A stretch of DNA of 28,590 bases from a virus. Of this stretch, positions 1-28,590 are shown piece by piece (position 1 is the stretch's first letter; each line of letters begins with the position of its first letter). Made by a program: the position numbers and the translations under genes. The notes beneath the pieces are model-generated. The model had not been told where the DNA came from. It ran no database searches and saw only the letters and a program-made list of their open reading frames with translations. The stretch is from positions 1 to 28,590 of IMG/VR virus record IMGVR_UViG_3300020472_000128; one strand, given 5' to 3'.

Positions 1-2
1 AG

Positions 3-149
3 AGCAAGGTGAAATTCGCCATTGAAGAGGCAGAACAGCTTTTTAACAAGACCGGTATTCAAGGCATGATGATTGACGATGGCTTCGGCGCAGGAGACTG
101 GTCGTCACTATTTCAGTGTATGAGGCGAATTGTGGTTGACAACAAGTGA
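3..149 (+). CDS. Unknown protein, C-terminal end only (5' truncated)
   Basis: An open frame runs from the window edge through 48 codons to a TGA at 147-149. The visible residues form an amphipathic helix (KFAIEEAEQLFNK), a turn with GMMIDDGFGAGDW, and an end MRRIVVDNK. I do not recognise the family. The stop lies inside the promoter spacer for the next gene, so this gene's 3' end and the helicase promoter share the same bases. Its position directly upstream of a replicative helicase suggests a replication or recombination role, but that is context only. Confidence 0.6.
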   Translation, partial: SKVKFAIEEAEQLFNKTGIQGMMIDDGFGAGDWSSLFQCMRRIVVDNK

Positions 150-164
150 CGAATACGTTATGAT
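136..164 (+). promoter_or_regulatory. Sigma70-type promoter for the helicase gene
   Basis: TTGACA at 136-141 is followed by a 17-base spacer and TATGAT at 159-164 (5 of 6 matches to TATAAT). The predicted start of transcription near 171 lies just ahead of a ribosome site (AGGGA, about 174-178) and the ATG at 184. This geometry supports 184 as the helicase start instead of the in-frame TTG at 130, which would lie upstream of the transcript. Confidence 0.65.
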
Positions 165-183
165 CTCCAGTACAGGGAAACAA

Positions 184-1560
184 ATGTCAGATCAGCCAAG
201 CTTCAGTAAATTTGGAAAAAACTTTCAAGAAGGATTGGTCCAGCTTATCTTAGAAGATCGTCCTTTCGCGGATCAGATCGCCGAGGTGCTGGATATTAAC
301 TTTCTAGAGTTATCCTACCTCCGCACTTTTGTCAAGCAGGTTTTTGGATATCGGGACAAGTACAGTGTTCATCCTTCGCGGAAGATCATGATGACTGTCT
401 TGCGTTCCGAATTGGAGAACGAGACCGAGACAGACAAACAGCAAGTCCGCAGCTATTTTGCTCGTATTTGCAACTCTGAGGTTGAGGGTCGGGGATATAT
501 TAAAGAAGTGTCGCTGGATTTCTGCCGCAAGCAGAAGTTGAAAGAGGCGATGATGGAGTCGGTTAAGCTGCTCCAAACTTCGTCGTTTGACGAGATTAGT
601 TCCGTTATTAACAACGCCTTGAAGCTGGGCAGCGACAACAACTTCGGTCACGACTATGTAAAGGATTTTGAAACACGCTTTCAATTGAAAACTCGGAATG
701 CGATTACGACCGGCTGGAACGAGATAGACGATGTTACAAAGGGTGGTCTTGGTGCCGGCGAGCTTGGCGTTGTGATCGCCCCCACCGGTGCAGGAAAATC
801 AATGGTGCTCACCCACTTGGGCGCTCAGGCGGTCAGGGAAGGCAAAACCGTTATTCATTACACACTAGAACTGGCTGAACATGCGATTGGAAACCGCTAT
901 GATTCGTGCCTCACGGGTGTTCCGTTGAATGATTTGTTTCAATTGAAAGAAATGGTGTATGAAGCGGTCCAAGAGGTCGAAGGCACACTAATTATTAAAG
1001 AGTATCCGACAAAATCTGCGAGTACCCGTACACTGTCAACTCACTTGGAGAAATTGCGGAAGCGAGACATAACGCCGGATATTATTATTGTCGATTATGG
1101 AGATCTTTTGCGACCAATTACATACCAGAAAGAGAAACGAAACGAATTAGAATCTATATATGAAGAGTTGCGCGCCATCGCACAGGAGAATCAGTGCCCT
1201 GTGTGGACCGCATCTCAAACAAATAGGTCGGGGTTGAATGCAGAAGTTATTACAATGGAGTCAATCAGTGAAGCGTTCAATAAGTGCTTTGTGGCAGACT
1301 TTATCTTTTCAGTATCCCGCACAATCGATGATAAAAACAACAACACCGGTAGAATCTTTGTTGCCAAAAACCGAAATGGACCAGACGGGCTCGTATATCC
1401 AATCTTTATGGATCCGGGGTCAGTGAAGATTAAGGTTCTGCAACCAACTGGAGAAACACCGGGAGAGATTATAGAAAACTCTGCAAAACAGCAAGCGGAG
1501 AATCTAAGAGACAAATACAAAAATTACAAAGAAAATAGGAGTAAGAGCAATAATGTATGA
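184..1560 (+). CDS. DnaB-family replicative DNA helicase
   Basis: A RecA-fold hexameric helicase expected to unwind DNA 5' to 3' at the phage replication fork. In the 458-aa product, Walker A (PTGAGKS) ends near residue 206, the Walker B strand DIIIVDYGD spans about 299-307, and WTASQTNRSG is the sensor/motif 3 region. VAKNRNGP matches the DnaB C-terminal arginine/lysine-finger region. The N-terminal ~180 residues are helical and unlike E. coli DnaB, as in many phage DnaB/gp41-type helicases. An in-frame TTG at 130 would add 18 residues, but the ATG at 184 has AGGGA upstream and lies after the promoter. The 3' end overlaps the reductase start by eight bases. It probably works with the DnaE polymerase encoded at 5829; no primase domain is visible in it. 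Confidence 0.9.
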   Translation: MSDQPSFSKFGKNFQEGLVQLILEDRPFADQIAEVLDINFLELSYLRTFVKQVFGYRDKYSVHPSRKIMMTVLRSELENETETDKQQVRSYFARICNSEVEGRGYIKEVSLDFCRKQKLKEAMMESVKLLQTSSFDEISSVINNALKLGSDNNFGHDYVKDFETRFQLKTRNAITTGWNEIDDVTKGGLGAGELGVVIAPTGAGKSMVLTHLGAQAVREGKTVIHYTLELAEHAIGNRYDSCLTGVPLNDLFQLKEMVYEAVQEVEGTLIIKEYPTKSASTRTLSTHLEKLRKRDITPDIIIVDYGDLLRPITYQKEKRNELESIYEELRAIAQENQCPVWTASQTNRSGLNAEVITMESISEAFNKCFVADFIFSVSRTIDDKNNNTGRIFVAKNRNGPDGLVYPIFMDPGSVKIKVLQPTGETPGEIIENSAKQQAENLRDKYKNYKENRSKSNNV

Positions 1561-3532
1561 ACAACAGGAGCGCGATTCATCAGTGCGCAGATTTCGGCTT
1601 TCAGAGTCGTTTATTGATAACTATCGGGGTCAGAAGGTTCCTTGGGGTCCGCTGGGCTACGTGACGTTTAAACGCACGTACTCTAGGCGACTGGAGGAGA
1701 CCGATCCTAATGCGGTAGGCACAGAAGAGTGGTACCAGACATGCCGAAGGGTTATCGAAGGCATGTTCGATATTCAAAAGCAGCACGTTGCTCGTTTGGG
1801 GCTTGAATGGAATGACGCTAAGGCTCAGCGTACAGCGAAGGATGCTTATGAAAGATTGTTCACTCTAAAGTGGTCTCCCCCCGGTCGTGGATTGTGGATG
1901 ATGGGCACCAAGTTTGTGCAAGAGCGCACCGGCGCTGGCTTGTTCAACTGTGCCTTTCGTTCCACAAAGGACGTTAGCACCAAGGGTGGCTATCTGTATG
2001 CTTGGATTATGGATGCGCTGATGGTCGGCATCGGCGTTGGCTTCGATACTAAAGGCGCCGGTACTGCAACCATTAGCGAGCCTAATTGGGTTGACGATGT
2101 ACATGTTATCGAGGATAGTCGCGAAGGCTGGGTTCGTTCTGTGCGTATTTTACTGGACGGGTATTACTTCGGCAGCGATGTTCCCCGATTTGATTATAGT
2201 GCCATTCGCCCATTGGGTGCCCCCATCAAGGGTTTCGGTGGCACGTCGGCTGGTCATGAACCGCTGGCTTTGTTACACCAGAACTTGCGAGAGTTGTATG
2301 ACGTGCGCATCGGAGAAGCAGTAACCTCTGTGGATATCGTAGATACAGAGAATCTTATTGGTAAATGTGTGGTCGCTGGAAACGTTCGACGCTCAGCCGC
2401 GTTAGCCCTCGGCGCCCATGATGACAAAGAATATCTGTCGATGAAGAATGATCAGAAGAAGCTTTACTCTCACAGGTGGGGATCCAATAACTCGTTTGAA
2501 GCAAAGGTCGGCATGGACTACACATGGCACGCAGAACAGTCTCAGAAGAATGGCGAGCCGGGATATATTTGGCTGAACAACGCCCGCACCCGTGGTCGTT
2601 TTAAGGATGAACCCCGCGACGATGATCGCCACGTCATGGGGTTCAATCCCTGCGTGGAGCAGCAGCTTGAAGATGCTGAGTTGTGTTGCTTGGTCGAGAC
2701 ATATCCAGCGAAGCATGATAGTTATGAGGACTACCTGAAAACATTAAAGATCGCATATCTTTACGGCAAGACTGTAACGCTAGTTAACACACATTGGCCA
2801 GAGACGAACGCAATCATGCTCAAGAACCGACGCATCGGATTATCTCAGTCTGGCGTTGTACAGGCATTTGCCAAGCACGGTCGCCGCGAGATTTATGATT
2901 GGTGTGACAAGGCATACGACCACGTACAAATTCTCGATGAAGAGTACTCAAACTGGCTTTGCATACCCCGTTCTATCCGCATGACAAGCATCAAGCCCAG
3001 CGGCACAGTGTCATTACTTAATGGCTCCACTCCCGGCATCCATTTCCCCGAGTCCGAATACTATATTCGCAGGATTCGTTTCTCAAACACGTCAGATTTA
3101 CTTGATCATTTGAGCAAAGCAGGTTATAATATGGAACCAGATGCTTATTCGCCAAACACTACTGTTGTAGAGTTTCCGATTCGCGAGCCTCATTTTGAGA
3201 AGAGCAAGAAGGATGTATCGATGTGGGAGCAGCTTGAAATTGCCGCACAGTATCAACACTTTTGGGCTGACAACTCTGTGTCAGTAACTGTAACTTTCCA
3301 CCCGCATGAGGCTGAAAGCTTGAAGAGCGCTCTAGAAATGTATGAGACTCGACTGAAGGCGGTGTCTTTCTTGGCATACAAGGAGACAGGATACAAGCAG
3401 GCGCCCTACGAACCGATTACCGAGAAGCAGTATAAGCAAATGGTAAAAAAGATTACGCCGATTGAGCGTATTGAAACCGAAACCGAAGGTGCTGGATCTA
3501 AGTTCTGCACTAATGACTCATGCGAAATATAG
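1553..3532 (+). CDS. Adenosylcobalamin-dependent (class II) ribonucleoside-triphosphate reductase, monomeric type
   Basis: Converts ribonucleotides to deoxyribonucleotides using a B12-derived radical; the layout matches the Lactobacillus leichmannii RTPR type. The active-site motif NPCVE has Asn365, Cys367 (thiyl) and Glu369. Cys378 is 11 residues after Cys367, the same spacing as Cys408/Cys419 in RTPR. Cys133 in FNCAF is the likely partner redox cysteine. The C-terminus carries the swinging dithiol CTNDSC (Cys652, Cys657) used for re-reduction. SIKPSGT and LLNGSTPGIHF match the conserved barrel. At 659 aa it is somewhat shorter than RTPR (739), so the allosteric region may be reduced. The gene overlaps the helicase end and is followed directly by the GroES-like gene. 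Being class II, it works with or without oxygen but needs host or environmental B12. Confidence 0.93.
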   Translation: MYEQQERDSSVRRFRLSESFIDNYRGQKVPWGPLGYVTFKRTYSRRLEETDPNAVGTEEWYQTCRRVIEGMFDIQKQHVARLGLEWNDAKAQRTAKDAYERLFTLKWSPPGRGLWMMGTKFVQERTGAGLFNCAFRSTKDVSTKGGYLYAWIMDALMVGIGVGFDTKGAGTATISEPNWVDDVHVIEDSREGWVRSVRILLDGYYFGSDVPRFDYSAIRPLGAPIKGFGGTSAGHEPLALLHQNLRELYDVRIGEAVTSVDIVDTENLIGKCVVAGNVRRSAALALGAHDDKEYLSMKNDQKKLYSHRWGSNNSFEAKVGMDYTWHAEQSQKNGEPGYIWLNNARTRGRFKDEPRDDDRHVMGFNPCVEQQLEDAELCCLVETYPAKHDSYEDYLKTLKIAYLYGKTVTLVNTHWPETNAIMLKNRRIGLSQSGVVQAFAKHGRREIYDWCDKAYDHVQILDEEYSNWLCIPRSIRMTSIKPSGTVSLLNGSTPGIHFPESEYYIRRIRFSNTSDLLDHLSKAGYNMEPDAYSPNTTVVEFPIREPHFEKSKKDVSMWEQLEIAAQYQHFWADNSVSVTVTFHPHEAESLKSALEMYETRLKAVSFLAYKETGYKQAPYEPITEKQYKQMVKKITPIERIETETEGAGSKFCTNDSCEI

Positions 3533-3538
3533 GAGGAG
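3531..3538 (+). promoter_or_regulatory. Strong Shine-Dalgarno that sets the GroES-like start
   Basis: AGGAGGAG overlaps the reductase stop codon (TAG 3530-3532) and sits two to four bases before GTG at 3541. No ribosome site precedes the upstream in-frame ATG at 3520. The spacing is slightly short but this is the best-supported start. Confidence 0.6.
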
Positions 3539-3540
3539 AC

Positions 3541-3819
3541 GTGATTCTAACACCAAAGAATCGATACATTCAGATTGAAGAGCTAGGAGGTACCAAGGAA
3601 GACGAAAAGGGCTTCGTGCTTCCGGATAACTATCAGGCACCTGCCAAGGAGTATGATTATTATCGTGTAGTTGCACAAGCTAGCGACTGCAGCCTAAACT
3701 TGAAAAATGGAGATATGATAGCGGTCGAGCGACACATGGTTAAGAATCTGGAATTTCACGAACAGAAATATTCGTTGGTTCTGGAAAATTATGTGCTTGC
3801 TTCACTTATGGATGTATGA
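3541..3819 (+). CDS. GroES-like co-chaperonin
   Basis: Likely caps a GroEL-type chaperonin during protein folding in the host cytoplasm. The 92-aa product follows the GroES plan: N-terminal strand ILTPKNRYIQIEE, mobile-loop region with GFVLPDNY, the core YRVVAQAS, LKNGDMIAVERH (GroES VKVGDKVLF position) and an end KYSLVLENYVLASL (GroES YLVLREDDILAVL position). Start chosen as GTG 3541 on the strong ribosome site; an ATG at 3520 would add seven residues. Its stop overlaps the next ATG. T4 gp31 is a known phage GroES analogue, but here a GroEL gene also lies at 17948, so a phage-only pair is plausible. The fold assignment rests on pattern, since sequence identity to GroES is low. Confidence 0.75.
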   Translation: MILTPKNRYIQIEELGGTKEDEKGFVLPDNYQAPAKEYDYYRVVAQASDCSLNLKNGDMIAVERHMVKNLEFHEQKYSLVLENYVLASLMDV

Positions 3820-4715
3820 AACAACACGTTTATCAATGGGATAACGTAATTATAGGGTACAGTCTGAGTGCCCTGATTTATGCGTTCTATACCGGGCACC
3901 CTATTATTGGGTATACCCGTTCTGCGCCTAAAATAATTGATGACTTCCGAGAAGAAGTGGATTATGCAGAGCATGGCTTTGGTAAAAGCAAGACCAAGAA
4001 GCAAGCGGAGTTATGGAACCATTTGTACACGCTGCTTTCCATGGGTGGTCAGATTCCGTTTGCTGACAATACGCAATCTATTCGTATTGACAAGATGGGG
4101 TTGACCGGCGGCACGCTGACTGTTGTAAGTGATAATCGCTCTAAAGTGACGAAAGTTGAGTATGGAGAATTGTGGGTGTTTAATGATGACGGGATCGGTG
4201 GTATGCCTCCTATAACTAAGGCAAGTGAAACTTACAGGGTTATAGATTGGTTTAATGTTTTGTCTGGCATGAAGCATGCCCACTCGCGTATCATTACGCC
4301 TTCCCAAGACTTTGTGCGTGAAATCATTTTTTATCCTTCTGAGCGAATCGACGGCGCCACTGCTCGCGAGTTGAAAGACTTGTGCGCCATTTCCTATCTA
4401 CAGGAGGACGAGTTGGACGTGTTTGAGAAATCACCCACTTATGTCAAGTTTGCGATTCTTGGCGCAATGGAGGACATGGGAATACGCGGAACTAAAAATG
4501 GTATTTGCTCCAAGACCGGTAATCAAAAACACTATGCTCTCAAGATTCAGTTTGATCGTCGCGAGAAAGACAGGGTTGCCATGCACGGCTACGGACCTTC
4601 AAACCGCATCACTTATCATAAAGTTAGCCCCTTGGAAATGCTGACAGAGTTGCGACGTGAAGGATACAACAAGCCAGCCAATCGTTACATCCCCAAAGTC
4701 TTATTAACCTTATGA
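3816..4715 (+). CDS. Unknown protein with Rossmann-like N-terminus
   Basis: A 299-aa protein I cannot assign. Residues 7-35 (WDNVIIGYSLSALIYAF and following) look like the first strand-turn-helix of an FAD/NAD-binding fold, similar to the VIG.SLSAL opening of flavin enzymes, but the classical GxGxxG is not present. The middle has WVFNDDGIGGMPP and the C-terminal half is basic (FDRREKDRV). No signal peptide is seen. It starts in an ATGA overlap with the GroES-like gene and ends in an ATGA overlap with the nucleotidyltransferase-like gene, so the two unknowns are probably translated together and may act in one pathway. Confidence 0.7.
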   Translation: MKQHVYQWDNVIIGYSLSALIYAFYTGHPIIGYTRSAPKIIDDFREEVDYAEHGFGKSKTKKQAELWNHLYTLLSMGGQIPFADNTQSIRIDKMGLTGGTLTVVSDNRSKVTKVEYGELWVFNDDGIGGMPPITKASETYRVIDWFNVLSGMKHAHSRIITPSQDFVREIIFYPSERIDGATARELKDLCAISYLQEDELDVFEKSPTYVKFAILGAMEDMGIRGTKNGICSKTGNQKHYALKIQFDRREKDRVAMHGYGPSNRITYHKVSPLEMLTELRREGYNKPANRYIPKVLLTL

Positions 4716-5623
4716 TTGAATCTGGTGCAGGAAACTCTAACTCGTTTCATCTTGCCGGCATCATTCCGATTGCTGGGCAGGCATCAAACATTAACCTTGG
4801 GTTGCCAAACTGTATGGCTCCAGTGGGGGAAAACTACACGGCGCTAGAGTTGGCGGTTGTCCAATGTGCATATGCGGGCTGTGAGACTATTTGGATTGTG
4901 TGTAATGATGACACTGCGCCCATTATTAAGCATCGTCTGGGGGATTATGTCGAAGACCCCGTTTGGAGACACAGAGGCATGTCACCATATCCCAGCGAAC
5001 ACAGGATCGAAATACCAATTTTTTATGTCCCCATCCACCCCAACGACAGAGATAAGAGAGACTGTCACGGCTGGAGTGTTCTGCACGGAGCCCTAACAGC
5101 GTATCATGTTTCAAGACAAATGAGTAAGTGGGTTGTTCCTGATCGATATTTTGTTGCATTTTCTACTGGCATTTATGATCCGACTGTGTTAAGATCATAC
5201 CGTAAGGAGATTTCATCAACTACCGGGTTTTACCTTGCTACCAATGGCGAGACAATCCAAGAAGGGCACCCGATTAGTTTTACTTTCGATGCAGAAGATT
5301 TCAAGAGGTTCAGACGTGACGTTAGACAGAAAGGTACAGGGGGCTGGTATGCACCCAAGGAAGGGGAAAAATATCCCAGCAAAAGACTACCTATTGAAAA
5401 AAGATATTCAGCACGTCATTTTTCGCTTGACATTGTGTTTGGATCTGCTATAATGGAGGGAGCTAATAAAGTCGAAGCGCCTTGGTTTCACCCCATATCG
5501 GATTGGGAACATTACCGCAAGTTTTTAGCCTCACCCGAGGCAGCAACAATTGAACGACCGGACAATATTTTACCGGTCTCAAAATTTAATCCTATCGGCA
5601 TAGATATTGAAAAAGGAGAATAA
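4712..5623 (+). CDS. Putative nucleotidyltransferase (GT-A fold), function unknown
   Basis: A 303-aa protein whose first ~75 residues read like the NTP-binding start of sugar-phosphate nucleotidyltransferases: GIIPIAGQASNINLGLPNC, then APVGENYTALELAVVQCAYAG, then CETIWIVCNDDTAPIIKHRLGD. These match the usual order of strand, LP.LAPV, helix, then I.IV..... The usual signature GxGTR/LxPLT is not intact, so the substrate cannot be named. The C-terminal half (HFSLDIVFGSAIMEG) is not recognised. Coupled to the unknown upstream gene. A sugar or nucleotide activation role would fit the phosphomannomutase and mannose isomerase genes at 21761-22848, but they are 16 kb away. A consensus promoter lies inside its 3' end. 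Confidence 0.6.
   Translation: MIESGAGNSNSFHLAGIIPIAGQASNINLGLPNCMAPVGENYTALELAVVQCAYAGCETIWIVCNDDTAPIIKHRLGDYVEDPVWRHRGMSPYPSEHRIEIPIFYVPIHPNDRDKRDCHGWSVLHGALTAYHVSRQMSKWVVPDRYFVAFSTGIYDPTVLRSYRKEISSTTGFYLATNGETIQEGHPISFTFDAEDFKRFRRDVRQKGTGGWYAPKEGEKYPSKRLPIEKRYSARHFSLDIVFGSAIMEGANKVEAPWFHPISDWEHYRKFLASPEAATIERPDNILPVSKFNPIGIDIEKGE
5427..5454 (+). promoter_or_regulatory. Consensus sigma70 promoter inside the preceding gene, upstream of dnaE
   Basis: TTGACA at 5427-5432 and TATAAT at 5449-5454, both perfect, with a 16-base spacer. It lies within the 3' end of the nucleotidyltransferase-like gene, about 170 bases before the small gene at 5625 and 375 before the polymerase. It could drive these two genes independently of the upstream operon. 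Chance occurrence in coding sequence is possible but two perfect hexamers at proper spacing are uncommon. Confidence 0.55.
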
Positions 5624-5624
5624 A

Positions 5625-5822
5625 ATGCCTACTAACAAAACAACAACAAACAGAACAAATCAGCTTGAAGCTGAGAATCAGGTTCTTAGCGAGAAGATCA
5701 ATAACGTTTATCGACGCCTAGGTGGGCTTCGTTATCACGTTATGACGGAGAGCGCCAACGGCAATGACCTTGGACCTACCGACTTTGTTCGGCTCGTAGA
5801 CAACATCATGGAAGAGGCGTAG
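5625..5822 (+). CDS. Small helical protein of unknown function
   Basis: A 65-aa product with a polar N-terminus rich in Thr and Asn (MPTNKTTTNRTN), a short predicted coiled coil (QLEAENQVLSEKINNVYRRL) and a C-terminal helix ending VDNIMEEA. ATG 5625 is preceded by AAGGAG at good spacing; an in-frame TTG at 5607 is less likely. It sits seven bases before the polymerase gene and may be co-translated with it. No family recognised; a polymerase accessory role is only a guess from position. Confidence 0.65.
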   Translation: MPTNKTTTNRTNQLEAENQVLSEKINNVYRRLGGLRYHVMTESANGNDLGPTDFVRLVDNIMEEA

Positions 5823-5828
5823 CTATAA

Positions 5829-8800
5829 ATGACAACTCGCGTTTCTTCTGAGATTCCGTTCGTAAACCTGCACGCTCACAGTGTTGCGGGTTCGATCTTT
5901 GATGCGATTGGGTACCCCCAAGAGCATATGGATTTTGCATATCAAAATGGTTGCACTGCTTTGGCACTAACAGATCATGGAAACATGAATGGGTTAGCCC
6001 ATCAAGTGTTGCATGCCAAGAAGATGCAAGCCGATGGTAAGGACTTCAAGCCAATCTATGGCGTCGAAGCATATTTCATTCCTTCTATCGAAGAGTGGCG
6101 AACGGACTATGAAGAAGCCCGAGCCAAGGTAAAGAACAAGAAGAAAGAGTCCCAGTCAGGCACTACGATTGAAGACGAGGATGCTAGCAAGAAGGTGGTA
6201 AAGGATGTACTTCGCCGCCGTGCTCACCTTGTCTTGGTTGCACAGAACCAGACGGGACTTAATAACCTTTTCAAACTCATCTCCGAAAGCTACCAGCCTG
6301 AGAATTTCTATCGCTATCCGCGAATGGACTACGCTTTGCTTGAAAAGTATTCGGAGGGTATCATTGCATCCTCCGCTTGCTTGGGCGGCGTATACGCTCA
6401 AGACTTCTGGCATAGCTGGGAGACTGACGAGGATGGCAACCGCACATTCGACAGGGACGAGTGCCTTGACCGCATGCGCACGACCACACGTCGCATGCAG
6501 TCTATCTTTGGCGACCGCTGGTACGGAGAGTTGCAGTGGAACAACGTTCCCGAGCAGCACCAACTGAACCAGTGCATCATTGAAATGCATCATGAGTTTG
6601 GTATTGAGTTAGTCTCCACAGCAGACAGCCACTACCCGAGCCCTACCGCATGGAAGGATCGTGAGTTGTATAAGCGCCTTGGCTGGCTTGGCAAGTCCAA
6701 GCCCGACTATGAGAGTAACGAACTACCTATTGATGTAGAGGAGATCGGTTATGAGCTATATCCCAAGAACGGTGACCAGATGTGGGAGTCGTATCGGAAG
6801 TATTCTACTGATGCTGGGACTGAGTATGATGATGATCTGGTTCTTAACTCGATTAAGAATGGTCATAGGATCGCTCATGACAGGGTTGATTCGTTCTTTC
6901 CAGACAACACCGTTCGCCTACCGGACTTTGTGGTACCAGCAGGACATACCGCGACCGAAGCGTTGATTCAGTATTCGCTGGAGGGTTTGAAGAACCTTGG
7001 CTTCGTGGACAACGAAGAGTATCGCGACCGACTCAAGCGCGAGTTGCAGGTCATTGACGACAGAGGGTTCAGTAAATATTTCCTGACCATGAAGGCTATC
7101 GCAGACAAGGCTACAGAGAAGATGCTGGCTGGTCCCGGTCGTGGTTCGGCTGCAGGTTCGCTGGTGGCATATGCTTTGGGCATCACACAGATTGATCCTA
7201 TCAAGTACGGTCTACTGTTCTCACGTTTCCTGCGCTCTGACGCTACGGACTATCCGGATATTGATTACGATGTGTCCGATCCGATGGTGCTCAAGGAAGA
7301 GCTTATCGAACAGTGGGGCGAGGACACTGTTGCGCCTATTTCTAACTGGAATACGTTGCAGCTTAAGTCACTCATCAAAGATATCTCTAAGTTTTATGGT
7401 ATCGAGTTTACTGAGGTGAACGCAGTCACTAGCACAATGATGTTTGAGGCTACAGGTCCAGCCAAGCAGCGCCATGGCATCAAGGCGGGCGTATATGTAC
7501 CCACCTTTGAAGAGGTCATGGAATTTAGTGGAACCTTGCAGGCATTCCTGAACAAGTATCCGCACGTCAAGACGCACGTTAACGCACTGTATGGACAGAC
7601 TCGCTCTTGTTCACGTCACGCTGGTGGCGTTGTGGTTGCCGAGAACCTTGACCAATACATGCCATTGATTAACTCAGGCGGTATTCGGCAAACGCCATGG
7701 TCCGAGGGTCAGAACGTTCGACACCTTGAGCCGATGGGATTCATTAAGTTTGATATCCTTGGGCTGTCTACGCTCCGAATGATGGAGGGCGCTATTGAGC
7801 ACATCTTGCATCGTCATCATGGCGTTGAATCACCGACGTTTGAAGATATCAAGAAGTACTACGATGAAAACCTACATCCAGATGCGATTGATTTCGATGA
7901 TCAGGACGTGTATAAGAATGTCTTTCACGCCGGCAAGTGGGGAGGAGTCTTTCAGTTTACTGAGAACGGAGCGCAGCAGTTTTGCGTCCGAGCCCAGCCG
8001 ACAAGTATCATTGATATCTCAGCTATCACTTCTATCTTTCGCCCCGGTCCACTGAGTGCCGGTGTTGACAAGGATTATGTGGAGGCGAAGCAGGCACCAC
8101 AGTACGTCAAGTATCTACACCCAATCGTGGAAGAGATCACGCAGGAGACTTATGGATTCCTGATCTTCCAAGAGCAGATTGCGATCTTGGCTCACAAGTT
8201 GGGTAAGGACTTGACCCTTGACGAAGGTAACCTGTTGCGCAAACTACTTACTAAGAAGGGAACAGGCAAGAATGATAAGAAAGCGCTTATTCATAAAAAG
8301 TTTGTTGAAGGTTGCCAAGAGAAGGGCATCAAGCTCGCGGACGCTGAAGGACTGTGGGATACTTTTGAGTACTTTTCTGGTTATGGCTTCAATAAGTCAC
8401 ATGCAGTATCGTACTCAGTCCTCTCATTCCAGTGCGCGTGGCTGATGAATTATTATCCTGCCGAGTGGCTGGCATCCTTCTTGGACAAGGAGCCAGAGTC
8501 TCGCAAGGAAAAGGCAATCAACGTCGCCAAGAACTATGGCTTTGAGATTGCGCCACTTGATGTTAACAAGTCGGGTACGGTGTGGGAGATTAGCGAGGAT
8601 GGGCAGACGCTCATTCAGCCGCTCACATCGGTCAAGGGTTTGGGTGAGGCAGCTATCGCACAGGTGATCGCCAACCGCCCATTTAATAACGTTGAGGAGT
8701 TTTTGTTCAACGAGAATATCACGTATTCAAAACTGAACAAGAAGGCACTCGATGTTCTTATTCGTTGTCAGGCTATGAACAATCTGATGGATGAGAGGTT

Positions 8801-9281
8801 CACGGGACTCAAACACTTCTGGTCTTGTGTCGCAGTAGATCGTCCGAAGAACCGCAAGCGCTTCAATGAAAATATTGAAATGTATTCTCCCGAAGGTGAG
8901 TTTACGGAAGAAGAACTGATCCAGTATCAGGTTGATCTCACAGGAGTATTCCCTTTCGACTTGGTTCTCAGCGAGCGCATTCGTCAGCGACTGGAGGAGA
9001 AGTTCGTACCTCCGCTTGGCGAGTTCGACCCCGATCTGCAGGTTGCGTGGTTCGTCCCGCGTAAGATTGTTCCGCGCAAGACCAAGCACGGTAAGATTTA
9101 TTGGATTGTTGAAGTTATCGACTCATCCAACAAGACAACCAAGATTAAGTGCTGGGGCGTCAAGCCCGAGCGAGGGGACAATGTTCAGATCAATCGCCCA
9201 TATATGGCGCGGCTTGAGTATGATCCGAAGTGGGGCTTTAGCACCCGGTCGATTCATCACAACTTTAAACTATTAGGCTAA
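5829..9281 (+). CDS. dnaE: DNA polymerase III alpha subunit (C-family, DnaE type)
   Basis: The phage's replicative DNA polymerase, 1150 aa, close to bacterial DnaE length (~1160). The N-terminal PHP domain has metal-type residues: NLHAHS (His15, His17), LTDHG (Asp49, His50) and IYGVEAYF. A lysine/glutamate-rich insert follows near residues 97-120. The palm has GPGRGSAAGSLVAYALG, the acidic cluster PDIDYD (Asp477, 479, 481) and KFDILGL (Asp642), together equivalent to the three catalytic aspartates. VFQFTENGAQ, FRPGPLSAG, IFQEQI and GYGFNKSHAVSYS are standard DnaE blocks. A helix-hairpin-helix (VKGLGEAAI) starts near 935 and an OB-like end follows. No separate proofreading exonuclease gene is visible in the window; an intact PHP domain might supply that activity, as known for some bacterial DnaE proteins. 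Confidence 0.95.
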   Translation: MTTRVSSEIPFVNLHAHSVAGSIFDAIGYPQEHMDFAYQNGCTALALTDHGNMNGLAHQVLHAKKMQADGKDFKPIYGVEAYFIPSIEEWRTDYEEARAKVKNKKKESQSGTTIEDEDASKKVVKDVLRRRAHLVLVAQNQTGLNNLFKLISESYQPENFYRYPRMDYALLEKYSEGIIASSACLGGVYAQDFWHSWETDEDGNRTFDRDECLDRMRTTTRRMQSIFGDRWYGELQWNNVPEQHQLNQCIIEMHHEFGIELVSTADSHYPSPTAWKDRELYKRLGWLGKSKPDYESNELPIDVEEIGYELYPKNGDQMWESYRKYSTDAGTEYDDDLVLNSIKNGHRIAHDRVDSFFPDNTVRLPDFVVPAGHTATEALIQYSLEGLKNLGFVDNEEYRDRLKRELQVIDDRGFSKYFLTMKAIADKATEKMLAGPGRGSAAGSLVAYALGITQIDPIKYGLLFSRFLRSDATDYPDIDYDVSDPMVLKEELIEQWGEDTVAPISNWNTLQLKSLIKDISKFYGIEFTEVNAVTSTMMFEATGPAKQRHGIKAGVYVPTFEEVMEFSGTLQAFLNKYPHVKTHVNALYGQTRSCSRHAGGVVVAENLDQYMPLINSGGIRQTPWSEGQNVRHLEPMGFIKFDILGLSTLRMMEGAIEHILHRHHGVESPTFEDIKKYYDENLHPDAIDFDDQDVYKNVFHAGKWGGVFQFTENGAQQFCVRAQPTSIIDISAITSIFRPGPLSAGVDKDYVEAKQAPQYVKYLHPIVEEITQETYGFLIFQEQIAILAHKLGKDLTLDEGNLLRKLLTKKGTGKNDKKALIHKKFVEGCQEKGIKLADAEGLWDTFEYFSGYGFNKSHAVSYSVLSFQCAWLMNYYPAEWLASFLDKEPESRKEKAINVAKNYGFEIAPLDVNKSGTVWEISEDGQTLIQPLTSVKGLGEAAIAQVIANRPFNNVEEFLFNENITYSKLNKKALDVLIRCQAMNNLMDERFTGLKHFWSCVAVDRPKNRKRFNENIEMYSPEGEFTEEELIQYQVDLTGVFPFDLVLSERIRQRLEEKFVPPLGEFDPDLQVAWFVPRKIVPRKTKHGKIYWIVEVIDSSNKTTKIKCWGVKPERGDNVQINRPYMARLEYDPKWGFSTRSIHHNFKLLG

Positions 9282-9283
9282 AT

Positions 9284-9901
9284 ATGAAACACATTATTAA
9301 AGCTAGTCCTCTGTTGAAGGACTACGATCTCCGAGACAACTTTCCGGTTATCATCAGGGTGAGAAACTTCAACGAGGTTACGGCAAAAGATTTCTCTGAC
9401 AAGATGGCAAAGGCTCACAACACAGGTCAACCAGTCATCCCGGTTGTTATCGACAGCTATGGCGGTGCGGTGTACAGCCTTATGTCCATGATATCAGATG
9501 TTCAGAATTCGGAACTGCCAGTTGCGACGATCATCCAAGGTAAAGCCATGTCGTGTGGCGCTATCTTTTCGACGTTCGGTGCCAAGGGCATGCGATATAT
9601 GGATCCTCATGCCACTGTCATGATTCACGATGTAGCTTCTGGCGCATGGGGGAAGGTTGAAGAGATCAAGGCGGACGCTAAAGAGTGTGAGAGGCTACAA
9701 AAGAAGGTTTACCACATGATGGCGCAAAATTGTGGCAAGCCAAAAAACTATTTCTTAAAACTGATTCACGAAAAAGGACATGCAGACTGGTACCTTGAAC
9801 CAGACGAATGCCTTGAGCATGGATTAGTTAATCACATTGCAGTGCCAAGATTTAATGTAGACATTAATGTGGACATTACCTTTGGCGAACAAAACGAATA
9901 A
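9284..9901 (+). CDS. ClpP-like serine protease with complete catalytic triad
   Basis: A 205-aa ClpP/crotonase-fold peptidase. Conserved blocks: PVVIDSYGGAVYSLMSM (substrate strand and oxyanion glycines), GKAMSCGAI with nucleophile Ser90, and TVMIHDV with His115. Ser and His are 25 residues apart, exactly as in E. coli ClpP. ADWYLEPDECLEHGLVN aligns with RDNFMSAEEA..GLID and places Asp168 as the third triad member. It lacks ClpP's processed propeptide. It starts two bases after dnaE with only a weak ribosome site, suggesting translational coupling. It may degrade host or phage proteins with a host Clp ATPase, or act in head maturation, since some head proteases have this fold. A second ClpP-like gene lies at 14606. 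Confidence 0.85.
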   Translation: MKHIIKASPLLKDYDLRDNFPVIIRVRNFNEVTAKDFSDKMAKAHNTGQPVIPVVIDSYGGAVYSLMSMISDVQNSELPVATIIQGKAMSCGAIFSTFGAKGMRYMDPHATVMIHDVASGAWGKVEEIKADAKECERLQKKVYHMMAQNCGKPKNYFLKLIHEKGHADWYLEPDECLEHGLVNHIAVPRFNVDINVDITFGEQNE

Positions 9902-9918
9902 AACTAACTAGTTAGAGT

Positions 9919-10155
9919 ATGCTGGACGCCTTCATAACCATATTTGTTGCCTTTTTTGTGCTGTTTGCGACGTGTATATTGGGTACTCTTGTGATGGCAC
10001 GCCGTCGCCAGAAGCGCACAGAACGATTAATGCAGGAAATGATGGATGAATACGAACAAGCGTACATGCGTTCTCCAGACGATTTTTTGCGTGATAACAT
10101 TATTGAGTTTCAAGATTACCGATGGCGAAAACTCGATAAAAATAATGAAAAATAA
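9919..10155 (+). CDS. Small single-pass membrane protein
   Basis: A 78-aa product with one hydrophobic segment at residues 4-26 (DAFITIFVAFFVLFATCILG), then a basic stretch RRRQKR and a charged helical tail (MQEMMDEYEQAYM). The positive-inside rule puts the tail in the cytoplasm. There is no lipobox. It follows the ClpP-like gene after 17 bases and precedes a strong promoter. It could be an anchor or lysis accessory protein; nothing in it settles the function. Confidence 0.65.
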   Translation: MLDAFITIFVAFFVLFATCILGTLVMARRRQKRTERLMQEMMDEYEQAYMRSPDDFLRDNIIEFQDYRWRKLDKNNEK

Positions 10156-10156
10156 G

Positions 10157-10185
10157 TTGACAGCGACGTTGTAAGCTGCTATTAT
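10157..10185 (+). promoter_or_regulatory. Strong sigma70 promoter of the nucleotide-metabolism operon
   Basis: Perfect TTGACA at 10157-10162, 17-base spacer, TATTAT at 10180-10185. It lies in a 64-base gap straight after a stop codon and upstream of AAAGGAG and ATG 10220. The spacer contains a short dyad (CAGC and GCTG separated by 10 bases) that might bind a regulator. Likely an early promoter used by host RNA polymerase for the genes from 10220 to 13573. Confidence 0.8.
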
Positions 10186-10219
10186 ATACACACTAACCAC
10201 TCATTCAAAGGAGCACAAA

Positions 10220-10519
10220 ATGGATGATGACAACACGCCCACGCCTGTAATTTCTAAAGCAGAGGCAAGACGACAGCGATATATTATTGAGTATATCCGC
10301 TCACTTAAAACCATTGAGGATGCGATGGAGCCATATAAGGATCAGCGCCGCGAGCTTCGCAGCGATTACCGGCGACAAGGCTGGCTTACTCGCGATGAAA
10401 TGAGCGTTGCGGTCAAGGCATATCGACTCATGAAGGGCGAGGTTGACCTTGACGCGCTGTATGACACTTATAGTGTTCTTGCGACTGCTGCCAACCCTGA
10501 CTTGGAGGGTGGCGAATAA
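10220..10519 (+). CDS. GapR-like / DUF2312-type helical DNA-binding protein (tentative)
   Basis: A 99-aa, almost entirely helical product. The layout of YIIEYIRSLKTIEDAM (long helix), KDQRRELRSDYRRQGW (helix then turn), MSVAVKAYRLMK and LYDTYSVL parallels GapR-type proteins, in which a coiled helix is followed by an AKGNGFD-like turn and a second helix. GapR binds overtwisted DNA ahead of replication forks. The critical family turn is not conserved exactly, so this is a moderate guess. Good ribosome site (AAAGGAG). First gene of the operon from promoter 10157; its stop overlaps the dUTPase start. Confidence 0.6.
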   Translation: MDDDNTPTPVISKAEARRQRYIIEYIRSLKTIEDAMEPYKDQRRELRSDYRRQGWLTRDEMSVAVKAYRLMKGEVDLDALYDTYSVLATAANPDLEGGE

Positions 10520-10980
10520 TGATGATCGAATGGTGTCGTACACACTTTAACGTACACCCGCCTTCGCGGGCTAATCCAAGTGATGCAGGGCTGGACATCC
10601 ACTTCAGCCCTGCGGATCATCAACCGATCACTGTTGAGCCGGGCTGCAGCGCAGTCTTGCCAACTGGCTTAAGGTTCGGGATTCCACATGGCTATATGCT
10701 GGAGGTGAAGAATCGTTCCGGAATGGCTGCAAAGCGCAGCCTTATTGTTGGCGCATGTGTGATTGACTCAGGTTATGATGGAGAGGTCTTTATTAACCTT
10801 CACAACGTTGGGACAACAACGCAAATCATTGAACCACATGCCAAGATCGCTCAAGTCGTCATGACGCCAGTTGTACATTTTCGTGCATTGGAACGTCAAG
10901 GCGATGGCGACTTGTATGGCTGGTATCCAATTACAATCAGCGACCGTGGAGACGGCGCACTAGGGAGCACAGGCGAATGA
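10519..10980 (+). CDS. dut: Deoxyuridine 5'-triphosphate nucleotidohydrolase (dUTPase)
   Basis: Hydrolyses dUTP to dUMP and pyrophosphate, keeping uracil out of DNA and feeding thymidylate synthesis. All five motifs of the homotrimeric family are present in 153 aa: SDAGLDIH (1), RSGMAAKRS (2), GVIDSGYDGEV-type block as ACVIDSGYDGEV (3), AKIAQVVMTPV (4) and the P-loop-like C-terminal RGDGALGSTGE (5). The start could be either of two adjacent ATG codons (10519 or 10522). It overlaps the genes on both sides by one to four bases. It pairs logically with the ribonucleotide reductase at 1553. Confidence 0.96.
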   Translation: MMIEWCRTHFNVHPPSRANPSDAGLDIHFSPADHQPITVEPGCSAVLPTGLRFGIPHGYMLEVKNRSGMAAKRSLIVGACVIDSGYDGEVFINLHNVGTTTQIIEPHAKIAQVVMTPVVHFRALERQGDGDLYGWYPITISDRGDGALGSTGE

Positions 10981-11465
10981 ACACAGCAACACAACAAACA
11001 CTATTTTCATCCAAGACGGGCGAGTGGGCAACTCCGCAGGACTTCTTTGATAAACTGAACTGGCGATTTGGACAGTTTACTCTGGACCCCTGCGCAACTA
11101 TCCACAACACCAAGTGTGAAAACTTCTACACAGAAGCAGAGAACGGACTTGCTAAGGACTGGGGAGGCGAAAACGTTTTTGTTAATCCTCCGTACGGTCG
11201 CGGTATCGAACAGTGGATCGCCAAGGCATACCGGGAATCAAGAAAGGAGAGTACCCGAGTAGTGATGCTCATCCCAGCCCGCACCGATACACGCTACTGG
11301 CATGACTATGTTATGAAGGCAAAAGAGATTCACTTTGTTAAAGGCAGGCTTAAGTTTGGTGACAGTAAAAACTCTGCCCCGTTCCCTTCAGCGGTCGTGG
11401 TCTTTGAAGGCACAAGCCGGGATGCTTGGGGTAGTCCGAGCACTTTTACGATGGAGAAGTCGTGA
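10977..11465 (+). CDS. Phage Dam-type DNA N6-adenine methyltransferase
   Basis: Transfers a methyl group from S-adenosylmethionine to adenine N6 in DNA. The 162-aa product matches the phage Dam family: WATPQDFFDKLNWRFG at the N-terminus, FTLDPCAT (motif I region), NGLAKDW, then the catalytic NPPYGRGIEQWI (Asn70-Tyr73) and VVMLIPARTDTRYWH. No specificity domain or partner restriction enzyme is seen, so it is more likely protection against host restriction or marking of phage DNA than a full restriction-modification system. It begins in an ATGA overlap with dUTPase. Confidence 0.93.
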   Translation: MNTATQQTLFSSKTGEWATPQDFFDKLNWRFGQFTLDPCATIHNTKCENFYTEAENGLAKDWGGENVFVNPPYGRGIEQWIAKAYRESRKESTRVVMLIPARTDTRYWHDYVMKAKEIHFVKGRLKFGDSKNSAPFPSAVVVFEGTSRDAWGSPSTFTMEKS

Positions 11466-11728
11466 ATCGAAAGCAGCGTCGGGCTGCTGCAGCCACGGAG
11501 CGTAAGAACGGCGACGAAGATGTAGCCGAGAAGATGGCTTTCTACGGCAAGCTGCCAGACCACTGCCTCATGTGTGAAGCATCGTTTGATAAAACAGATC
11601 GTAAGATGGTGTCGTCTTGGAACGTGGTTGTCCGAGAAGCAGAGAAGATTGTTCGGCTGTATTGTCCTGATTGTTGGAGCGCAGCCCAGCGTATTGTTGA
11701 GAGGTATGAAGATGAGAACAACAGTTAG
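11462..11728 (+). CDS. Small zinc-ribbon-like protein
   Basis: An 88-aa product starting at GTG 11462 in a GTGA overlap, with GGAG upstream. It opens with the basic helix MNRKQRRAAAA and has two cysteine pairs, HCLMC (Cys35, Cys38) and YCPDC (Cys68, Cys71), about 30 residues apart, consistent with one bound zinc. The specific function is unknown. Nucleic-acid binding is a reasonable inference from the basic start and zinc ribbon. It overlaps the start of the IMPDH-like gene. Confidence 0.7.
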   Translation: MNRKQRRAAAATERKNGDEDVAEKMAFYGKLPDHCLMCEASFDKTDRKMVSSWNVVVREAEKIVRLYCPDCWSAAQRIVERYEDENNS

Positions 11729-12737
11729 TTTGACGTACGATGATGTACTATTGGTCCCGCAGTATTCGGATATTAGAAGCCGACAAGAGATCGATATCAG
11801 TACGACACTCGGAGGCAGACACTCTAGACCTATCAGGCTTCACTTGCCTGTTATATCATCGCCAATGGATACGGTTACTGGACCAGCCATGGCAAATGCT
11901 ATGAATAAGGCTGGCGGCTTGGGCATTATCCATCGCTATTGCACAACCGACGAGCAAGCTAAGATGGTCAGGAAGATCACCACCTGCCTGAAGGCTGCGG
12001 CTATCGGCGTAACTGGAGACTATCACGATAGAGCGAAGGCGCTGGTTGCGATGGGTACAAAAATCTTATGTGTTGATGTAGCTCACGGGCACCACATGCT
12101 GATGGAGGCTGCACTTAAGCAACTTAGAGACACGTTTGGTGATACCGTTCATATCATGGCGGGCAACGTCGCTACGCTCGACGGCATCAATGCACTGTCC
12201 GATTGGGGCGCCGACTCTGTTCGGTGCAACATCGGTGGCGGCTCCATCTGCTCCACCCGGATCCAGACTGGACACGGACACCCGGGCTTGCAGACTGTCA
12301 TTGACTGCAGCAGAACCGACAGAGACGTTTCGATTATTGCTGACGGTGGCATTCGGAACAGCGGTGATATGGTGAAGGCGTTAGCCGCAGGAGCAGATTG
12401 TGTGATGGTCGGCTCGCTCCTATCAGGGACGAGAGAAACCCCGGGCGAGATCATTTATATTGATGGACGCCCCCACAAGACCTACCGAGGCATGGCGTCT
12501 GAAGAGGCACAGAAGGATTGGCGCGGTTCAGCGTCCTCGCTTGAGGGGATTTCCACGGTTCTTCCGTGCAAGGGACAGGTGAAAGATGCTCTGTACGGTC
12601 TGGACAAAGGGGTACGCAGCGGCTTTTCATATTCCGGCTCGCGCACACTGACCGAGCTACAGTCTAAGGCTGTGTTCACGCGCCAGACTGCGGCTGGTAT
12701 GCGAGAGTCGAGCACGCACATCTTGGGGCTGAAGTAG
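11712..12737 (+). CDS. IMP dehydrogenase / GMP reductase family enzyme without CBS domains
   Basis: A 341-aa TIM-barrel enzyme of purine nucleotide metabolism. SLTYDDVLLVPQYS, SPMDTVTGPAMANAM and GGLGIIHR open the barrel. GNVATLDG, GGGSICSTRIQTGHG (catalytic Cys180), IIADGGIRNSGDMVKAL, ADCVMVGSLL and YRGMASEEAQ are family blocks. The regulatory CBS pair of IMPDH is absent, and the flap lacks the Arg-Tyr that IMPDH uses to activate water, which favours GMP reductase. However, the end (FTRQTAAGMRESSTH) reads like IMPDH. Either reaction would rebalance guanine and adenine nucleotides. Start chosen at ATG 11712, seven bases after AGAGG; ATG 11706 is too close to it. The start overlaps the zinc-ribbon gene. 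Confidence 0.85.
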   Translation: MRTTVSLTYDDVLLVPQYSDIRSRQEIDISTTLGGRHSRPIRLHLPVISSPMDTVTGPAMANAMNKAGGLGIIHRYCTTDEQAKMVRKITTCLKAAAIGVTGDYHDRAKALVAMGTKILCVDVAHGHHMLMEAALKQLRDTFGDTVHIMAGNVATLDGINALSDWGADSVRCNIGGGSICSTRIQTGHGHPGLQTVIDCSRTDRDVSIIADGGIRNSGDMVKALAAGADCVMVGSLLSGTRETPGEIIYIDGRPHKTYRGMASEEAQKDWRGSASSLEGISTVLPCKGQVKDALYGLDKGVRSGFSYSGSRTLTELQSKAVFTRQTAAGMRESSTHILGLK

Positions 12738-13063
12738 TGTCTGATGAATTCTACAACAAGCGCGTGGTTTTTAGAGAGAACGATAAGATTCATGCATCGC
12801 TGCGTGTGCGACTACACTACGATGGAGTTAGCCAGTCAGATTTCTTTCGTGGTTGTATTAATGCATATCTGAATCAAGAGCCAGAGTTCATGGAATTTTT
12901 AGAAACATTAAAGTCCGAGAAAGGAAAACACAGCAAGACTAAGAACACAAAGTCTGCAAAGTTGCGCAAGCAAGGCGAAGAGCTTAAGGCACGTTTCGCG
13001 CTTGACTCAAATGAGATAGAAAACATTTTCGATATGATCGAGGAGGAGCATAATGAGTTATGA
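12737..13063 (+). CDS. Ribbon-helix-helix-like putative regulator
   Basis: A 108-aa product starting at GTG 12737, which shares a base with the previous stop. Residues 18-60 (IHASLRVRLHYDG, then SQSDFFRGCINAYLNQ) fit a ribbon-helix-helix: a strand followed by two helices, as in Arc/MetJ-type repressors. A lysine-rich linker (KGKHSKTKNTKSAK) and an acidic helical tail follow. It is likely a DNA-binding regulator of phage transcription and a candidate for the operator-like palindromes at 14181 and 17901, though nothing ties it to them directly. Confidence 0.65.
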   Translation: MSDEFYNKRVVFRENDKIHASLRVRLHYDGVSQSDFFRGCINAYLNQEPEFMEFLETLKSEKGKHSKTKNTKSAKLRKQGEELKARFALDSNEIENIFDMIEEEHNEL

Positions 13064-13325
13064 GATAGGCGATATTGTACTGTGGAATAGAAAGAGTACC
13101 CCGGGATACTACGGCGTTATTGTGAGCACCGAGTTACGTCCTTCTACGGGGTCAACTCCACCGTGGCGTTGGTACAAGATCAAGTTCACAACGCCCACCC
13201 CGCCAGAATTGGACGATGGATGGTTTCGGTGTGATCATATTTCGATAGTTAACGGCTATGAACAGCTATCGAAACTGCACAAAGCTATGATTGAATCGGC
13301 GGACATAAAGGAAAGGACGGAATGA
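13053..13325 (+). CDS. Unknown small beta-rich (SH3-like) protein
   Basis: A 90-aa product with an excellent ribosome site (GAGGAGGAG) inside the end of the previous gene. EIGDIVLWNRK and GYYGVIVSTEL resemble the first strands of SH3 or KOW-type barrels, with a Pro/Trp-rich loop (STPPWRWYKIKF) between strands. Such domains in phage small proteins are often of unknown role. Its stop overlaps the ATG of the sigma4-like gene. Confidence 0.7.
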   Translation: MSYEIGDIVLWNRKSTPGYYGVIVSTELRPSTGSTPPWRWYKIKFTTPTPPELDDGWFRCDHISIVNGYEQLSKLHKAMIESADIKERTE

Positions 13326-13573
13326 GGCAGTGTGCAAGAACCTGCCTCCAAAAAAATAAAACATGTTCCGAGCAAGAGTGTCGTCTGTGGATCGATTATG
13401 GCGACGATTTAAACTGTACTTTAGTGGCTGTTTATAGGCACGGCTCTATGACTTTGGAGGAGGTTGCTAAAAGATTAAAGTACACGCCAGCTAGAATTCA
13501 ACAAATAGAGAAGAAGGCACTTCAGAAGATCTCGCTGCGCGCTGCCTACCTTAAGGAATTTTTTCTTCCATAG
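13322..13573 (+). CDS. Sigma70 region 4-like helix-turn-helix mini-protein
   Basis: An 83-aa product whose C-terminal half is a clear sigma region 4 helix-turn-helix: GSMTLEEVAKRLKYTPARIQQIEKKALQKI (residues 41-70, quoted in two halves: GSMTLEEVAKRLKY and TPARIQQIEKKAL). This is the part of sigma70 that contacts the -35 box. The N-terminal half has five cysteines (4, 8, 15, 20, 32), possibly a metal site, and the NCTLVAV helix that precedes the HTH in related bacterial proteins. There is no region 2, so it cannot be a complete sigma factor. It could act as a late-transcription adaptor, an anti-sigma, or a regulator. It is the last gene before a 76-base gap with an AT-rich promoter-like region. 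Confidence 0.8.
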   Translation: MRQCARTCLQKNKTCSEQECRLWIDYGDDLNCTLVAVYRHGSMTLEEVAKRLKYTPARIQQIEKKALQKISLRAAYLKEFFLP

Positions 13574-13597
13574 TAGTAGCCGTTTGTTATTTCATAG

Positions 13598-13608
13598 ACT
13601 ATTTATTA
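13598..13608 (+). repeat. ACTATTTATTA, copy 1 of 2
   Basis: This 11-base AT-rich word lies in the gap upstream of the acidic protein gene and recurs at 22860-22870, directly before the 127-aa virion-like gene. Both copies precede genes that look structural, and the core TATTTATT is loosely like a T4 late promoter box (TATAAATA). A shared late-transcription signal is possible. Confidence 0.4.
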
Positions 13609-13626
13609 TCGAAGCCTTCATATAAT
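13598..13626 (+). promoter_or_regulatory. Possible promoter upstream of the acidic protein gene
   Basis: TATAAT at 13621-13626 sits 24 bases before ATG 13650. The matching -35 position (13598-13603, ACTATT) is poor against TTGACA but coincides with the repeated 11-base word. It could be a non-sigma70 (late or adaptor-dependent) promoter. The rest of the 13574-13649 gap is AT-rich and holds the ribosome site AGGAG near 13635. Confidence 0.35.
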
Positions 13627-13649
13627 ATATTATTAGGAGATTATACGAG

Positions 13650-14144
13650 ATGAGCAAAAAGAAGCTAATTTTAAATGAGTCAGTTACTCGCAGGTTTATG
13701 CGTCTAGCTGAGATCGAATCAAAGTTTACCGATCAGTTCTTGACTGAGTTGGGCGAAGAGGAAATGGACTTGGGCGCTCCCATGGGCGACGAGGGAGAAG
13801 AACTCCCCGGCGACGAGGGACCAGAAGAAGAGATGCCCGAAGAAGAAATGGGTGATACCGTCGAAGTAGATGCTACCGAGCTAGTCTCTGACATTGTTGC
13901 TGCACTGCAGAAGCAAGGCGCAGACGTGAGCATGGAAGGTGGCGAAGAGGAAGAGGCGCCTGATGGTGAGGAAATGGCACCAGTTGCTGGTGACGAAGAA
14001 CTCCCCCCCGAAGAAGAGGAGCCTCTTATGCAAGAGCTTGAGAAAGCCGGCATCACTGTCACTAACGACAATGCCATGATTAATGAGGTTGCCCGTCGAG
14101 TCGCTAGGCGACTTATGGCAGCAAACAAGCCCCGCAAGGGCTAA
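13650..14144 (+). CDS. Highly acidic protein, probable virion core or scaffold component
   Basis: A 164-aa product. A short basic head (MSKKKLILNESVTRRFMRL, residues 1-19) is followed by an extremely Glu/Asp/Gly/Pro-rich middle (about 30-125; repeats such as PEEEMPEEEMG and GGEEEEAPDGEE), then a predicted helix (NDNAMINEVARRVARRLMAA) and a basic end. The opening LILNE followed by Ser resembles a cleavage site for T4-type prohead proteases, which cut after Glu. Acidic low-complexity cores with helical ends occur in prohead core proteins such as T4 gp67/gp68, but this link is inference. The repeats are low complexity, so similarity searches would mislead. Confidence 0.7.
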   Translation: MSKKKLILNESVTRRFMRLAEIESKFTDQFLTELGEEEMDLGAPMGDEGEELPGDEGPEEEMPEEEMGDTVEVDATELVSDIVAALQKQGADVSMEGGEEEEAPDGEEMAPVAGDEELPPEEEEPLMQELEKAGITVTNDNAMINEVARRVARRLMAANKPRKG

Positions 14145-14171
14145 AATGCTAAAAACTAATAATATATTGCT

Positions 14172-14199
14172 TTAACACTGCTACCCTATAGTGTATTAT
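14172..14199 (+). promoter_or_regulatory. Putative promoter with -10 box enclosed by a palindrome
   Basis: TTAACA at 14172-14177, 16-base spacer, TATTAT at 14194-14199, upstream of the ATG at 14238. The -10 lies exactly between the arms of a 12-bp perfect inverted repeat. Located in a 93-base gap between the acidic protein gene and the membrane protein gene. Confidence 0.5.
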
Positions 14200-14211
14200 A
14201 CTATAGGGTAG
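14181..14211 (+). promoter_or_regulatory. Perfect 12-bp inverted repeat (operator-like or hairpin)
   Basis: Left arm CTACCCTATAGT at 14181-14192, 7-base centre GTATTAT, right arm ACTATAGGGTAG at 14200-14211. With a three-base bulge, AACAC at 14174-14178 can also pair with GTGTT at 14111+100 (14211-14215). As RNA it would fold into a stem-loop at the end of the acidic protein gene, so a terminator is possible, but the bases after it (GTTTGTGAAAAATGG) are not a convincing U-run. As DNA it brackets a promoter -10 box, so a repressor operator is the alternative. Confidence 0.7.
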
Positions 14212-14237
14212 TGTTGTTTGTGAAAAATGGAGTTGCA

Positions 14238-14606
14238 ATGGAGTATGCACTAGGAGCCATTATTGGCTATTTTGTAGGGTGCGCAGTAACAAACCTGATG
14301 ACCTTGGGTCGCATGGGCATGTTTGTCGAGAAGACGGGCTTGCAATCGTTGAAGCTGATCGTTTCGGCTGTGGAAGATATTGAGTTCATGCGCGCTTTAA
14401 AGTACAGGGGGATCGAAGAGACGGGAGACAAAGCCATGCTTGTCCGTCAAAAGAATATGGATGATTATGAAATAGATCGATGGAAAAAGGCAGTTATTGA
14501 TAATTACTTAGCCAGCTTTCCAACCGTCTATAAGAGACAGTTCGTAAAGTTTACGAATTGGGAACAGGCAGTGCAGCATTTTGAAGACAACAGAGGAAGG
14601 CTATAA
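14238..14606 (+). CDS. Membrane-anchored protein of unknown function
   Basis: A 122-aa product with ATG 14238 preceded by GGAG at six bases; an in-frame GTG at 14211 lies inside the palindrome and is unlikely. Residues 2-22 (EYALGAIIGYFVGCAVTNLM) form a glycine-rich membrane segment without a cleavage site, so it is probably an anchor. The remainder is soluble and helical, with KNMDDYEIDRWKKAVIDNYL. It overlaps the start of the second ClpP-like gene (TAATG), so the two may work together at the membrane. No family recognised. Confidence 0.7.
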   Translation: MEYALGAIIGYFVGCAVTNLMTLGRMGMFVEKTGLQSLKLIVSAVEDIEFMRALKYRGIEETGDKAMLVRQKNMDDYEIDRWKKAVIDNYLASFPTVYKRQFVKFTNWEQAVQHFEDNRGRL

Positions 14607-15262
14607 TGATCATGTCACCAAAGAAGAAGCCCAGCGCCGAGGAAGAAAAGGATAAAGAAGAGTCACAGGAAGCCTCAGAAATGACAACAGAGCAGCTAGC
14701 CGCTGCGTTGGGTCTTGAACCAGACGAAGAAATGCGCATCGTCGGACTCTATGGCGACATTACAGAATCCAAATCTCGCGAATGTTTAAGTGGCATGCTT
14801 GTGCTGCACAACTCTGGAAAGAGAGAAGAGGAGGGCAAGGAGATATGGGATCCTATGGAGTTCATTATCTCTACCTACGGCGGCAGCGCAGACGACATGT
14901 TTGCCCTCTATGATATAATGCGTGTTATCCAGAAAGACTGTGAGATTCACACTTTCGGGCTTGGTAAGGTCATGTCGGCTGGCGTGTTACTGCTAGCAGC
15001 AGGCACCAAGGGCAAGCGTAAGATTGGCGCTAACTGTCGCGTCATGATCCATTCGGTCATCGGCGGCAATCATGGCTCGCTGCATAACCTAGAAAACGAA
15101 ATGGACGAAATTAGAAACTCGCAAGAAAACTATGTTAATGCGCTGGTTAGAGAAACCAATCTGACAAAGCGTACACTCAAGAGACTGTTAGAAAGAAAAG
15201 TCAACGTATACCTATCAGCCACGGAAGCGGTTGAGTATGGCATTGCGGACATTATTGTTTGA
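14606..15262 (+). CDS. Second ClpP-like protein, triad Asp apparently replaced by Asn
   Basis: A 218-aa ClpP-fold protein. After a charged Lys/Glu-rich N-terminal ~28 residues come RIVGLYGDI, EFIISTYGGSADDMFALYD, GKVMSAGVLLLAAG (nucleophile Ser124) and CRVMIHSVIGG (His149), again with Ser-His spacing of 25. At the position of the ClpP catalytic Asp (RDNFMSAEEA) it has KVNVYLSATEA, placing Asn200 there. It may therefore be weakly active, inactive like cyanobacterial ClpR, or use another acid. It follows a membrane-anchored protein and precedes the endolysin gene. Its acidic/basic N-terminus is absent from the first ClpP-like protein at 9284, so the two are diverged paralogues rather than a recent duplication. 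Confidence 0.85.
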   Translation: MIMSPKKKPSAEEEKDKEESQEASEMTTEQLAAALGLEPDEEMRIVGLYGDITESKSRECLSGMLVLHNSGKREEEGKEIWDPMEFIISTYGGSADDMFALYDIMRVIQKDCEIHTFGLGKVMSAGVLLLAAGTKGKRKIGANCRVMIHSVIGGNHGSLHNLENEMDEIRNSQENYVNALVRETNLTKRTLKRLLERKVNVYLSATEAVEYGIADIIV

Positions 15263-15269
15263 GGTTTCA

Positions 15270-16202
15270 ATGGACAAAGTATTCTACAACAAGTCGTCGC
15301 AGGACTCATTAGGTTGGGTTCCTTCGTGGTTTGGTTGTGAATATAATGACGACGAACTGGTTGCTGCTGTAAAAGAGTGGCAGAAAGAGAATGATCTGAC
15401 AGCAGACGGATTAGTTGGACCCGCGACTTATCGCCGCATCTGGACCGAGCGAGAAGCAAGCATTTCTGATCATGAGCCCTATCCGTCACCCTACACCAAG
15501 GGCAAAGGCTGTACAGACCAAAAATATATTGTCCATAACGGAAAGTTTATAGAGATTGATTGGGACAAGGTTGTTCTATGGGACGATGCCTTGGGGCTGG
15601 ACTGTGAGCCGGGCAGCTACTATGACTATGCCGGCAAGCCAGATCGCAAGCCCACCATCTTTGTCAACCATTGGGACGTGTGCCTCTCATCAGAATCCTG
15701 CGCGATTGTCTTGGCACGTCGTGGAATTTCAGTTCACTTTTGTATTGACAACGATGGCACTATTTATCAATTGCTGGACACTCAGCATGGAGCATGGCAC
15801 GCTGGCATCGGCAAGGTTAACCATGCATCTATAGGCGTGGAGATCAGCAACGCATACTACACCAAGTACCAGAGTTGGTATGTTAAGAATGGCTTTGGCG
15901 AACGCCCGATACAGGACGGCGCGTGGGTTCATGGAAAAAAGCTCAAACCTTTTACAGATTTTTATCCAGTGCAGATTGAGGCGCTGAAGGCACTGTGGAA
16001 AGCGGTGCATCAAGGTATCGGGATCCCGTTGGATGTTCCTGTTAAGAACGGCGAAACATCCACAGTGGTACATAAGGATGCGTCCCGAGCAAAGTTTAAA
16101 GGATTTGTTAGCCATTATAACCTGACAAGCAGGAAGATTGACTGTGCTGGTCTGGATTTATTAAGGTTAAGTAACGAAGTAAAAGCAGAAATTGAGGACT
16201 AA
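15270..16202 (+). CDS. Endolysin: peptidoglycan-binding domain plus N-acetylmuramoyl-L-alanine amidase
   Basis: Cuts the amide bond between muramic acid and the stem peptide of peptidoglycan to release progeny. In the 310-aa product, residues ~25-60 (DELVAAVKEWQKENDLTADG then GPATYRRIW) are a PG_binding_1 repeat. An Amidase_2/PGRP-type zinc domain follows: FVNHWDV (His134), FCIDNDGTIYQLLD, HAGIGKVNHASIGVEIS and GFVSHYNLTSRKIDCAG (His282, Cys292). These three are the likely zinc ligands, as in T7 lysozyme. Start set at ATG 15270 with GAGG upstream. There is no signal peptide, so a holin or similar is needed for export; a coiled-coil/TM protein at 19548 is one candidate. Confidence 0.9.
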   Translation: MDKVFYNKSSQDSLGWVPSWFGCEYNDDELVAAVKEWQKENDLTADGLVGPATYRRIWTEREASISDHEPYPSPYTKGKGCTDQKYIVHNGKFIEIDWDKVVLWDDALGLDCEPGSYYDYAGKPDRKPTIFVNHWDVCLSSESCAIVLARRGISVHFCIDNDGTIYQLLDTQHGAWHAGIGKVNHASIGVEISNAYYTKYQSWYVKNGFGERPIQDGAWVHGKKLKPFTDFYPVQIEALKALWKAVHQGIGIPLDVPVKNGETSTVVHKDASRAKFKGFVSHYNLTSRKIDCAGLDLLRLSNEVKAEIED

Positions 16203-16209
16203 TTAGTAT

Positions 16210-17889
16210 ATGAGCAATAAAGAATTGGATCTGCTAATCGAGCAGTATTTTGGCACCGTTGCTGCGCCAACATTAAACTTGGAGATGTTGGTTGAGATGA
16301 TTGAGGATTCGTATCCCGACATCACAGCGCGATCTGATCCTGCCGGTCTTGATCGCGGACCAAACCCTGAGATGATCGCAACACATGTCCCTGCGAATTT
16401 TGATCGAGCCACCGTTGAGAACGTGGTCGCGCAAATGACGGGAAGCCCCGACCCAGCGATGGTTGACCGGGTGATGCTTCATCTAACAAACCCACAGGGT
16501 CTATCAGATAAGGGCTCCCCACAGGCACAGATTAACGAAGGTCGCTTGCCGCCCGAGCAGTGGAAAGAGATTTATCGTCAGCTACTAATGGTTGGCGTAG
16601 ACTCAGATATGGTTGAGGCTATTCGGCTCCTAGCCGACAGCGGTATGAGCAAGGATGATCTACAGGCGATGCTAACACAACAGTCGATGCAAGATGCTCG
16701 CGGCATGCAGCAGATGAACGAAGAGCAGACTGCTGGTCAAAAGTTTGTATTATCGCTTCCCAAGTACACGCCCACTGAGGCATGGGGAAATCCAGATCAC
16801 ATGGATCGGGAACAGGTAAACAATATCTTTAAGGTTGTTCGTGGTGGTACTTCTATCGAAGGTCGAATCCAATACCTTAACGAATTCCTCGACCCAGCGA
16901 AGGCGAAGCGCAGGACCAGCCCCCGAGTCATTATCAACACAATGATTATTATTGAGAGCCTTAAAGCTGCAATGAATCACTTTAACGAGTCGTCTGCTGG
17001 TTTCGTATTTGAGGCATTCATGGCTGCGCTAACTGGCGGACATCAGGAGGCTGGACGAGTCAAGGGTACGCTGCCTATTGAAGACTTCGTTGCCTTCAGT
17101 CAGTATGGCGGCAAGAATATCCCAGTGAGCCTCAAGTTGCTGGGCAAGAGCACCGGCGTTAAAGGAAGCTTTACTAACCTTGTGGACTTTTTGTTCGTAC
17201 GTGGCGAGCCTGCCATCAAATACCTTGTTGCATACAAGACCAAGGAAGAGGGCGGCGCAGTCGGAGCACTAGAAATCTGGGAGTTCGACATTACGAGAGA
17301 GAACCTGACTACTTTCTTGGCTGGTGGCTCAAAGAAAACCCGAGCCCTGTTGGGCGATGTGTCTGTTGACGCTCTCAATGCTGCAATCCAATCGGGAGAT
17401 CAGGAACAGCTTGCTGCAGTTATGACACAGGCTCCCGGCTATACCAAGCGCGGCATGTTGCACAAGCAAGTCGCGCCAGAACCGGAAGAGCAAGAGCCGC
17501 TTGATGAATCATTAACCTTTTACCAGCGCGAGAAAATCCTTATGCAAGAAGAGCGCGTGTTGGCAGAGGGTCGCGGTGAAGATCCTTCACAGTGGGAGGT
17601 GTCATTCGGCATGATTAAGAAGCTGGGCGGCAATATCAACTTGCAAGGTCATGGCAACCTTGATTTTACTGAGAAGCGATTCAACGCTATCGCAGAGATT
17701 TACGCGAAGACTCTAGAGGGTCGTGTTACCGATCTGCTTGACGGTGTTCAGAATCTAACCACAAATATCGGTGAATACTTTTCGTCTCGCCAACGTAGCA
17801 CAGCCATTACTCACGGGCAAGAAGCTATGCAGGATGCAGAGGTCGTTAAGTCGTCGCTTGAAGAAGATATTTCCGCTGATTCTGAATAA
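16210..17889 (+). CDS. Unknown 559-aa protein with PD-(D/E)XK nuclease-like pattern
   Basis: The N-terminal ~180 residues are helical with repeated short DP/PN motifs (RSDPAGLDRGPNPEM, SPDPAMVDRVM). Residues 258-330 carry a core like restriction-endonuclease folds: AGFVFEAFMAALTGG (Glu268), LPIEDFVAF (Asp292), then NIPVSLKLLG (Lys309 in SxK) and GSFTNLVDFLF. The order helix-E, strand-D, strand-xK matches PD-(D/E)XK enzymes, with Ser in place of the usual acidic residue two before Lys. The C-terminal part has a Glu/Pro linker (APEPEEQEPLDE) and a helical end. Such a nuclease domain could process DNA, but a structural virion role is equally possible. Only seven bases separate it from the endolysin gene, and the ribosome site is weak. 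Confidence 0.75.
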   Translation: MSNKELDLLIEQYFGTVAAPTLNLEMLVEMIEDSYPDITARSDPAGLDRGPNPEMIATHVPANFDRATVENVVAQMTGSPDPAMVDRVMLHLTNPQGLSDKGSPQAQINEGRLPPEQWKEIYRQLLMVGVDSDMVEAIRLLADSGMSKDDLQAMLTQQSMQDARGMQQMNEEQTAGQKFVLSLPKYTPTEAWGNPDHMDREQVNNIFKVVRGGTSIEGRIQYLNEFLDPAKAKRRTSPRVIINTMIIIESLKAAMNHFNESSAGFVFEAFMAALTGGHQEAGRVKGTLPIEDFVAFSQYGGKNIPVSLKLLGKSTGVKGSFTNLVDFLFVRGEPAIKYLVAYKTKEEGGAVGALEIWEFDITRENLTTFLAGGSKKTRALLGDVSVDALNAAIQSGDQEQLAAVMTQAPGYTKRGMLHKQVAPEPEEQEPLDESLTFYQREKILMQEERVLAEGRGEDPSQWEVSFGMIKKLGGNINLQGHGNLDFTEKRFNAIAEIYAKTLEGRVTDLLDGVQNLTTNIGEYFSSRQRSTAITHGQEAMQDAEVVKSSLEEDISADSE

Positions 17890-17894
17890 ACAAT

Positions 17895-17923
17895 TTGACA
17901 ACCCCGTGTAGTTGGGGTATAAT
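17895..17923 (+). promoter_or_regulatory. Perfect sigma70 promoter of the chaperonin gene, with spacer dyad
   Basis: TTGACA at 17895-17900, 17-base spacer, TATAAT at 17918-17923: every hexamer base matches consensus. The spacer and first -10 base contain the dyad ACCCC (17901-17905) and GGGGT (17914-17918), which could be an operator. The heat-shock CIRCE element is not present. A ribosome site (AGAGGTG) and TTG start follow at 17948. Confidence 0.85.
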
Positions 17924-17947
17924 AAACCATAATATAAGAGGTGTATA

Positions 17948-19537
17948 TTGTCCAAACAATACAGTAGTGGTGCAGGCTTAAGTCAGAAAATCATGGATGG
18001 CGTTAACCTGCTGGCTGACTATACAGCCGCAACTTTAGGACCGAAAGGCAGGAACGTAATCCTGCAGACCGCCAACGGTACTCCCGTCATCACTAAGGAT
18101 GGTGTAACCGTGGCGAGACATGTGGACTTAGACGATCCGTTTGAGAATGTCGGAGCCCAAATTATTAAACAGGCTTCGAGCCAGACAAACTCTATCGCCG
18201 GCGATGGAACCACCACTGCAACGGTGTTAGCAAGAGAAATTTTAGAACAGTCTCAACGCTACCTTGCGTCGGGGATGTCTCCTATTGAATTGAAGAGAGG
18301 CGTGGACAAGGCAGTAGAAGGAATAGTTATTAACCTTCAGGACATGGCTCAACCGATTAAGAGCAAAGAAGATATTGCTCACGTCGCCACGATCTCAGCA
18401 AACAATGATAGAACTCTTGGAGACTTGGTGGCTACTGCGGTTGACAGCGTTGGTAAAGACGGCGCTGTGACTGTAGAAGAGGCTCGCAGCTTGGAAACAA
18501 GCCTTGATTTGATAGAGGGATTCAGGTTTGCATCCGGCTATGTCGCGACAGCTTTCATTACAGACCCCCGACGCCGGCAAGTGCGCTATGAGAACCCGTT
18601 GATTATGGTGACCGATGCCAAGATCGAGCGTGTAGATGAGTTGCTGCCCGTGCTGGAGATTGCTGACCGAAGCAGCCGTCCGCTGATTGTGGTTGCTGAC
18701 GATGTAGAGGGTCAGGCTTTGGCTGCGCTTGTCATGAACGCCATCAGGCGACAAGAAATGAACTCAGGCATTAAGGTGGCAGCAGTGAAGGCTCCTCGCT
18801 ACGGTGAAGACCGGCTCAATATTATGCAGGATTTAGCTTTGTCTGTTGGTGCAACCTTCATCACTATTTCAAAGGGCTTGTCGCCAGAACAAGTAACCTT
18901 GGAACATTTGGGATCGTGTAAGACTATTGAGATCACCAAGGGTGGTACAACTGTTGCCGGCGGCGCTGGAGACTTTTCCAAGATTGATGAGCAGATTAAT
19001 AACCTTAAGGCAGAGTTGGCTCAAACCGAATCTCTACATGAGTGCGAAAAGATCCAAGAACGAATCACCCGTCTCGCTAGCGGCGTTGCCGTCATTCGCG
19101 TTGGAGCAGCCACCGAGATCGAAATGACAGAGAAGCGCCATCGCATCGAAGACGCGCTTGAGGCAGTCAGGTCTGCGCAACAGGAAGGTATTGTGCCGGG
19201 CGGCGGCGTTGCCCTTATCCGCGCAGCAGCTTCGCTGGAAACAGCGTGCGACAATGAGGAGCAGAGATGCGGGGTAGAGATTGTTAAGAACGCAGTGTTT
19301 GCCCCACTTTTCCAGATGGCAAAGAATGCAGGAGAGAGTCCTGACCTGATCTGTGCTAAGGTTTTAGAGTCGGAAGATGATATGGGCTGGGATTTTCACG
19401 CTGGGTGCATGACCAAGATGATTGATTCGGGAGTAATCGACCCGGTTAAGGTGACTCGCAGTGCTCTGCAGAATGCTGCATCGGCGGCTGGGACTTTATT
19501 TACAACCAGTCACGCGGTTATCGAGACAACAAACTAA
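17948..19537 (+). CDS. groEL: GroEL-type chaperonin (Hsp60)
   Basis: ATP-driven folding chamber. The 529-aa product covers all three domains. Equatorial: TLGPKGRNVIL, TKDGVTVA (Asp51), then AGDGTTTATVLA (Asp86) and, near the end, HRIEDALEA (Asp402), QEGIVPGGGVALI. These aspartates match E. coli Asp52, Asp87 and Asp398. Apical: GYVATAFITD, IADRSSRPLIVVADDVEGQAL, KVAAVKAPRYG. A few extra residues (RRQEMNSG) sit in the apical domain relative to E. coli. The Gly-Gly-Met tail is missing. It begins with TTG behind AGAGGTG. Phage GroEL genes are known from some large phages (for example phage EL of Pseudomonas), so this is not unique, but a GroES-like gene also lies at 3541. A bacterial contig is unlikely given the neighbours. 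Confidence 0.96.
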   Translation: MSKQYSSGAGLSQKIMDGVNLLADYTAATLGPKGRNVILQTANGTPVITKDGVTVARHVDLDDPFENVGAQIIKQASSQTNSIAGDGTTTATVLAREILEQSQRYLASGMSPIELKRGVDKAVEGIVINLQDMAQPIKSKEDIAHVATISANNDRTLGDLVATAVDSVGKDGAVTVEEARSLETSLDLIEGFRFASGYVATAFITDPRRRQVRYENPLIMVTDAKIERVDELLPVLEIADRSSRPLIVVADDVEGQALAALVMNAIRRQEMNSGIKVAAVKAPRYGEDRLNIMQDLALSVGATFITISKGLSPEQVTLEHLGSCKTIEITKGGTTVAGGAGDFSKIDEQINNLKAELAQTESLHECEKIQERITRLASGVAVIRVGAATEIEMTEKRHRIEDALEAVRSAQQEGIVPGGGVALIRAAASLETACDNEEQRCGVEIVKNAVFAPLFQMAKNAGESPDLICAKVLESEDDMGWDFHAGCMTKMIDSGVIDPVKVTRSALQNAASAAGTLFTTSHAVIETTN

Positions 19538-19547
19538 TTAAAATACT

Positions 19548-19874
19548 ATGGCACCTGATATTTCAGAAAATGTTATTACCATGATGGAACTGAACCAGTC
19601 GATGGCTATCCTTGGTTCCAAGATTGACTTGCTTAGTAGCGGCATTGACGGTATTAAAACCGACATTGATGGCATGGCTGATGACATTTCTAAGATCAAG
19701 GAGGCAATGTACAATCCCGATCAGGGACTGTACGCTCGACACGCCCAGCTTGAGGCACGCATCCAGCAGTTAGAAGCATGGAAGGCGAGCAACACTAAGG
19801 TTGTGTGGTCTATCGTAAGTTTGACGATAGCACTAGTTATGAATAGCATTTGGGGAATGATTACAGCTTCCTAA
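19548..19874 (+). CDS. Coiled-coil protein with C-terminal membrane segment (holin-associated type?)
   Basis: A 108-aa product: residues 10-80 form a heptad-like coiled coil (LNQSMAILGSKIDLLS, DGMADDISKIKEAM, HAQLEARIQQLEAW), with GLYARHAQLE before it, and residues 84-106 are a membrane segment (VVWSIVSLTIALVMNSIWGM). This coil-then-tail-anchor plan resembles XhlA-type lysis accessory proteins, which work with a holin and endolysin. The endolysin gene lies at 15270, but two unrelated genes intervene, so a lysis role is inferred with modest confidence. No clear ribosome site; it starts ten bases after groEL. Confidence 0.65.
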   Translation: MAPDISENVITMMELNQSMAILGSKIDLLSSGIDGIKTDIDGMADDISKIKEAMYNPDQGLYARHAQLEARIQQLEAWKASNTKVVWSIVSLTIALVMNSIWGMITAS

Positions 19875-19880
19875 ATGCAG

Positions 19881-19901
19881 TATCTATTCGGAGTATAGAT
19901 G
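19881..19901 (+). promoter_or_regulatory. AT-rich stem-loop presenting the ribosome site and start codon
   Basis: ATCTAT (19882-19887) and ATAGAT (19895-19900) can pair, leaving GGAG in a seven-base loop and the ATG at 19899-19901 partly in the stem. The stem has mostly A-U pairs, so it is weak; it could give temperature-sensitive translation or be chance. Confidence 0.3.
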
Positions 19902-20198
19902 AGAGTTAACATTACTTATTCAGAAGAGTTGGAAAGGATTCCCGACTTGATTGCTGAATTTATGAGAGAGAGCGGCAAGTCTTTGCTGTTCTTGTCTAAT
20001 CATGTCGGCGCGATTGATGACGGCACGATAAAAGATGTGCTGAGAGGTGAAGAGATACTTGAAGTCATCGATAAAACTCGCCAGAGCCTTGCAGCCATCG
20101 ACCAGCGCCTTCAAGACGCCGCGTCCTTGTTGTCGGGCTACAACAATGCCATCAGAGGAGAGGTTCGTGACGACGAAGATCCAGCCGAATCCATCTGA
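19899..20198 (+). CDS. Unknown small helical protein
   Basis: A 99-aa product with CGGAG upstream of ATG 19899. It reads as alpha-helical with SEELERIPDLIAEFMRE, LRGEEILEVIDKTRQSLAAI and LQDAASLLSGYN, and an acidic end (DDEDPAESI). No metal or catalytic motif and no membrane segment is seen. Its last ~30 bases overlap the next gene in another frame. Not recognised. Confidence 0.6.
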   Translation: MRVNITYSEELERIPDLIAEFMRESGKSLLFLSNHVGAIDDGTIKDVLRGEEILEVIDKTRQSLAAIDQRLQDAASLLSGYNNAIRGEVRDDEDPAESI

Positions 20199-20406
20199 TA
20201 GCAGGTTTACTGCGGGCGACCTTGTATACATTCCGCAAGATGTTCAGTTATGGGCGTGGGGAGAGGGCTCGGTTTTCAGCACGCCTGCCCCAACAACAGG
20301 TATTTTTATCGAGGAAAGAGATGCGGGTGTTCTGCTTTTTATCAAAGGACGCAGGATGATGGCTAAGAAAGCCCACATCTATCCTTATGCACAGGAGAAG
20401 AAATGA
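20167..20406 (+). CDS. Unknown small beta-rich protein
   Basis: A 79-aa product starting at GTG 20167, just after AGAGGAGAGG; the same frame is open further upstream but has no ribosome site and reads as noise. FTAGDLVYIPQDVQLW, TGIFIEERDAGVLLFIKGR and KKAHIYPYA alternate strands and turns, consistent with an SH3-like barrel. It overlaps the previous gene by 32 bases and the next ATG by four. Function unknown. Confidence 0.6.
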   Translation: MTTKIQPNPSDSRFTAGDLVYIPQDVQLWAWGEGSVFSTPAPTTGIFIEERDAGVLLFIKGRRMMAKKAHIYPYAQEKK

Positions 20407-20696
20407 AAGGAATCAAGCTAGTAGAATTATATGAGCAGCCTGTTTCAGCAGAAGAGAAGTGGACACTACGAGAAGTTGTGGTGAATCCCGATTATGTTGT
20501 TTGCCTTAGACCGGACTACCGGGCGCCCGCTTTGTTACGCGAAGGTGCTTTGCCGGAAGGTTTAGACGAGCGCCAAGAGTTCACAAAGATTCAGATGAGC
20601 CGGGGAAATGGTGGCTTAGATATTGTAGTGGTTGGCGGCATCGCTCTTATCGAAAACAAGTTAAATGTTCAACAGCGCAGTCTACTAAAAGGATAA
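20403..20696 (+). CDS. Unknown small protein
   Basis: A 97-aa product with AGGAG five bases before its ATG. Predicted mainly beta: IKLVELYEQPV, LREVVVNPDYVVCLRPD, FTKIQMSRGN and GLDIVVVGGIALIENKL. The last block, in which a strand leads to VVGGI, resembles small phage or flagellar-type proteins that set residues with a V.G....I pattern, but I would not name a family. It sits in a row of small coupled genes. Confidence 0.6.
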   Translation: MKGIKLVELYEQPVSAEEKWTLREVVVNPDYVVCLRPDYRAPALLREGALPEGLDERQEFTKIQMSRGNGGLDIVVVGGIALIENKLNVQQRSLLKG

Positions 20697-20698
20697 GG

Positions 20699-20989
20699 AT
20701 GCCAATATTATTTTATCATGTCTACGGAACAGGGCAAGACCCGTTCGCGATAGAATCCCTTAAACAGTTAGATCGTTCGGGTTACGAGTATGCATTAACC
20801 TTTCTGGACAAGAGCCCTGAGATGGCGATTCTGGTAGGAAAGAAATATCGATGGCCAACCTTGCCCCTAATCATAAAGTGTGATATAAATGGGGATGAAG
20901 AAGTAATTGGTGGCTTTCACGATCTTAAGGATCATTTAGGACTCAAAGATGAAAACTGTAGCGACTGCAGCAAAAAACGAAAGAAGTGA
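20699..20989 (+). CDS. Glutaredoxin-fold protein without the active-site CxxC
   Basis: A 96-aa product. After ILFYHVYGTGQDPFAIESL, where a glutaredoxin would have CPYC, there is no cysteine. The rest of the fold is kept: ALTFLDKSP, RWPTLPLIIK (cis-Pro at Pro56) and EEVIGGFHDLKDHLGL (glycine pair before the last helix, as in Gly-Gly-X-Asp of glutaredoxins). A CxxC appears at the extreme C-terminus (ENCSDCSKK, Cys87 and Cys90). It may be a degenerate thioredoxin-fold adaptor, or one that uses its tail cysteines, possibly linked to reductase re-reduction. Start ATG 20699 behind AAGGATAAGG. The next gene starts inside it. Confidence 0.65.
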   Translation: MPILFYHVYGTGQDPFAIESLKQLDRSGYEYALTFLDKSPEMAILVGKKYRWPTLPLIIKCDINGDEEVIGGFHDLKDHLGLKDENCSDCSKKRKK

Positions 20990-21416
20990 TATTAAAGAGT
21001 ACATCGACAGGATTGTAGTTTTTTTAGATATCGAATACAAGCTGCCTGTTGTGTTTGAGCGAGACGGCGAGACCGCTCTGTTTCATGCCAAGCGCGGCAT
21101 TGTGGACGGCGATTTTATTGTTGTTGACAATCGCGTAGCTCTTGAGAAGCAGCTTTATCTGCTTCTACATGAAACCGGACACGTTCTCTTACGTGAATGC
21201 GAGATCGAACACGAACGGCGCTTCCCTGCTGCTGTACTGAAGGGCAAACGTATTACCCGCGCCCACAAGATCGACACCCTTAGAGAAGAAGTAATGGCTT
21301 GGGAAAAAGGAAGAGAGCTAGCTTCAGATTTTCAGATCCCGATTGATGATAAGTTGTGGCACTCGATGGTTACGAATGCCCTGCATAAATATTTGAAGTG
21401 GAGCATTAATGCCTAA
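20949..21416 (+). CDS. ImmA/IrrE-like zinc metallopeptidase domain protein (tentative)
   Basis: A 155-aa product with LLLHETGHVLLRE (His74, Glu75, His78), the HExxH-type zinc site, followed by LREEVMAWEKGRELA, where the Glu-Ala/Met-Trp pattern supplies the third ligand in ImmA/IrrE-type proteins (DUF955). Those enzymes often cleave repressors or stress regulators. No helix-turn-helix is attached. The start overlaps the previous gene by 41 bases, so the exact beginning is unsure. Phage examples could blunt host regulation, but the target is unknown. Confidence 0.7.
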   Translation: MKTVATAAKNERSDIKEYIDRIVVFLDIEYKLPVVFERDGETALFHAKRGIVDGDFIVVDNRVALEKQLYLLLHETGHVLLRECEIEHERRFPAAVLKGKRITRAHKIDTLREEVMAWEKGRELASDFQIPIDDKLWHSMVTNALHKYLKWSINA

Positions 21417-21759
21417 TATCAACTTTTTCTATGGACTTTGTTTCTTTACTATGGGTCATATCTGTGCATGGTTTCAATTAAATTCTCAGTTTGCATGGGA
21501 GTGGTGGAAAGACAAGCCTTTATTGGCGGTTGGCATCTACTCTATCCCTGTTGGGCTGAGTTTCTGGATGGCTACTCGTTATATTTTTGAGGAAACAGGA
21601 GAGGCGTGGTCGGCACGATTCATGGGATTCGCTGCATCATACTTTGTATTTCCAGTGCTTACATGGCTCTTGTTAAACGAAACCATGTTTACGACTAAGA
21701 CTATGGTGTGCATTTTTCTTTCATGCTGCATCATGGGTGTACAACTATTTTGGAGGTGA
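21409..21759 (+). CDS. Four-transmembrane protein (DMT/SMR-like)
   Basis: A 116-aa product with four hydrophobic segments at about 6-23, 37-60, 68-90 and 97-115. Size and topology match small multidrug-resistance or drug/metabolite transporter half-proteins. The end SCCIMGVQLFW after a polar loop (NETMFTTKT) and the segment FVFPVLTWLLLNE, with a Pro in the third helix, resemble EamA/DMT helices. The conserved Glu in helix 1 of true SMR pumps is absent, so transport is only a guess. It has GGAG before the ATG and overlaps the previous stop. Confidence 0.65.
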   Translation: MPNINFFYGLCFFTMGHICAWFQLNSQFAWEWWKDKPLLAVGIYSIPVGLSFWMATRYIFEETGEAWSARFMGFAASYFVFPVLTWLLLNETMFTTKTMVCIFLSCCIMGVQLFWR

Positions 21760-21760
21760 G

Positions 21761-22114
21761 ATGAAAGTTAATAAACCTTGGGGCTATGAGATTCGATGGG
21801 CGGTCAACGATAAATATCTGGGTAAAATCCTGCATATTAATGATGGACACCGCTTATCTAAGCAGTATCACAAAGAGAAGGACGAGACAATCTATGTGAT
21901 GAAAGGTACGCTACTCCTAGAGCTTGGTCCACATCACGAATACACGGACACCGAGACAGGAATTACTCAAACCCTTCGCGAAGGCGACAGCCAGCGCATC
22001 CGTCCCGGCTTGATTCATCGGTACTGTGCGAACAAAGGCGATGTAGAATTGCTGGAGGTCAGCACACCGGAGATTGATGATGTGGTTAGGCTACAGGACG
22101 ACTACGACAGATGA
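21761..22114 (+). CDS. Mannose-6-phosphate isomerase type II cupin
   Basis: A 117-aa cupin corresponding to the C-terminal isomerase domain of bifunctional ManC/AlgA proteins: KPWGYEI, KILHINDGHRLSKQYHKEKDETIYVMKG, LREGDSQRIRPGLIHRY (metal-binding His/Glu set) and STPEIDDVVRLQDDYDR at the end. The guanylyltransferase half is missing. Substrate is likely mannose-6-phosphate/fructose-6-phosphate. Start ATG 21761 follows a perfect GGAGGTGAG; an upstream TTG at 21737 is rejected. Its stop overlaps the next gene (ATGA), the phosphomannomutase-like one, so the two act in one path. (Motif given in parts; see 21761-22114.). Confidence 0.85.
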   Translation: MKVNKPWGYEIRWAVNDKYLGKILHINDGHRLSKQYHKEKDETIYVMKGTLLLELGPHHEYTDTETGITQTLREGDSQRIRPGLIHRYCANKGDVELLEVSTPEIDDVVRLQDDYDR

Positions 22115-22848
22115 GAACAATATACCTGTTTGATGTGGACGGAACTTTAACGCCTCCAAAACAGAAGGCTGCTGAAATTTTCCGCCGCCAATTTTTTGAG
22201 TGGGTAAAAGATAAAGAAGTGTATCTAGTTTCAGGCGGCAGCTTTGTGCGGCTGACGGAACAACTTAGCCCCGAGGTTATGGATAGCATCGAGGGCGTAT
22301 TCGCATGTATGGGCAACGTATACTATAGGAGAAAGAAGGGCGAGGCGAGAGCTTGGTTTCATGAGTATGAACACAAGTTTGAACCATCCAAAGAGCTTTT
22401 GTCAGATCTAGATTTGGCGGCGGCTGACTCAAAGTACCCCACAAAGACAGGAAAGCACTACGAGAGTAGGACCGGCATGGTCAACTTTTCAATCGTAGGT
22501 ATGAACGCGACACAAGAGCAGCGAGATAAATATGTCACATACGATGCGGAACACAAAGAGAGGCAAGCCATCGTTAAGGAGTTGCGAAAGAAGCACCCTA
22601 AGTGCGATTTTGTTATTGGTGGCGCTGTCAGTATCGATATTTTCAACAAAGGTCGCGACAAGTCGCAGGTAATCAGAGAACATTTTAAGAATCTGTCCCA
22701 AGATGTTATAATACATTTTGTAGGAGATAGGATTGAATATCCCGGCAATGATTATGCGATAGCAGAAGCGGTACGCAAGAGAGCCTATGGGAATGTTCAC
22801 CCTGTTGAATCATGGAAGGATACAGCGGTTCTCTTAAAGAGCCTTTAG
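22111..22848 (+). CDS. Phosphomannomutase-like HAD-superfamily enzyme (eukaryotic PMM type)
   Basis: A 245-aa HAD phosphotransferase. Motif I is YLFDVDGTLTPP (Asp8 nucleophile, Asp10 acid). VSGGSFVRLTEQL aligns with the PMM VGGSD..K..EQL block, KHYESRTGMVNFSIVGMNAT with the PMM cap (HIEFRNGMLNVSPIGR), and IGGAVSIDIFNKGRDKSQV with the PMM GGQISFDVFPxGWDK segment. IHFVGDRIEYPGNDYAI is motif IV. Thus it resembles eukaryotic-type phosphomannomutases rather than bacterial ManB. Coupled to the isomerase gene, it would interconvert mannose-6- and mannose-1-phosphate. A phosphatase on a sugar phosphate is the alternative. Confidence 0.85.
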   Translation: MRTIYLFDVDGTLTPPKQKAAEIFRRQFFEWVKDKEVYLVSGGSFVRLTEQLSPEVMDSIEGVFACMGNVYYRRKKGEARAWFHEYEHKFEPSKELLSDLDLAAADSKYPTKTGKHYESRTGMVNFSIVGMNATQEQRDKYVTYDAEHKERQAIVKELRKKHPKCDFVIGGAVSIDIFNKGRDKSQVIREHFKNLSQDVIIHFVGDRIEYPGNDYAIAEAVRKRAYGNVHPVESWKDTAVLLKSL

Positions 22849-22859
22849 TCATTTGGCAA

Positions 22860-22870
22860 ACTATTTATTA
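22860..22870 (+). repeat. ACTATTTATTA, copy 2 of 2
   Basis: The same 11-base word as at 13598-13608. Here it ends two bases before ATG 22873, too close for an ordinary promoter that makes a leader. It may be a late-type -10 box giving a nearly leaderless message, or coincidence. Confidence 0.35.
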
Positions 22871-22872
22871 AT

Positions 22873-23256
22873 ATGAAAACACAAAAAGCGATAGACAACT
22901 GGTTCAGCTTGCTCAAAGAAGCGGCAACCAAAGATCCGACATATATTCAACGCTCTTACGAGGTTGAGGTTGATGTTCGCATCAACAAGGAACTGGGAGG
23001 CAACAAGGACCAGACGCTTGATGATATTCGTTCGATTGAACGAGTTACCACCGTGACTGACCCTGCCCGAGCAGGTGCGATCAGCCGTGCGCGTGCCACT
23101 GATCAGTATTGGTTCAACCGGTATATTATTAAGTTTGAACTTAACACCGATCTGTCACCGAGATATTGGGTCAAGAGATACTTGGTTAAGGATTTGGCAA
23201 AGATCAAAGGACTGAACATTGTTCGGTGGGGTACCCCGACTGAGATGACAACGTGA
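22873..23256 (+). CDS. Virion-like protein with capsid-targeting-type N-terminus
   Basis: A 127-aa product. The head MKTQKAIDNWFSLLKEAA shows W10 and a cleavable-looking LLKE followed by Ala, like the T4 internal-protein targeting peptide (a short N-terminal MKTYQEFIAE-type segment cut after Glu). The body reads IQRSYEVEVDVRI, DDIRSIERVTTVTD and YIIKFELNTDLSP; the IRSIERVTTV block occurs in marine phage structural proteins as I recall them, but I cannot name one. No membrane segment. The first of three genes (with 24059 and 27617) with this type of head. Confidence 0.65.
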   Translation: MKTQKAIDNWFSLLKEAATKDPTYIQRSYEVEVDVRINKELGGNKDQTLDDIRSIERVTTVTDPARAGAISRARATDQYWFNRYIIKFELNTDLSPRYWVKRYLVKDLAKIKGLNIVRWGTPTEMTT

Positions 23257-23483
23257 TCGGATCATTAATAAAGATTGGGCAGGGAATGCATGTCATAACC
23301 AGCAAATTCTGGGTGGGCTTCCAAGAACGAGAGCAGGAACAAATGCAAAAGGAATATTACTATGAGATTTTTTCAATGGGGAACACAGATGGCAAGAAAC
23401 GTCACACAATCAATGTTCGCGATTTTTCGGAGAGTATTGAAGAGGGGAACATCCAGATCCTCTCTGCTCCGCGAAAAGCATGA
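23253..23483 (+). CDS. Unknown small protein
   Basis: A 76-aa product starting at GTG 23253, overlapping the previous stop. It begins MIGSLIKIGQGMHVITSKFW and contains EREQEQMQKEYYYEIF and HTINVRDFSESIEEG, mixed polar helix and strand. The composition reads as genuine coding sequence to its end. A weak ribosome site means its start is unsure; a later in-frame ATG exists at 23286. Its 3' part overlaps the next gene in another frame. Function unknown. Confidence 0.55.
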   Translation: MIGSLIKIGQGMHVITSKFWVGFQEREQEQMQKEYYYEIFSMGNTDGKKRHTINVRDFSESIEEGNIQILSAPRKA

Positions 23484-23682
23484 ACTAACGTATCAGGTCG
23501 AACTGCTTAGAGCACACAACAGGAAGCTAAGCGAAACACTTGAACAGGTGAAAGATGAGAACATTTTATTGTGGCAACACATGGAAGAAATGAAAGAGGC
23601 AGAGAGAGCCATCATGAAGTCTCTCACTGATGAGTACGAGGCTCAACTAATAAAAGGCTTGATGCCAGTGGGGGATGCGTGA
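23437..23682 (+). CDS. Small coiled-coil protein, start uncertain
   Basis: An 81-aa product if started at TTG 23437, four bases after GGAG. From about residue 10 onward it is a strong coiled coil (HELTYQVELLRAHNRKL, ETLEQVKDENILLWQHMEEM, AERAIMKSLTDEYEAQL) with a short tail. An upstream ATG at 23362 has AAGGA but gives 121 bases of overlap with the previous gene, and its added N-terminus (RFFQWGTQMARNV) reads as out-of-frame noise. The coil is typical of a phage assembly or chaperone-like protein; no family recognised. Its stop shares bases with the next start. Confidence 0.5.
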   Translation: MKRGTSRSSLLREKHELTYQVELLRAHNRKLSETLEQVKDENILLWQHMEEMKEAERAIMKSLTDEYEAQLIKGLMPVGDA

Positions 23683-24041
23683 AAATGGACAACACTGAAC
23701 ACGGTGCTGACGATATTATTGAAATGGTTAAGGCTGAAGATATAGGCGATATTGCCGAGAGTCTAAAGCCGAAACCGCCGCCAAAGCTAGCTCCGAGAGG
23801 TATCCGTACGTTTACTGTATGTCGGCAGAGCGATGAGACAGGTGTATCAGGCGAGGGCGTTGTTATCGAGGGCGTCGAGTTGGCATCAGGTCACTGCATC
23901 ATTCACTGGCTGTATCCACCACCTAGAGGTGGTATCGCCATATTCGACAGCTTGGGAGATTTCCTAAAGGTCCATGTTGAACCCCATCCTGCAAACAAAA
24001 CAATCATTACGTTTGAGGATGGAGAACAGAATACATACTAA
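23679..24041 (+). CDS. Unknown protein, beta-rich domain
   Basis: A 120-aa product from GTG 23679 (GGGGG just upstream; ATG 23685 is the alternative). Residues 1-35 are acidic and proline-rich (LKPKPPPKLAPRG), then FTVCRQSDETGVSGEGVVIEG, ASGHCIIHWLYPPPRGGIAIFDS and TIITFEDGEQN form a small beta domain (motif quoted in parts). The R.SDETGVSGEGVV..GV pattern recurs in phage and plasmid proteins of unknown function, as I recall. No catalytic residues stand out. Confidence 0.6.
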   Translation: MKMDNTEHGADDIIEMVKAEDIGDIAESLKPKPPPKLAPRGIRTFTVCRQSDETGVSGEGVVIEGVELASGHCIIHWLYPPPRGGIAIFDSLGDFLKVHVEPHPANKTIITFEDGEQNTY

Positions 24042-24058
24042 TTACTGCAGGTAGGCGC

Positions 24059-27000
24059 ATGGATTATAAAACTATTCTAGAGAACTGGCAGAAGTTCGCA
24101 CAAAGCACAAGACCGTTGACTCTCAATGAAACCCGCGAGATTATGAATGAAGTCTCTGCGCAGGTTGCTGACAGGATCTATGACTGGATGCGCGAGACAC
24201 GCGGTTTAGACTATGATTTCAATGAAATCTTTGGCGAGAACATGCGCGTCGTTTTCCCCATGGACAGTGCAGACACTCGCATGCTCAAAGCTATTATGCG
24301 TGGCGTCAAGATTGCAGGCTGGTTGCCTCCGATTGGTGACGGCATGCGACAACGCTACCGGAGCATTTACGCCTACGATAAGAGTCAAGAAACCGGAAGC
24401 AACCTCAACCCCGATGGCGGCGAGTGGGAGCCAACGAAAGAAGAATGGAAGGCATGGGAAAATAATCAGGGTACCGATCCGTATGGTCGCCAATTCCCCA
24501 CGAAGAAAGTGAAGCAGAAGCGTCAACGCCTTGCTGCTGACGGCGGCGGCGAGTATGAGGTTGAGATTGATGTAGCTGACCTGACTATGGAGCGCCGGGT
24601 CGAACAGGTCATTCCCAAAGGACCGAGAGCGGGCGAGACGATTACTAAGGTTCAGAAGCAGGGCATCAACAAGATCATTGGCGGTCTTGAAAAGAAGGGC
24701 GAGATTCCCGAGGGTTCCGCGCAGTGGTGGGCGAAGAACCAGACATTCTATACGAAAGATAATAACCACAAGAAAATCTCCCAAGGGCTGATCGAAGACA
24801 GATCAGAGAACATGCATGTTATCCTGTCGCGTCACCCCATCGACGTGCTGCGCATGAGCGACATTAGTAATATTTCGTCATGCCACAGCGAGGGTCATGA
24901 ATATTTCCACTGTGCCAAGCATGAGGCGAAGGGTCATGGACCTATCGCGTACGCAGTCACAGAGGCAGAACTTAATAAACTTCTGACACCTTCTGAAGAA
25001 AGAGAAAAGCCGATTGCGAAGCTGGACAGAATGTATGACACGATGAGCCAAGCTGAGAGAGTCACGCAGATTCGTCAGGACTATGACACGGGCAGTCCCG
25101 AGGGTGCGTTGGTGCTATTGTGGGTGTGGGCTAGGTCCAACCACGGCACAAAGTGGTGGAGAGAACTTGACAAGCGGGTTGAGATGGCAGCAAAGCCAGA
25201 GAAATTCAAAGAGGTCGCACTGATCTCCAAAGCGAAAGAGTTAAACATCAGCCCTGAGTTATTTAAGCAGTACATTAAAAACTATGAAGATGCAAAAGCT
25301 GATCAACTTCCCGGCTTCAAGCCATACGAAGGCATCATATCACAAGAAGAATACGATGCCGCACTAAAGAAGCACAGCGAAGAAGCTACCCGAGCGCCAG
25401 ACAAGAAGGACATTGGTGAGTTTGATGATGAAGAAATCTTTAGAGATCGAGACAGGGACGTTGAGGGCATCGGTGTAAAGACCCGCGTTAGGCTCAGAAA
25501 GTTTGTGGACGACCCCAACGAGCTAACCTTTACGGCTCCCGAAAGCAGGACATACGGCACAAGTACCCCCGGCTTTGTCGGCGCAGTCAGAGAGTTTGTG
25601 TGGGAGAAGCAGAAAGAGATATTCGCTCAAGAGTTGGGAGATATTGATCCCGAGACTGGCAAGGGCGAGGCAACCACGTATTTCATACCGCAGTTAGATT
25701 ATCTCACACGCTACGGCGGCAGCTACGAAGATACGAGAGATGGAGAGGTGCTTAGTCTGTTCTTTCGACATGGCATGAGCGAGGGTGCGGAAGACCCTTA
25801 CCCCTTTGGTATAAACGTAAACCACGACTCAGAGGGTGAGGACGAGGAAGAATACAACCAGCTTTATGATGAGTACGAGAATACTGTTAATGATTTGAAC
25901 GAGCAAGCAAACAACGAGTTAACGCATACAACCTTCGGCGCACACGCTTCTGAACCCGGCTGGGGCGAACAACCTTATGTATCAGCAGATGGATCGCTGA
26001 CCTTGAGGATCCCATTGGGTGAGGGTGAGTACTCCATCCCCGAGAATACCTATGGTGGCGATGCTAGAGAGTTTGCGGGCGTAGTGGATCTTCCCAGCGA
26101 ATACCCAGAAGAAACAAACTGGGAATTGAACGATGACGAGTTGGAGATTGAATACCGATTTACCTGCGAGGACTGCCAGACCCCCGACGACGCCGACTAT
26201 TTCCTAGATTACATGCGAGAGTTGGACGGCAAGTACGACCGATTCTATGAGATTGTTAGAAGAAAGCTGGTCGAAGAAGGATACGCTGCCAAGAGCGCAT
26301 GGGACAACACAGCCAGCGAGGTCGAAGACTTAGAATCAAAACTCAAGAACTTTAATGTTATTGGAGATGACGACGATGACGACCCGACAGGCGAAATCTG
26401 GTTCAATCTTGGTCATGGCACCGGCGCCGCGAACCCAGACGTACCACTAGACCTCAAGCTGCCCGTTCAAGAGCTTTATTGGTTAACCAAACATCCCAGC
26501 ATGGGTGCTGCCGGCGGTCTTGGTCGCAACGTGTTTCACTCAGGCGGTGGCGTTCCAGACATTATAGCAAAGGCAGTGTCAGGCAAGAGAGAACGTAACA
26601 TAGTGTGGGTCGGTCCCGGCACCAACTCGTCCTTCAATCGCTTCTTTAGAGAGAAGTTATTAAAGTTGGAGATGGCGGCAAACAACTACGCATCGAAGCA
26701 GATCGATCTTCCGTTCGGAGACAAGTACGCGAAGCCAGCCTATGAGGGCATCAGTTTTGCCAAGGACACGCAGGTTGGCTTGAAGTTTGGCGATGCCGAG
26801 CATCGTGAATCAGCAACAAAACCCATCTTCCTACGATTTAGGGTTGTAGTCAATAGCAAGGATAACTTGGAAGAGTTGCAGGGAGCGTTCCACTTTATTG
26901 AGTTTATCGACAACCACATGGACATGCTGCTTGAGGCAGCGAAGGACATAACACAAACCTTTGTTATCGATCCTAATCTTGAGATTGCAGCAGAGATTAA

Positions 27001-27613
27001 AGAAGAATATCTTAGTGGCGATAAGCAGATTGGCATGAGCAAAGAGGCTATTGATACTTTCGCTTACGACGACAATGCAAGCAACCACACAAGGGCAATC
27101 GCGGAGTGGTGGTCATCCGGCGACACTTGGAGCAAGATGAACGACTTTGAAAAAGAGATTGTAACTGAGAGGTACTTGCGCCCCATGTCAGCCGGTAGGC
27201 ATATTCCGTGGGATGACAAGAAGCACCTACCTACTGGCTGGGAAGGCGCACTAAGAGATCATATGTATTCCGCTGGAGTAGCCTCCGCAATCATTGACAA
27301 CTTAGACTTCAAGGCACATGCCAGCCCAGAGATTACAGAGAAGCATTTTGGAACGGAAGAAGAAAGAAACGAGAAGCGTATTGAATATGAGTTGAAGATA
27401 GCCAAGAATCGTTGGAAAGCGACTCACGGCGAAGATCCTTCCGAAAAAGAGGTCGCATCATGGCGCAAAGAGATTATGAACGCGCTAGGCATGGGTGACG
27501 CAGCGCCGTTAGGCACTAACGCCATGTCCGAGCGAGTAGCATACCTAAAGAAAGCCTTGACAGAGACAAAAATACGTGCTAAGATAAGAAGGATTATTAA
27601 AGAAGCGGAGTAA
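24059..27613 (+). CDS. Giant 1184-aa probable virion or ejected protein, unknown
   Basis: The largest gene in the window and not recognised. The head MDYKTILENWQKFAQS shares the W..F pattern with the heads at 22873 and 27617, suggesting capsid targeting, with LTLNE followed by Thr at residues 20-25 as a possible cut site. A standout conserved-looking block spans 257-294: SRHPIDVLRMSD then ISSCHSEGHEYFHCAKHEAK (Cys275, His276, His280, His284, Cys285, His288, His293). It is dense in Cys/His and could bind a metal. The middle is very acidic (DSEGEDEEEYNQ; a run of six Asp near 770-775). The C-terminus has GTNSSFNRFFREKLLKLE and ends in a basic helix (RAKIRRIIKEAE). It could be an internal protein injected with the DNA, or a large scaffold-like enzyme. 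Confidence 0.75.
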   Translation: MDYKTILENWQKFAQSTRPLTLNETREIMNEVSAQVADRIYDWMRETRGLDYDFNEIFGENMRVVFPMDSADTRMLKAIMRGVKIAGWLPPIGDGMRQRYRSIYAYDKSQETGSNLNPDGGEWEPTKEEWKAWENNQGTDPYGRQFPTKKVKQKRQRLAADGGGEYEVEIDVADLTMERRVEQVIPKGPRAGETITKVQKQGINKIIGGLEKKGEIPEGSAQWWAKNQTFYTKDNNHKKISQGLIEDRSENMHVILSRHPIDVLRMSDISNISSCHSEGHEYFHCAKHEAKGHGPIAYAVTEAELNKLLTPSEEREKPIAKLDRMYDTMSQAERVTQIRQDYDTGSPEGALVLLWVWARSNHGTKWWRELDKRVEMAAKPEKFKEVALISKAKELNISPELFKQYIKNYEDAKADQLPGFKPYEGIISQEEYDAALKKHSEEATRAPDKKDIGEFDDEEIFRDRDRDVEGIGVKTRVRLRKFVDDPNELTFTAPESRTYGTSTPGFVGAVREFVWEKQKEIFAQELGDIDPETGKGEATTYFIPQLDYLTRYGGSYEDTRDGEVLSLFFRHGMSEGAEDPYPFGINVNHDSEGEDEEEYNQLYDEYENTVNDLNEQANNELTHTTFGAHASEPGWGEQPYVSADGSLTLRIPLGEGEYSIPENTYGGDAREFAGVVDLPSEYPEETNWELNDDELEIEYRFTCEDCQTPDDADYFLDYMRELDGKYDRFYEIVRRKLVEEGYAAKSAWDNTASEVEDLESKLKNFNVIGDDDDDDPTGEIWFNLGHGTGAANPDVPLDLKLPVQELYWLTKHPSMGAAGGLGRNVFHSGGGVPDIIAKAVSGKRERNIVWVGPGTNSSFNRFFREKLLKLEMAANNYASKQIDLPFGDKYAKPAYEGISFAKDTQVGLKFGDAEHRESATKPIFLRFRVVVNSKDNLEELQGAFHFIEFIDNHMDMLLEAAKDITQTFVIDPNLEIAAEIKEEYLSGDKQIGMSKEAIDTFAYDDNASNHTRAIAEWWSSGDTWSKMNDFEKEIVTERYLRPMSAGRHIPWDDKKHLPTGWEGALRDHMYSAGVASAIIDNLDFKAHASPEITEKHFGTEEERNEKRIEYELKIAKNRWKATHGEDPSEKEVASWRKEIMNALGMGDAAPLGTNAMSERVAYLKKALTETKIRAKIRRIIKEAE
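27557..27585 (+). promoter_or_regulatory. Possible sigma70 promoter for the HAD gene
   Basis: TTGACA at 27557-27562, 17-base spacer, TAAGAT at 27580-27585 (4 of 6, keeping the key T1, A2 and T6). It lies in the 3' end of the giant gene, about 30 bases before ATG 27617. Weaker than the other promoters and inside coding sequence, so chance is possible. Confidence 0.35.
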
Positions 27614-27616
27614 ACT

Positions 27617-28411
27617 ATGAAGAAACATCTCGATACATGGAATCATTTTCTTAATGAGTCTAAGCTAAGGGTGTTCGACTTTGATGACACGCTGGCTGTG
27701 ACTGACGCAGACGTTATGGTGACCCGAGCAGACGGGACAGAGTTTAGGTTGTCACCAGCCGAGTACGCGGTGTATGAACCCATCGCAGAATATAATCCAG
27801 CAACCAGAGAATACATCAACGAAAAGGGTGAGGTGTTCAACTTCAGTGAGTTCGACAGACTCATCAATCCCCGACAGGTGGAGCAGGTTGCACGGATTAT
27901 GCAGAAGGTTGTTGATGCAGAGATGCGCGACGGTGCAGGTAGAAAGATCGCAATCCTGACCGCACGGGCTGACGCTGCAGCCAACGATATTATGGGCTTC
28001 ATTGAGGACGTGTTGGGCATTGATGGCAGCATGTTTGAAATGATTACGCTAGGCACCAGCGATCCATACGCGAAGAAAGAATGGATTGAGAATGAGATTA
28101 TTAACCTTGGGGCTAAGGACGTTTTGTTCTTCGATGATTCACCAAAGAATATCGCAGCAGTTGATGAGTTGAAACGTGAGTATCCCGAGGTCACTATCGT
28201 CACGCGCCTTGTTCACTATGCAGAGGGCATGGACGAGGACAAAGATCCAGAGTTAGATCACGGAGAGTTTCAAACTAGAATGAGAAGACAACACGCAGGT
28301 CATAAGAAAGATTTGATTGGCAAGGGTGATAATAAGGACACCGGAGGTGGCAAGGGTCACAAGAAGCCAAAGATGAAGCGTAGTAAGTCTTCGCCTCCCG
28401 GCGGTGCGTAG
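27617..28411 (+). CDS. HAD-superfamily phosphatase with capsid-targeting-type head and basic tail
   Basis: A 264-aa product. After the head MKKHLDTWNHFLNE (residues 1-14, LNE followed by Ser), RVFDFDDTLAV gives motif I (Asp21, Asp23), ILTARAD is motif II, KKEWIENEI is motif III and VLFFDDSPKNI is motif IV. Substrate unknown; T4 PseT-type phosphatases share this DxD core. A charged acidic linker (EGMDEDKDPELD) leads to a strongly basic tail (GKGHKKPKMKRSKSSPPG), probably for binding DNA or RNA. GGAG precedes the ATG. The head resembles those at 22873 and 24059, so it may be packaged in the capsid. Confidence 0.8.
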   Translation: MKKHLDTWNHFLNESKLRVFDFDDTLAVTDADVMVTRADGTEFRLSPAEYAVYEPIAEYNPATREYINEKGEVFNFSEFDRLINPRQVEQVARIMQKVVDAEMRDGAGRKIAILTARADAAANDIMGFIEDVLGIDGSMFEMITLGTSDPYAKKEWIENEIINLGAKDVLFFDDSPKNIAAVDELKREYPEVTIVTRLVHYAEGMDEDKDPELDHGEFQTRMRRQHAGHKKDLIGKGDNKDTGGGKGHKKPKMKRSKSSPPGGA

Positions 28412-28590
28412 TGGGAAAGACACCAAAGAGTACAAGAGGACAAGAGATTGTTATTATTGAGGTCTACCCCGATGACTTAGCAGGCACCTTGATGCCGGGT
28501 GACATTGAAACCTTAAAGAACAGGTACGGCAACAAGCCATGTTCGTATGAGATATATTATCCTTGGAAGAAGAACCCACACTTCACATGG
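28411..28590 (+). CDS. Unknown protein, N-terminal part only (3' truncated by window edge)
   Basis: Begins at GTG 28411, sharing one base with the previous stop, with GGCGG a few bases before. All 60 codons to the window end are open. It reads GKTPKSTRGQEIVIIEVYPD, GTLMPGDIETLKNRYGN and PCSYEIYYPWKKNPHFTW. The strand-rich YEIYYPWKKN region gives no family I can name. The gene continues outside the window. Confidence 0.55.
   Translation, partial: MGKTPKSTRGQEIVIIEVYPDDLAGTLMPGDIETLKNRYGNKPCSYEIYYPWKKNPHFTW

Follow-up and report, generated by a model that had tools for sequence, protein, structure and literature searches.

The closest described counterparts of the peptides discussed here are the capsid-targeting sequences of the internal proteins (IPs) of phage T4. 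IPII and IPIII start with MKTYQEFIAE/A (here and below, a slash marks a cut site, real or predicted), and IPI starts with MKTFKEFTSTTTPVSTITE/A, the solved IPI chain beginning at that Ala. Targeting of IPIII depends on residues 4 and 7, and its processing on residues 8 and 10 (PMC9026906). The giant phages phiKZ and SPN3US eject large cargo and have a protease of the same broad class, which cuts after Glu (PMC9026906). T4 Alt, a head-packaged ADP-ribosyltransferase with processed ends, is a precedent for enzyme cargo that is delivered from the head.

The window analysed here is a complete IMG/VR virus record of 28.6 kb, with 36 called genes, all on one strand. The genes, some of which were named from reading their sequences, encode a DnaB-like helicase, a ribonucleotide reductase, DNA polymerase III alpha, two ClpP-like proteins, a dUTPase, a GuaB/GMPR-like enzyme, an amidase, GroEL and a PMM-like HAD enzyme. 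The gene for the latter is followed by genes for proteins of 127, 1184 and 264 aa, in this order, which carry the N-terminal peptides of interest ("heads"). A sequence-only reading had placed these proteins in a virion region. This label is not appropriate, as the window contains genes for replication, nucleotide enzymes and chaperones, and in relatives tens of kb separate it from the capsid genes. The features, with starts predicted by a simple gene caller, are as follows.

22873..23256, + strand: 127-aa protein, head MKTQKAIDNWFSLLKE/A followed by an unannotated body
22873..22920, + strand: residues 1-16 of the 127-aa protein, a predicted capsid-targeting propeptide (from motif match and conservation) that would be cut after Glu16
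24059..27613, + strand: 1184-aa protein, member of a large family for which no relative has a solved structure, with the core SRHPIDVLRMSD..SCHS..C..E..GHG-IAY
24059..24130, + strand: predicted long-type propeptide of the 1184-aa protein, MDYKTILENWQKFAQSTRPLTLNE/T, residues 1-24, T4 IPI-like
27617..28411, + strand: 264-aa HAD-fold protein, weak PHROG match to a polynucleotide kinase family
27617..27658, + strand: predicted propeptide of the 264-aa HAD protein, MKKHLDTWNHFLNE/S, residues 1-14, directly before HAD strand 1 (KLRVFDFDDT)
13650..14144, + strand: acidic 164-aa protein with a different motif, left out of the head family

The three peptides are found where the earlier reading had located them, at residues 6-17 of the 127-aa protein (22873), 5-16 of the 1184-aa protein (24059) and 5-15 of the 264-aa protein (27617), and the bodies that follow are indeed unrelated in sequence. 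The proposal of a common W..F/L..E head is borne out for the 127-aa and HAD proteins, both of which fit W-x-x-[FL]-L-x-E-[AS]. It applies in part to the 1184-aa protein, which has W-x-x-F and lacks the Glu at W+6 (WQKFAQS). With W-x-x-F first and a late [LI]-x-E, the head of this protein is like that of T4 IPI. The spacing of the T4 targeting and processing residues is present in the 127-aa and HAD heads and in the IMG/VR profile described below, and the 1184-aa head shares its first half only. The acidic protein, also put forward as a head-bearer, had to be dropped: its LILNES comes without the W/F half and is part of LNES-x-TRRFMRLAEI, which resembles the scaffold C-terminus RWKTLAGIK. The frequency of W-x-x-[FYH]-[LIVM]-x-E in proteins of related and of cultured phages is 4.3e-4 per internal 20-aa stretch. 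Hence, 0.015 heads are expected by chance in the 36 window genes, with a probability of 1.2e-4 for two or more, an estimate that applies to a partly post hoc motif and to a 127-aa head with Leu where the scored class is F/Y/H. Since the window motif was partly chosen after the fact, the independent IMG/VR figures weigh more.

The 1184-aa protein is encoded in seven related contigs (60-77% identity), and the heads are kept in the orthologues across these contigs. W10, F13 and E24 of the 1184-aa head are invariant in eight orthologues, and the residue at -2 of E24 is L or I in those that were read (LNE, LSE, LNE, IAE, LIE, LTE). Six relatives have orthologues of the 127-aa protein, with W-x-x-L-[LA]-K-E or a similar sequence, and all visible HAD orthologues in the window clade keep their head. 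The 1184-aa protein has a paralogue of 783-793 aa, which begins with W-R-[SK]-F-L-T-E-A. In other lineages, many proteins of the 1184-aa family have a different start (MLNDEQILLKTA...), which counts against the head reading. The structure model of the 1184-aa protein is moderate (pLDDT 73.6, pTM 0.40). It has the head as a helix at residues 3-16, followed by a low-confidence stretch at 14-28, as expected of a detachable peptide. The best match of the model in the PDB was no better than E 0.2, the sequence search with the protein gave no match, and BFVD returned only unnamed viral proteins. Cultured relatives of the 1184-aa and HAD proteins were not found; a compact relative matched cyanophages only over a short N-terminal stretch. 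Another locus of the window clade, beside a UvsX/RecA-like gene, has the heads MKPIMEGWRRFLTE, MKPLMEGWRRYLKE, MKPIMEGWRSHLRE and the diverged MKPVLHKFRDNMRE, each on a different body. Three of the bodies were compared by BLAST and are unrelated. The near-identical heads on unrelated bodies give this locus the look of a swappable cargo slot.

The HAD identity of the 264-aa protein was correctly recognised from the sequence: motif I, DxDxT/V, is present as VFDFDDTLA. The match to PF12710 is below the family cut-off (E 0.0037), and PHROG 415 is matched with E 1e-6. About 40 homologues were collected, nearly all with a W-type head, and in many of them one or two residues separate the end of the head from the first HAD strand, as in MLKKWKQFLSE/SKLRIFDFDDT, MKNFNNIWRNYLTE/TKLRVFDFDDT and MKLLLENWREYLNE/SKLRVFDFDDT. 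Distant homologues bear the canonical head, MKLLLENWREFLNE/SKLRVFDFDDT. Three orthologues (in L399, L416 and L366) seemed to be headless; in the two whose sequences were read completely, a normal head lies further upstream. In one contig, the HAD part is fused to a large C-terminal part that is related to the 1184-aa family. Judged by sequence, the window HAD protein is a member of a family of headed, putative cargo proteins.

The search beyond the window revealed a wider family, with a related head on more than a hundred unrelated bodies in IMG/VR. The consensus, found at protein N-termini, is MK-L-[LF]-[LF]-ENWR-x-[YF]-[LI]-x-E. An exact-pattern scan of IMG/VR with ENWR-x-FLNE gave 86 matches, 83 of them near an ORF start; the other three are copies of one spurious frame. 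A scan with MKLLLENW, which leaves the rest of the head free, matched at least 120 stretches, compared with a single match for a scrambled pattern of the same composition. Among the matches listed, there are 190 distinct genes, which have R at position 9 (163 genes), F/Y at 11 (175), L/I/V/M at 12 (182) and E at 14 (155), with [LI]-x-E at 12-14 in 145. The information content in these listed genes is 3.02 bits at position 14, 0.79 at 15 and below 0.6 beyond. When E14 is missing, [LI]-x-E is often found in another register: in 21 of 35 such heads it ends at positions 13-19, for which about 8% would be expected by chance (background 0.0115 per position). Such a shift points to a protease site and is not explained by helix register. 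In 257 Gb of bacterial and archaeal genomes, MKLLLENW has 26 chance matches, and the rest of the head is absent from all of them. Five complete or near-complete genomes have 6, 7, 10, 3 and 11 heads versus 0, 1, 0, 1 and 4 internal matches, the internal control comprising about 2000 stretches. The headed genes, 3-11 per genome, are often arranged in tandem. No report of this head motif was found in the open-access literature.

The matches listed include 353 unique headed ORFs, which fall into 134 body clusters by BLAST. About 14 clusters appear spurious by eye, leaving about 120 unrelated ones. In an alignment of 94 representatives only MKLL-ENWR-YL-E remains, with W8 and E14 invariant. The heads have the form of short N-terminal propeptides (10-19 aa, and 24 aa in the 1184-aa protein) on unrelated proteins. 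Most of the bodies have no Pfam match. Those that are recognised include NUDIX, HD, zeta-type/P-loop kinase, cytidylyltransferase-like and nucleotidyltransferase proteins, along with part of a protein kinase and a phosphodiesterase domain of tRNA ligase. Several bodies have, by reading, the H-G-T/S start of ADP-ribosyltransferase (ART)-like proteins, with one weak Pfam match.

The protease of T4 heads, gp21, belongs to the S77 family (PF03420), whose profile matches T4 (4e-113) and eight cultured T4-superfamily phages. The suggestion that a gp21-like protease would be encoded outside the window fits the mostly large contigs that were retrieved for bearing a head: of 23 such contigs, 20 encode an S77 protease. 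The suggestion was not confirmed within the window clade: no S77 protease is encoded in the window and the seven nearest contigs, which end before the genes for the capsid head. In two further sets of related records, 7 of 24 and 9 of 13 encode the protease, and most of the others are short. The window ClpP-like proteins (the one at 14606 was tested) were considered and rejected as gp21-type proteases, with a match to the ClpP family (PF00574, E 5e-31) and none to PF03420. ClpP-fold head proteases do exist.

A route from the window clade to capsid genes is provided by the neck protein of one clade contig (G005), which is 99% identical in contig L030. The relatives reached in this way have a gp23-like capsid protein encoded behind a scaffold-like gene. 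All 75 related capsid proteins, that of L030 included, have [LI]LRE/[ASTVN] at the place of the gp23 cut, and so share the [LI]-x-E cleavage logo with the heads. After the Glu, however, the heads accept a broad range of residues (E, S, D, A, N, V and others), whereas capsid proteins mostly have A/S there, a point against the propeptide reading. Another relative is represented by a 185-kb contig (G039), whose capsid protein and that of L030 are 63% identical. Ten headed genes in a row, most of them with a head like MKLLFENWRKYLKE, occupy its locus orthologous to window positions 22.8-28.4 kb. Among their products are a NUDIX-like protein and an orthologue of the 1184-aa protein. Where it was read, the S77 protease gene is located between the portal and capsid genes. 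Two headed genes directly follow it in one contig (G054), and in another (G045) one headed gene lies just before and one just after it. Five cultured phages of the T4 superfamily that have this kind of protease, HTVC008M, Mel-JY01, syn9, S-PM2 and immuto, lack W-type heads, which also counts against the propeptide reading; the cyanophages syn9 and S-PM2 have a few T4-like heads.

The idea of a T4-like N-terminal capsid-targeting peptide that is cut after Glu thus receives strong support from the T4 spacing, [LI]-x-E and its shifting register, the information stop, the about 120 bodies, the S77 protease, the LLRE/A or LLRE/S site of the capsid protein and the headed genes that adjoin the protease gene. 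The heads are probably T4-type capsid-targeting propeptides, and the T4-superfamily phages that use them, uncultured and marine, would have a very broad set of cargo. That the proteins are packaged, cut and delivered to the host is what we infer from these data. An amphipathic N-terminal helix, with Trp and an aromatic residue or Leu three residues on, would bind the prohead scaffold core, and the assembling shell would thereby enclose the protein. The prohead protease of the gp21 family (S77), which would also trim the capsid protein, would then cut after the Glu of [LI]-x-E and free the body in the head, and the body would exit with the DNA into the host. Lineages would differ in their cargo, which would include nucleotide-acting enzymes, ART-like and kinase-like proteins, and many orphans.

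It may be asked whether the headed proteins are delivered at all, or are scaffold or core components that are sent to the prohead and later degraded. Some headed genes do lie between portal and capsid genes, and one headed protein matches a T4 scaffold family weakly (E 0.007). However, most headed bodies are hypervariable and are encoded far from the capsid genes, and several can be recognised as enzymes (NUDIX, HD, zeta-type kinase, nucleotidyltransferases), which makes this role unlikely. We consider it quite unlikely that the head docks proteins to another infection-stage structure, such as a membrane, the replication factory or the tail hub, with the Glu as an uncut helix cap. In other systems, such docking helices are common, and the head is predicted to form an amphipathic helix at residues 3-16. 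Yet a helix cap fails to explain why [LI]-x-E is found one to five residues off when E14 is missing, and it accounts neither for the abrupt drop in information after Glu nor for the matching capsid site and the headed genes beside the prohead protease. That the three window heads are alike by chance or by duplication of one ancestral gene is extremely improbable and already refuted at the family level: the motif is short, and the 1184-aa and 783-793-aa proteins are true paralogues, but two to three heads stand against the chance expectation, the bodies are unrelated by BLAST clustering, and the scrambled control was nearly empty.

If the heads are capsid-targeting propeptides, they may further amount to a loading code across the marine T4-superfamily lineage. 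One exchangeable peptide would stock the head with an open-ended range of swappable effectors that disarm or reprogramme the host when the DNA enters, among them enzymes acting on nucleotide signals and NAD (NUDIX, RelA/SpoT-like HD, 2H phosphoesterase-like and ART-like proteins, kinases) and the conserved 800-1250-aa protein. We regard this wider proposal, its list of effectors included, as evenly balanced between true and false. The proteins that enter with phage DNA are normally learned by mass spectrometry of virions, which is impossible for uncultured viruses. As the common head very likely loads proteins into the virus head, those that phages may carry into their hosts become readable from sequence. 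Under a loading code, this would extend to the effector sets of many uncultured phages. With such a mark in the sequence, a large class of orphan phage genes would become predicted virion-delivered effectors.

With respect to the known systems, the marine heads share with the T4 IPs the N-terminal position, a length of 10-24 residues, the pattern aromatic-x-x-[FYL]-[LI]-x-E, the unrelated bodies and the S77 protease (here in relatives). Aligned on the Trp, the marine head has the same spacing as the start of IPII and IPIII. In contrast to T4, the consensus is Trp-based (MK-L-[LF]-[LF]-ENWR), there are 3-11 headed genes per genome instead of three IPs, the cargo families number about 120, and the phages are uncultured and marine. 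The propeptides of phiKZ and SPN3US are not known to have a W-x-x-[FY]-[LI]-x-E head. The ART-like bodies, which rest on weak matches, are likened to T4 Alt by the kind of cargo. The peptides are too short to show homology, but that the marine heads work like T4 capsid-targeting sequences is well supported. The head would be a compact cargo-loading tag for T4-like capsids, and the T4 concept of capsid targeting would reach beyond the few coliphage proteins from which it is known, into a large marine group whose cargo families number about 120.

The acidic window protein contains LNE-x-x-TRRFMRLAEI, which resembles the scaffold C-terminus (RWKTLAGIK, RMKKLAGIN). Judged from this sequence likeness, the acidic protein could be a different kind of prohead core component. 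The proteins concerned are:
window 13650-14144, acidic protein
related record L030, 341-aa scaffold-like protein
related record G039, gene 91

The window encodes two ClpP-like proteins (9284-9901 and 14606-15262), the second of which matches PHROG head maturation protease families. Despite this match, the gp21-family prohead protease S77 is also encoded in relatives.

Besides the W-type head, a second terminal motif, MK[LI]TK-x-QL-x-x-IIKEE, recurs in G054 (L454-L455; genes 125-127, 136 and 138), where it starts many small proteins surrounding the portal and protease. It is possibly another motif for head loading or for the protease. The 1184-aa window protein (24059-27613) ends in KIRRIIKEAE.

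In some lineages (L314:2135-4570, L348, L366 and others), the 1184-aa family has an alternative N-terminus, MLNDEQILLKTANLLDTLQEKCWDGYKQVGMKKK, a stretch with short-stretch matches in nearly 200 records, mostly cyanophage. A 2308-aa ORF (L242:167-6925) includes parts resembling the 1184-aa protein and has LPTLQE|S, then the 127-aa body, at its C-terminus, and in L381 the HAD part is fused to an 1184-like part. Both fusions are possible internal polyproteins that the head protease would cut.

At a cargo-swap locus adjoining a UvsX/RecA-like gene, bodies differ and heads are near-identical (the G006 head is diverged):
G003, gene 66
G004, gene 8
G005, gene 39
G006, gene 79

T4-like heads (MKKFSAFLSEAE, YAKFVNEVTS and YQEFVSEVTS) are carried by cyanophages syn9 and S-PM2, and the proteins with these heads are candidate capsid-targeted proteins in culturable phages:
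NC_008296 (syn9), 149735-150883
NC_008296 (syn9), 146048-146449
NC_006820 (S-PM2), 102297-102704
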